A stretch of 64,000 nt of DNA from Onthophagus taurus (taxonomy: Eukaryota > Arthropoda > Insecta > Coleoptera > Scarabaeidae). The position numbers were made by a program, and so were the translations under genes. Under the pieces are notes generated by a model. It ran no database searches. It saw only the letters and a list, made by a program, of their open reading frames with translations, and was not told where the DNA came from. Below are positions 1 through 64,000 of this stretch, piece after piece (the stretch's first letter is position 1; each line of letters opens with the position of its first letter). Location: the NCBI RefSeq assembly GCF_036711975.1, contig NC_091968.1:124001-188000 (forward strand), given 5' to 3'.

Positions 1-23
1 AAAAGAAAGTAGAAAATATAAAA

Positions 24-785
24 ATGAGGCGATATGAAAAAGGGGAATCCTCAAAAAAAACGAATCCAACGACTTCGGATGAAAATGAACGTCCTTTAAA
101 AAAAGCTAAATATGTATGGCAATTGAAAGGGAAGTATCATTTAAAAGATAAATACTCCTCTCAAAATGAAATTTCCACCTCGAAATCAAACGAAAACGTT
201 AATAAAATAAATCAATCTCCCGTTAAGCCGGTTTTAACCGAAAAATCCGACGATAAATGCACAAAATGCATCAATAGTTTAATCGCTCATTCAAATAATT
301 TTCTACGAGATGATTCAAGCGACCACGAAGACATTCCAATTACGATGGTTCGACCACGGCGTGAAAATCACGATGATTTTTTACAAAAATGGCAAGCAAG
401 ACAGGTTGCTAAAAGTTTTATCGATAATACGATCAATACTATTTTGGAGCAGTGGAAATTAGCACCTACAGAAGCAAATGATTTTGTTGAAAATAATTGT
501 GATAGCGGTCAGGTGGAAGATGAAGGGATAATGATGGCGATTCAATCGCATGGGTTGCAATCCAACAATTCAAGGCACAATACACGAAACTATTTTGATT
601 CATGTGAAAATATAAGTGATTATCAACAGGAATCAACAGAAAATTATCAAAATAAGCAATTTGAGGGGGTTGATGAATTAAACGGGGTTAGTAATACCGT
701 TGAAACCGATCAAGTTGAGTTTTTAAGCACAGCCGTTACAATGGCAATACAAAATAAAGGGTTATCTTCTTATAGTTATGGATAA
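24..785 (+). CDS. Hypothetical protein, 253 aa, possibly a last exon
   Basis: I do not recognise this protein. It is a long open frame starting at an ATG and ending just before an A-run. It is rich in Lys, Asn, Ser and Glu and has no signal peptide or membrane segment. Near residues 28-36 there is a compact aromatic/basic stretch (AKYVWQLKGKYHLK). A Cys pair (CTKC) follows near residue 80. A short motif recurs twice in the C-terminal half, as MMAIQSHGL and TMAIQNKGL, and the protein ends SSYSYG. The charged, low-complexity make-up suggests a nuclear or regulatory protein, but that is only an inference. The window begins 23 bases upstream, so it may be the 3' exon of a larger gene. Confidence 0.55.
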   Translation: MRRYEKGESSKKTNPTTSDENERPLKKAKYVWQLKGKYHLKDKYSSQNEISTSKSNENVNKINQSPVKPVLTEKSDDKCTKCINSLIAHSNNFLRDDSSDHEDIPITMVRPRRENHDDFLQKWQARQVAKSFIDNTINTILEQWKLAPTEANDFVENNCDSGQVEDEGIMMAIQSHGLQSNNSRHNTRNYFDSCENISDYQQESTENYQNKQFEGVDELNGVSNTVETDQVEFLSTAVTMAIQNKGLSSYSYG

Positions 786-1613
786 AAAAAAATACTAAAA
801 TTGTGTATTTGCCATTGTGGTGACCGATATGTTATTTACAATTATTTAAATTAATATACATTTAAACTAGTGTAAAGCTTTAGTACTTTTTAATTTTGTT
901 TAATTTGGTACATTAAAAAGATTAAAATGAAAAATGTTGGTTTTTTTCTGGGATTTCGAATGAAATACAAGTAACCTTTAAGGAAGATTATGACATCATC
1001 TCGTTTAAAAACGTGTTTTATTATCTTTATTATGCAACGAAACCGTTTGAGTTGTTGTGAACAACTTAATTTTGAATACATTAAGACTCGAGAAATTTTC
1101 GTTAGCATCACATTAAAGGAAATAATTGGGAGTAGCCAATCATGTAAACAAATAAGAACATTAAAAGTGTCTATAAACTAGTTAAAGTTTGGGGGACTAC
1201 TCACTTTAAATAAGTAGTTTGGGTGCTTAAAAAGGTGTGTTGATGGGGTTTAAGGAGCAATTAAAGTTTTTTAAAGATAAAATCACAATTTTAGGATGAA
1301 TTGAATCGTTAATAAGGGTAACAATATCGCTAAATGGGGTGACTTTTTATTTAATAATGTTAATTCTTAACATTAGACCTTCAAAATAAAAATAAAACAA
1401 TTAAGATTATAATATGTAGATACATTCTAACTATTGCTTCGTTTTAATTTATTCGCTCTTTTATGTATCAACTAGAGAGAGATCTAACATGTGATTTTTT
1501 ATTTAAAACTTGAAGGATACAAGGATGGAAGTTAATTATTACACAATTAAGTCGTAACCTGTTTTCTTCGCACATCTTCCATCATCAATCTAAATCTTTA
1601 AATACAGAGTAGG
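786..1613. other. Intergenic, no gene seen
   Basis: AT-rich DNA between the hypothetical gene and the cathepsin promoter. Short open frames lie on both strands here but lack coding character. I see no repeat or RNA gene. Confidence 0.5.
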
Positions 1614-1621
1614 TATAAAAA
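1614..1621 (+). promoter_or_regulatory. TATA box of the cathepsin gene
   Basis: TATAAAAA lies about 75 bases upstream of the first half of the split start codon. With the usual 25-30 base spacing, transcription would start near 1643-1650. That gives a 5' leader of about 45 bases. The spacing is a family rule; the start site itself is inferred. Confidence 0.55.
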
Positions 1622-1691
1622 GAAATCTCGGCAGGAAAAGATTGAGTGTGTGATTTGGTTTTGCGACTTTAACTTTAGAAAAAGTTTAATT

Positions 1692-2955
1692 ATGTAAGCA
1701 AAAAAAATTAGATTTGATTATTTAATAATTTCCCTTATTATTTCTAGGAATTTCTATTTTGTATTTTTATTATTTTTCTATTTAACTCCAACCCGATCCC
1801 AATTTGGTTTCAAACCACTTAATCCCATATCGACTTTGACGAATGCAGCTACCAATGCCGTTAAAAACCTCCCGTTATCGCCAGAAGATTTAATAACACT
1901 TAATTCTGAGTGGACGAAGCATCTAAATGTCGCATCTTATGCGAACCCTGCAGAACTCGCCAAACGCAAAGATATTTTTACTAAAAATTTCCAATTGGTT
2001 ACTCAACACGCAAAGGATTTCGTTAGTGGCAAAAGTTCGTTTGATTTAAAACTCACAGATCTCGCCGATTTAGTACTCGATGAATTTAACAAATTCTTCA
2101 ACGGATACGCAAGCCGACCGAAAAAATCAAACACACAAAAACCGGATAAAATTGAAACTGCAACAACCGATCAATTACCCGAAAACGTTGATTGGAGGCA
2201 AAAAGGGGCCGTTACTCCCGTTAAAAGTCAAGAAAAATGTGCTTCATGCTATGCGTTTAGTGCTGTAACTAAAACATGAATTGATTTGAAATAATCTTAA
2301 TTGTTACTATTTCTTGTTATTTAGGCTGGTGCACTTGAAGGCCATAATTTTATAAAATCTAACACCTTAAAAGAACTTAGCCCGCAGAACATAATGGATT
2401 GCGCAAAAGCTAATTACTCAATTTGGGGTTGTGGCGGAGGTTATGTGGATGATTCTTTCAGTTACGTTAAGGATAACGGAATAAATATCTTGGGGGAATA
2501 TCCGTTTGAAGCAAAAGATGGGCAATGTAGGTTTGATTCGAAAACTAGTGCCGCATCAGCAAAAGGTTTTAAAAATTTTTAATTGATTAAAGTCGCTAAC
2601 TAGCTACATAATTTTTATTATTATAGGATATGCGTTAATACCGCCAGGTGATGAGAAAGCTTTGATGGAAGCTGTGGCGAAAAAAGGTCCAGTAAGCGTA
2701 GCCATTAACGCCGGATTAAATACCATGCAATTGTACTCTCGCGGAGTTTATTATGACAAAGACTGTAAAAATGGCGAGGATGACGTGAATCATGCCGTTT
2801 TGGTTGTTGGCTACGGAGTGGAAAACGGCGAAAAGTATTGGTTGATTAAGAATTCGTACGGTACTAATTGGGGTGAAGATGGTTATTTGAAATTGGCTAA
2901 AGATAAAGGAAATCATTGCGGAGTTGCTACTTCTGCTTTTTATCCGATCGTTTAA
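1692..2955 (+). CDS. Cathepsin L-like cysteine protease (papain family C1A), 4 coding segments
   Basis: A secreted or lysosomal endopeptidase. Proposed joins are 1692-1693, 1748-2264, 2325-2565 and 2627-2955, giving 362 aa in one frame. The start codon appears split: AT ends the first exon at a GTAAGC donor and G opens the second after TTTCTAG. Reading begins [18 protein letters not shown], a convincing signal peptide. A propeptide with an inhibitor-like helix follows, then the mature start near [17 protein letters not shown]. The catalytic Cys lies in [12 protein letters not shown], the His in [11 protein letters not shown] and the Asn in [10 protein letters not shown]. All three are present, but two Trp that are normally conserved (CWAF, NSWG) are Tyr here. 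The donor at 2566 (GTTTTA) is weak but gives the expected [12 protein letters not shown] join. Length and order fit an active enzyme. Confidence 0.9.
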
Positions 2956-2985
2956 TGACTATAAATTTTGTTAATACTTTTGAGA

Positions 2986-2991
2986 AATAAA
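2986..2991 (+). terminator. Polyadenylation signal of the cathepsin gene
   Basis: AATAAA lies 30 bases after the cathepsin stop codon, which is the usual position for a short 3' UTR. Confidence 0.6.
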
Positions 2992-3352
2992 AATATATAG
3001 GCAACCAGAGTTACATATACAAATTAGTGTTTTGACAGTAAAAAGTGAGGTTAAGTAATTTAGGTTAATTCAAACGCTTCGTTGTCAAAATATATTTCTT
3101 ATTAAAAAAAAAACTTGTGAAGAACATTTCCTCATTGATTTCTAAATCATTTAAAAACGCAAAATCGATTTGATAAAGTAAAACTTAAAATCATTAATTA
3201 GTTTTTTTTTTATGGTGAATCATTTGAAGATCTTCTTAGTTAATTTCTATAAATATCAAACTTGATGATAAACTTTATTAAAGTAAGTTTTTAAAACATT
3301 ATTATTCCATACTAAATCTTTGTTATTCCAGCATACTTTATTGGAACGTTTT
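2992..3352. other. Intergenic, F-box gene upstream region
   Basis: AT-rich DNA with no gene visible. A TTATTCCAG at about 3323-3331, just before the F-box start codon, could be a splice acceptor, so the F-box gene may have a non-coding first exon here. Confidence 0.35.
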
Positions 3353-6300
3353 ATGGAGTCTCCCCGATACGAATACGAACAATTAAATGGTCGCGTTTTA
3401 TCGAATTCGATAATCCCCGACGATCTAATTTCGAAAATATTTGAATACCTCCCGCGGAAAGATATTTTAAAAGCACGTTTGGTTTGCAAAAATTGGGACA
3501 CACTCTCCGTCGAAACTATTCACCATTTATATCAAACCAGATTTCACAAATCCACCGAAAACTTATCGCTACGTTACTTAATTATTCGCTTATATGGAAA
3601 TGTGTTCAATCGAAACTTACTTCAAAATGTTAATGGCGAAACAAAATTTAAACATTGGAAAATATTATGGAACGATGGCGATAAATTTAAAATAGAAAAT
3701 CCACCGTCGGGGTCACCACCGCTTCCTGATGCACCTGAATTTAAAGGACACACATCGTGTTTTGCTACTTCGTATAGACCATGTGAAAAAATCCAGGTTG
3801 TTGATACATCTGGTGATGATGATGTGGGATTTGTAATGAAACATAGGGTCACTGTGCATGCTTCAGAGTGGGTTTGTGCTAGGTTTGATTGTGGGGCTGC
3901 TTATTGGGTTAAATTGAGTTTAAAAGGGAAAGATGGTACTGTACAAGAAGTTGTTGGGGAACATCGTGAAGAACAATGGTGTAATCCTGAATGGAAAAAG
4001 GTAAATATAAATGTTTTTAACCCCTTAACCTACAACTTCGGGCATAGCCCGTAGTACGATGATATGCGAATGGCTCGAAGGCTGCGCAAGCTTGTTAACG
4101 TTTTCGGCCCAAAATTCTCGTACCTAAATCGTAGATTAAGAGGTTAAATGGTTAAATAGTCTACTTGTGATGTAAAATGACTGTCAAGTTTGACAGTTAG
4201 AACATCAATAAATTGGTAGCAGAGAATAAGGTGAATTTGTCACTTATATCAAATTGAATGTCACGTTTGATATTAAAATCTTGAGATGCAAAATGATCAA
4301 ATTTGACAGTTAGAACGTCAATTAGTGGTAAAAATTGAGGTTGACATGTTATTTCAAATGTTAAATTGTAAGAAAATTGTAAATTTAATCTTTAACACGT
4401 TCATTGCCAAGCAGAAAATTGAAATTTCGTGTGGTGGTCAAATCCTTTTTTTTTTTTTCTTACAAGGGAAGTATCAGAACTGTCCCTCACCGATTTTGTT
4501 GAAATTTGGTACAGCGATAGTATGGCCAAAAATAAGGTTTACGTATTTTTTTATACGTGCTAATAAAGCCCCTGGGGCGAGTTATAAGAGTTGGAAATCA
4601 GGGCGAAATATATATATTCGCTTATAGGCTGAAAACGAAAATAGCTATCGACATGTGGTAAATATAAACTAATATTCATTTTCAAAGAGCTTTACATTGA
4701 TATATCACACATACAGTGCTAGCGTAAAGTAACCCCCCCCCTGTTTAACTTCTGAACAGATTGAGATATCAATATGAACAAAAAAACGTCAGTTTCTATA
4801 TTTTATCAGCACAAATATTTTCTTATGGAAAATTTTGGTATCACTTTTAGTTTTTCCGGAAAATGGAACAGCTTTGTTTTTTTAAATGGAACACCCAGTA
4901 TATTATGGTATCTTTCGAAAGAATAAAACAATACGAATTCAACGATACCTCACAATCAAATGTCGGTTTATTAGTTTTTTACATAAAAATTAAACAAAAT
5001 GCGGAATTTCGCCGGAAAAACCAACGTATCTTCGTTGACTACCTGTCGAGATACAATGGGCCAGATAAATGGTGGACGGTCAGTTAAAGGTCGGTCTAAG
5101 CTCGGATTAAGCCGGGTTAAAATCAGCAATTCTTTTAGAATGTTTTTATGAAACAATCAATACAAGAAAAGGATAAAAAGAAAGTTCTTTTTAAAACTTC
5201 TAAGAAAAAATTGTCATAACAACAATTTTAAAGTTTGTAGGTACTTTGAAATTTTGTATTTAAGGCAGCATGCAAATATTTTCCTTCATTTCTATCTTTG
5301 AATTCTACCCGACCAAGTATAACCAAAGAAAGGCGAGATCAAAATGGCTAGAAGGAGTTTAGAACACAATATCGAAGCAATTTTAATATTCGCTCGTGCT
5401 GACAGAAATCTACATGAAACAGGGCGACAATTTAAGGAACGATTTCCTGAACATCCAATTAGTCGAAAATATTTAAGAGAGCTTGTGAATAAGTTTTTGG
5501 AAACTGGAAGCGTCGAAGACCACAAAAGAACTGGTCGTCAGATATTAACAGAAGTATTTAATGTGCCCATGATGTCGTCTGCTGCTATCGCATCAACGTG
5601 TGATGTGTTAAATATTTCCGCGTCGTTGTTGGAAGACGTGGAAATACTTAAAGAAGAATAAATATCATCTATTTTAAATAAAAATGCTTCATGAATTAAC
5701 AGAAGATGACCCTGATATAGAAGAACAGAATTTTGTGAGCTAATGACAAATATGGTTGAACGAAATCGATTATACTTGAAACATATTTGTTTCAGTGATG
5801 AATGTACTTTCTTTTTGGGTGGAAAATTGCATCGGCGTGATGTTAATCTACATGAATATCGTGACGTTATCACTCAATTTCATTAGAAAGTAAATGTTTT
5901 TTTTTCAAGACTTTTGCAAATTGTACAACAGAATTCTGACGATTTTGAAATGGAACTAGTGTTTCATCAAGACGGAGCACCTCCACATTATGCGCCAATG
6001 CTACGAAATTATCTTGATAAAAATTTTAATGGACAACAAGATCACCAGATCTGACACCTTTAGATTTCTTTTTATGGGGTTATTTAAAATCCAAGGTATA
6101 TGAAATTCCGTTGGGTAGTATTGAGGATTTAAAACAAAAAATTATTGACGTCTGCCAAAATATTGATCACATGTTAAGCCGTGTGAGAGAGGAAACACTA
6201 CAAAGATGGTACCACTGCCTAGAAGTTCAAGGTAATCATATCGAACAATTTACTTAATATTTGATTCTTAATAAATAAAAAATTCTTTTATTATTCAATA

Positions 6301-9300
6301 ACAACACTAAGCAAATTTTTCAACCGTTACCTATACTAGCAAAATCTTTAATAAGAAAATTTCATTTCCTATATTGACTTTTTTTCTTTATAAATATCTT
6401 TTGATAAAATATGATTAATTCATAAATTTAATATACTTCCAAACAACTTTTATTTCATTTCTAAAAAAAATAAGTAATTGAACTTGCAATTTTAAATCCG
6501 TCTTAGCTCGAGCGTATACCGACCGTCCACCATTTATCTGGCCGATTGCATTTCGACAGGTAGTCGACGAAGATACGTTGGTTTTTCCGGCAAAATTCCG
6601 CATTTTGTTTAATTTTTATGCGAAAAACTAATAAACCGATATTTGATTGTGAGGTACCGTTCGATTCGTATTGTTTTCATCTTTCGGAAGATACCATAAT
6701 ATACTGGGTGTTCCATTTAAAAAAACAAAGTTGATCTATTTTCCGGAAAAACTAAAAGTGATGGCAAAATTTTCCATAAGAAAATATTTGTGCTGATAAA
6801 ATATAGAAACTGACGTTTTCTTGTTCATAGTGATATCTCAATTTGTTCGGAAGTTAAACAGGGGGGGGGGGGGTTACTTTACGCTAGCACTGTATATCTG
6901 AGGGCTTTAGGGGGTAAACTACCCCTAGTTTTTTGGAATATTTTAAAAACTACCCTGTCGATTTTGTCGATATTATGTGTCCTTATAGTACGTTTAAAAA
7001 TACTAATGACTTGTTTTTTCTTATTTGCCTCTGACCATCCCCTGCAAAATTACGGGGTATGATAGATAACCCCTTCCCTTAAGAATAATGTGATAAACTG
7101 TTACACTTTTGAACAATATTTTGAAGAAAACCATAAATTAGTTGTAAATTAAGATTTACGCAGTAAAATAAACCCTATACGACATTAAGGGGTGGCTGGG
7201 GTTGGTATCCCTAACCACCCCAAAAATTAAATTTTTTTGCGAAAATTGTTTGTCGATTTTGGTGCAATTTACCACGATGATTTTTTTATACGTTAGGTAG
7301 TACTATTGTAAAAACTTACAAGGGTTAGAAGTTTGGGGTAGAAAATATACTTTCGCTAATAACTTTCATACTCCTACAGAAAAAGCTTTTTTATCCTTAT
7401 TCTATTTAAATAACACAAAAGTTATATAATATTTATTAATAATGAGTTAAAAAGCAACTGAAAAAAATGCTTAAGTATCACAAATTGTATTCTACATTGT
7501 TAGTTTAGTATTTTTTTTAAATTTATTTTTATTTAATTTATTTTAATCATTGTTTCTATCAGTTGTGTTAAATCTGAGGGTAATAAATACAATGTTCAAA
7601 GCAGATAACATATTCGTTTTGGCATCAAAGTCTGGTAAACTGACTTCTGCTTATATGAAAAATTGGCTACAAAATGTCTATTTCCCAAATACCGGACCCA
7701 AATCATTACTATTACTGGATTCTTGGAGTGACCACTGCCCTGAAATTATTAGTGAAGTATATGAAGTATAGGATGTTAAGTTTAAATATTTGTCTATACC
7801 TGCAGGGACAACAGGTCAAATTCAACCCCTGGATGTATTTGGCTTTAGAATATGGAAAAATTTCATTAGAAGATTTTCTAATCAAGTTATTCTCTACCAG
7901 TACGATGTCAATTTGCATCAGCGAGATAATATTTTAAAATTGCAATGCTTAACGTATAACCAGTTGTTTTCCCCACGATTTATTTTTTTTTAAATACGCT
8001 TGGTTTGCATCTGGATATACAGAGGAGAGACCAGAACAGTTTGAAAATCCCGTGGTGATTTGCTTTTTCAATGAAAAACCTACGTGCGATATCTGTGAAG
8101 ATATAGTTGTTATAACTTGTGCTACACTATGTACAAGTTATAACAATCGTTGTGTTTAAAAAATTTTTTCTATGATTTTCATTATTGCCAACAATATATT
8201 GAATAAAAAAAGTAAAAAAAAAGAAATTAAATTAATAACGTAGAATACAATTTGTGATAGTCAACCATTCTTTTGTCAGTTACTTTTTAACTCATTATTA
8301 ATAAATATTTATATAATTATCCTAACTTTTGTGTTATTTAAATAGAATGGGGATAAAAAACATTTTTCTGTAAGAGTATGAAAGTTATTAGCGAAAATAT
8401 ATTTTCTACCCCAAACTTCTAACCCTTGTAAGTTCTTACAGTAGTATTACCTAACGTATAAAAAAATCATAGTAGGAAATTGAACCAAAATCGACAAACA
8501 ATTTTCGCAAAAAAAATTAATTTTTGGGGTGGTTAGGGGTACCAACCCCAGCACCCCTTAATGTCGTATAGGGTTTATTTTACTGCGTAAATCTTAATTT
8601 ACAACTAATTTATGGTTTTCTTCAAAATATTGTTCAAAAGTGTAACAGTTTATCACATTATTCTTAAGGAAAGGGGTTATCTATCATACCCCGTAATTTT
8701 GCAGGGGATGGTCAGAGGCAAATAAGAAAAAACACGTCATTAGTATTTTTAAACGTACTATAAGGACACATAATATCGACAAAATCGACAGGGTAGTTTT
8801 TAAAATATTCCAAAAAACTAGGGGTAGTTTACCCCCTGGAGCCCTCAGATATATGTGTGATATATCAATGGAAAGCTCTTTGAAAATGAATATCAGTTTA
8901 CATTTACCACATTTCGATAGCTATTTTCGTTTTCAGCCTATAAGTGAATATATATATTTCGCCTCGATTTTCAACCCTTATAACTCGCCCCAGGGGCTTT
9001 ATTAACACGTATAAAAAAATACGTAAACCTTATTTTTGCCCATACTATCGCTGTACCAAATTTCAACAAAATCGGTGAGGGACAGTTCTGATACTTCCCT
9101 TGTTAGTCTTTTCCACACGATATCGTGTGATCCGCGGTTTGGTGAGAATTCGCATCACATATCGCGTGATTGACACTGAACGTGATGTAAGATGTCATTC
9201 AAATGTCACTTTTAACATTAAAATCTTCTTGTGATGCAAAATAATTAAATTTAACAGTTAGAATGTCAATTGGTAGCAAGAAATAAGGTAAATATGTCAT

Positions 9301-9521
9301 TTAGAATGTCAAATTGTCAATTTTGTCTTTAACTTATCGTTTAGTATTCTATTTAACAATATTTGAAACTTTAATTGTAGATTGTATTGGATATCGATAG
9401 TAATTCAGCAAACGTTGAGTCAATCGAGTTTAGACATTGCGGTCAAGACACACAATTTTGGGCTGGACATTACGGAATGAAAATGGCTGGAGCTGTTGTT
9501 AAATTAATTCCAATTGATTAA
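3353..9521 (+). CDS. F-box/FBA-domain protein (FBXO2/6/44-like), 2 exons
   Basis: A substrate receptor of an SCF ubiquitin ligase. The exons are 3353-4000 and 9381-9521, 262 aa in one frame. I chose the ATG at 3353 because the frame upstream of it has no ATG. The F-box is at residues 20-60 (PDDLISKIFEYLPRKDILKA, then LVCKNW). The F-box-associated beta-sandwich fills the rest, with WKILWNDGDKF, a CFATSYRPCEK segment and SEWVCARFDCGAAYW. The second exon ends the domain with FRHCGQDTQFWAGHYG, which is diagnostic of the FBXO2/6/44/17/27 group. Some vertebrate members bind high-mannose glycans on misfolded glycoproteins; whether this one does is not shown. The single 5.4-kb intron is almost wholly transposon. 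The gene ends 343 bases tail-to-tail from inturned. Confidence 0.88.
4714..6892 (+). mobile_element. Tc1/mariner element, DD41D-like, nested
   Basis: Ends CAGTGCTAGCGTAAAGTAAC and complement, flanked by TA on both sides. The inverted repeats run about 390 bases each (4714-5100 and 6500-6892) and include a C run on the left that pairs with a G run of different length on the right. It inserted into the left arm of the larger element at 4463-9102, so it is the younger of the two. Confidence 0.88.
5344..6256 (+). pseudogene. Decayed mariner transposase
   Basis: The N-terminal helix-turn-helix part is open from 5344 to 5661 (MARRSLEHNIEAILIFARAD, then ETGSVEDHKRTGR). After that the reading frame is broken by several stops and shifts. 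Catalytic-domain pieces are still readable: CFSDECTFFLGG near 5795, the FHQDGAPPHYAP segment near 5965, and the end near 6256 matching the EVQGNHIEQF-type tail of these transposases. It cannot make a working enzyme. Confidence 0.75.
7550..8159 (+). pseudogene. DDE transposase remnant of the long-inverted-repeat element
   Basis: The frame reads SKSGKLTSAYMKNWL, then SLLLLDSWSDHCPE (second catalytic Asp) and IPAGTTGQIQPLDVFGFR (third Asp). These resemble DDE_1 (pogo/Tigger-type) superendonucleases. One in-frame stop (TAG near 7769) and a frame change near 7990 interrupt it. The tail continues KYAWFASGYTEERPEQFENP. It ends in a Cys-containing segment (CDICED). The N-terminal DNA-binding part is missing or not recognisable, so this copy is non-autonomous. 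Confidence 0.6.
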
Positions 9522-9851
9522 GTCAAAATAAAATGATATTATTTAATTAAGATTAATTAATATATACGCTTTAAAATCTTTTTAACCATCAATTATAAAG
9601 GGGAAATTGACTGAGGTCTAAAAAATCTAATTATAGTATATTTTGAATCATATAATCTTTTTATCTTATAAAAATACTATTTTTTGTAATAAAATTGCTC
9701 ATAAAAATTATTTACTATTTCTAATCAACCTAATAAATAATAAAAACGTTCCTTAATACTGAAATCTTTTTAAATATGTTCTATAAAATAAAAATATTGT
9801 TTAACATAGTATCTTTGAAATAAACTAGTTAATGTGCTTGAATTGAACAAT

Positions 9852-9857
9852 TTTATT
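9852..9857 (-). terminator. Polyadenylation signal of inturned
   Basis: AATAAA on the minus strand, 7 bases after the inturned stop codon. The F-box gene ends at 9521 with AATAAAA-type sequence shortly after it, so the two genes converge. Confidence 0.5.
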
Positions 9858-9863
9858 ATCAAC

Positions 9864-12800
9864 TTAATTCGCACCCAATTTAAACGCCATGTCGACTAAA
9901 TTTTGTGGAATCGTATCTTGATAACAAACGTATAATTCCCTTTGATATGGCATGTAAAATAGCCTTCCTACAACCCAATAAGTAGTTTTGTAGGATTTTT
10001 TTGTATTTAAACCTTCATGGATATATTCAAACAGAATTCCATGTTCTTTTATTGCAATTAACGTTTTATTCATTAACGATTTAGCCATATCTTGAGTTGA
10101 CATATTCTGAAAGAAAGAATATATAATTATCTTTATGGATATTAATGAAACAAAAGTTCGGAAATGCCTAATTTCTAAATATACTGGGATCAGGCAGCAT
10201 ACATAATCACCGAAGCGGAACGATCAAATGGCATCCTCTCATGAGGAGTAAGGCAGAGATGCGTATTATCTATCCCCTTTATTATTCAACGTTTTCTCAT
10301 AATATCAACAATAACAGGACTATTCCATGCAGCAGTGAACAAGGTTGTGATAGCCAGAACGATCGTCAACACCCGCACTATAAGAGGAAGATTGGAATCT
10401 ACCCAATATGATAAATAATGATACGATAGTACAATAATATAACAGTCAGACTTACGGTTGTAAACCAAACCCAATAAGTCACCATAAGGGCAAGTCGCAT
10501 TGGTTGAACAAGTTTATATATAAGTTATAACATGTAATATTGGAAACTATGTACTATTGGCTTTAGTAGAAAAAGATAAGGTGAAGGCGTACAGGATAAG
10601 GCAGTACAAAAGTCAAAAATATTTATAGTGAGTGGCTTAGCAGAAGCATTTTCAAAATTTAACCAACCAAACAGTGGACGCCGACAGATGACCAAATACT
10701 GTTATGAATTACAAGATAACAGTGTTTCTAGTTTTTCTTTGCTCTGTATAGATTCTTTTTATTACCAAGTATTCAAACAGCATTATCATCATTATTATTG
10801 CACAGTTTACTATCAGAAAGTGACCCAACTTTTATCAGTAGAACTTTTCTAGAGAACAGTGACAATGAAAACTTATAGCTGTATTCATTTTTAAAAGTGC
10901 TGATAATTGCAAGCAATAATAAAATATAATTAAAAAATGTAGGTTACCAAAAAAAAAAATAAATAAATTGTTATTACCATTAATGTAAAATCAAGGCATA
11001 CCTTAAATCTCAAAGTATTTTGAAACAACTTCCTAATCCTCAAACAACAACATCGAAAATTATCCATAATAGTATCAATAAATAGATTGGAACCAGCCAT
11101 TTTTGGCAACATTAATAAAACCCCTTCGATTTCATCGAATTGTACATAGTGGTACAAAACATTAGGATCTCCAACACCTATATAAACCGGTTGAGTACTT
11201 TCAGTTTCAATGAGTAAAGCTTGGCGTAGTTCGGATAGATCGTAACTTCCGGTACTTAATTGACTCCCTTCTCTGTAATCGTCAACGTCTGAATCGCCGT
11301 TATCATCGTAAAAATTGGTCCGTTTTTCTCGCACAGCTCGTCTTCCTATAACCACCGGTTCATCGCTCAATTCGCTTCGTTCGCTATAAGAAGCATCTTG
11401 ACTAACGGAATCCTCAGAAAATTCATCTTCCTGTGAAAGGGAAAACACAGATCCCGTTTGGGATAAGCCCAAGTCGGAAGCGCGCCTTTTTAAAATTGAG
11501 GTAACCTCGGTTTTTTTTTGGTTTGGTTTTAATTTTCCAAATAAGTAATCGCTTTTTCTTTCGTCAGATACGCCGTCGCCGAATAACGTGGAGGACGTAT
11601 TTTTTTTAAGCCACCTTTCAGCGAATTCTTGTACCCCCAATTCTTGAATATGCGATAAAGTCGCTTCGACTTCTTCAACGTAAAACGCGTCGGGTCCCAT
11701 GTTGTCCTCTGGCGGTTCTGTGCAACCCCCCGCTTCCATTATAACAGTTAATAAATCTTTGTTGTTTGCGATAATGAGAATGTAACAACGTTCGTCGAGA
11801 AGTTTTTTTGTTTGAGCGCGGTTTGTTGATGTAGGAAAGACTTCTCTCCAATGTATTAAAGATCTTACTGATTCGGTTTCGAGGAGGTTAAAAAAGTTTT
11901 GTTGTCGGCAGTAGGAATGGATGTCTTTTAGATCGTCGTGCATGAAATGGGATGCTAAAAGATAACCGTTGTGGTACAAAGCGCTCCCTAATATTGTAAA
12001 TAAGCGTTGACAATCCAACGGTTCTTCATTCTATAAGAAAAAAAAATAATTAAATGAATTAATATAAATAAATTAATTTTACCCAATCCCTGTAATCACT
12101 CGCCTCCATTTCTGTGAGAGCATCATCGATTTGCATTTGCACCTCATTTGGTAACGACATATAAGCAACACCATTTAATAAATTTTCAAAACAATAATTA
12201 CTTCTTTCGTTAAATTCCAACATCCTTTGGAAAAACAACAAGAAAAAGTGATCTAACCGCTTAAAATTTTCTTCATTAGAAAAACAACGATCAATTGACC
12301 CAAAGGTAAATTCAAGATTTCTTATAACATCGGCGTGAATTAATTTAATCTCTCTTTTTGACGCGCCACGATCGGGCAACATAAACAACAAAACGTTTCG
12401 ATCGTAATTTTGGTAAACAACATGAGTTAAAGTGTTTTTATATAAAAACGTCGTTATTTGGGGATTTGAATTTGTGATGTCGTTTAATAAATGATTCAAT
12501 GTAATAAATAATCCCCTGGATTGACTTAACGGGTTTTGTTTAAACGGTTTCGGAAAGGCGTAAACAACATCTTGAAATTCCGAATCAGATTCGGATAAGT
12601 TGTTCGTGTTTATCATCAAAACCCCAACTGGCAAATTCCATAAATTTTCAACGGATTCTTCATCAAAATTCAACATGTTGTAAACAAATTTCGATTGTTT
12701 GTTATTCAAAAACGATTGATTCGTAATTTCAACCGCCGCTACTCTTTGTAAATGTAACAAAACGGTTTCGTTATTCGAAAATTGCTCCAAAACGTTATTT

Positions 12801-13665
12801 ATATTATTTACATTAACCTCTATGTTTTCGATTGTTTTCAACCAATCCCCAATTTTAATTTTGTCATGTTTCTCCAATCCCGCAACCATAACTCGGTTAC
12901 TATTCGGGAAAGGACTCACTGTAATCCCCAATAAATTCTCAATTAAAGTGGATCGGCGTCCAAAAGCCGTTCGAGCATCGTGATTTAAAAAAACATTAAC
13001 AATTTTTACTTCGCCGTGTTCGTAATCTTGAAAAGTGACTTTACTCGCTGAGCTGGAATCTTGAGAGGTATCTTGACTTCGATATCGTTTACTGCGCCGT
13101 TTACTATCGCGGCGTCTTAACAGTTTTAAAAATTTACTTCGGGTACTTTGTCGAAGCTTATCTTTTACGAAATTGTCTTCTTTTGGTTCTATTGAGGTTT
13201 GTTTTGTAAATGGGTGACAATCGATGAATAGGAGGTATCCTGATTGATCTAATGCTGATTCCCATTCAGGAATTGAACTGAAAAAATTATTTAACTTAAC
13301 ATAAAGTTACTCTTTAAAAAGTGTTGAACAAAACTAAATTATTAAATAAAGCCTAACCCCTAGGCGTCTGCTCTAGTCTTCGTGAACCAACAGGTGTTCT
13401 AATGTGAAAGATAATGTCCCACAACGTAGTAATCTCAACCAATTTAGTTTAAACGCTACAAAACCAACCCAGCTATGAGATTAAGTTCACAAATTGCTTT
13501 TAAAATTAGGTAAAAAAAAATGATGGGGTTAAGAATTATTTTTCGATACCTTTCTGAATCCGAATAATAAGATTCACAACTGGAATTATCGCTTAATTCA
13601 TCATAGGAGCTCTCTTCGTCTCTGTTATTATCAATTCTCGGTAATAAACTATGATTTTCTGACAT
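9864..13665 (-). CDS. in: Inturned, planar cell polarity effector (PDZ, CPLANE subunit), 4 exons
   Basis: Inturned, with Fuzzy and Fritz, forms the CPLANE complex that restricts actin prehair formation in insects and supports ciliogenesis in vertebrates. Exons in gene order are 13665-13550, 13277-12083, 12030-11002 and 10106-9864, 860 aa with all phases matching. The N-terminus is acidic and Ser-rich. A PDZ-like region lies around residues 160-240 (GITVSPFPNSNRVMVAGLEK, then IKIGDWLKTIENIEVNVNNI). Longin-like segments of the CPLANE/HPS/CCZ superfamily follow (VVYAFPKPFKQ, LTHVVYQNYDRNVLLFML), as does the Ser/Asp-rich linker in exon 3. The last exon ends YVCYQDTIPQNLVDMAFKLG. The first exon is assigned from its ATG and matching phase; an extra upstream exon is possible. 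Confidence 0.85.
10200..10500 (+). mobile_element. Possible non-LTR retrotransposon reverse-transcriptase scrap
   Basis: Within the last inturned intron, one frame reads GVRQRCVLSIPF (near 10243-10280), close to the RT motif GVRQGCVLSPLLFN. Stops surround it and no other RT motif is clear. If real, it is a very old LINE fragment. The rest of this intron (10107-11001) shows nothing I can name. Confidence 0.35.
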
Positions 13666-14079
13666 TTTCAATAATTATTTGCAGGTTATTTTCTTTATAT
13701 TTTGTGTACAACATCAAAAACAATCAAAAACCATAGCAACGTTTCTAATATACAAGGTTGGTCACAATGGTCAATGGTTCATTACCCTTTCACTTTTTGA
13801 AATTACCTAAATATTTTTGTTACTCATAGATAATAATTTTTGATATATAACTTGAAAATAAAAAACATAATTTAACAATAAAATTATAATTAAATTTTTA
13901 AATAATTATTTGATTTAAATTTATACATTTTTTGTAAGAATTATTTTGATGTTTAGTTTGTAGATGGTGTTAGTGTAGTTTAACGAGAATCGGATAAAAT
14001 AAAGCGGGAAACATTGCCAACGTTGTTTTAAAGGTTACAACAAATTAGTTTATTTTAAGCAATTTTAGCATAAATAGTG
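13666..14079. promoter_or_regulatory. Shared 414-bp promoter region of inturned and deoxynucleoside kinase
   Basis: The two genes diverge from this interval. It is AT-rich, has no clear TATA box in either direction and no repeat. The kinase leader contains GTAGATGGTGTTAGTGTAG and TTGCCAACGTTG near 13960-14025. The short distance suggests shared control, which is an inference. Confidence 0.45.
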
Positions 14080-14805
14080 ATGTCCTATTCAAAAGATATG
14101 GATCGTCCATACACCGTTGTAGTCGAAGGAAATATTGGAAGTGGAAAGTCGACTTTTTTAAATCATTTTCAAGAAAATCCCAGTATAAGTGTTTTATCTG
14201 AACCAGTAGAATTGTGGAGAAATTGCGGAGGTACCAATTTATTCGTAAGTTCACTCATCCTAAAAGAAATATTAACTTAAAATGTTATAAAATTACAGGC
14301 TTTATTATATGAAGATCCAAAACGTTGGTCATTTACATTCCAATCATATGTTCTTCTCACGATGATACGACAACATTCACTACAAACTAACACAAGTATT
14401 AAAGTAATGGAAAGATCAATATATAGTGTACGATACTGTTTTGTTGATAACATGCAAAGTGAAGGGATTATGCCGTCTCTTTCTGTTGAGGTACTTGATG
14501 AATATTTTAATTGGGTGAAAAATAAACCTGAAGCAAAAGTGGATTTGGTGATTTATCTCAGGACAAGCCCTGATGTTGTGTATGAAAGAATGTTGCAAAG
14601 AAATCGAGATGAAGAGAAGACGGTTTCTTTAGAATATTTGACAAAGTTACATGATGTTCATGAAAAATGGCTTTATTATAAGAGTGCATATAGTTGTCCA
14701 GCCCCTATTTTAATCGTAGATGCTAATTTAGATAAAACCAGTATTGTTGATGAGTACATTAAATCTGAAAGTGTTATAATGAATAAGTTGTCCATCTCTA
14801 GTTAA
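14080..14805 (+). CDS. dnk: Deoxynucleoside kinase (dNK/TK2 family), 2 exons
   Basis: Phosphorylates deoxynucleosides at the 5' position for nucleotide salvage. Exons are 14080-14244 and 14299-14805, 223 aa. I chose the ATG at 14080 because the in-frame codon before it is GTG. The P-loop is GNIGSGKST at residues 17-25. The substrate-site motifs are present: SEPVELW, the FTFQSYVLLTM helix, ERSIYSVRYCFVDNM (the ERS catalytic motif) and DLVIYLRTSPDVVYERM. The lid region is RNRDEEKTVSLEYL. The length is slightly shorter than the Drosophila multisubstrate dNK (about 250 aa) because the C-terminal tail is short. There is no mitochondrial presequence, so it is likely cytosolic or nuclear. Catalytic residues look complete. 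Confidence 0.93.
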
Positions 14806-15299
14806 TTAAGTTGTCTTAATAATTATTTTAATTGTGGTTTGAAGTAATTTTAATGTGTTTGTTTAGGAAGTTAATATACTAGGATTACTTTTATAGTGAT
14901 TATCTGACTAATATTGATTTTAGTAGGTTTTAACAATTCTTGTGTTCAATTTGGTTTGTTACATAACTAAATTGTTATAAATTAAAGTATTTGCACATAT
15001 TAATAAATAAATTACATTACACTAGTATTATTTAAAGTGTTTCATTTCCCGAATAATTTCAAAATAATTGGATAAAAAATTATAGACAGCTCAAATTTAT
15101 AGAAATAAATATACTTAGACAATCTTAATTATTTTTATTACAATTACAAAAATTACATTGGACACTAAAAAATCATTAAGATAGAATACACAGACAGTAG
15201 CTAAACTTTTTGAATCATCTATATCTCTTAAATACTTATACAGCTCATTATTTCTTTTAATTATTTCAGTTTCGTATACAAAGACGGCAAAAAATAATT
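14806..15299. other. 3' regions of dnk (plus) and probably exd (minus)
   Basis: AT-rich, with AATAAATAAATTAC near 15002 as a probable dnk poly(A) signal. No gene is visible. Confidence 0.4.
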
Positions 15300-15580
15300 C
15301 CTTCCGGGTGGATTGTGACAATCTAAGAACACTCACACCGGATGGAGCTTTGCGAACGACCGCGAGCGGACCCCGCGAGGACGAGAGTCCCCCAACTGGC
15401 TGCGCACGGCCCGGCATTACCATAAGTCAAGTTTCTAGGTGTGCGTGTCATCCGGGACTTTGCCCTCTTTTTCGATTTTTCCGATTTTTCGTATTTGTGT
15501 CAACCGGGTCGTACGCAGCAGTTGGGGGCCGCCAACGGGCCCGGCGGGCGCTCGCAAAAGTCCACCCCAATAATCTAAGC
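15300..15580. other. GC-rich island downstream of exd
   Basis: This stretch is far richer in G+C than its surroundings, with dense CpG (ACCGCGAGCGGACCCCGCGA near 15358, and CGGGCCCGGCGGGCGCTCGC near 15536). Both strands hold short open frames of about 80-107 codons, but these are by-products of the base composition. It starts about 200 bases past the exd stop, so it may be exd 3' UTR. Confidence 0.45.
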
Positions 15581-15789
15581 GACCATAAATTGTCCAAAAA
15601 ACTAGCCACCAACAAAACGGAAGGAACCTAATTATTTTATAAAAAATGAAGAAAAAAAAAAGTAACATTAAAGAAAATACTTACAAAGTAATATATGGGA
15701 GAGATCTTTTTTTTTTGGAAAATTATTTGAAATACACATTCAAAAATTTAAAAAAATTTGAACCAAATAATTTCCCAAATAATAATTGT

Positions 15790-16878
15790 TTATGGTGATA
15801 ATTCTTGGGGATGCATAGGGTCATAACCACAATTACTGGCGTCATAAGCGGATCCATCATAAGCCGAACCCATCGAATACCCCATGGAGTCTTGGGGAGG
15901 CGCTGGAGACATCATCGGCGTTGGTGTTCCACTATATGGTGACGCGCCTGCAGCTTTCTTCGCGGCGTACAAATTAGCCTCTTCCTGAGCTTTCCCTATG
16001 TTCTTTTTGTACCTGATTCGCTTGTTGCCAAACCAGTTAGAAACTTGACTTACGGTAATGCCACATTTACGGGCCAACTCTTCTTTGGCCTCTTCGCTCG
16101 GATACGGATTTGATAGATGTGAATAGAAGTATTCGTTCAGGATTTCAGAGGCTTGTTTGCTGAAGTTGCGCCGCTTTCGCCGCGCGTCCAAAAACCGCGA
16201 TCTTAAAATCATGACAGCTTCGCACGTTGACTGCTTTAGTTGCATCTGAATTGAAGAGAATTTTTTGTGAATGATCTGCACCATGCGTTCGATTTCTTTT
16301 GGGGTGATGGGTCTTGTGCGACTCTGCTCTCTAAGAAGGTTCATCACGTGAGTGGTGAACTCGTTACAAGCTTGTTCATATTTTTCAAGTTCTTGGTGAT
16401 AAATCTGTCGGATTTGGGCCAATTTCGCGCGATAATCTGAGTGCTCGATTGCGTTATCTGGTTGTCCGGCTTGAGCTGCTGCTGAACCGGAGGCTGCTGC
16501 CGCGGCGCCCCCTCCCTTTTCCGGCCCCGCAACACCTTCTGCTATTAACATATTATCCAATCGCATCAATTGTGGATCCGGGGGTTCTTCCTCCTGCGTA
16601 TTACGTAAAGACAAAACCGTTTTCTCTTTGATCTCGCACAAAACGGAAAATAAAGCCGGTTTCATACGGTGACAGTTGAGCGTGTGCTTGCGTGCTTGGG
16701 CCTCATCTAAACTCTGATCTGTTATGTTCATTATTTGTTGTAGTATCTCACCTATGTCTTGTTTGCGCGGCTCGTTCTCGCCACCGGTGGGGGCATCGCC
16801 TTGGGGATTCATCGGGTAGGGTTGCGGGGCCATTAGGCCGCCTCCAGTGTGCCCCATCATCCTTGACGGATCATCCAT
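15790..16878 (-). CDS. exd: Extradenticle (PBC-class TALE homeodomain protein), single exon
   Basis: A Hox cofactor that binds DNA jointly with Hox proteins and Homothorax. It is 362 aa from the ATG at 16878; the upstream in-frame codons are not ATG. PBC-A is at about residues 35-110 ([20 protein letters not shown], then [18 protein letters not shown]). An Ala/Gly-rich linker ([15 protein letters not shown]) precedes PBC-B at about 145-225 ([20 protein letters not shown], then [20 protein letters not shown]). The TALE homeodomain is at about 226-290: [20 protein letters not shown], the three-residue extension PYP, and helix 3 with [18 protein letters not shown] short Pro/Ser/Tyr-rich tail ends PMHPQELSP. 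The whole CDS is uninterrupted by introns. It is nuclear, with import controlled by Homothorax in the family. Confidence 0.97.
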
Positions 16879-17756
16879 TACTCCCAAGGACGATCCTCAA
16901 CACTCTTTTCGGCTTCCTGTTTAAGAATAAGGTCCGAATTAACTTTTATAAATAAAATGATAATAAAAAGGACGCACAGTCAAAATGGTGGACGTCGTTC
17001 CCCGCACAGGTAAACAAAGCTGTTAAAACCGGATTGTACCACTTGCTTTGCAGGTTCCAATAAAAGTTTGTTTTGTGCTTACAACTGCGTCTGCGCCAAA
17101 GCATAGGTATTTTATAGATCTATTCAAGGTTAAGGTACAATCGCATTGGGGCAGTTACAATCGGTAACTGTTGTTTATGATTCAAAAAAGATTTGTTTCA
17201 AAATGGTCTTTTCAATACCATGTGAATTAAGAAATCATAAAATCAAGCAATGGTAGAAATCAAAGTTAGAAACAAAAGTTATTGCATAAGAAGTTGCATA
17301 TTGTTTGGGCGTTTATTTTTGAATATTCTTCAAGTTGTTCGAAATGCTCTTCTAACTGTAAAATTAGAGATTACAGTTCCACCTCTTCAAGATATGTTCC
17401 AACTAATTATGTACCACTATGAAGCATATATTATAGGTACTGCCTAAATTTCTGTTGCATTAAATCCCAATGGTTTTATGAAGAATAAAAAACATAAAAT
17501 AGGATATGAGAAAGAACTAGATTGATATTAAAAGAAGTAACCTAATCATGAAAACGAAATATTAATAACATAATCAACAGCACATCTGATATCTGGATAT
17601 TTTTAATTAACAAAAAAAATTAATATTGATTGGTTACCTTTAAATAAATAAAAATGTTGACAAATTTATGTCAAAAATGAAAAATTCAGTGATAGTTTTA
17701 TGAACATGTTTTCTTAAGATCTCTATTTTGTTTAAATTTGTTTGATAAAAAAAATA
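16879..17756. promoter_or_regulatory. Divergent upstream region between exd and the SHIPPO gene
   Basis: This interval holds the exd 5' leader, where GC content is higher (to about 17050), and AT-rich DNA nearer the SHIPPO gene. An open frame at 17250-17447 has no coding features I trust. No TATA box stands out. Confidence 0.35.
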
Positions 17757-18062
17757 ATGCAGTCTTCGGTGAGGAGTATGAAAGAAATGAAAGCAGGTAG
17801 GGCTTACACGATCCCACTGAGAAGGGACGAAAAGCCCTCGAATAGATCACCAGGTCCGGCCGGTTACGATACCATCAAGTTGAATGTTTATAAAAGCTCA
17901 TCACCCGGATATTCCATCGGTGGTAGAACGAAGGAAATCCCAAGGAAGATAGTGAGCCCCGGTCCAAAGTATTTACCAAAATTGCCTACAGTGGGCCCCA
18001 AAGGTTACAGCTTTGGAATGAGAACAAAAGCAGGGCCGTATATTTTGCCAGAGGATCGATAA
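17757..18062 (+). CDS. Small SHIPPO/STPGR-repeat protein (CIMAP/ODF3-like), 101 aa
   Basis: Short proteins with repeated Ser/Thr-Pro-Gly-Pro motifs are sperm-tail or ciliary microtubule-associated proteins. I chose the ATG at 17757 because the codon opening the frame upstream is TTG. The repeats are SPGPAGYD, SSPGYSIGGR and SPGPKYLPKLP, then GPKGYSFGMR and a terminal GPYILPEDR. The spacing of about 25 residues fits the family. It is much shorter than ODF3 (about 250 aa) and has no intron. A poly(A) signal (CAATAAAATT) lies near 18099. The testis or ciliary role is inferred from the family. Confidence 0.72.
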   Translation: MQSSVRSMKEMKAGRAYTIPLRRDEKPSNRSPGPAGYDTIKLNVYKSSSPGYSIGGRTKEIPRKIVSPGPKYLPKLPTVGPKGYSFGMRTKAGPYILPEDR

Positions 18063-18541
18063 TAATCATTGTTTTTGTCCTATTTATGTAGTACTTATCA
18101 ATAAAATTTTTGTGAATATAAACTATTAAAAATTAATTAAATTTTAGATTTTGTATTACACTAAGAAATTAAAAAAAGCTAATCAACTGATTTCAAAACA
18201 AATTTAATATAGTTTAAATAAAAATAGTAACATTTTTTCCTTAAAACTAACTTCACGCTATTAATTAATCAACAAATAAATCTGTCAACTGTCAAAAAAT
18301 ATTCTTTAGTATTCTAAAGAAACGTCAAAACAATATTATTCAACACTATTCAAAATAATAATTGACCTGCAAAAAGATAAAAAAGAAGTGTTTTTCCTAC
18401 CAAAATGAATCGCAATTCCGAATTAATCGCGATAACACAAAAATAATCTTAATTCATGTAAGTTTTTTACGAACTTTATTAACCCAACTTAAACATTAAT
18501 AAAATAAATGATCATTTGAATTTCAGAGGGTTAATGAAATT
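18063..18541 (+). promoter_or_regulatory. RabGAP1 upstream region with a 5' UTR intron
   Basis: A GTAAGT donor at 18458 and a TTTCAG acceptor at 18521-18526 define a small intron just before the RabGAP1 ATG, so the leader is probably spliced. Upstream, CTGTCAAAA-type sequence recurs near 18290 and 18325. Confidence 0.45.
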
Positions 18542-21500
18542 ATGGAAGATCGACTTAGCGTAAAATCTAACGAGTCAATAGCAACCAGCGACGAATTTGA
18601 CTTCGTATCAGATAAACCGGGAGCAAGTAAAACGCCAACCTTGAATATCATCGGCGGAGGATTCACAGAACTCGAAATTACAATGAGTGAGGTTTTACGG
18701 GAATCGGAGGGTTTTCAAAATGAAGTTATTGAGGGGATAGAACCGAGAAAAGTTGGCCAATCGAGATTTTATAGTCCAGTTGAACCTGGAACTGATCCGT
18801 TAAGTGCTCCCACAGAAATTTCACCGACAGAGAAAAAGGATGATATGAAACCAGATTATAGTGATGAAGAAGGTAAGTTAATTAATGATGATGTGATTGG
18901 AGAATAATAGCTAGCAGCATAGCTATTATGTGCTAGTACTTTGTGTGTCTGTTTAATGTATCTCTCTTTATCATTTACGATCCACAACAATCCCCGAACC
19001 CATAAATACAGTAATTGCGTTCATGAAATTTCAATTACAGTTAAGTTTCTTTAATAAAGTGTTGTATATGTATAAAAAGAGGGATCAAAAACAGTTTTGT
19101 TAATTATTCAATAACTATAAGCAATATACCCAACAAACTATACACATTTATTATCAGAAAAAAATAACGAATTATTTTAGACCATACCCAACTATGGTTT
19201 GTATTTAAAAAAATGAAGTTACTTGTAAAATCACGAAAATAAAACGTGAGAACCTACTCCACAGAAATCTTTACAAAAAGTTCCCCATACAATGTTTTAA
19301 TTATAACACTCCATCTTTGGTAATAAGTGAGGTATTCGCGTTTATCGTTTTCGTAGTATTTTCCACTTTTTGCTGAGAGGATGAAAACAAAAGACAATAG
19401 CTGTTTGGAGTTTTCAGCATTAGCAGTTTCTCAATAAACGAAATTATGACATATAAGCTACTTTGATTCTAGACTTTGCTACTTTTATCTCGTTTAGTTT
19501 CGCAGATAGCCTATGCGGACAACAAATTTCGGTCATCTGTACATAGGCACTTAAAAATTGTAGTCTGTATAGCCATCATTAATTCAGAATGAACTCGCAA
19601 ATCAACGAATCAACGTCTTTGTTCTAATATCTATATTATATTGGAATATTTTTGAATTAAAACAAGCCACTCAGATATTGAGGGGGATTTCCCGCCGATC
19701 ACGGTATCAGTATTGGAGTTAATTTGAGAGGATTATCAGCAATAGGATATACTTATTCTTTTTCTTGCATAGGAGACAATATTTTTTTAATTATCTACGC
19801 CTTTGACCATAGGATCAGCTCCAAATCAATATAGGTTTCTTAGTATAACGGAACAGTCCAGCGCTTCACTCAGCGAAGTCCAGGCTGAATCCATTTGGTT
19901 GCTTATTATGTCCACTCAGCAAGAAGATTACGTTCGAGTCTCTGCACTAACAACGAACAGAACGCCGCATTCAACATGTAGATCCAAGTTGCGTTGCCTA
20001 CCAAGAAGTCAAGACAATGTTGCAGCGTTGATCTGTTCACGATAAATGTCGGTGAACGCATACAAGAAAGTTTATAACGAGGGGTAAACCGCTGGGGAAG
20101 TAGGTGTACAAAATAGGGGAAATGCGGAGGAATTATGGGGAAGTTCGACGAATTACGGGGAAGTCTGGGGAATTATGGGGAGATGCGAGTAATTACGGGG
20201 AAGTACAAGGAATTACGGGGAATTATCGAGGAAGTTTGGGGAAGTACGGGGAATTATTGGGGAAGTACGGGAAATTATTTAGGGAAATTTGGGAATATAT
20301 TGAATCACGATCGAACACGATTAAACACGATATCTAACGATCGAAGTTACGATGTTCCATAAACAAGCTAGATCTAGTATTAGGTGCGCAGTTTCTGTTT
20401 CATAAAAAGGGGGGGAATTGTTACTAGTAGAAGCATCGTTTTCATTCAAAGGTAAGATTGAATGAGTATCATATTAAAATTTAAATTTATATTAACATAT
20501 CGTGAAGAGTCAATGGTACTAAATTCGCTCGTAAATTCTGTTTTGTATTAGGCGCCAGGATGACGGCAAATCGCTATCGCTGTTTTCAAGAGGCCAAAAA
20601 TGTTCTACAATTTCAATTAAATGAAAATGTTAAGGAAATTCTTATTATTAGCGGATTTGATAATGAGGTGCTGCTTGGTACGATTGACGAAAATGATCTA
20701 GAAAAAATAGAAGCATTTATTAGAAATGACTACCATGAATTACTAACTTTGGAAGAAAAAAATTTGTTTTACGGGATTTTTAAAAATAATCCGCAGCAAT
20801 TTAAATTGCTATCTGGCACGAAAAAACAAATAGTTTTAATTTCCAAATTTTATAAATCCAAATACGAGAGAAAAATATCGACTCAGTCTACGCAAACCGA
20901 CATAACTGAAAACATTTCTGAGCAGACATTACCACCCCCCTCAGCACAACCATTAAGTGAGACTGCAGCTACAGATCAGGAAACAGAAAAGTGCGTTATA
21001 TTAAAAGCTCTAAAGTGCTGGCTTAAAACAAAAGTTAGTCAGGAACAATGGTTAATATTTGAATCAAAATGTAATGGTATAAGCCTAAAAATTCAAAAAG
21101 GATTAGATAAACATTTTTCTTGCACTGTGACTTGCTTTTGTGGTCAAAGTTGCAAAATCCAAAAGGTGTCCAAAAAAGACACTTGTCAACCAAGATGGAT
21201 ATATGCTAATATTCATAAACATTTTTTAAGTAAACATATTACTGCGCATGCGAACGATCAAATTAATGCGCCGGCAACTATTGTTGAAAGTAAACGCAGG
21301 GAAACATCAATTACTGATTATTTTACGTTGAACCCAAATCCGTGTTCTTCACGTGCAAGTTCTTCAGTTGAAAATAATTCACAAAAGATTATTATACTAG
21401 AAAATATTTTCGTAACACCTGTTGACCGTACTGACACATCTCATCATGAATGTCTGAAGAGTATTGAAAATATTTACTTTAATGAAACCGCCTCGGAAAC

Positions 21501-24500
21501 CGATAAGAAAATGTTTCCTCAGAAGAAATCTCGACTGACACCCTTACACGAGTTCCTACACGAAAAATTGTTACTCGTAATAATTCTCCCCAGACTAGCT
21601 CTTCAAAATGGAAATTAGAAAAATACGGAAGAAGTGAAATATCTAAACGCAAAAGAGACAATATTGACAATAATCAACTATTTATAACAGACTTTTTTTC
21701 TTTACTAAACGAACTTTACTTGGTAACGGCATATTTCAAATTAGCAGACATGATGATGTAGAAATAAAGAAATTATACAAAGCTTTCAAACAAAATTATA
21801 AAAAGCTTTAATACTGTTTTGTCAGTATTATTATTTTCTGTTTTTATATAGAAAAACTCAATGTTTTTATTTGCCAAAGAATATATGTTAATTTTTATTG
21901 ACTTTTATTTGGGTGTTTTACTTAAATACACACGTGGATATGCCGTCCGAAGGGAGACGAGGTACGAGTATGTAAGAGGAATTACGGGGAAGTACACGGA
22001 AGTACGGGGAAGTATCGGGAAGTATAAGGAATTATGAGGAAATACACGGAAGTACAGGGAAATACTAGGAATATAAGTAGGAAGTATAAGGAATTATTTG
22101 TCAAAGGGGAAGTAGGTGTACAAAATTTGAACTCGGTTTATAACCTCTTCCATTCTTCGTTCTGAATTATATTGAAGTTTTTCCATCAAAAACTTAAACA
22201 ACGAAAAAGATTTCCCTATGGGAAATTATCCTATTTCAATAAAAAATAAATTATTACAAATGATAGAATCGTAATCAGTGGGCGCTTTCGTTATGATTAC
22301 AATAACAGGATGAAAACGAAAGTAGTGGTAATAATCGTTACATTTACATAGATGCTAAAGTTCTGATTTGCGTCACAAAACTACCATTACTGAAATATGG
22401 TAGTTAATTCGAAAAAGTACTAATTTATTTCATTTAATAAACATAACATTGCATTTTTAGTTAAAACTACTATGTTACGCGGCTTGAAACCTTGAATTTT
22501 TTAAATTGTTTACATGCTTTCCGACTCATAAAGATAGTTTAGTTGTGTTGTAAACTCGTTATTTTGTTGGGTTGGATTTAAAGTAAAAAAAGAAAATGGT
22601 TATATGTAGGTTTAATTAATTCTTTAGTATTAAAACTTTTATAATAAATTTTTTTTTCGTTTTAGTGTCCGATGTTGATCAAGATTGCACAATATTTAGC
22701 GGTGTCACATATTTAGGAGCCGCAGCAATAAACGCTCCCAAATCGGAAACAGAAATCCAAAGAAATATGGTTGTTTTAAACGAACAAACCACCGATCAAG
22801 GTATTAAAGTCTCCGTTTCCGTTCCCTCCTCATCTCAAGGATTCGTTGTGTGAGTTATTAATAATTATTATTTTTTTAAATTCCTAATAATCTTAAATTT
22901 TTTTTAGATTATATGATGCGATAACAAATTCTGTTATTTCCCGTTTTGAAATCCAAAGAATCTTATTTTACGCTCGCGGAATCGCCGAGAGTAAAGAGGC
23001 GAGTTGTTTTGCTTTTACGTGGTCGCACGGCGATACCCAGGAATCTGCTATATTCCAATGTCACGTGTTTCGGTGTGATATCGCCGAGGCGGTCAGTCGA
23101 GTTTCCGCTTGTTTCGCCAAAGCATTTCAAAGAGTCCCTCGTTCAATGAGTAGTTCAGTTGCTTCCGCTGCTGATATGTCCGCATCAATAACAACTATTT
23201 CCGAGGCGAGAACCCTGGTTTATGTGTTTGAAGTAAATTTAGAAATTAAAGAAGATGAAGGAAAAGTAAAAATAAATTAAAGGAAATTATTAACTTTTTA
23301 AATTATTTATTTTAATATTATTTAAGGGAGCTTTTTCAACGGTAGCGAAAGATAGAAGTGGTTTTAAGTTAAGAAGTAACCTAGAAAAACAATTATGTTT
23401 AACAATAAAACACGTTTCCGATAATGGACCTCAATTGTATATCGAAAGGTGTTTTGGGGTTTTAGTGGCCGCCGGGAGACACGTTCGACACTCCGATATG
23501 CAATTATTGGAAATGGTTTGTTTAAGAAATTAAAAAAATACAATTTTACTTTTATTTTGTTCATCATAAATTCATTTAAAAGTGTTAATTTAACCTCAAA
23601 TTAGGTACAAATGGGAAATTCGAATCAAAGCGGCAACGATCGGCAGTGCACGATGATCTCGGCTTTATGGGATCCAACCGAAGAGGCTTTCGAGCCCTTA
23701 AATACCGAGACGAAATCGAATCAGACAAAAGAACTGAAACAATACATGACGGTGGCTGTCGATTTGGTGATAAGGGGGATTCAAGAACCGGTTCGTTTTC
23801 AAATCGAAACGCCGATTAGAGTTTATACGCAATCGGAACGGTTTTGGTATTTTCAAAAAAAATCTCTGGTTCAACAGTTTTTTTTAAATTTAAAAGAGGT
23901 ATGTAAACAATTTTTGTATACAGGGTGATTTATAACATACGGAGCAGATTAAAAGAGCAAGTACTAGGGGCCAAACTGAAGATATTTTCTTAATAATGTT
24001 TTGACTACAACGTAATAATCACAAAGATATAGAGCATTAAAGTTGAATTAATTGCCCAGCATTTCTTACGATATACGGTATTACACTACGTTTAATTTCA
24101 AACTGCGAATATTTCGGGGTTACTTAAGCAATGCCAGATTAGCACCAATAATAAAATCTTTGTAATATGGCAGTTACGGCTATTTAAAAATTTGTTAAAT
24201 CACTCAAAAACTTGTGTTTGTTTTTTGAGAACCGCTGATATAGTAGAAACCACGAGAGCTGGCAGTGACAGATCGCTTAAAAATGGTATGAATCAAGATA
24301 TGGACGTACGACTTAGATTATTTCACCACATACATTTAAATGTAGGTTATGTTAGTAATGGAGGTTATATGTCAAACATTGTCAAAGATATTATTTAATG
24401 ATTTTCCTTTGAAAGAAAACATTTTCGGCTTGTGAAAACACTAACAGATTCATGACAACGCTCACAAGACGTTTCGATTTGAGGTTATAATTATAGAGTG

Positions 24501-27500
24501 ACATCCCTTAGAAGAACAGACGTACTTTTTCGACGTGGCCATTTGAATTGTACAGCAGACATATTAAATTAATGCTATCTCTTTCCAACACACATTACTC
24601 TCTAGCGGTTTGTGAACTACGTATGGCATTTGTAAGAGCGGAAAATGATGATTTACTGCCAGCTCTCGTGGCGTCTACTATACCATGTTTTTATTGCTGT
24701 CAATCCAGTTGACTTGGTTACCTAGCAACGGACATGTCATTTAATTTTAATAATCAATGTCATTTAACGTCAAAATTAGAATTTTTACTAATCAAAAAAT
24801 ACAATGGTAATGTACAGTAACGAAGAATACGTAGATATGCTTATTATTTATGGAGCTGCTGGAGAAAACGCTGCACACGCAAGACGTCTGTATTTAGAAC
24901 GATATCCAAATCGACAGATCCCTTCTGAAAACACTTTTCTTCGGTTAATCCAGTGGGGAAGAGAGACAGGAAATTTGCAACCTAAGAAAGGTCTTGGTGG
25001 CGGTAGATTAAACAGATATGGAGTGAATGTGCAAGAAGAAATTCTAGAAATTGTGGAAGCGGATCGAAGCACGAGTACTCGTCAAATTTCTCACCAACTC
25101 GAGGTATCCCAGAATTTTGTTTGGCGTACGTTGAAAAGTAACGGTTTACACCCCTATCATTTTCAAAAAGTGCAAGGACTGACTCCCGCTGACTATCCTT
25201 TGCGGTTGCAATTTTGCGAGTGGCTAGTAAATCGTACCAACAGAGAAGCAGATTTTGCGGACATATACTGGTAACGAATGAATGCTGTTTTACCAGAAAT
25301 GGTGTTCTAAATGTTCACAATTCCCATGTGTGGTCGGACGAAAATCCACACGTTATTCGTCAAGGCTCTTTTCAACAACGATTCAGAGTGAATCTATGGG
25401 CGGGAATTGTGAACAATACGTTAATAGGACCTTTCGAATTACCAGGAACTCTTAATGGAACTTCTTATTTACAGTTTTTACAAGAAAATCTGCCAGTACT
25501 CCTGGAAGATATTCCGCTACTTATGCGACGTGAGATGTGGTTTATGCACGACGGTTGTCCTGCACATTTTAGTCGTAATGTACGAGATTTCCGCGATAAT
25601 GCTTTTCGGCAAAAATGGATTGGTCGAGGTAGACCTATTCCATGGCCACCACGTAGTCCCGATCTTAACCCATTGGACTTTTTTTTATGGGGATTCATGA
25701 AGGATAGAGTATATGCCACCGAGGTTAATACAATCGACGAACTACAACATCGCATCACTGCCGCTACAGAGGACATACGTCCACGATTTCCACGATTATC
25801 GTTAAATTGGATTCGTCGTGCGCAGTTGTGCGTCGAAATACAAGGACAGCACTTTGAACATATGTTATAAAGAGATTATTATTATGTTATTTTCTTGTTT
25901 TAGAGATTTTGTAATTTTGCATTTAAAACATTATTATTATCCGTTTCATAAATTAACATCTATTATTTCTTTTCATAAATTACGTATTAAAACTAAACAA
26001 TTAAATTGTCTACTTTGACAGCTCCTTCAAAAATGAGGATGGCGTTGACAAGTATTTTAATTGTTCTTTAGTGAATATCAGCGGTTCTCAAAAGTTGACG
26101 CTAACTTATTTAAAAAATTAACATGCGATATCTATGTAACTATTAAGATTTTAACAAAACATTATTAAGAAAATCTCTTCAGTTTGACCTCAAGTACCTA
26201 CCCATTTAGTCTCCTCCGTATGTTATAAATCACCCTGTATACAGGTGTATCTGAATGACTGCAACAAACTTCAAGGGGTGATACTTTAGTGAATTTTAAG
26301 GGTACTTCGATATATGAACTATGGGCGACTTCGGCTCCCTTCAGGAGCTATACCCCTCCAAAAATGGCGGAAAATTTTGGTTTATTTTTTTTTTCTCAAA
26401 AACCATAAACGCTAGGAAAATGAAATTTGGGGAATATGTTTAACTCATAATAGGGCACGTTTTGGCCCTATTTGTACTTTCAACCTACCCTTCTAAACTA
26501 CTAAACGTAACCACCCCCATTCAATTTATGCCTAGATTTTTTGTATGAAGATGATAAATACATTGGAAAAATTTCAGTTAGATAGATAAAACTATTCTAA
26601 AACTTTTTTGTCTCTCTGATGTTCTTCGAAAAATTAATAATTTCTGAGAAAAAAAATAATTAAGCAAACACTAACTGTTAAGCTGTGGGTGGTTAATCGA
26701 AAGTTGGAATGAATTTTTAATGAAAAAATCTTAGTAGGCTTTGCAATCTTTGTCAGAAATATTTTTGACGTTTAAATGTCAATGGTTTTCGTACTATTAT
26801 TATTGTTTTATTTGAAATTTTGAAACGTCGAGTGAACGAGCGTAAATGCGATAGAACTTTATTTAAAATTAATTTGAAAAACAATAATAATAGTAAGAAA
26901 AACACTAACATTTAAACGTCAAAAATATTTCTGACAAAGGTTACAGAGGCTACTAAGATTTTTTCATTATAAATTCATTCCAACCTTTGATCGACAACCC
27001 CGATGTTTAAAGTGCAGTATTTGCTTTATTATTTTTTTTCTCAAAAATTAGTCGTTTTTGGAAAAATTTTAGAGACAAAAAAGTTTTAGGATACTTTCAG
27101 CTACCTAGGTAAATTTTTTTTAATGTATTTATCATCTGCATAAAAAAAATACTAGCAAAAATGTAAAGGGGGTGGTTACGTTTAGTAATTTAGAAGGGTA
27201 GGTTGAAAGTACAAATAGGATCAAAACGTGCGCTATTATTCCCAGTTAAACATATTCCCCAAATTTCATTTTCCTAGCGTTTATGGTTTTTGAGAAAAAG
27301 AAATTAAACCAAAATTTTCCGCCATTTTTGGAGGGGTGTAGCTCCTTAGGGGAGCCCAAGTCGCCCATGGTTTATATATCAAAGTACCCTTAAAATTGCC
27401 TAAAGAATCACCCCCTGAAGTTTGGGCATGTCATTCAGATACACCCTGTATATAAATATCAAAGATTAATTGTTTTAACAAACAATTAATTAATCCTGAT

Positions 27501-30500
27501 AAGAAATCGTTTATTTAAGCATTGTTCTGTAATTTTTAATACTTTTTGGTCGATTAAAAACAGGGAAAGGACAACTTATTAAAAAATAACAATCTTAATT
27601 AATTTATTTATTTGAATTTAACGTCTTTCTTTTTCAACTAGTTCCCCTCTCATTTTTTCCATATGCTAAAACCGATTATGTAGCGATAAGAAACCATTTA
27701 AATTGCTTTGTTATTCAATACGTTCAGTTCGCTACTGTTGTTATTTATTTAACGGTTCAACGTTCAACTCGTGCTTTAAATCGGATAATACATATTATAT
27801 TCAGTAGATAAACGATGTTTGAAAAACAATGTTTTAAAAACGAAATGTTAAATGCAAAGTTAAGTATGTGTTGTTTTTGTTTTTCTTTTACTTTTAGGTT
27901 ATGAACGCGGATCAAACTGATGTTTATTACGAGGTGTTAAGCATGGAAACGTCCGGCGAATTGGATAGAAATCGATTAAATTTAACGCTGAATCTATCTA
28001 GCTTGATACAATCGCCCAGTATCACTTCTATTGATACCATTACACCCAAAGATGAACATTTATCAGGTAAAAATCAAGACTGTTGTTTCCATTTTTTAGT
28101 TAAAAATGAATTATTAGGCTAGCCATTGTATCTAAGTTAAAAATGAAGAATAAAAAAATCTAAAACTATCTAGGGCATTGTTACAGAGATTTTAAATGCT
28201 CTCATTGGCTAAGAGCTGGATCTATCCATTCTCTGCATTGAAAGAGTAATTCAAAAGTTTTGAAACTTGACGAACTCATCAAGATGGTATTTATATATGT
28301 ATATATTTTTTGTAGATGGTGACGAACCATTGTTAAGCGGTACAGGTCAAGTTTCAAAAGACTGCGCAGAAGATGTTTTAGAAAATTGGGCGGACGTCCT
28401 TCAAAAATGGAAAACGACCGATCAACGCCCGAAGCAACTCTCCGCGCTCGTAAAACTAGGTATTCCGGAGGCTCTAAGAGGTGAAGTTTGGCAACGATTA
28501 GCAGGCAGCGACGACCAACTCCTCGAAACATATCGTATCCTAATGACGAAAGAATCTAGTTGCGAAAATGTCATCGAACGCGATATCGCCCGAACATTTC
28601 CCGCTCACGATTTCTTTAAAGAAGCTGGAGGACAGGAATCTCTCTATAAAGTCAGTAAAGCGTATGCTGTTTATGATGCTGAAGTGGGTTATTGCCAGGG
28701 ATTAAGTTTTTTAGCCGCCACCTTATTATTACATGTAGTTATTTGATTATATCCCTTATTTATAAACTAAATATTAATGAATATTTAATTCTAGATGCCT
28801 GAAGAGCAAGCATTTTCCGTTTTGGTAAAACTAATGTATGATTATAGTTTAAGGGATTTATATAAAGACGGATTTGATAATTTATATTTGCGTCTCTATC
28901 AATTAAATAAATTGATGGAGGAACAACTGGGGCCGTTATGGCAACATTTTACTGCTCATCACGTTGAAACCCATATGTTTGCTTCCCAATGGTTTTTAAC
29001 ACTTTTTACTGCTCGATTTCCTTTATATTTCGTTTTCCATATCATCGACGTTTTTCTTCTTCAAGGAATCGATACTTTATTTCAAGTTGCTTTAGCTTTA
29101 TTATCGGTACTAATTTATTAGGTACATTTAATAATTGTTTAATATGTTATTTTGTAGATGTGTATGAAAGATCTTCTCCAGTTAGATTTCGAAGGTATCC
29201 TAAAATATTTCCGAGTAAGTTTACCAAAAAAATGTCGTTCCGAAGAGATCGCCAAACAGATAATGAAAAAAGCGTGCGGAATCAAAGTGAAAAAACTGAA
29301 AAAATACGAAACGGATTTTATCGCATTAAAGGGTAAGTGGCAGTCGGGGTCGCCGAGCTCCGGTAGTAGTAGCTGTAGTTGTCCTCTAGACAGCTGGGAC
29401 ATTATCAATTTGGATACAGAGGCTGCGGACAAAGAGGAATCAGAGGCGTCCGAGGTGGCCAAGTTGCACGCCGCTTTGCAACGGAGCGATGAGGAGAAAC
29501 GCTTGATGTTGGACGAAATCGCTCAATTGAAGGAGATTCTTAAACGGGAGGTGACCCAAGCGGAGAATGAAAAAATCACCAATCAAAGTGTTCTAAACGA
29601 ATGCAAAGGCGTTAAACAACGATTAGCCAATCAATTGGCACTTACGACGAGTAAACTTGAATTAATCACAGTTAGTATTATTAATTTTTTTTAAATTTCA
29701 TTAAACTAAAAAACATTGATAATAAAGCAGCCATGGTGAACTTGGGTTGTCTTTGTTAAGTAACATGAAGGTGTTTAGAATCAATTAGAATTATTTTAAC
29801 ATTCACCAAGAGGATTTTTTCTATTCCTTTGAATCCCTTTCAAAAAACATCAAAACGATTTTTTTAATTCTACCAACCCCGTTAAGTATTCTAGAGATGA
29901 ACTAAAATTAAAACTAGAACTAACACTAGAAACTTTCGAGTTTTGTCGTGCGTCTTTTAAGAAAAGGTTTTGAGAAAAAGGTTCGGATGTCTAAAGGTGG
30001 GATTCTTATGATGCGTCTGACGCAAGCGGCGATCGCAGTGTGTCTGACGCAGTGTACTGCTTTAATATTATTTTATGTACTAATTTCCTATGTAGCGTCA
30101 TCGGCTATACCCCTCGAAGAGCAGTATAGACGCAGCCGTTAGTCAATTCTAAAAAAAAAACCTGTGCAGATTGAAAACTGCTGTGGTGATATCAAAACGA
30201 AAAATTTTATTTAAATTTGATTTAAAACGAAAAATGTCCATGGAAACGTTTACAGGTTTGCGAAGATGAAAAGTTGGTGGAAGTGGTTGCAAAGTTTCCG
30301 TGTATTTATGATCTTTTAAATCCGGCTCATAAAGACCAAATAATAATAGATAATGCCTGGAAGGAAATATCGCAATTTGTAGGGAGATCAGGTAGGAAAA
30401 ACATCGTTACAATTCATTATCATTTGTTATATTAGCTTTATTAGAAAATATAGGTGTCTCACTGAAGAGGGACATAAGGTTTTTTGGAAAAACTATAGAT

Positions 30501-33500
30501 GCAATAAAATTCATATTTGGCACGTTGATGTAGGGTGAAGAAATACAGGGTGATTCATTAGCTCTGTGACAAACTTTGACAGATGAAAGGTGATGCGATT
30601 CTAAGGAAAAAATGTTATATGAATATGGGTCCGATTCATTTTGGTTAAAGAGTTACAAGCCTTTGAAAATTTTACACAGTTTAATAGGCAAATGAAAATG
30701 TAACATAAAAAATTATAGATATTTGGATCATTCCGTATGCTATTAGCTGCATCTTGAATTCTGTCCAGTAGTTGCTGACGGGTAGTAATTTCTACATGGT
30801 ACACAAGCTGCTTCATGTGTCCCCAGAAATAATAATCCAGCGGATTTAGATCTGGGGATCGTGGTGGCCAGACTACTGGACCTCCATTGCCAATCCATTT
30901 GTTGTGGAAAATGTTCATGTAACCAAGCGATGACTTCTCTTCCTCGATGTGGTGGTGCACCATCGTGCTGATACCACATATTTTGAACGATGTTAAATGG
31001 TACGTCGTCGATAAAATCGAAAAGGTTATGTCCCAAGAAATTTCTGTACATATTTGCATTTAAGCGTTCATTTATCACCCATACAGGTAGCAAAGAATTG
31101 TTAAAAATGCCACCCCAAACGTTTACACTAAACCGTTGCTGAAATCTTCCAGCTACTTCCTGCTTGTGGATTTTGCAAGGACCACACATGTTCGTTATGA
31201 TAATTATTTATGCCGTCCCTAGTGAAACACGCTTCATCAGACCACAGAACTTGGGAAATGCAGTTATTATTTTGAGCATGTTGCTGAATAATCCAGTGGC
31301 AAAATGCTAAGCGTTGCTCAGTATTTCCAGGATGTAATGCTTGAACATTTTGGCGATGAAACGGATGTAACATTTCTCGATTCAATACACGCCATACAAA
31401 ACTTTGGGATATTTGTAACATACTCGCTATACGCCGAGTACTAATTGAAGGGTCGTCAAGTACTAAATCAATAACACGTTCTTCATTTTGTACATTCACA
31501 TCATGGGGACGAACGGAATGTAGTGGAGCGGGGTTACCTGTTTCTCTCAGTCTGCGAAATGATGCACTAAACACTGTATGGGCAGGTTGATGTCTATTTG
31601 GAAACCTACGAAGGTATTCTCTTGCTGCTTGCCGAGCGTTTCCGTTACAAAGCCCGTATACAAAAACAATATCTGCATACTCTTCAGTCGAAAATACATG
31701 CATTTTCGTTTTCGATCAAAACTCTGACAATTATAAACTTTGAAACACACAGAATAGAGTAAATTGAAATGTTTGACATAAAGAACTCAGTTTTGTTATC
31801 ACAGCCAACTCTGTATTTGTGTTTCATAATTATTGTTGCAAATCTTTACTTCGTCGATGTGAAGCGTGCATTCAAGCTGAAGGCGGACATTTCGAACAAT
31901 TTTTGTAATTTTTAAACTTATTTTTTATGTTACATTTTCATTTGCCTATTAAACTGTGTAAAATTTTCAAAGGCTTGTAATTCTTTAACCAATCAATGGT
32001 AGTGTCATAGAATACAATCTACTACTTACGGTTATACTGAAAATTGTTCACTATTTATAAGATAATTTAAAAATTTTATTTCACATTTGACTACATAATT
32101 GATTTACAAACTTAATTCCAAACAACATTCATTCGAAAAATGTTTTGCTTCGTCTACAATGTTTGAGAAAAAAATTAAATTAAATTATGTTGCCAATTTT
32201 TAAATAACATTTTAAAACTTCTTTAAAAATAGTCACTTCCGGTTTAATCGGAAGAGATAGAAACATGATACTATACCACTAAAAGATAGACCATTTCAAC
32301 CTTTATCATCGTGCCAAATATTAAATTCATTGCATTTATGGTTTCTCCAAAAAAACCCTATGTCCCACTTCTGTGGGACACACTGCATAATATACACTAC
32401 TGTGTTCTGGTAACATGATTATTTTGCCAAGATACTGTCCCTGCACGACTGTTGAAATATTTCATGAAGGAATTTCTTACATGAAATCCATCCGTATGTG
32501 CAAACCTCCCACCTCTAGTAAGTGGTATAAAACGCAAACAGTTTAACGCACTGCGATCGCCGCTTCCGTCAGACGCACCATAGGAATCCCCCCTTAAAAC
32601 GTCAAACACCTGTTCTTAAAAAACGCACGGCAAAACCCGAAAGTTTCTAATGTTAGTTCTAGTTTTAGTTCAATTAACACCGGCCGTGAAAACCTTCGTA
32701 CTTATATTCTAGAGATGTTTAGAATCAATCAAAATGATTCTTTTTTGACACATACCAAGAGGCTATTATGAATTATACAGGGTTCCCCATAATAGGCTAC
32801 CCATTTTGAAATTTGAATTAAAATTTTTTTAGTTAACAAAACAAACTTTTTATTATACTAAATTACAGCAAACTTTTTGGGATTTATGATAACTTATAAA
32901 TATTTGGCTAATTTAATTCTAACTTTTAAAAATCACGTCTTCTAATTGACCTCCACCAACTTCAACACATTTTTCAATATTAGATAAAAAGTGGTTCATT
33001 ACACGGCGTAGCAAACCTTCGTCTATTCCTTCAACTTCTTCACGAATTTTGACTTTGAGTTCCTCGATTGTACCTGGACGACTCGCAAACACTTTAGCTT
33101 TTAAATATCCCCACAGGAAAAAATCGGGTGCCGTTAAGTCGGGGGACCTCGAAGGCCAAAGCAAATCTCCGAATCGAGAAATGAGTCGACCATTAAACAT
33201 TTCTCGCAGAACCCTCATTGAGTTTCTGGCGGTATGAGCTGTTGCCCCATCTTGTTGGAATAGTAAGGGATTGTTTAGTAATCCTCGTCTATTTAATTCT
33301 GGAATGAGGAATGTCTCTAGCATGTTTACGTAGCGCTCGGATGTTACTGTTACAGCGCGGTTATTTTCATTCGCAAAAAAATATGGACCAATAATACCAA
33401 AAGATCCTACTCCACACCACACAATAACTTTTGGATTATGGAGGTTCTGTGTAAAGATTTCACGAGGATTTTCATTTGACCAGTATCTAAAATTCTGTTT

Positions 33501-34689
33501 ATTAACCATGCCGTTCAAACAAAAATTTGCTTCGTCGCTCATTAGGAGATTGTGAATTGCTCCTTGATGTAAATCCAACAATTCTTGACAAAATGGTAAC
33601 CTTGCTTCTTTATCTTGATTGCTAAGGTGCTGTGCCATTTGGTACTTATAGGGATGAAATTTTAAATCCTTTCGAATAATTCGATCTAAGCTTCCCTTTG
33701 ATATTCCTAGGATAAGGCTTTGTCGATTAGCAGACCTTTTAGGACTTCTTGTAAACGCAATTCTAACTCGTTCAATATTTTCTGGTGTACGAATTGTTCT
33801 TCGACGTCCAGGCTTCTTCAAATCTTGTACAGAACCATTTTCACGTCAATGACGAACCCATAACTTAACAGTTTTACGGTTTGGCGTGTGACCCCTATTG
33901 TTGTTATTAAACTGACGCCGGAATGCACGCCTAACTTCTTCTATCGAATTGCTTCTAATGTAAGTTTCTACACAAAACACACGTTGTTGGACTGAGTAAT
34001 CCATGAAAGTTCAAACAGATGTTGAAAAAAAGTGACGAAACTAAAAATAATATCGAATATTATCTCGATAATAATAATTAATAATTTAAAACTTATTTGT
34101 GACAGGCGACTACTTGATTAATAATTAACTTAAATCCCAAAGACTACAGAAGATATTCTCACAGAGAAAAACTTATTTAGTTATCTCATAGGGAATTTAT
34201 TAATAAAATAAAATGGGTAGTCTATTATGGGGAGCCCTGTATTAAAATAAAATGAATTCTTTTATTTTATAGAACAAAATCTGTGACAACTGCAAAAAAA
34301 TCCTCGAAACCGAATTAAAAGAATCTGAAAACGACGAAGAAGAACCAATCACATCAGAGCGCGTTCGCGAATTAGAACTCGAATTAGCCCAAGTAAAACT
34401 AGCAAAAGTAGAGGCTGAATGTAAAAACCAAGATCTCACCCACAAGTTGCGTTCGACCGAGGTAGAATTGAGCACCGCGAAGAACTCGTGGCCTCCGTGG
34501 TTGAGCAAAACGTTGACGTCGATCAAAGAGGTTGCTAATAAAAAGGATTTTACGACTCACTTCACTTATCCAGGACACGTACCCACATCAACGCCGTCTT
34601 TCGTTTCGCACATCAATTCGTTACGTAGAGATTCAGCGCCGATTTTAAAAGATTCGCAGAGTTGTAGTAGTTTAAAACAACCAAATTAA
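18542..34689 (+). CDS. RABGAP1: RabGAP1 / GAPCenA orthologue (PTB, kinesin-like and TBC domains), 10 exons
   Basis: A GTPase-activating protein for Rab GTPases on Golgi, endosomes or centrosome. Exons are 18542-18872, 22666-22849, 22908-23265, 23327-23515, 23605-23898, 27898-28066, 28316-28734, 28795-29106, 29158-29670 and 34273-34689, 1061 aa with every phase matching (human RABGAP1 is about 1069). The PTB domain starts near residue 115 (CTIFSGVTYLGAAAINAPKS). The kinesin-like DUF3694 region follows (KQLCLTIKHV, then IERCFGVLVAAG). The TBC domain starts near 555 with IPEALRGEVWQRLAG. It carries both finger motifs, IERDIARTFP (Arg) and AEVGYCQGLSFLA (Gln), so GAP activity is expected. A coiled coil ends the protein, with a CDNC motif opening the last exon. 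Introns 1, 5 and 9 are swollen by transposons; the others are short. Confidence 0.93.
19195..19550 (+). repeat. Dispersed repeat, copy 1 (sister copy at 53345-53690)
   Basis: This stretch and 53345-53690 align in the same orientation with scattered differences. Shared landmarks are TTATAA(C/T)ACTCCA, ACAAAAGAC(A/G)ATAGC, GCATTAGCA, GACAT(A/G)TAAGCTAC and ATAGCCTAT. Both copies are old. The start (GTTTGTATTTAAAAAAAT) is also seen at about 41972, where the match soon fades. The family is unnamed and no coding is seen. The rest of RabGAP1 intron 1 up to 20093 shows nothing further. Confidence 0.6.
20094..20300 (+). repeat. G-rich minisatellite, left end
   Basis: About ten imperfect units of roughly 18-20 bases, GGAATTACGGGGAAGTAC and variants. 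The G-rich strand is the plus strand. It includes a run that fits the G-quadruplex rule at 20238-20271. Confidence 0.75.
20560..21618 (+). CDS. Unknown protein of the 2-kb element (SAM-like, Cys/His cluster), 352 aa
   Basis: I cannot name this protein. Residues 10-105 look like a compact helical fold resembling a sterile-alpha-type module (LQFQLNENVKEILIISGFDN, then LEKIEAFIRNDYHELLTLEE). A Ser/Thr/Gln linker follows. Residues 145-230 hold a helix (LKALKCWLKTKVSQEQW) and a cluster CTVTCFCGQSC, then CQPRWIY and HKHFLSKH, which could bind zinc. Residues 245-255 read RRETSITDYFTLN, close to a PCNA-binding PIP box. After about residue 325 the adjoining frame also looks coding and contains QLFITDFF at 21675-21698, a textbook PIP box. 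The exact C-terminus is therefore uncertain. It is intronless and flanked by the element's minisatellites. Confidence 0.5.
   Translation: MTANRYRCFQEAKNVLQFQLNENVKEILIISGFDNEVLLGTIDENDLEKIEAFIRNDYHELLTLEEKNLFYGIFKNNPQQFKLLSGTKKQIVLISKFYKSKYERKISTQSTQTDITENISEQTLPPPSAQPLSETAATDQETEKCVILKALKCWLKTKVSQEQWLIFESKCNGISLKIQKGLDKHFSCTVTCFCGQSCKIQKVSKKDTCQPRWIYANIHKHFLSKHITAHANDQINAPATIVESKRRETSITDYFTLNPNPCSSRASSSVENNSQKIIILENIFVTPVDRTDTSHHECLKSIENIYFNETASETDKKMFPQKKSRLTPLHEFLHEKLLLVIILPRLALQNGN
21990..22105 (+). repeat. G-rich minisatellite, right end
   Basis: The same unit family as the left array, more decayed (GGAATTACGGGGAAGTACAC, then GGAAGTATAAGGAATTAT types). It ends next to the second copy of the 21-bp direct repeat. 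Confidence 0.7.
22127..22665. other. Rest of RabGAP1 intron 1
   Basis: AT-rich intronic DNA up to the exon 2 acceptor. I see nothing in it that I can name. Confidence 0.4.
24241..24680. mobile_element. 440-bp MITE nested in the mariner
   Basis: Terminal inverted repeats of about 26 bases (TAGTAGAAACCACGAGAGCT and complement, one mismatch region) flanked by TA duplications at 24239-24240 and 24681-24682. No coding. It is probably a non-autonomous Tc1/mariner relative, younger than its host element. Confidence 0.7.
24804..25870 (+). pseudogene. Mariner DD41D transposase, one frameshift
   Basis: About 355 codons, starting MVMYSNEEYVDMLIIYGAAG with helix-turn-helix modules (STRQISHQLEVSQNFVWRTL). 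The frame changes near 25265, just before the first catalytic Asp. There the expected WxDE reads TNECCF, so that Asp is now Asn as well. The rest is open from there to 25870, with FMHDGCPAH (second Asp) and RSPDLNPLDFFLWG (third Asp), 41 residues apart. The element is thus near-complete but disabled. Confidence 0.85.
26242..27448. mobile_element. 1.2-kb palindromic (foldback) MITE, copy 1
   Basis: Ends CAGGTGTATCTGAATGACTG and complement, with TA on both sides. The two halves mirror each other over nearly their whole length, meeting near 26850, where ACTATTATTATTG faces its complement. It has no coding capacity. Further copies are at 49152-49373 and 56317-60010 (interrupted). The TA target and CAGG(G)TG ends suggest a non-autonomous mariner derivative. 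Confidence 0.85.
27449..27897. other. Rest of RabGAP1 intron 5
   Basis: AT-rich intronic DNA with no gene or repeat I can name, ending in the CTTTTAG acceptor of exon 6. Confidence 0.4.
30256..30391 (+). pseudogene. MADF-domain exon of the Harbinger remnant
   Basis: An exon-like block between TTTACAG and GTAGG reads VCEDEKLVEVVAKFPCIYDL, then NAWKEISQFVGRS. This is the first half of a MADF DNA-binding domain. It starts in phase 0 and ends in phase 1, so it cannot be spliced into RabGAP1 (exon 9 to exon 10 is phase 0 to phase 0). Harbinger elements often carry a separate MADF/Myb-like gene, which explains it. Confidence 0.65.
30546..31993 (-). mobile_element. Mariner (DD41D) element, one end lost
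   Basis: The left end is CAGGGTGATTCATTAGCTCT after TA. The inner inverted repeat GGTTAAAGA(G/A)TTACAAGCCT continues to 30714 and matches 31919-31993. The outer 90 or so bases of the right repeat are missing, so this copy is truncated. It is the innermost of three nested elements. Confidence 0.8.
30720..31703 (-). pseudogene. Mariner DD41D transposase, frameshifted
   Basis: The first 180 or so codons are open (MHVFSTEEYADIVFVYGLCN, with the first Asp in VLWSDEACFTRDG). The frame changes near 31150 and again near 30890. The second Asp is in YQHDGAPPH and the third in RSPDLNPLDYYFWG. The C-terminus fades near 30720. At least two shifts disable it. Confidence 0.82.
32397..32609 (-). pseudogene. 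C-terminal piece of a Harbinger-type transposase
   Basis: The tail reads HVRNSFMKYFNSRAGTVSWQ, which looks like the end of a Harbinger DDE protein. Only this last exon remains. The call rests on the tail motif and on the matching layout of the element at 42.3-45.2 kb. Confidence 0.45.
32778..34239 (-). mobile_element. Near-intact mariner (DD41D) in RabGAP1 intron 9
   Basis: Ends CAGGGTTCCCCATAATAGGC and complement (a few mismatches), flanked by TA. Its length of 1.46 kb is close to a complete mariner. The transposase covers most of it on the minus strand. It is a different subfamily from the other three mariners in this window. Confidence 0.92.
32919..34004 (-). pseudogene. Mariner DD41D transposase with one internal stop
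   Basis: 361 codons from the ATG at 34004 (MDYSVQQRVFCVETYIRSNS). One TGA at 33848-33846, in the linker of the DNA-binding region, breaks an otherwise continuous frame. The GRPR-like motif reads KKPGRRRTIRTPENIERVR. Catalytic residues are MSDEANF (first Asp), FQQDGATAHTA (second) and RSPDLTAPDFFLWG (third), 41 residues apart. The best-preserved transposase in the window. Confidence 0.9.
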
Positions 34690-35319
34690 CTCGATTCATT
34701 TTTGATTCTCAATCTAATACTTTAATTAATTATATTTAAAGAAAAAGTTTATTTTATTGACTCGATTTTTGATTTCTAAGTAGGGTTAAAAATTTGACGT
34801 TTTTGAAATGTCAATAAGAATGATATTTTATTTGCCATATGTAAAATATTAATATGTATTTAAATGTAAAATGTAATAATGTATGTTATCTTTATTGTTA
34901 AATCTTGAAAGCCATATTTCATTATTATTATTATTTAGTTTGATTTTTTAGTTTAGTCCGTCCTAACCTATTTAAAAAATAAGATTAATTTTTTTAATAC
35001 TTTCTTGTTTAATTCGTTTGAACACACTCAAAAAAAGGAAAATATTCTCACCATATTTACTAAAGTATTTATTATTATTAAAAAAAGAACAAAAATAAAT
35101 AAATATATTATAAAAAAGGATTTAATTAAAACCTGCTCGCGAATCCACCTCCGCGACTATCCGAATGCGAATTCAAATCATCCGAGATCTTTTCAACTAT
35201 ATTGCAACTCGAATAAGGTTCTTGAAGATAAGTTGGATTCCCCAACTTCATCAAATCCGCAATTATATCCCCGTTAAAAGTTTGAGAATGATATTCTACA
35301 AATAAATCATATCATATTT
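34690..35319. other. Convergent intergenic region between RabGAP1 and the GGT-like gene
   Basis: Holds the two 3' UTRs. An open frame at 35005-35277 has AT-rich composition and no coding features. No repeats seen. Confidence 0.4.
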
Positions 35320-36808
35320 TTAGTGCAACTTTAACTCCTTTTTACCTTCATATCCAATAAATTTGTTCAGTAAAATATCGAATCTAGGTTTTTCAATGAC
35401 CACTGTTGAGTTATCCCCATCAATAATTAATCCAGAAACAATTTGAAGTGCTGTAATAAGATTTCGCGTCCCCAACACGAATCGTTTTGCGCAAATAAAA
35501 TCTCGATTGATTAATATTAGGGGCAAAAAACTTGAAGTGTCCACCAAATCAGGAATGTAACCAGTTTCAGTGAATATTTTTGAACCAAACGGTTCTGAAA
35601 GTCCCCTAAAAAAATTAATTAAATATTTACTTCAATATTAATTAATTTAATTCACATGACTAAAGAAACATATAAATCGTTTTGATCCATAACAGCAACA
35701 TTTGTTGTTGTTTCCCCAAAAAGCTTTCTTTCTTTCTTAGTATGTTCAAATAACTCAATCGATAAATTAGCCAAAACATAAGTAAAATCCACAATTTCTT
35801 CAGAATCATTTAAATCTTCAACTTTATTTAACCAGGTTACAAAATCATCTCCGTAAACATCATCCGGAACAAAAACGTTATAATTTTTAAACGATCTTCG
35901 TTTTGATTCATCCAAACTTTGATTGAACGTTTTTATTTGGTTGTATATATCGGGAAGATCCATGGTGGTTTTTAAAAAATTCGCTAAATCTTTTTGTTTA
36001 TGTTTACTTCCAGCTTGAATTGATGGGAATAATTTTTGTAACTTTGCGTTTTTTATTGCTTGTTGGAGTTGTTTTGATACGAAAGAACCTTTCCTAAAAA
36101 AATAAATAATAAAATACTTAGAAAATATATGTTTCAATTAATTAGAAATACATTGCTAAGTCAGCTGCTGGTTCAATCAATTTCGCCCAAGCTAACTGTC
36201 CATAATAACTGTGTGCTTTAACCATCCCTACTAAAAGTCTTGGAAAATCTTGAAAACGAGTACTAAAATCTATTACTTTTGCATTTTCTCGTGTCCTGTG
36301 GTTGTAAATAATCATTTGACCACCACTAGAAAAGAGTTTATAGAGTAGCAATCACCACTGTGTGATGACACACATCTTAACTCACGCATCTAAACCAGAA
36401 GTATGAGGATTAACCACCGCAAGACAAAATGCAGAGGCAATAGCCGAATCCACAGCATTCCCTCTTTGTTTTAGAATTTGTGTCCCAATAAGTGAACATT
36501 CCCTGCTATCAGTTGCTACGGAACCATGCGGAACCACCTTAAAACATTAATAAAAACAATAACTCGAGTAGGTACCTATATCTTTGTAACAATATATTCA
36601 TCATTTTTACTTGGAAATCGCCATAATAAATCTGTATTAATAAAGCAATGGTTATAACTATTGAGAAAACTCCAAATGCAGTAGTTATAAATCTAGGTCC
36701 TTCAATTAAGTACTGAAAACAAGTTTTCTTTTCTGTTTTCTTTAACGGAACGTTTTCATTTAGTTCTCTTCCATCAGAATTTGTAGCCATTCTTTTAAAG
36801 TTTTTCAT
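35320..36808 (-). CDS. Gamma-glutamyltransferase-like membrane protein, short and possibly inactive, 5 exons
   Basis: The family cleaves gamma-glutamyl bonds of glutathione at the outer cell surface. Exons in gene order are 36808-36611, 36537-36386, 36325-36152, 36093-35656 and 35605-35320, 415 aa in one frame. Residues 38-58 form a signal anchor (FITTAFGVFSIVITIALLIQ). Conserved GGT parts follow: GSVATDSRECSLIG, GNAVDSAIASAFCLAVVNPH and RTRENA (the Arg that holds the glutamyl group). The nucleophile region reads ETTTNVAVMDQND. The protein is about 150 residues shorter than usual. The Gly-Gly oxyanion segment reads VLGTRNLI and the SSMCPT motif reads TSSFLP. I infer a catalytically weakened or dead paralogue. 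A skipped or unseen exon could also explain the length. Confidence 0.8.
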
Positions 36809-37264
36809 TTAATAATATAAATTTTCTTATAATAATAAAAATAATAACGGTATTATATGAATCACACTTTAAGAACTGTTACGTGCTATTACGCCAGCGT
36901 TTACTTAATCGACTTAATCTATCTTAACCTTGAAGAAGAGGAAGAAGGAAGATGGCAGATTTTCTTTAAAAATAAGAATTAATGGGGTCATACACGATTT
37001 TTTTTTTATTATATTTTCTGAAAGTTTATATAAAAATATAGTTACCGTTATTTTTTTTTTTAATATTTTCGAACAAAATCATTGTTAAAAAAATTGTTGA
37101 AAATTTATATACCCATTTGCGCTTTTAAAATTCCCGCGTTGATGACGTACGTATCAGCTTTGCGTCCCCTGCTCCCCGCTCAAATGCGAGAAAGAGATGA
37201 ACGTCATTTAGGTTGTATTGAAAAGAGATAGAGTGTTTGCAGGTTATGTTTATTATGTTTTGTT

Positions 37265-37300
37265 CATGGATGTAATAGAGACACTCTATTACATTCATGG
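37265..37300. repeat. Near-perfect palindrome
   Basis: Arms of 16-17 bases (CATGGATGTAATAGAG and its complement with one change) around a 3-base loop. It could form a hairpin. It lies in the left part of the possible outer MITE. Confidence 0.7.
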
Positions 37301-37488
37301 TTTTGTTTTGACACTGTCATACCGCAAGCGCTATCTAACGGACAATTTAAGTTGTGCGGTTCTACGTCACAGAAAAGCCGCGAAATTATTTCGTTTGAAT
37401 ATTTGCTATTTTTCACTTCAAATTACGCAAAATATAAAATTGATCAAAATATTTCTTTTACTTTGTATTCATGCATATACTTGCATAT

Positions 37489-40179
37489 CGTCGGCCTAAT
37501 CTGCAAAACCCGTAAGTCACAAATAAAGAATTTTAGAGGAGGAGTAAAAAACGTTTCAAAAATTAATTTTCAAATATATAATTGTTCTATTGCTATAGAA
37601 TATCAAATATGTGTTCTATCTTATATATTTATGGGTTATTATGTATTAAACAATATTTATTGACATTAAAACGGACTTACGGGATTTACTCATAAAAAAT
37701 TCAAATATAATTGGACATACTGGATTTTCATGTTTAAAGAATAAATACAGAATTATTAAGAATACACTAAACATTTTAAGATATTTATTTACCAAATTAT
37801 TGCAAAATTACAATTTTTTAGAATAAACAGATACAGATACAAACAAAATATACTTATTTTTCGAAGAAACAGATAAAACAGAATAGTTAGGTATATTTTA
37901 AAATATATATGGAAATTATTATAAGACAATGCAACGGTCTTATTTAACAAATGGAAGGTTATTATAAAAGTAATGATAGTCCTTCATTACCACTGGACAT
38001 TTAGCTTCTTTTCTCTGACCTTTACTTACTTGGCTATAATGAAGTTCATCAAAATCTTCTGTATGCCTCAATTTATAAAATAAAGAGCTTTGCTGGACGT
38101 ATAGATTTCAAATAATTTAACATGTGAAAATCCTTGAAAAAAGTATAATCCAAATAAAAAACTTTATAAGGTTGTTTTTCTCGAGCTTTCAAACAAATGT
38201 TCACATAATCGGCTGGTACATTGATGTCTGTGTGCCGTATCCGTTTCTCAATCGTTGAATGCATCGAATCTGCCTCCATCTGGGTATGGCCTTTTTCGAG
38301 CTATTTTTGTTCAATAGTTATATCCAGAGTCATCGATAAGTTTATTAATGCGTTGGCCAAAGTGGAATTACAATATTACTTTTTGTCTTGGTTCCATATT
38401 CATAAAAACATTATCTATTATAAATTTGCAGATTATAGTAGAATAGTCATTTGCCGAGACACTCCCATTTGATTCATGCCATAAGTAACAATATCCATTT
38501 TTAGTTTTTAGGTCAAAAAATGTGAAGTTATGTACCAATAACTTCTGTTTGAAGTAAAGTGATGAAGTATTTGACTTCGGTGATAACAGAACTGATTGCA
38601 GGTCCATGCAAAAAATATGACTTTCTGCTTCTTTATCTTTTATTTTTTCTTCCTTTGCTTCTTTTTTCATTGTCTGGTGTAAGTTGAAAATTTCATCTGA
38701 TAGATTTCCAGTTCTATGACTTACACATTTGTCACATTCGTCTTTCTTTGGATGAAAGAGCGACAAGTTCATTTTCTCAAAAACATGATTAAATGATATA
38801 CTGGATGCGAACTTGTATTTATTATCTGTGCACCATTGTTTGTAAAATGTATAAATTGACGATTTTGACTGCCATAATGGCTCTAAGTAAAATTTTGATG
38901 ATGACGATCGGCAGTAATGAGATTCGACCTTGTTGTTTTTCAGTATTCGCTCCCACATCTTTATTTATATTCTTTTCCCGAGCAATTTCCTTCAACCAGT
39001 CCAAAACCATGTTCTCTTTTACGCAATGTGTGCGTAAAAACATTTGCTTGCATACTCTTAAACAATCACCTGCTTTTTTTAAGTAGTATTCTAAAGTCAC
39101 GCTTCTTTTTGACACATTATCCCCTTTTCTATTTCTTTATCTATTAATAGGCTTAGATACAATTAATAATGACACATACACTTTTCTTGTAGACCATGTC
39201 ATTTCTGACCAAAAATGATCAAAAATATTTTCCTTCTCCGTTTCTGAAAAATCGCGACATTTTAGCACCGAATTCTCACGCAAGGAAGATTTGCAGTTGC
39301 ACCACTCTTGCATTTTTCTCTCCTCTTTTGGCAAATCGTATCTCCATTTTCCGTCGACCATTTTTCTTCCTAAATATTATTTTACTAACGATAAAACTAG
39401 ATTCGATGGCACAAAGGGAATTAGTAATTTCTGGAATGTCTAATAATAACAAGCTTTTATTGTCTTGTATTGATGTCGGATTGCACAAACTAATATCGTT
39501 AGTAATATTGTCTATTTGTTGATTATAAGGTAACATGATACTAGTTTCAATACTCTGTTCATTATCATAGAAAGGTGTTACAGAGTTACAATTGTGCATT
39601 ATAGGACATGAATGATTCTTTCTAGCAACTGATTCAGGCTCAGATTCATTTAAAATTTCATCCAATTGTACAATATTGTTTTGATTGTTCATTGCATTGT
39701 GTGTGACTTGGTTATTCGGCAGCATGCCTATATTTTTTTTTATCTTTAACATACTCAATTATGTTTGCTGAAATGAAATTAAAAACTAATTATAAGTTAT
39801 TTTAATATGCGAAGCCTCTCGCAAATCCCACAAGTCCAACTGTGTTAATATATAACATAATATAGAATAACTTACCTTTAGCAAAAATTGCAAATAAAGT
39901 CACACTGATTCTGGATGTTTACATATAATTTGTTATTCAACAGAACCCTCTGTTCACTGCATGCTGGATTACTCTGCAATGAGGACTTACGGCTATTACG
40001 TCTCGGGTTCAACGAGCATGGACTTGCGAGGTTTACTAAATTTTAAATTAACGAAAAGGTAATTTTTACAGAAATATGTAATTTTTTCAGTCAATAGATT
40101 ATTTTTTCCTCAACAGATGCCACTAAAATGTCAATTTAGACCAAAAGTGGACTTACGGGTTTTGCAGATTAGGCCGACG
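37489..40179 (-). mobile_element. DNA transposon with 30-bp inverted repeats and 4-bp ATAT flanks
   Basis: The ends are CGTCGGCCTAATCTGCAAAA and complement, exact over about 30 bases. ATAT follows each side (37485-37488 and 40180-40183), though ATAT is palindromic and could partly belong to the ends. ACTTACGGG-type words recur inside both ends (near 37674 and 39986). The coding region on the minus strand is spread over several frames. The superfamily is not one I can name with confidence. Confidence 0.72.
38073..39758 (-). pseudogene. Transposase-like protein of an unnamed insect family, decayed
   Basis: Pieces in order: an N-terminal region (39758-39276); FDHFWSEMTWSTRKVYVSLL (39361-39137); SVTLEYYLKKAGDCLRVCKQ (39115 down); CDKCVSHR, then a long Lys/Glu helix, CMDLQSVLLSPK and GYCYLWHESNGSVSAND (38958-38368); and KGHTQMEADSMHSTIEKRIR (38279-38073). 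Order and motifs match a family of intronless or few-intron proteins common in insect genomes. The WHE and GH-x-x-ME-x-D motifs look like parts of a DDE-type core. A segment expected just before the GHTQME part seems missing. A relative lies at 51000-51947. Confidence 0.6.
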
Positions 40180-40605
40180 ATATATCGTTTGACGTAAAAA
40201 TTTTCTCTAAATTTAATAAGTGTGTATGACCCCATTTAAACTTATATTTATTAATTTTTCTTAATTATTGAGTCTACTTTTAATTAACTAGTTTAACAGA
40301 ATTCAAAAAAAATATTTTTTGGATTATTGAATTTTTTTTATAAAGAAAATTATTTCTATTTACATATTTACAATTATAATAATTTAAAACAAATTAGTTA
40401 AATTATATAGTATAAAGTTTAATTTTAAAATCAATACAATTCGCCTTTTTGTAAATAAAAATAATTTAAGTTGGTACTTTAACAAAATTTAATATAGTTA
40501 TTCCGTTTAACCGATTATAACCTAAAAATTTATCTCTAACAGTGATTCTTAAAAACTCCATTATAATTCATAAAAAAAGTTTAAATCTTATTAATATCAT
40601 TAAAA

Positions 40606-41388
40606 ATGAATAACTCAGGAATGAATACTCAACCATCTATAACAAAATATCTAAATTTATTCAGTCCACATTCATCAAGTAGTGATACAAATTCATCGAA
40701 ATTAGCAAAAACAAGTAAAAGATCATTAAAATCACATAAATCTCCAAAATCATTTAAAACCACTAAATCTGTAAAAGCATCATCGTCAATGTTAAAAGAT
40801 TGGTTAAAAATTAATAAAGAAAATTGTGACACTCCGAATACAAAAAATCGTAAACTCTTGGCTACACAGCCTTTTGATGAAGAAGCCGAACGAAAACTAT
40901 TAAACAGAATCGAATATTATCAGAAACGGATTAAAAAGTACGAAGAAACAAAGAGATTAGTCGAAGAAATTGAAGAACTTGATAAAAACCAACCAATTTA
41001 TGTTCCAACAAGTGTTTCAAGTCCGGAAAAGAATCCACATATTGATTGTTTTGATATGTCAGAACATGATGTTAAAGTTGCATATTATAAACATTTAGAA
41101 TTATTAAAAAATATTAACGAAGAAACGGTTTATTCAGAACGGCACGAAATATTTAAAAATGAGAAAGATTTAAACGATAGAGGTGGATTTAATTTATGCT
41201 CAAATATAGCTATGGTTGCATTTAAGAAAGAACACGTTATGTGGTTGTCAAAGAAATTACACAAATGGTTTGGTGAAGATGTTGATTATCAAATGAAGGT
41301 TTTACTTCCCGAATTGTTGTTGCAAATTTTTATGGATAAATATAATATGTCTCGAAAGGCAGCTTCTGATTATTTAAGCAATATGTAA
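40606..41388 (+). CDS. Orphan protein with basic N-terminus and PIP-like motif, 260 aa
   Basis: I do not recognise this protein. It starts with an ATG in a good AT-rich context; a second ATG five codons later is also possible. Residues 1-75 are Ser/Lys-rich and basic, as in a nuclear protein, and contain QPSITKYLNLF, a degenerate PCNA-binding motif (Q-x-x-I-x-x-Y-L). Residues 85-125 form a coiled coil (ERKLLNRIEYYQKRIKKYEE). The C-terminal 60 residues are the best candidate for a folded domain (WLSKKLHKWFGEDVDYQMKV, then LLPELLLQIFMDKYNMSRKA). There is no intron. A role at replicating DNA is only a guess from the motif. Confidence 0.6.
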   Translation: MNNSGMNTQPSITKYLNLFSPHSSSSDTNSSKLAKTSKRSLKSHKSPKSFKTTKSVKASSSMLKDWLKINKENCDTPNTKNRKLLATQPFDEEAERKLLNRIEYYQKRIKKYEETKRLVEEIEELDKNQPIYVPTSVSSPEKNPHIDCFDMSEHDVKVAYYKHLELLKNINEETVYSERHEIFKNEKDLNDRGGFNLCSNIAMVAFKKEHVMWLSKKLHKWFGEDVDYQMKVLLPELLLQIFMDKYNMSRKAASDYLSNM

Positions 41389-42264
41389 AAAATACAGCAT
41401 CATTATTTTTAGTAAATTTATTATTTAAAGTAGATTTGTTATCGTAACTTTAAAGAACACATTCAAGTAGTTGTCGATTCTTTTTCTTTTGTTCACTTTT
41501 TTTTGGATTTTTCTAATGTTACTTATATATGACAATCTAATTAGGTACAGTGATATTATAAAGATCTTTAATTCGTAGATGAAGAGTTTTGAAATGTTTA
41601 AATTATGGTAAATTATTGTGATTTTTTGACATTGACTGTTAGGTTGTCGTATCTATGTGTCAACAAGATTGATTCTTGACGAACTTTACACACACAGCAC
41701 ATTAAAATTACAATTTATCCTGAAAAAGAAGATTAGAATGTACTTTAAGTTAACTTTGTGATTCACTTTTGTGATTAATAGCGGTTTTGATACTATTCAT
41801 ATTGTTAATAAAAAGTTTTGGCAGACTTCCACCAAAGATTTGGTGAATGTATTATTTTTAAAACCTTTTTTAATAATAAGCGTTTTATTGTTTACAACAC
41901 GTTTACAATTTTTACCCCAATAGTACAATACATACACTCAAATTCTAGTGCAATAACATCATAATCAACTATAGTTTGTATTTAAAAAAATACAACTTTA
42001 TGTTATATCTCAAAAATTATCAACTATGTTTAAAATTTTCAAACGACAGTATATTCTACTCAAAAAAGTGCTTGTAGAATGTATTAACTCCATTTCTCTA
42101 ATTTCAGAAATAAACGAAATATGAGCATTTTTTGAAATCGCTAAAATTTGACTTTTCGGCTATAACTTGGAAACAAAAGAATATAGAGATTTGTTCTTTG
42201 CGGGATTGGATTAGTCTCGGAAAAAGAGACCGAGACATGGCACCTACTTTTTTCGTATCTCTTA
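41389..42264. other. Intergenic, AT-rich
   Basis: No gene seen. GTTTGTATTTAAAAAAATA near 41972 resembles the start of the dispersed repeat at 19195, so a degraded repeat may be here. Confidence 0.35.
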
Positions 42265-42649
42265 AGGTGCATACACATCAAACGAACGTTTGTTGTTCGT
42301 TTGTTCAACATTTGGAAGTTTGTACACACTAAGCACACGAATAACAAATCCGGCCACACCAAAAACCGATTTTCTTTGATGTACCCCTTTCGGAGCGAAC
42401 GCATGCGAAGGCGAACCAAAAGGTGGGTACTGACTTGAGCATTTTAGTCCGAACGAACCGATCGCGCACAACCGAATTCCCCTAATTAGTACGGGAGCCC
42501 GAACCGAAGATCCGGGAATCGAACGCGGCGAACTTTTTCGAAGACTTGTCGGTAAATGTTATTTGCTCAAAGGGATTTATTCGTTCGTTGGTGTTCAGTG
42601 GGTACGGGCATTCGTGAAGTTCGGATTGGAGCAGGGAAAAGTGTGTAGA

Positions 42650-44513
42650 GTTAATAGATGTATATAAACAACATCCCGTGTTGTGGAATCCGAAACACGG
42701 ACAATATTACAATAAAATAAAAAAATTCGACGCTTGGTCAATCATTGACCAACAATTTGGTTGTTCTTCTGGAGAAAGCAAGAAGAAGATGGAGAGCCTT
42801 CTTGCTAATTTCAGGAGGGGAAAAAATCTATGGGAACTGGTAAAGGTATGATTTATTAGAATTTTTGTTTATATTTCGGCACCTAAATGTTTACTTAACT
42901 ACAGGCAGGCATGAAATTTACGTATCAAAATGGTTTGCTTTTCAACGTTTGGAATTCCTTTTGGACAGAGATGAACCAAGGGAAACGCTAGATACAGTTG
43001 AGGTGAGTGTAATGTAATGAGGTATTATAACGTTAAGAACTTGCTTAATTATTGTCGCATTTGTTTATTAAAATATATTTCGATAAGAACAGAGTGCCTT
43101 GTGTAAATTTCCTGTCAGTATTTATAACAGAAAACTTTTCATTTAATATGCTTTCATATTTACTTTTACAATACTATTGTGGATTGTTAAAGTTACATAG
43201 GTACTACATGTTATACAGATACTCAGCAAAATTGTTACGAATTTCTTTCGCTGCATTTGACGATTTGCGCGCAATGTTTGTGAGAGACAAAAATGATGTT
43301 TCAATATCATTTGCTTTTCTCCAATTGACAGGAATGATGTTGCCCATATCGTCTTCTTTGTCGAAAGTCTCTTGTGGCGTATAAATATTTCTCGAGCTAC
43401 TGCTATTTCTAAGAAAAGTATGTAGGTAAATAGTTGTCAAAACAACTAATTGTGCTTTTTCAGGACTAAGTAATATTGGTTTTCTTAGTACCCTAAAAAC
43501 TGCAGACTGAATCCCAAAAACATTTTCTGCTACCCTTCTAGCTCGACTAAGCCGATAATTAACCGTTCGTTCAAGTGACCTCTTTGCATGAAACCTAGAA
43601 AAAGGTTTCAGTACATGATTTGATAATGGAAATGCTTCGTCAGCCAAAAAAACATACGGTAACATCTTGTTCAGGTTAGGTAACACTGAATCATCAGGTA
43701 ACCCTAAAGTACCATTTTGCAATTTTTTCTGAAGTGTCGTATTTTTGAAAACTCCGCCGTCTGATACCCTGCCCTGACAACCAACATCAACAAATATGAA
43801 ATTGTAGTCCGCATCCATGAGAGCAAATAGGACAATACTAAAAGTTGATTTGTAATTGTAGAAATCACTTCCACTTTGAAAAGGGGCGTGGATTACTATG
43901 TGCTTTCCGTCCATGCATCCTACGCAATGAGGAAATTGCCATAATCTTTCAAACTGATTGGATATGCTCAACTACTCTTCTGAACATGTTGGCATCTGAA
44001 AAAGAATTAAAATTAACATTTATGCTTGTAGTTTTTCTGATATACCTTATACATATTATCCTTTAAACGTTTTTCAAACCTAGGTTTTTTTATTTCAGAA
44101 TGAAAATACTGATTCAGAAAAAGAAATTGTAAATATCTTGGAAAATGAAGGTACTGCAGTGAATACTCAAGAAGATATTGAAGGAACAGCCACCAAAACA
44201 CAGGAAATAATTACCTCTACGCCTCGGACAGTGGGGGCAACTACATCCACCGCAACGTTAAGAAAAAGAAAAGGACTAGAACGTGAGCCGGATGATAACC
44301 ACAAGATGCATGAGGCTTTGGGCAATTTAAGAAGCGCGATTGCAAATAGTGCCCTTAAGACAGATGGATACTGCGTATATTTACAGCATGTGGCTAATAA
44401 ATTAAGAAGCTACACGAAAAGGGTGCAAAGTATAGTCGAACACCATATTAATGGTATCTTGTTTAATGCTGACATGGGATATTACTTACAATCATGTTGA
44501 ATCGCCATACCCA
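42650..44513 (+). pseudogene. MADF-domain accessory gene of the Harbinger element
   Basis: In PIF/Harbinger elements a second, Myb-like or MADF protein helps the transposase find the element ends. The first exon encodes the MADF domain (VELIDVYKQHPVLWNPKHGQ, then FDAWSIIDQQFGCSSGESKK) and ends near 42846. The second (about 42905-43002) reads VSKWFAFQRLEFLLDRDEP. The third, from 44099, reads NENTDSEKEIVNILENEGTA and later LQHVANKLRSYTKRVQSIVE. The join between exons one and two does not keep frame by any acceptor I see, so this copy is likely broken there. A neighbouring frame runs on to about 44762. Confidence 0.62.
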
Positions 44514-45112
44514 TCTTCAAACCAATCCTCAACCAATCAAACGCCCTTACCTTCACCACAAATTCAAACCGCAATAGTTTCTCCTTCGCCCTCTTCTTGC
44601 AATACTTCTTACCAAATGTGTATTATTCCTTTACCAAATTTGCAAATCTCGACAACATCAAGTAATAGGTCGTACACCAACCTATCCGATACCCTCACCA
44701 CTCAAGGCCTTGATAACACGATTTTAGATCAGGATGAGTCCACGAGATTTCACGATTGGTGAATTATTACGACTAATATTGTATAATACTACTATTGTAA
44801 TAATCTTTAAGATAATAAAATAATATGAAAAACTTACATACCTTTACTTGATCCTTTAGTCCTTGAATTAGTGCGTTGCAGGTTTCTATAATTATAACAC
44901 CGATGCGCTGCTTGGAAATTTTGAATAAATATTGCAAACTGGTATAGGAGTCTCCTGTAGCTAGGAATCGTAAAGTTAATGCTAAGCGATCATGTACAGG
45001 TATAGCTTTTCGAAATTTCGTATCCTTTTTGGCAATTTTGGGACCGACTAGTAGCACTAACTTTTCAAAGTCTTTTCTAACATAGCCTATAATAACACCC
45101 AAATTTGCCCAC
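43204..45112 (-). pseudogene. Harbinger (HARBI1-like) DDE transposase
   Basis: Two exons are visible: 45112-44842 (VRKDFEKLVLLVGPKIAKKD, then RLALTLRFLATGDSYTSLQY) and 43995-43204, joined in phase 0 across GTATGT and TTTCAG. The catalytic domain DDE_Tnp_4 has CVGCMDGKHIVI (first Asp), GRVSDGGVFKNT (second) and VFLADEAFPLSN (Glu). A TAG replaces an expected Trp codon a few residues into the second exon (before LSISNQFERLW). The exon before 45112 is absent. Everything else is open, so decay is recent. Confidence 0.85.
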
Positions 45113-45391
45113 CTGTACAAGAGGAATTATTTTATTACATGTGTTTATTACATTGTACATAACAACTGTAACCACATTCATATTTTTATATCGACTAAAG
45201 CGTCATTTACACGAGACACATGTTTACATCTAAACAAATTTTGTGTGCAAGTTCTCTCAGCAAGCACTCTATAGAGAGAACTTGCGACAAGTGCTTGCTG
45301 GCGCGTGTACACAGTGCGAAAATTTTCTGCAAGTACTCTAGGGACAGTAAGTGACTGTATGCGCGTATGTGTACGATTCTAATGTTAAAAA

Positions 45392-45644
45392 ATGTCTCAC
45401 CACAGAAAGAGTGCTGCGGCCGCTGCTGTTCTTATTGCTATTTCACGAAAACGTCGGGGAGAAAAGACGAGAAAAAGAATCGATAAACAGAAGGTCTGTT
45501 CTTGGTGCTGATTCAACGCTTAAATGAATTAAGAAGTGAAGATCCAGCAACATTCAAAAACTTTCTATGTATGTCAGAAACCGACTTTCACTTTTTACTT
45601 CAACTAATTTCGGATAAAATAGCAAAATTAGACACAAACATGAT
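45392..45644 (+). pseudogene. Transposase N-terminal stub of the deleted Harbinger
   Basis: Starts MSHHRKSAAAAAVLIAISRK. A frame change follows, then LIQRLNELRSEDPATFKNFL and MSETDFHFLLQLISDKIAKL, the typical N-terminal helical part of Harbinger transposases. The DDE domain is absent. Confidence 0.65.
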
Positions 45645-45805
45645 ACAATTGTATCAAATTTATCCGCTATAAATTTTATTGCGTTTTGTTTCCTATCTCT
45701 ATCCCTGTATATCTTTGATTTTATTTGCCATAATTCGGGAAACTCTTCAAAAACACCTATTAAAGTCAAAGTTTCCTCTTTTGACCAAACGCCTTTGAGC
45801 TCCAT
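45640..45805 (-). pseudogene. MADF/Myb-like N-terminal stub of the deleted Harbinger
   Basis: The minus strand reads MELKGVWSKEETLTLIGVFE, then ELWQIKSKIYRDRDRKQNAI and KFIADKFDT. This is a Myb/SANT- or MADF-like DNA-binding start. It runs into the transposase stub where the internal deletion joins them. Confidence 0.65.
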
Positions 45806-46232
45806 TTTAAAATCTCCTGCTCACTTCCACTATTCACTCGCACGAAAACTTCCAACCAGACGAAAATAAATTCTAACTTCCTAGACAGCTCTCCCAAGTT
45901 GTTTACACACGCAAGCGATTTATATCGCGATTTCTTGCCGCTACTTCAGCGACTTGCTCTGTGAGAACTCTCAGAGAGTGTTTACACGTACAATTTTTTT
46001 GTGGAAGTGCTATCAGACACAAGCTTGCGATAGTTTTACTTGCTCGTGTAAACTACGCTTAACTTGATAAACAAAATTTAACACCTCCAATACGTGGGAT
46101 ACGCTAATAAAGAATTATTTAACAACAAAATTAACGTTGAAAATTCAGGTTATGTAAAACATCATTTTTTGACGTTTAAGGTTGAAATTCAATACTTAAT
46201 CATCACAATTTACAACTTTCCATTTATCTTGA

Positions 46233-48101
46233 ATGTGCACGACTAAGTACGATTTTGATTACGATGTAATTATCATCGGAGGTGGAATCGCCGGTTTATC
46301 TGCAGCTCTCAACATCATCGAAAGGGATCAAATGTTGTCGGTTTTAATTTTAGAAGCAACAGGTATTCTTAAAACAACCCACAGTCATTGTAAAAAATGG
46401 AATTTTTAGATTCAATCGGAGGCAGAGCAAAACCAATTCCAATAGAATGCAAATCGAATGTCTCGACATTCGATTCCGGTGGTCATTTTGTATCGAGACG
46501 ACAAACTCATTTGATGAATTTACTGAAACGACTGGATATGGAAGTTGTTGATTATAATTTTTATGGGGATTCGTTAACTGAGATTGACACAGATCGTGTT
46601 TTAAAATCGCAGCTTAGTTTTTTGATGGTAGGAAGCGATAACGAAAAGGACGAGTTGGTTTGTTTTTATAAAAAGTTGGGGGACTTGTGTAAAAATGTTT
46701 CGATGGAAAATCCAATGGGTTCTGTTGAGAGTGAACGTTTAGATTCAATTTCGATGGAGGAGTTTATTTTAAACGAGTTAGATAGCGAAGTTACGAGGCA
46801 GCATTTTAGAAACATTGTTAGAACAACTTGCGGTTTGATTTTTAATAAATCTCGTTTCACTTAATTAATAATTTTTTTTAGGATCAGAACCTGTTGATGT
46901 AACGCCTTTATTTTATTTGGCTTATTGTAACAGCGCCGAAGGAGTTTTGGGGCCCCATTTAAGGGTGGTTAATGGAGGGAGACAATCTTATGTTAATGTA
47001 TGAAGTAGTTAAATAATTATTCTTGAAGTACAATTTATGTTTTAGGGTGGGATTCATTATTTAATTGAAAAAATGGTTGAAATAATCGGTGAAAATCGGA
47101 TTATAATTAACAATCCAGTCCTAGAAATAACCCGTTCGGACCAGGAGGTTATAATTTGCGCCATAAAAAAGACTTTAAGATGCCGTTGTTGCATCATATC
47201 AGTCCCCCCCTCAAAACTCTTAGAAATCAAATTTAAACCCCCCCTAAACCCGGGAAAACTTAAAGTCTTACGAGAAATGCAAGGAAAAACTTGGATACGT
47301 TTCATCGCAACATACAAAGAACCGTTCTGGGAAAAAAAAGAATTAAACGGAGACGTTTTTATAAACACAAAACGAGCTGTTAAAATCGTATTAAACGTTT
47401 CAGTCCCAAATTGTCACGTTTTAACAGGTTTGGTGGACGTTCAACAATTTCAAGAAGATTTTAGCAATCATGATTTAGAAGTTTTGCAACAACTTTCTGA
47501 ATATTTTGGGGAGGAAGCTTTAGACCCTTTGGATTATATCGAAAGATCTTGGCCTGAATCATCACAGGAATCAGCAATGTGTTGTAATCCATCTAAATTA
47601 GGTATCATGAAAGATTTTCACGAAATACGAAGACCCATCGGAAGGTGAGAAAGCAATTCTTTTTGAAGCTTAATCAAAAAAAAAAAATAGGAAACCATCA
47701 GGTTATTTTTTGCCGGATCGGAAACGGCTACTTATTGGTACGGTCACATCAGTGGAGCAATTCAAACGGGGTTAAGAGCCGCTATGGAGGTTTTATTTGA
47801 AATTCGACCCCAAGTTTTATGTTATGAAGATATTGCCGAGTTAATGTAGGTTTAATTCCTTTAAGTTTATTATCTTAATTTCTTTTTAAATTTAAGACCT
47901 CGAAGAAAAATGGTTTCGTATTATAAGGAAGCAATGGAAATGAAAGTTCCCGCCAAGATTATTAACTTTGGCTGGTTAGAAAGGACGGCAACTGGAATCA
48001 TTGGAACAACTGGGGCTAAATGTATTTCGACTGCTTGCAATCATTTTTTTGTATGCGACCCAAACGATACAAAAGTTAAATCGAATTCAAATAAGCATTA
48101 A
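46233..48101 (+). CDS. Monoamine-oxidase-like flavin amine oxidase, 6 exons
   Basis: An FAD-dependent oxidase of amines. Exons are 46233-46362, 46410-46832, 46882-46997, 47046-47644, 47702-47845 and 47897-48101, 538 aa with all phases matching. The FAD-binding Rossmann start is [17 protein letters not shown] (residues 12-28), followed by the GGRA motif at the second exon ([10 protein letters not shown]). The substrate region runs through exons 3-4. The second FAD motif is [20 protein letters not shown]. Just before it, [13 protein letters not shown] aligns with the SGGCYT segment of MAO, so a Cys is available for covalent FAD attachment. The tail is weakly hydrophobic ([16 protein letters not shown]) and may be a membrane anchor, as in MAO, which sits on the outer mitochondrial membrane. 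The natural substrate is unknown. Confidence 0.85.
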
Positions 48102-48411
48102 GAATAAATAATTTGTTGCATGTTTATCTCTTATTATAATCGTATTGAAGTTAATGGAACGGGTACATTCCGACTCCTGTGTTAAATTTTTTTAATCTTT
48201 GGCTGTAATGTTACGATTTAAACTTTTCTACTTATTTCTTATATGAATCGTTCATGAAGGTCAATTAGATGTCGATGAAGGTGAGTTCAAGGAGATGTTC
48301 TCGCATTTTTGGATGTGGTTGAGGATGAATATGAGTTTAAGAACATTTTCTTATTTTAAAAATTTTATTAAAACATTTGTTTATTGAATCTATGAATTTG
48401 CTTATGTATTG

Positions 48412-48603
48412 TTACCACTCTATATACGGTGTAACAGCAAACTTTGGACAACAAACATGTGTAGAATAGAAACATTCTGGTCCTTCAAATTCATGTGTTA
48501 ACCTGCATTTATAATGTGGGACACATTTGCAGTCGTACTCTTGTGCTTGAAACATTTGGATTAAAATCATAACTGAGATGATCATTAAAGCGAAACACTT
48601 CAT
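48412..48603 (-). CDS. Small secreted cysteine-rich peptide, 63 aa
   Basis: I chose the ATG at 48603; the in-frame codon before it is TTG. Residues 1-22 are a signal peptide (MKCFALMIISVMILIQMFQA). The mature part has six Cys: CKC, then C at +8, C at +11, and CC near the end (CKCVPHYKC, PECFYSTHVCCPK). The spacing resembles a single Clip-type or related disulphide module of insect serine protease homologues, without a protease domain. A haemolymph or defence role is possible but unproven. The leader is spliced: a donor near 48697 and an acceptor near 48638 on the minus strand. Confidence 0.7.
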   Translation of the reverse strand: MKCFALMIISVMILIQMFQAQEYDCKCVPHYKCRLTHEFEGPECFYSTHVCCPKFAVTPYIEW

Positions 48604-48759
48604 GTTCAACGTTTAGTTTTTTCTTAATAAATTAATATCTGGAAATACAAATTATATTAACGTAATTTAATGTAGTTAATAAATAAAAAAACTCACCCGA
48701 TTAAAATATAAAATTGGAGAGTGTTTTTAATGTGGAGATTCGGATGAGATGTGCTGATG

Positions 48760-48795
48760 ACTGGCTGAGTCGGGTGTTATTTAAAGTACATATTT
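48760..48795 (-). promoter_or_regulatory. Probable core promoter of the small secreted peptide
   Basis: On the minus strand a TTTAAATAA element is followed 20-28 bases later by CAGTCATCAGC, which resembles an arthropod initiator. The transcript would then enter the spliced leader before the ATG at 48603. Confidence 0.4.
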
Positions 48796-49151
48796 ATGCA
48801 GATTTTAAAAACCGCGAAACACAGAAGAAAATATTAAATATTAATGAACGTCATATATTCAATTTAATAAATAGGAAAAAAATATATTACCATAAAAAAT
48901 AGCAAGATGACATTCTGCTTTTGATGCATTTATGCTTTAATTATAACATTAATCAATATCACTTTTTACATTGATTATTCTACCTGGTAAAGATGCCAAT
49001 CGTTCTGGAAAACCCATCTAAGAATTAAATAATGATGAAATGATTAAAATTTACATCTTAATTTGCTTTTTCGGATGGTGCTTATTAACAATCGTATTAT
49101 TTACGGTTGAATTCCGTTAAGTATTATTGACCATTGATGTTTTCTATTGCA
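48796..49151. other. Intergenic, AT-rich
   Basis: No gene, repeat or RNA seen. Confidence 0.35.
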
Positions 49152-49373
49152 CAGGTGTATCTGAATGACTGCAACAAACTTGAAGGGGTGATTCTTTAGT
49201 GAATTTTAAGGGTACTTTAATATATGAACCATGGGAGACTTCGGCTCCCCTAAGGAGCTACACCCCTCCAAAAACGGCGGAAAATTTTGGTTTAATTTTT
49301 TTTTCTCAAAAACCATAAACGCTAGGAAAATGAAATTTGGGGAATATGTTTAACTCATAATAGGGCACGTTTT
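49152..49373 (+). mobile_element. Palindromic MITE, copy 2 (left part only)
   Basis: Begins CAGGTGTATCTGAATGACTG and follows the left arm of the copy at 26242 almost exactly for 220 bases. It stops where the Copia fossil starts. The rest of this copy is not found on the far side. Confidence 0.85.
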
Positions 49374-50998
49374 TGTTAGAATAATTTAGTTGATAATTAT
49401 TTTGATCAACGTTTATTTTATTATAAGTATTTAGATCACTTTACCCGTTGATAATTTATATGTTGTAAGCATAGTGATATAAAAAAGTTGTTGTGATTCT
49501 GCTTTAAAATTGGCAAAAATTAAATTCCCGCAAAAGCCATAAAGTCGTTTAATTATTTAAGAAAGTCCATCAGGTTATGGGCCCAGATCGCGGGTTATAA
49601 AGATTGAAATATTTATATAGTATAATATATAATAAGGAGATATAACAGAAAGATTTCAAGATGGAAAGCGGAAAGCATATGGGTCAAATAAAGCTATTAT
49701 CTAACAACAATTATCAGACATGGAAATTTCGAGTTGAGATGTTGTTAATTCGGGAAAATCTTTGGCAAGTCCAACTCCAAAAGAAGATATGTGGGACCTT
49801 ACAGATAAAAAGGCTCGAGCAACAATTGGATTATTAGTGGATGATACCCAACTGAAGCTTATAAAAGGGAAAACAACGGCGAAAGAAATGTGGTTGTCAT
49901 TAAAAAACTTCCATGAAAAGTCTACATTAGGAGTGACAACCAGACTACTCAAAAAGTTATGTAAAAGGGAACTCTCAGAAGGTGGTGACATAGAGATTCA
50001 CATAAGGGAAATGGAGGAACTATTGGAGCAATTAACAACTGCTGGACATATTTTTCCTGAAGAAATGATTGTTATATTTTATTTACAAAGTTTGCCAGCT
50101 AGTTATGATCATCTTATAATTGCATTAGAAAACAGAACGGACACGTTGACAGCGGAATTTGTGAAACAAAGACTTCTGGAGGAGTATGAAAAACGAAAAA
50201 ATCGGGACGTCGACGAAGCTTCAAAGGCCATTAAGCGAAAAATTTGACGAAAAACAATACAGAAGTGCAATGGGAGCTTTACTGTATATTGCAAATAATA
50301 CTCAACCAGATATTTCTGCTTCAGTATCTATTTTAGCACAGAAAGTGACGAATCCAATGAAAAGGGATTGGATAGAAGTGCAACGAGTATTTAGATATTT
50401 GAAAAATACCATTGATTTAAAATTACAAATAAAATCAAGCCCAGATCAATCAACGGATCACCTAATTGCATATGTGGATGCAGATTGGGGATCGAATTTA
50501 ATTGATAGGAAATCAAATAGTGGATATTGTGTATTCTTAAATGGCAATTTAATGACTTGGAGCAGCACAAAGAAAATTAAAGAAAAAAAACAAAAATGCG
50601 TAAGCTTATCGTCTACTGAGGCGGAATATGTTGCGCTAACTGAATTAACTACAGAGCTTGAATGGTACACGAGATTATTATCAGAAATAGGCGTTAATGT
50701 AACACCGATAATCTTCGAGGATAATCAAAGTTGCATAAAACTTACCAAAAATGACCAGTTAAAGAAAAGAACTAAGCACATAGATACGAAATACCATTAT
50801 ATAAGGGATTTAGTAAATAAAAATAAAATAAATATAAAATATTTACCTAGTGAAGATATGATAGCTGATATACTGACTAAACCGTTAGATAAAATAAAAC
50901 TTAGGAAGTTTAGGAAAGGTTTAGGATTAATTTAATTAGAATATTCATTATAAACGTTGAGGGAGGGTGTTAGAATAATTTAGTTAATAATTATTTTT
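49374..50998 (+). mobile_element. Ty1/Copia LTR retrotransposon fossil
   Basis: A broken, non-autonomous copy of the Copia superfamily. It starts with TGTTAGAATAATTTAG and the same sequence recurs at about 50968 after a purine-rich tract, so both ends carry LTR sequence. Between them are a gag-like segment (around 49660-50200) and an RNase H-like segment (around 50240-50935). It is far shorter than a complete Copia element, with several breaks, and cannot move by itself. It inserted into the MITE copy at 49152, so it is younger than that MITE. The few differences between the LTR stretches suggest moderate age. Confidence 0.85.
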
Positions 50999-50999
50999 T

Positions 51000-51947
51000 T
51001 TTTTGATAACAAAAAGCAAGAGATAAACAACTAGCAAATGAAAATCTAAGTATCCGATGTTTGACGATTGATTTACAACAGTGCCTGCCTACACCATTAT
51101 TATCGAATGCCATCGCGTTTTACAAACGCCAGCTTTGGACGTACAATTTGACAATTCACGATAATGAAAGTAATCAAGCATTTTGCTACATGTGGCATGA
51201 GGCTACTGCGGCTCGTGGAGCCAATGAAACTCTTCGTGTATTTTTAAACATCTTCAAAATCTACCTGCTGGTATTAAAAAAGTTATACTATATTCGGACA
51301 CGTGCGGAGGACAGAACAAAAACACCTACGTAGCGGCAATGTTAACCTTAGTTTTGCAAAAGTGTCCACACATTTCTACAATAGAACATAAATTCATGTT
51401 GCCCGGACACTCTCATATGGAAGTGGATGGCGATCATGTTGTGATTGAGAGGAAAAAAAAAGTAGTACATTGATAAGCCATCCCCATGATTGGTATGAGC
51501 TAGTCCGATCGTGCGGTTCTAGATTTTCCGTTATTGCGATGACGCAGGAGGACTTTTTAGAATTCTCACATATATTGAAAGGTCCCCTAGTTAAAAGAAA
51601 AAAAGATGTTGCACAAAACAATTTTAAGTGGCAACCGTTTAAGCAAACAGTTTGGTATCATCCAATTCAAAACCAGCTTAGACGATTATGAACCATACCA
51701 AGAGGTGTCCTTCTTACGGCAGAAAATATCCGCAAAATGGCTAGATGATGGCGGCAACGTCCCACAAATTAGAAACACCTTATTGCCGATATCCAAAGAA
51801 AAGAAGGAGGATCTGTTGTCCGTACTACAGTTTATTCCCCCTGTATTTCATAATTTTTACAGAGGCTTGCTTTCATCTGGCTCAATTGTGTCGACAGATC
51901 CTGATTTAGGTGAGATTGATTCAAATTCCGACAACCCCAACTTTTGA
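51000..51947 (+). pseudogene. Second member of the unnamed transposase-like family
   Basis: Three overlapping stretches read, in order, LTIDLQQCLPTPLLSNAIAF with CYMWHEATAARGANE; then YSDTCGGQNKNTYVAAMLTL with HKFMLPGHSHMEVDGDHVVI; then HDWYELVRSCGSRF and a Lys-rich tail to about 51947. The order matches the element at 37489-40179 (CMDLQSVLLSP, CYLWHES, KGHTQMEADS), so both belong to one superfamily, although they are distant. DTCGGQNKN and GHSHMEVD are probably catalytic-core motifs. Frame breaks show it is dead. No clear element ends were found. Confidence 0.6.
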
Positions 51948-52156
51948 CAATCTGAAGTATAAATGTGCGATTTTTGTTATTTTAGCTTAAAGATTTGATT
52001 GTTCTAGTTCTTCTTACTATGTATACATAAGTAATTTTGAGGTTAATTTAATTTAAGTAGAAAACGTTTATGTTTTCAGTATGTGGCCGATCACATAAGT
52101 CAATATTATGTATTTGTTTCACGTGGCAGATGTAACAAGTCGCTCAAAACTCGTTA

Positions 52157-52196
52157 CACCCAGTGCGTATTCAATTAAAATTGAATGCACTGGGTG
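52157..52196. repeat. Perfect-arm hairpin
   Basis: CACCCAGTGC and GCACTGGGTG enclose a second pair, ATTCAATT and AATTGAAT. The whole 40-base stretch folds on itself. CATAAGTCAA words in opposite orientation lie near 52096 and 52300, so it may be the interior of a tiny MITE. Confidence 0.6.
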
Positions 52197-52324
52197 CGAA
52201 ATGGTGAGAGATATCACTTTATTAAAAGATATTACTACTATGTTGTTTTATTTTAAAATGAATAAGTTTTTACCCTCTCCTGAAAAGTGACTGATTTTGA
52301 CTTATGTACTTATTCCCACCATAC

Positions 52325-53890
52325 GCAGATATAAACCTTGACTGTAACCAACTTCATAACAATTTGTCAAAATTAAATGTCAATTTTATAAAACGTCGTT
52401 TTCTTTACAAAAAATGATATTCGTTATTTAGTTTTTTTTAATGCCAAATATATAGAAACTCCTAAAAAATTGAATTTGTCCGCGACTACCTTATAATATA
52501 TACCTTATGAATGAGTTTTCTAAAACAAAATGGTAGTCATTTTTCACGGAGTGAATAATAGCGGTGAATAATAATCATTATCCACGGGTAGCCATCTTGA
52601 CCAGATTAATAATAATTATTTGAAACGTTAAAAGTTCAAAAAACGTCAATTTAATTCAATTTTTTAGTTGACATTAAAAAAACCTAAACAAATTCCTTTT
52701 TTCGTATGATTTAAGCATAAATTAATTAATTTTCGTAAAGAAAACGACGTTTTATAAAACTGACATTTAATTTTGACAAATTGTTGTGAAGTTGGTTACA
52801 TTTAGTAACATTGGATTTGTGTCACATTGACGTTTAACCTTTATTCAAAAATTTATTAAAAAAATAAATTTATGGAATCAATTTCAATAGTCGTGGACAA
52901 AGTATAGTATTCTACTCGTATATAATGAGCTATTATTCACTCAGGTTAATTACGCCACTCGCTACGCTCGTGACATAAACTTAACCTTCGTGAATAATAG
53001 CCCTCATTATATGCTCATATAATAATATACTATAAATTGACGTTTTTTGAAATTTTAACGTTTCAAATAATTATTATTAGTCTGTCAAGTTGGTTACCCG
53101 GGAATGCCCGTGAATAATGATTATTATTCACCGCTATTATTCACTCCGTGAAAAATGACTACCCTTTTGTTTTAGAAAATTCATTCATAAGGTATATATT
53201 ATAACAGGGGTGGCCAAGCTCCTTGATAGTCCGATCCATTTTCTTCTTTATTTCTAAAACAATACGAAATAGACCTATCTGACCCCATATTTTTGTAATC
53301 AGAAAAAAATAACGAATGTAATAAGCGAATAATCAGTGATTGTTTCCATTTAAAAAAACGCAAATTGTCATGATATCTCAAAATCTAAAACCGAAAAATT
53401 TTTTTGGCTGTGTCATCAAATTCTCTGTAAAAAAGTGTCCATATAATGTCTTAGTTATAATACTCCACCTATAATAACAACCAAGATAATTGCACTTGCT
53501 GGTTTCACGCTATTTTCAATTTTGGCCTCTAGGGGAAAAACAAAAGACGATAGCGCTTTGAGATTTTGGCATTAGCAATTTTTCGAAAAACGAGATCATG
53601 ACATGTAAGCTACTTTTTTTCTAGCTCTTATAGTTGCCGACATAGCCTATTCAGACATCGAATTTGAACCATCCTGTACATTAGAAAAATTATACACAGA
53701 TAGATGAAAGTATCCTAAAACTTTTTTAACTAAAACTCCTGCTCTTGCCCCTCACCTACAAACTAAAATCAAAGTATTGCAGCATAGGAACTTAGACAAC
53801 CTTTAATATATAAACCTTGACTGTAACCAACTTCATAACAATTTGTCAAAATTAAATGTCAATTTTATAAAACGTCGATTTCTTTACAAA
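52325..53890. mobile_element. Cluster of nested palindromic MITEs
   Basis: Three inverted-repeat systems overlap. (1) AACTTCATAACAATTTGTCA with its neighbourhood at 52345-52405, inverted at 52738-52795, and again direct at 53810-53890. (2) ACCTTATGAATGAGTTTTCT to CGGTGAATAATAATCATTA at 52490-52585, inverted at 53105-53205. (3) A short palindrome at 52912-53035 around CTCGCTACGCTCGTGAC. No coding. The dispersed repeat (53345-53690) lies within the right part. Confidence 0.65.
53345..53690 (+). repeat. Dispersed repeat, copy 2
   Basis: Sister of 19195-19550 in the same orientation (see that entry for shared landmarks). It starts TTCCATTTAAAAAAACGCAA, like the subterminal sequence of mariner elements, so it may be a mariner-derived MITE. 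Confidence 0.6.
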
Positions 53891-55303
53891 TAGTTATTTT
53901 TGATACAAGATAGCGAAATGACACTTTTGCATTCAAGAACGAAAGTTTTTTTTGCGAGCTTTAGCGAGCAGAAAAACATGTACAGGTGTTTATACTTTTC
54001 ATTCCATCTTATCTCAAGAAAAATTATAAAAAACCGATTTTTTTTAATATACAGCAGCGTGGGACTAAATGGGTTAACTAAAATATAGGTAATTTTTTAT
54101 CATTTAATCACAGTTAATTCGTTGAATTTTACTTTAAAGATTTGTTTACGAGTTGTATGAACCGTGTATTACCCTGAACCTTGAACAGTCTCACGTTAAA
54201 TTAGATTTGACAACGTCGCTAGTTGCGGAATTAAAATTTCATTTGAATTTTTAAATTTTATCTAAATTTAATCATCTATCATTTTTATTTAAATGTTTTT
54301 AAATAAACCCATTAAAACATTACAATATGTATAAAGGCAACATAGCAACATATAAAGATAGTACTGTATTTATAAACGTACTTTATTAGCTACTTTACTC
54401 TTAAAACCTAAACACAGAATATTACAAAATTAAATCATATTTATGTACAAGATTATAATAACTATTTATAAATGTAATTATATATAAAAACAAATCGTAG
54501 AGTTGGGCTGCTACTTCCATGATTTAATTTGTTTATTAATTTTTTAACAATAATAGCACAGAAACACAAAAAAGAAACAGGAATAAGAAGAATAAGAGGG
54601 GAAGAAAAGTCGACGAAATATTTTAGGCGGCGCTTTGTTTTTTTGTTTTTAATTTACACTTATACACTTAACCATAGGGTAATAATAATAATTAATTATT
54701 ATTTAATATTAATATAATTAAAATCACAGATTTATAAATATGCTCGGCTGAAACCTTCGGGAACAGTCGGGAACACTTTTGTGTGTTTCGTTTAAAAGAC
54801 AAGTGAAGCGCAATCTGGCGGATATTTTAGAACTTTGTTCTTTTGTAGTTTTTTAGAATTTATTTTATTTGGAAAATTATTTCAAACTATTTCTGACGTT
54901 GTGATTGAAAAGAAGGGGGCTATTGTCATGTTTAGACAATTTTTTTGGTTTCTTTTCTTGGATAGCAGATCTTTATAAATTTAAAACTTTAATTTCTTTA
55001 TTCTATATTAATTATAGAGATCCCATTTTTGTTTTAAAATCTATACATTAATTTTTCAAAAATTTTATTTAATATCTAATTAACTTTGAAGCGTCCTTTT
55101 GATAATTTTTTTTTAAATTAATTTACATCTTTTTTTGTCTTTTAAACTTTTAATACGATTATCACTTGTTCAAAAACACAAAAAATTTATCTAATTTCTC
55201 AAAAATAACTCCTAAGACGTTGAAGATTCAACACCTTATATTAAATATTGCCCCTTTAATCAAAATAAAAAACAAAACAAAATTGATATGTTAATCAGAA
55301 AGT
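53891..55303. other. AT-rich intergenic region, ARID5-type gene 3' side
   Basis: Very AT-rich with short homopolymers. Open frames at 53900-54088 and 54529-54717 have no coding features. It probably includes the ARID5-type 3' UTR near 55000-55300. Confidence 0.4.
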
Positions 55304-58300
55304 TTATTTTTTTTGTGAGTCAGTTTCAGGCGCAAACGGAAATTGGACCCGTATCCGCGAATTATGCGCCAAAATATCATGATACATTTGTAAATATTCA
55401 GAATTCGGCATTCGATACGGCAAATAAGTGTTAAACATCCGTTGGTACATCAAATTCATATCGGGAACGTAAGGGGGGGTCGGCAATTTTGCACTGGCCA
55501 TATGCGGAAACATAACCTGATTTCCGTTATGATATAAAGGGGGTTGAGGGGGTACTGAAGGAATTCTAGCCGCACTTGGAGGAATTAAATCTTTTGAATT
55601 AACAAAATCTTTAAACGCAAACTCTTTAGGTGCAAAATCTTTCGGTGTTACAAACTCTTTTGGAACAGATGGAGCTTGCGGAATATATTGTATACTAGCT
55701 TCAAAATCTTTTTTTGGGGCGGAAATCGCCGAGCGCGGCCGATCGATTCCATCACTTCTCGGAATTTTAACCGAACTGGTTAAAAAATTTTCACTAATAG
55801 TCCTTTTTCGAGGTAAACCCGAAGGTTTTTGAAAGACTGAATTATTCCCCAATGATAATCGTGGGGGGTTTCCCAAAGCGGTTGGTTTTCCAACTAAGGT
55901 AATTTCGAGGTTAGCGTTTAATTTTCGACCATCTAAAGGATGGTGAGGGGTTCGAGCGTATGGCAAGTCGTTGTCCAAGTAACTGTAGGGGATTTGGGCG
56001 GGTTCCATCGTTGGCTTTTGAGGAGATTTAACCGTTAAATCGAGGATACCACCACCGGTGGTTGGACGAGTGGCTTCCGGAAAAATTGGTGCTTGAACTT
56101 GATGAATTGTTGGTTGAAATAAGTCTTTGGGGTCGCCATAAACCGTTTTCTCAGATGGGATGTATATTGATTTTGATTGAAGGACTTTAGGTGGATTATG
56201 ACCATTTACAAACCTGCAACACAATTTATTCAAAATTAGAAAAGTATATCTCAACAACTAAAAGATGAGGGACGTGGGGAGGGAGGAAGGGTTAGTTAAC
56301 AACAAAAACTCTTATACAGGGTGTATCTAAATGACTACAACAAACTTCAAGGGGTGATTCTTTAGTGAATTTTAAGCGTACTTTCATATATGAACCATGG
56401 GCGACTTCGGCTCCCCTAAGGAGCTACACCCCTCCAAAAATGGCGGAAAATTTTAGTTTAATTTCTTTTTCTCGAAAACCATAAACGCTAGGAAAATGAA
56501 ATTTAGGGAATATGTTTAACTCATAATAGGGCACGTTTTGACCCTATTTGTACTTTCAACCTACCCTTCTAAACTACTAAACGTAACCACCCCCGTTCAA
56601 TTTATGCCTAGATTTGTTTTATGAAGGTGATAAATACATTGGAAAAATTTTGGTTAGATAGGTAAAACTATTCTAAAACTTTTTTATCTCTCTGAAGTTC
56701 TTCGAAAATTTAATAATTTCTGAGAAAAAATATAATTAAGCAAACACTAACTGTTAAGCTGTAGGGTTGTTAATCAAAAGTTGGAATGAATTTTTAATGA
56801 AAAAATCTTAGTAGGCTTTGCAATCTTTGTCAGAAATATTTTTAACGTTTAAATGTCAGTGGTTTTCTTACTATTATTATTATTTTATTTAAAATTTTGA
56901 GCCTAAATGCCATAGAACTTTATTCTAAAATTAATTTGAAAAACAATAATAATAGTAAGAAAAACATTAACATTTAAACGTCAAAAATATTTCTGAAAAA
57001 GATTGGAAAGCCCACTAAGATTTTTTCATTAAAAATTCATTCCAACTTTTGCTCGACATCCCAGTTATTTAACGGGCAGTGTTTGCTTTATTATTTTTTT
57101 TCTCAAAAATTAGTCGTTTTTGAGAAAATTTTAGAGAGACAAAAAAGTTTTAGGATACTTTCATCTAGCTATGTAAAATTTTTCTAATGTATTTATCATC
57201 TGCATACAAAAAATTTTAGCAAAAATGTAAAGGGGGTGGTTACGTTTAGTAGTTTAGAAGGGTAGGAAGCATATATTAAGATTAGCTGTCCCTCTTAAAA
57301 ATCGATGATTTTTTTTTTAATCGGCAGGAAATGACTCAAAAGATGTGTTAATGATAAAAAAAAAGTGCGGAAAAGTGTAGTACTTACCGAAAAATCACTT
57401 TAAAGTTGCGATTTGACGTTTCTTTTTGGAAGTTCAAAGCAATGTTAAATATGCATTTTCGTATTAAATCCTAACCTGAAATTGTTTAATTTATACCCGC
57501 GCACAAAATAAAAAGTTATTTTCACTAAATTTGTTGAGATTACAATATAATTATTCATAATGACACCTAGTTAGCCCCCAATTAAACAGAATTTTACATG
57601 TATAGTATTTTAATTATAACATGAGAACCAGTGAACCGATTTCGATAAACAATGTCTCATTCGAAAGCTTAATCCTTGGCCAATACAAAAGTGGAAATGC
57701 CCGATTGACGATGTGACGATAGCAACGATAGCAACAAACCTTCCAACAACAAACTTTTATCCGCAATTTCCTATCTATTTTATTAGCTGATATCTTTCTT
57801 ATTATTAGATATAGCAGAACACTAAATGCACCATATGAAAGCTTGATTCTTTCTTTATGAAAGCGTCGGTCCTCGTTTGCCGATATGTTAATATTAAAAT
57901 CAATAAAAGATGAAGAACACCGCTCTGTACGTAAAATAGCTTAATATTACCAAACTTCAAGCCCTTGTGTAATTGTTATCAAACCGAATTTTAAAAAGAG
58001 ATTTTGATGACTAAAATTGGTCAATTAGTTACGGAGATAATTGATGTGTTTAATTAATTCGTTTGTTGTGTTTTAATCAAAATCCTTAAATATTTCGAAT
58101 CGGGCATTTCGACAACAGCATTTAGCCAGACACATTCTTTCGATTGAGATATAAAACATTAAAATCCGTCAAACTGTTCTCTAATTATAGTCGATTTAGT
58201 TTAAATTAATTTTTTAGCACGAGCGTTCACATGTGCATAAACAACGAGCCGAAGACGGTGTCATTCCGAGGGCTGTATAAACTTAGCGGGAGAGAATTGA

Positions 58301-61300
58301 AATCGAGCATTTTGTGATTTCGATAGAAGACACTATGACGAATCGAGTGACGTATAGATTTTGATCATAGGGTACATCGTTTACGAGTTATCACCACTTA
58401 AAGAAGGTCAATTTTGTGTTATTTTCGTGTATCTTCGCATTATTTTGACGTTTTAGCGAAATTCGAAAGAGTTTTCAAATCGGGCATTTCCACTTTCGTA
58501 TTGGCCAAGGATTAAGCTTTCGAATGAGACATTGTTTATCGAAATCGGTTCACTGGTTTTCATGTTATAATCAAAATACTATACATGTAAAATGCTATTT
58601 AATTGGGGGCTAACTTCATATAGGTGTCATTATGAATAATTATGTTGTAATCTCAACAAGATTAGTGAAAATAACTTTTTTGTAATTCGCTACGGTAATG
58701 AAAGCTATAACAGTACTCAAACGGGTGCTGTAATGAGACTCTTTACAGCATCCGATGCTGTAATGAGATTTTAGTAACATTTTATGGAACCAGTTCAAGT
58801 TGGTGACATTGGGTCATTAATTTTTCTAGTTGTCAATGTGACAATTTTTGTCTATGGATGTTCAAACATGTTCTTAACATCGAATACAAGGTCCACAATG
58901 ATGAGGACATTGAACACTGAGCAATTCTCTTATTTTGGGAGGTGTACATGAAACATTTTTTTTCAGGTGAATACATTTTGTGTTTTGACAGTTTCTAATT
59001 GTCAATTCAAATTTCTATTTTCAAGTGTTACGGTGTTACCAACCGCTGCATACCTATTTCCCTACATTGTCAAAATTTATTTTATTTTTGTTAAAAAAAG
59101 GGATAAAAACGCGAATTACAAAAAATAGCATAAAAAACACGTTTCATAAGACTTAAAGCACTCATTCATTAAAAAACTCGTGGCTTTGCCACTCGTTTTT
59201 CAATTTGAATTCGTGCACTTCAAACGTGTCTTACGAAACTTGTTTTTTAATATACTATTTATTTTGTGCGTGGGTATAAATTAAACAATTTGAGGTTAGG
59301 ATTTAATACGAAAATACATGGTTAACATTGCTTGTGTTGTCAGTTGTAATTGTCATTTGGTTAAATGCATAGTTTGTTGCTATCGTCACACGGGTTATTT
59401 TTTATTCTTATTTTGTAACCATGTACACGTCTTGTTTAATATTAATTTTTAATTAATTAACTATTTTAACTTAAGTAAGGTACTATTAAGCTATTATAAG
59501 CTATTATAACTAAGCTATTATACTTATTTATCATTTATATTTATAATATAAAGATACTTCAGTCGTTTGACATATCAATTGATACACAATCTATTAACAT
59601 AAAGTCTATTAACACACATTTGGTAGAAACAATTCTATCTAACGACAGGTAATTGTCGTTATGCATTGATAGCCTAAGAAATAAGGTTTTCATCCGTAAA
59701 TATGTTGTAATCTCAACAAGTTTAGTGAAAATAACTTTTTATTTTGTGCGCGGGTATAAATTAAACAATTTCAGGTTAGGATTTAATCAAATCGCAACTT
59801 TAAAGTGTTTTTTTGGTAAGTACTACACTTTTCCGCACTTTTTTTTTATCATTAACACATCTTTCGAGTCATTTCCTACCGATTAAAAAAAAATCATCGA
59901 TTTTTAAGTGGGACAGGTATTCTTTAATTATTCCCATATATGAAAGTACCCTTCAAATTCACTAAAGAATCACCCCTCGAAGTTTGTTGCAGTCATTCAG
60001 ATACACCCTGTATACATATAAAAATTATTTCTTACCTTCTCTCCTGATACACAACACCCCTCTCCCGTTCCTTCCCATGTCCCCCAGCACTTTCAATCCT
60101 TTTCGGATTAATCATAGGCGGAGGCATTTGCTTCCTATCATTCAAAGCTTTACTCGTACTATTACTATTAACCATGGTGCTGTTATTCCGAATAATTTCG
60201 ACTCGGTGATGAGGGGCTGCCGCTTGTTGAATAACAGAAGGCCGAATTTCTTTACGAACAGGCGTCACCTCTAAACCACCCTGCTTCAAAATGTCCAATT
60301 TTTGCTGTTTTACATCATTCAGAACTTCACCACCAACTCCTATCTTATCCATTTCGACGATCGATGGAGCCGTATTCCCAATAATGTTATTATTGTTATT
60401 ATGGAAATTGTTACTAAGATTATTATTGTTGTTAGGAGTAAAATTATTGTTTGTATTGTGATTATTATTAATATTATTCGAAGAAACATTTTTATAAACG
60501 TCAGATTCTAAATCTAAATCGATAATTTCAGGACATTCCGCGACGATTTTCGCGGGGATTTCGATAATTTCAACTAATTGATTTTTGGGAGGTTCGAAAA
60601 TCGGGATTTCTATGCTTTCGACGGGACTAGGTGATTTATCTTGTATTTTAACTTGCGCCGGGGTAGCCGCAGTCGTAATCGGTTCCACATTTTTCTCCAC
60701 AACCTTATTCACCAACACTTTATTACAAACTTCGACTTCTTTAATTTCAAATTCCTTATTTTCTTTCACTTCTAAATCGTTAATATCTTTGAAATCGTTA
60801 ATTTCTTTAAAGTTATTGATTTCTTTGATTTCCTTGCAATCGTTGATTTCTTTAAAATCATTAATTTCTTTAACTTCCTTAATTTCCTCCCCGATTAAAT
60901 CTTCAACATCTTTAAACACATTTTCTTTTTTTCCCGTTGCATCTTTTAAACGATCCGATTTTACCCGAACACTCCTTAACGACGACGTTTTTCCTTTTTC
61001 TAATATTCCAACGACATCTTTTAATTCACCTATTAAATTATGATCTATCGTTGGCGTTAATGGCGTTCCGTGTTCGCTGCCGGAAGTGCCTTCACTAGTT
61101 GTGTCTAAATCGCTCGTGCTCGTGCTATTTGATTTGCATTTCAGTCTTCTTCGCGCCGAAACCGGCAAAGGTTTGTGTTTTTCGCCTTTTAAGTGACGTT
61201 CGTAAGGGAGTAAAAACCTGTATTAAAAGAATTCATTTTAAAGAGAAATTAATGCTGGAGAGTTCTTTTTACCTTTCGTAGTGTCTCCTCATAACCGTCG

Positions 61301-62085
61301 CTGCACTCGTACTCGTATGATTACCACCTAAATCTTCAAAAATCGATTTCCAAAGTCTGTTTGCCGTCACGGAATCGTATCCACCCAATTTTTGAACTTT
61401 TGTGTAAAAAGCGTAAAGATCCACTACAAAAATTTCGTTAAGTTAATTAATTTAGTTAGGTTAATAACATTTTTTATTACGTTCTCGATATCCCAAACAA
61501 GGTATTCGCCCGATTGGGGTCTGATTTGATTTCATAAACTCTTTAACTTTCTTCAAAAACGATCTCTCGTAACGGTCCTCCAACGTTCTTTTACTTCTCC
61601 TAGTCGAAATCGATCCATTTACAGCAATACCATTCATAAATTCATCTAAATGTGTTGATTTCTGCAATATAATAATCAATAAAAAAAATACATATATACA
61701 TATATAAAAATTTTTTTTACCCCCGATGATGTGCTAGGTTGTCCATTATTAACACCATAAATAGAACTTTCTGATTCGTTGCTTTCCGATCCAGGTGAAG
61801 TGCTTCTTTTTTTCCGTCGACCACGCGGTCTTCCTTTTAATTTTGGCGCTAAATGATTGCATAACATTTCGTGTCCTTCCAATTCGGGGTAATCAAAAGT
61901 ATCGCGACAAAATAATATCCTAGTATTTAACGATGGCACGCAAAAACCGCCCAACGCGTTTACTATTTTCATTTTTAGATAGACGTCTTCGACCCCCTCC
62001 AATCTCATCATCATCGCGCGGTATCTGCAGTACCTTGGGTAGCTTAAAATTACCACCGATGGTGATTTGTCGTTGTACTTTGAAT
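55304..62085 (-). CDS. ARID5-type chromatin regulator (BAH-like and ARID domains), 5' end incomplete
   Basis: ARID5A/B proteins bind AT-rich DNA and recruit histone-modifying complexes. Visible exons in gene order are 62085-61721, 61661-61481, 61423-61273, 61217-60036 and 56213-55304; all phases match and about 929 residues are encoded. Exon one is BAH-like (VVILSYPRYCRYRAMMMRLE, NTRILFCRDTFDYPELEGHE, then the AT-hook-like GRPRGRRKKR). The ARID spans exons two to four (FLKKVKEFMKSNQTPIGRIP, VQKLGGYDSVTANRLWKSIF, STSAATVMRRHYERFLLPYE). The long fourth exon holds a KEIND-type repeat and an Asn-rich tract. The last exon is Pro-rich and ends near DILAHNSRIRVQFPF. The acceptor before 62085 shows more exons lie upstream; I could not find them before the window ends. 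Confidence 0.88.
57495..58690. mobile_element. Third-level palindrome within the 2.6-kb element
   Basis: CACTAAATTTGTTGAGATTACAA at 57527 and the bases after it, through GAACCAGTGAACCGATTTCG and GGAAATGCCCGAT, are mirrored at 58480-58675. The centre is near 58080. It is AT-rich, with no coding. Confidence 0.7.
58735..58785 (+). repeat. Short direct repeats GATGCTGTAATGAGA
   Basis: TGCTGTAATGAGACT and TGCTGTAATGAGATT lie 35 bases apart, with the opposed word TTTACAGCATC between them. This is probably a part of a decayed element end. Confidence 0.45.
60370..60480 (-). repeat. Asn-codon tract within the ARID5-type gene
   Basis: AAT/AAC-type trinucleotides code for an Asn-rich linker (NNINNNHNTNNNFTPNNNNN and more). 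It is in frame in exon four. Such tracts vary in length between individuals in many insects. Confidence 0.75.
60765..60895 (-). repeat. Degenerate coding repeat (KEINDF units)
   Basis: About seven imperfect units of 12-18 bases encode KEINDFKEINDCKEIKEINN and the following residues. They are highly charged and probably a helical or disordered spacer. Confidence 0.7.
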
Positions 62086-62534
62086 CTGTAATGAAATAAA
62101 AACAAATTAATTTTAATCCAATTTTTTAGATCGAACGGCAACGTTTAGATATCAAAACAGGAAAGGTCCCTGAAATTCCAAGAAAAACGTTGTTGATTTT
62201 AACGACGAGATACAAAATTATTGCTTAACAAAAAACACTTTTCAATCGGATGTTTTTCCGGGATAACGTGCAAATTTGTCATGTTTAAAATTAAAACATA
62301 TCAACATCTTTTATTTACAGCATTACTACTTTCTTTTGAGAAATAAAGAAAAAATAAAACACTCCATTCTATTTAAACATAGATTAAATTCTTTAGCCTA
62401 CTTATTTATCTATCAAGTAGATAGTAGGAGAAGGTATATAAAGAAAAAGTTGGACTATTTTATTTATACCAAATCTACTTATAAAAGCAATCGGTAAGTT
62501 ACCTTTATTTATTTCATTTATACTTTTCCATATA
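62086..62534. other. Intron of the ARID5-type gene
   Basis: AT-rich. A small open frame at 62276-62497 is not convincing. No acceptor-donor pair upstream in this stretch gave a recognisable exon. Confidence 0.4.
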
Positions 62535-63561
62535 CAGGGTGTCCCGCAACGATTGTACAATACTGCATCAGCGTATTCTCTGATCGAAAACAGACAAGAA
62601 AAGTCTAATAAACATAGGTCCGAAAATGGACCAATTTCGAGATATTCAAAGTTTTAGTTTCATAAGCTGACCTATTGTAAACATCATTAATTCTAACGAT
62701 TTAGATGCAGTAATTATATGATTATGATGGTTAAGATAAAGTTTAATAAATAATAAGATAATATTAAGTTAATTAATACAGTTCATTAATAATTTAACAA
62801 AACAAGTAACAAAGATTGTCGAAGAAAATCGTTCAACCAGCATAAAAACAACGAATATTTAACAAATTGGAAAAGAGTCATGTCATAATAAATGTTCAAT
62901 ATGCGCACCATTTACTTCTAAACACAAACGGATACGTTTTCTAAATGAACTTCTAATGCGTTCAAAGATACCAGGAATTTGTTTTACTGTGTCAAATGCG
63001 TTACTAATTTTATTCTTCAAATCCTGCACATTTTGAACGTCTTCAGAATAAACAATTTGTTTTAAATGTCCCCAAAACCAAAAATCTAACGGATTTAAAT
63101 CTGGTGAACGAGGTGGCCCTCTTCGGCCAATCCACTTATTGCCAAATCTGTTATTTATGTATGCTCGAGTAGCGCGTGCATAATGTGCTGGTGCTCCATC
63201 GTGCATAAAGTAGCAATCTTCTAGAATTTGTTGAGGTAATTCATCAAATGCCTCTGTAAGGTCATTTTGTAAAAAATGTATGTAGGCATCGGCTGTCAAT
63301 CTCTTTGGATGAAAAAATGGACCTAATAACTGATCACCTATAACTCCAGCCCATACATTAACACTGAATCGCCACTGATGATGAGTTTCTAGTATTGCAT
63401 GGGGATTTTCATCGCTCCAAACGTGCGCATTATAAATATTAAAAATTCCGTTGCTTCATCCGTAAATACAATGTTTATAGGAAAGTCGACGTTTACTACC
63501 TCTTCCTGTATGGCCCACCTACAAAAAATCTCTCTTTTTCGCCATCATTTTCTGTTAGAGC
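62535..63561 (-). mobile_element. Mariner (DD41D-derived) remnant cut by a LINE
   Basis: The left end CAGGGTGTCCCGCAACGATT follows TA. The transposase C-terminal two thirds lie on the minus strand. The other end is not found; a LINE tail starts at 63562. This is a fourth mariner family in the window. Confidence 0.8.
62883..63480 (-). pseudogene. Mariner transposase fragment
   Basis: Open from 63299 to 62883 (TADAYIHFLQNDLTEAFDEL, second Asp in YFMHDGAPAHYA, third Asp in RSPDLNPLDFWFWG). The catalytic spacing is 37 because four residues (the usual W-P pair region after KWIGRRG) are missing. Upstream to about 63480 the frame is shifted. Probably inactive. Confidence 0.78.
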
Positions 63562-64000
63562 TTATTATTATTATTATTATTATTATTATTGTTGCCGGGC
63601 TGAGGAGGGCGGCCCCTCTCGTTACCGCGACCTATAAGATCTATTGTAACTTTAGCCCTCCAAAGGTTTAGGGCAAATGTAGGTCCTTTATGAACCTTAG
63701 TATTGTCCTGAGGTCTTGAACCTTTATGTCGGTAGGTAACAGGGTGGTTTTACCGAAGACGTTGTGCCTTAGATGTCCTCTGGCGACGCAATTGCACAGT
63801 ATATGTTCAGCAGTTTCTGACTCGTCGTTGCATAGTCGACAAGTTTGATCCTCAGCTTATCCAATGTGGAAGAGGTGGTATTTTAGGGGCACATGGCCAG
63901 TTAGATAGCCTGAGAGCGTTCTTAGATCCCCTTTGCTGAGGCATAAAACCTCTTTGGTTTTGTTTTGCGACGGAGTTATCATACTCTTCGCTTGTCTGTG
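63562..64000 (-). mobile_element. LINE 3' end with (TAA)n tail, continues past the window
   Basis: On the minus strand an open frame ends at 63668. It reads LCNDESETAEHILCNCVARG, then LRTILRFIKDLHLP. This CxxC-x-H-x-C pattern is the usual C-terminal zinc knuckle of I/Jockey/R1-type LINEs. After the stop comes a GC-rich 3' UTR (63591-63667) and then a TAA/AAT microsatellite (63562-63590) instead of poly(A), as in I-clade elements. It inserted in the mariner at 62535. Confidence 0.72.

What the first reader, a model, noticed from the sequence alone, without database searches (positions are those of the whole stretch)
20094..22126. Unfamiliar 2-kb element with minisatellite ends and a 21-bp terminal direct repeat
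Both ends carry the same G-rich minisatellite unit in the same orientation, capped by an exact 21-bp direct repeat. Between them is an intronless coding region with a helical N-terminal module, a Cys/His cluster and PCNA-binding-type motifs, but no known transposase, reverse transcriptase or recombinase signature. This combination does not fit any DNA transposon, LINE, Helitron or Crypton layout I know. It could be a new element class, a non-autonomous member of one, or a gene captured between minisatellites.
Basis: partly seen in the sequence, partly recalled or inferred. Interest (0 to 1): 0.72.

Follow-up and report, generated by a model that had tools for sequence, protein, structure and literature searches.

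The report
Crippled copy of P-like transposon
The 2-kb element is a shortened, immobilised copy of a cut-and-paste transposon that has spread around this genome and appears distantly related to the fruit-fly P element; its repeats are the ends of the transposon, not a sign of a new class of mobile DNA.

Summary
The repeats are real and the element is mobile, but it is not a new class. The window copy (20078-22135) is one of 20 copies found in this genome. The window copy has lost 14 bp of its 3' inverted repeat but keeps GTTTATAA on both sides. Three insertion sites have empty counterparts in other copies of the host repeat.

The window copy also lacks about 1.5 kb that longer copies carry, encoding part of a DDE-type transposase (D, D, DxxH). 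A relative with 33-50% identical protein has the same kind of ends and supplies the E-containing part. Pfam and PDB sequence searches find nothing credible, but a profile of this genome's own P/THAP9-like transposases matches family 1 (hhalign 94%, E 1e-7; 100 shuffles far lower). It does not match the relative alone.

Verdict: a non-autonomous, internally deleted derivative of a divergent, probably P-like cut-and-paste transposon. Unusual are the directly oriented 10-bp arrays at both ends, a TGTACA box 11 bp inside each inverted repeat, and no recognisable THAP domain. Whether Repbase already lists it could not be checked.

The parts
20070..20077 (+). left target-site duplication GTTTATAA
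   Evidence: 8/8 match to 22136-22143
20078..20093 (+). 5' terminal inverted repeat CGAGGGGTAAACCGCT, intact
   Evidence: same 16 bases at the 5' end of all 16 family-1 elements examined, inverted at the 3' ends of 13 of them exactly
20094..20114 (+). first copy of the 21-bp direct repeat; palindrome TGTACA at 20105-20110, 11 bp inside the TIR
20127..20295 (+). 5' subterminal minisatellite, 10-bp period, GGAAGTACGG-type unit
20560..21618 (+). ORF of 352 aa: N-terminal part of the transposase, then out of frame relative to long copies
   Evidence: pN/pS 0.91 among copies over the first 200 codons, no sign of selection
21121..21237 (+). Cys/His cluster, zinc-finger-like
   Evidence: sequence; partly covered by the alignment with the relative family (32-34% identity); no Pfam match
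21301..21324 (+). PIP-box-like ETSITDYF
   Evidence: binding to PCNA not tested
21675..21698 (+). PIP-box-like QLFITDFF, not in the frame of the ORF here; in long open frames of L009, L013 and L014
21712..21715 (+). internal deletion junction; about 1.56 kb of L014 (its element coordinates about 1519-3077, including a 73-bp duplication of its own) missing
   Evidence: L002-L007 align with the window copy straight through it
21715..21811 (+). remnant of the transposase C-terminal coding end
21976..22093 (+). 3' subterminal minisatellite, same orientation as the 5' one
22106..22126 (+). second copy of the 21-bp direct repeat; TGTACA at 22117-22122
22127..22135 (+). remnant of the 3' end (TTGAACTCG); 14 bp of the 3' TIR deleted
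   Evidence: compared with L011
22136..22143 (+). right target-site duplication GTTTATAA

Best explanation
This is a non-autonomous, internally deleted copy of a cut-and-paste DNA transposon whose transposase is a remote relative of the P/THAP9 transposases. SHOWN: repeated copies with the same ends at unrelated sites, 16-bp TIRs, 8-bp TSDs, precise empty sites, internal-deletion forms each present at two or more sites, and a partial transposase core (D, D, DxxH) in longer copies. INFERRED: a full-length protein supplied in trans binds the TGTACA box one helical turn inside each TIR and the 10-bp-period arrays, pairs the ends, cuts, and joins them to target DNA with an 8-bp stagger. Deletion copies arose by faulty repair after excision and were then moved in trans. 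The window copy later lost 14 bp of its 3' TIR and, with no catalytic domain, is probably fixed in place, apparently in an intron of a RabGAP-type gene.
For: Copies: 41 matches that I group into 20 copies on six contigs. TSDs: 8/8 identical at 19 of 20 distinct sites of two families, 7/8 at the other (L013) (L045 after moving its end by one base). TIR pattern CGAGGGGTAWWYCG: 54 places, 0 for the pattern read backwards. Empty sites: the L003 site has 3 uninterrupted and 5 filled places in one duplicated array; the L018 site 9 and the L017 site 1 uninterrupted places; 6 of these, read letter by letter, hold a single target copy. Shared deletion junctions: window, L002 and the L003-L007 array; L017-L019 and L020-L021 (two versions 21 bp apart; L019 by alignment only). 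Transposase parts in long copies. Relative family with the same kind of ends. P similarity: hhalign score 65.6, probability 94%, E 1.2e-7, 301 columns, against at most 21.5 in 100 column shuffles and 15.1 reversed; hAT 15.9, MULE 19.5. A profile of 6 P-like proteins of this genome matches 4 of 4 family-1 proteins (near-identical copies) at E 1e-5 to 0.013 for a nominal 500,000 sequences.
Against: No intact transposase was found: the five family-1 copies with core sequence (L009-L011, L013, L014) lack the region of the presumed E, and the family-2 copies read lack the first D, so the triad is pieced together from two families. The P profile does not match family 2 (best E about 300; hhalign 2%); adding family 2 lowers the family-1 match to 67%; searches with the family-1 or family-2 profile against P proteins are not significant (best E 66). 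The hAT and MULE controls have little power: P itself against hAT and MULE gave only 0.8% and 0.6%. Pfam and PDB searches are empty of credible matches. Both AlphaFold models are useless (mean pLDDT 30 and 31). No THAP domain found. Empty sites are paralogous repeats in the same genome.
Confidence: 0.85

Rival explanations
1. The same element, but its transposase belongs to a different DxxH superfamily (Kolobok, Dada, or an unnamed one); the P match only reflects the common RNase H ancestry of that group.
For: [quoted passage not shown] Kolobok and Dada transposases were not at hand for comparison. Family 2 does not match the P profile.
Against: hAT and MULE profiles from the same genome, of the same DxxH group, give no match while P matches over 301 columns, including the stretch before the first D; those two profiles were shallower (4 and 2 sequences against 6) and also fail to match P itself, so they are weak controls. 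Kolobok makes TTAA duplications; the Dada families described make 6-7 bp ones, without TIRs in the U6 and U1 families (passages); here the TSDs are 8 bp and of varied sequence.
Confidence: 0.12
2. The window ORF is a KP-like repressor: a truncated N-terminal DNA-binding protein kept because it blocks the full transposase.
For: Over the first 200 codons, 8 of 16 copies examined have a start codon, no in-frame stop and no gap inside the aligned stretch; three of those eight (L009, L016, L020) align over only 291, 435 and 588 of 600 bases. Deletion forms have multiplied. The P-element KP precedent is recalled; the papers on it were seen only in a search listing.
Against: Variation among 16 copies gives pN/pS 0.91 (48 N, 13 S; p = 0.75 against neutral), so no purifying selection is visible. 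Young copies would also look open by inertia.
Confidence: 0.1
3. A host gene captured between minisatellites, or a chance flanking by minisatellites.
For: Single long ORF and same-orientation arrays.
Against: 20 copies with shared ends, TIRs, TSDs and empty sites; in longer copies transposase-like coding sequence follows the same N-terminal part.
Confidence: 0.01

Closest known systems
P element / THAP9-like transposons (P superfamily)
   Same: 8-bp TSDs, short TIRs with subterminal sites, internally deleted non-autonomous copies (passages of PMC7776569), and remote similarity of the family-1 transposase over 301 columns including both D motifs and DxxH
   Different: TIR CGAGGGG...; subterminal sites are directly oriented 10-bp arrays plus a TGTACA box instead of 11-bp inverted repeats; no THAP domain found; another Cys/His cluster; PIP-like motifs; no match to the curated Pfam models
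Galileo (P superfamily, Drosophila)
   Same: P superfamily element of which some copies carry direct tandem repeats within the terminal repeats (passages of PMC4168063)
   Different: Galileo's ends are very long inverted repeats and most TSDs are 7 bp; here the TIRs are 16 bp, the arrays are direct and the TSDs at the 20 sites examined are 8 bp
KolobokP
   Same: DDE transposon with repeats in direct orientation at its ends (passages of PMC9587614)
   Different: KolobokP has long terminal direct repeats, each with its own TIRs, and TSDs of mainly 3-5 bp; here the direct repeats lie inside one pair of TIRs
Ac/Ds and other hAT elements
   Same: 8-bp TSD and many short subterminal transposase-binding sites (recalled)
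   Different: the hAT profile from this genome gives no match (weak control)

Membership tests
P superfamily | 8-bp target-site duplication | tested here: met
   19 of 20 distinct sites of two families 8/8, one 7/8
P superfamily | short TIRs flanking the element | tested here: met
   both 16-bp TIRs in 15 of 16 family-1 elements examined, identical in 13, one or two mismatches in L016 and L013; the window copy has lost its 3' TIR
P superfamily | subterminal inverted repeats used by the transposase | tested here: inconclusive
   arrays are direct, but the palindrome TGTACA starts 12 bases inside the TIR at both ends in 14 of 15 family-1 elements that keep both TIRs; binding not tested
P superfamily | transposase homologous to the P/THAP9 RNase H core | tested here: inconclusive
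   for family 1: hhalign 94%, E 1.2e-7, 100 shuffles far below; hmmsearch with a P profile E 1e-5 to 0.013. Against: curated Pfam models give nothing, reverse searches not significant and family 2 alone not matched
P superfamily | catalytic D-D-E triad in one protein | tested here: inconclusive
   first D, second D and DxxH in family 1; second D, DxxH and GSQACE in family 2; no copy read holds all
[quoted passage not shown]
   no Pfam match in the N-terminal parts (window ORF; L011); a different Cys/His cluster is present
P superfamily | GTP-binding insertion domain | not testable with these tools
hAT | transposase homology | tested here: not met
   hhalign 0.2% against 4 hAT-like proteins of this genome; weak control, since P against hAT gave 0.8%
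MuDR/MULE | transposase homology | tested here: not met
   hhalign 0.5% against 2 MULE proteins of this genome; weak control, since P against MULE gave 0.6%
Kolobok | TTAA target duplication | tested here: not met
   20 sites with 8-bp duplications of varied sequence
Dada | 6-7 bp TSD in small RNA genes | tested here: not met
   8-bp TSDs; whether targets are RNA genes was not examined
Helitron / Crypton / LINE | no pair of TIRs with a fixed-length TSD | tested here: not met
   TIRs with 8-bp TSDs

The most novel reading that the evidence does not exclude
A separate superfamily-rank lineage beside P: DDE transposases without THAP whose ends combine TIRs (CGAGGGGTA), a TGTACA/GTAC box about 11-13 bp inside and directly oriented 10-bp arrays, with PIP-like motifs that could tie transposition to replication through PCNA. 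Three lineages in this one genome share the box near the TIR (the third seen at one end only).
Probability: 0.25. Interest if true: 0.55.

Novelty: new variant of a known kind. Interest (0 to 1): 0.36.

Why it matters
It turns an apparently unclassifiable element into a testable one: its ends, target duplication, empty sites and much of the missing transposase are identified. If the lineage is unlisted, it extends the P-like group to transposases without a recognisable THAP domain and with direct arrays at the ends, which bears on how such transposases tell and pair their two ends. It also shows one way minisatellites can be spread: as the ends of a transposon.

Tried and rejected
Rejected: gene capture, a new class without TIRs, Helitron, Crypton and LINE (see full report). 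Protein structure: two AlphaFold jobs gave mean pLDDT 30 and 31, so no fold search was run. Relatives in viral contigs (close relatives only) and in genome contigs, which holds prokaryotes (one peptide pattern only): none confirmed; the alignment query to viral contigs had no stretch conserved enough to run. Pfam and PDB by sequence: nothing credible for the transposase. Selection on the truncated ORF: none seen. Target-site preference: A/T-rich, with T at positions 2-4 of the TSD in 12-13 of 20 sites, no clear palindrome. Two further TIR matches (C2:5691795 as L070, C1:13623178 as L071) gave no tblastn match to the family proteins.
Full report
OBSERVATION. The exact 21-bp direct repeat lies at 20094-20114 and 22106-22126 and exceeds chance: the longest exact repeat in 200 shuffles of the 3.3-kb region was 16 bp. 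The G-rich arrays at both ends have the same orientation and a 10-bp period. The ORF is 20560-21618, 352 aa.

ENDS. A search of the window's own genome (290.8 Mb, 33 contigs) with window 20050-22180 gave 41 matches, which I group by position into 20 copies on C3, C5, C7, C8, C11 and C15; the tool calls its counts lower bounds. L011 begins CGAGGGGTAAACCGCT and ends AGCGGTTTACCCCTCG, flanked by GTTTATTG on both sides. In one search I examined 21 elements, 16 of family 1 and 5 of family 2, at 20 distinct sites. As printed, 18 have identical 8-bp flanks, L006 and L013 match at 7 of 8, and L045 at 2 of 8 because its end was set one base too far; with that mended from the same printout L045 is 8 of 8, making 19 of 21. 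L006 shares its site with L003, which is exact, so 19 of 20 sites are exact. L004, L005 and L007, of the same duplicated array, carry CACTGCAG on both sides (L007 CACTGCCG on one). Both 16-bp TIRs are present in 15 of the 16 family-1 elements, identical in 13. The twentieth copy, L008/L015, has no 3' end; L040 and L044 were left out because one end is interrupted or missing. In the window copy the 3' TIR has lost 14 bp, but GTTTATAA stands on both sides.

MOBILITY. The L003 insertion has three uninterrupted counterparts (C7 at 27.32, 27.38 and 27.42 Mb) and five filled ones in the same array; the other 32 of the 40 scored matches (256 candidates) are LINE-like copies, by my reading, that run 6-22 bp past the junction and then diverge. 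The L018 site has nine places and the L017 site one where the host repeat runs on through the junction. Six empty sites, read letter by letter, hold a single 8-bp target copy and no insertion. These are paralogous repeats of one genome, not orthologous sites in relatives; the window insertion itself was not tested for an empty site. Deletion forms have moved: L002 and L003-L007 align with the window copy straight through its internal junction, at three distinct sites. L017-L019 share another internal deletion, and L020 and L021 a version of it 21 bp shorter (L019 by alignment only), at five distinct sites.

WHAT IS MISSING. Against L014, the window copy lacks about 1.56 kb. The long copies L009, L011, L013 and L014 (and L010, interrupted) carry there, with small variations, the motifs WIAEDATRITG, GYSSDGDTRLL and DEVHIGTKLRNRLL. 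A second family, 33-50% identical in protein, has the second D, QDTTHI and GSQACESLF but lacks the region of the first D in the copies read. No copy read holds the whole triad. Family 2 has the same anatomy: CGAGGGGTA TIRs, 8-bp TSDs, direct arrays of about 10-bp units and a GTAC box at the 5' end of all five and the 3' end of four of the five. A third lineage (L069, C1:20321597) shares the end motif at one end and weak protein matches.

PLACEMENT. Pfam searches up to E 1-10 and PDB sequence searches give no credible match. The genome gives 150 scored P/THAP9-like matches out of 341 candidates. An alignment of six of these compared with family 1 by hhalign gave probability 94%, E 1.2e-7, over 301 columns, pairing both D motifs, the GF after the first D, and DxxH. 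Controls: 100 column shuffles reached at most 21.5 against 65.6; reversed 15.1; hAT (4 sequences) 15.9; MULE (2 sequences) 19.5; a LINE protein 15.8. The hAT and MULE profiles were shallower, and P against hAT (0.8%) and MULE (0.6%) failed too, so they say only that family 1 is nearer to P than these profiles can show for P and hAT. A P profile finds all four family-1 sequences, which are near-identical copies, at E 1e-5 to 0.013 with a nominal database of 500,000. Against this: family 2 is not matched by the P profile, the reverse searches with either family's profile are not significant, and hhalign falls to 67% when family 2 is added and 2% for family 2 alone. Both structure models failed, so no fold evidence exists. 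Repbase practice, as given in passages of PMC4455052, treats transposases that converge in PSI-BLAST at E below 0.005 as one superfamily. By that yardstick the family leans to P, but this was not the same test. Because THAP was looked for and not found, I call it P-like rather than a P element.

END ARCHITECTURE. The direct repeat contains the palindrome TGTACA. It starts 12 bases inside the TIR at the 5' end of all 16 family-1 elements examined and at the 3' end of 14 of the 15 that keep their 3' TIR (L017 has TGTGCA). So the repeat that looks direct places a self-symmetric box at the same distance from both ends. In family 2 the GTAC core is at +14 and +12. The 10-bp array period is about one helical turn. 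That the transposase binds these sites is inference; P elements have internal transposase-binding sites (passages of PMC7776569) and Galileo's long TIRs hold many THAP-binding sites (title and abstract of PMC3688188 in a listing).

PROTEIN. The ORF is the N-terminal part of the transposase. Its Cys/His cluster is not THAP by Pfam. Two PIP-box-like motifs exist; one is out of frame in the window copy. A search for papers on transposases with PIP boxes and PCNA listed 3, none on such an element. Over the first 200 codons of 16 copies, 48 nonsynonymous and 13 synonymous variants give pN/pS 0.91, p 0.75 against neutrality: no sign that the truncated protein is kept by selection.

SETTING. The copy lies between a putative N-terminal coding exon at 18512-18904 (no Pfam match) and exons with PTB (22897-23277) and RabGAP-TBC (28264-29118) domains, so probably in an intron of a RabGAP1-type gene; the gene model is my reading.

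NOVELTY. From memory only, similar uncharacterised proteins exist in other animals. I call it a new variant of a known kind.

Odds: the confidence in the best explanation went from 0.86 to 0.85, because the hAT and MULE controls are weaker than first written. The P-homology row of the membership test was set to inconclusive, and several counts were corrected.

Noticed in passing
L010:2624-5477: A Transib-like element is nested in a family-1 copy: ends CACAGTG...CACTGTG, target CGCTG (second copy CGCTT), RAG1-like protein piece (Pfam RAG1 E 9e-4, below the curated cut-off; not found when a stretch was read through in one frame).
   Followed up: partly
L009:2247-4967: An open frame of 906 aa, LINE-like by eye, is inserted in a long family-1 copy.
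   Followed up: no
G000:C7:27.32-27.83 Mb: Duplicated array with five filled and three empty versions of the same insertion site, usable to order the duplications.
   Followed up: partly
L069:198-2700: Third lineage with CGAGGGGTAATTCGCT end, TGTACA box and C-terminal protein similarity (37-41%); an ORF at 3033-3641 that I read as Harbinger-like lies next to it.
   Followed up: partly
window 24792-25867, 30604-31715, 62886-63455: Tc1/mariner-type transposase remnants; only 24792-25268 was checked with Pfam (HTH_Tnp_Tc3_2), the others are by eye.
   Followed up: partly
window 49738-50932: Copia-type LTR retrotransposon remnant (49738-50241: Retrotran_gag_2, E 1.5e-36; the rest by eye).
   Followed up: no
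G000 genome-wide: 150 scored matches to the P/THAP9-like RNase H family and 142 to DUF4371 (hAT-type, recalled), against 16 to MULE; the first two are lower bounds.
   Followed up: no
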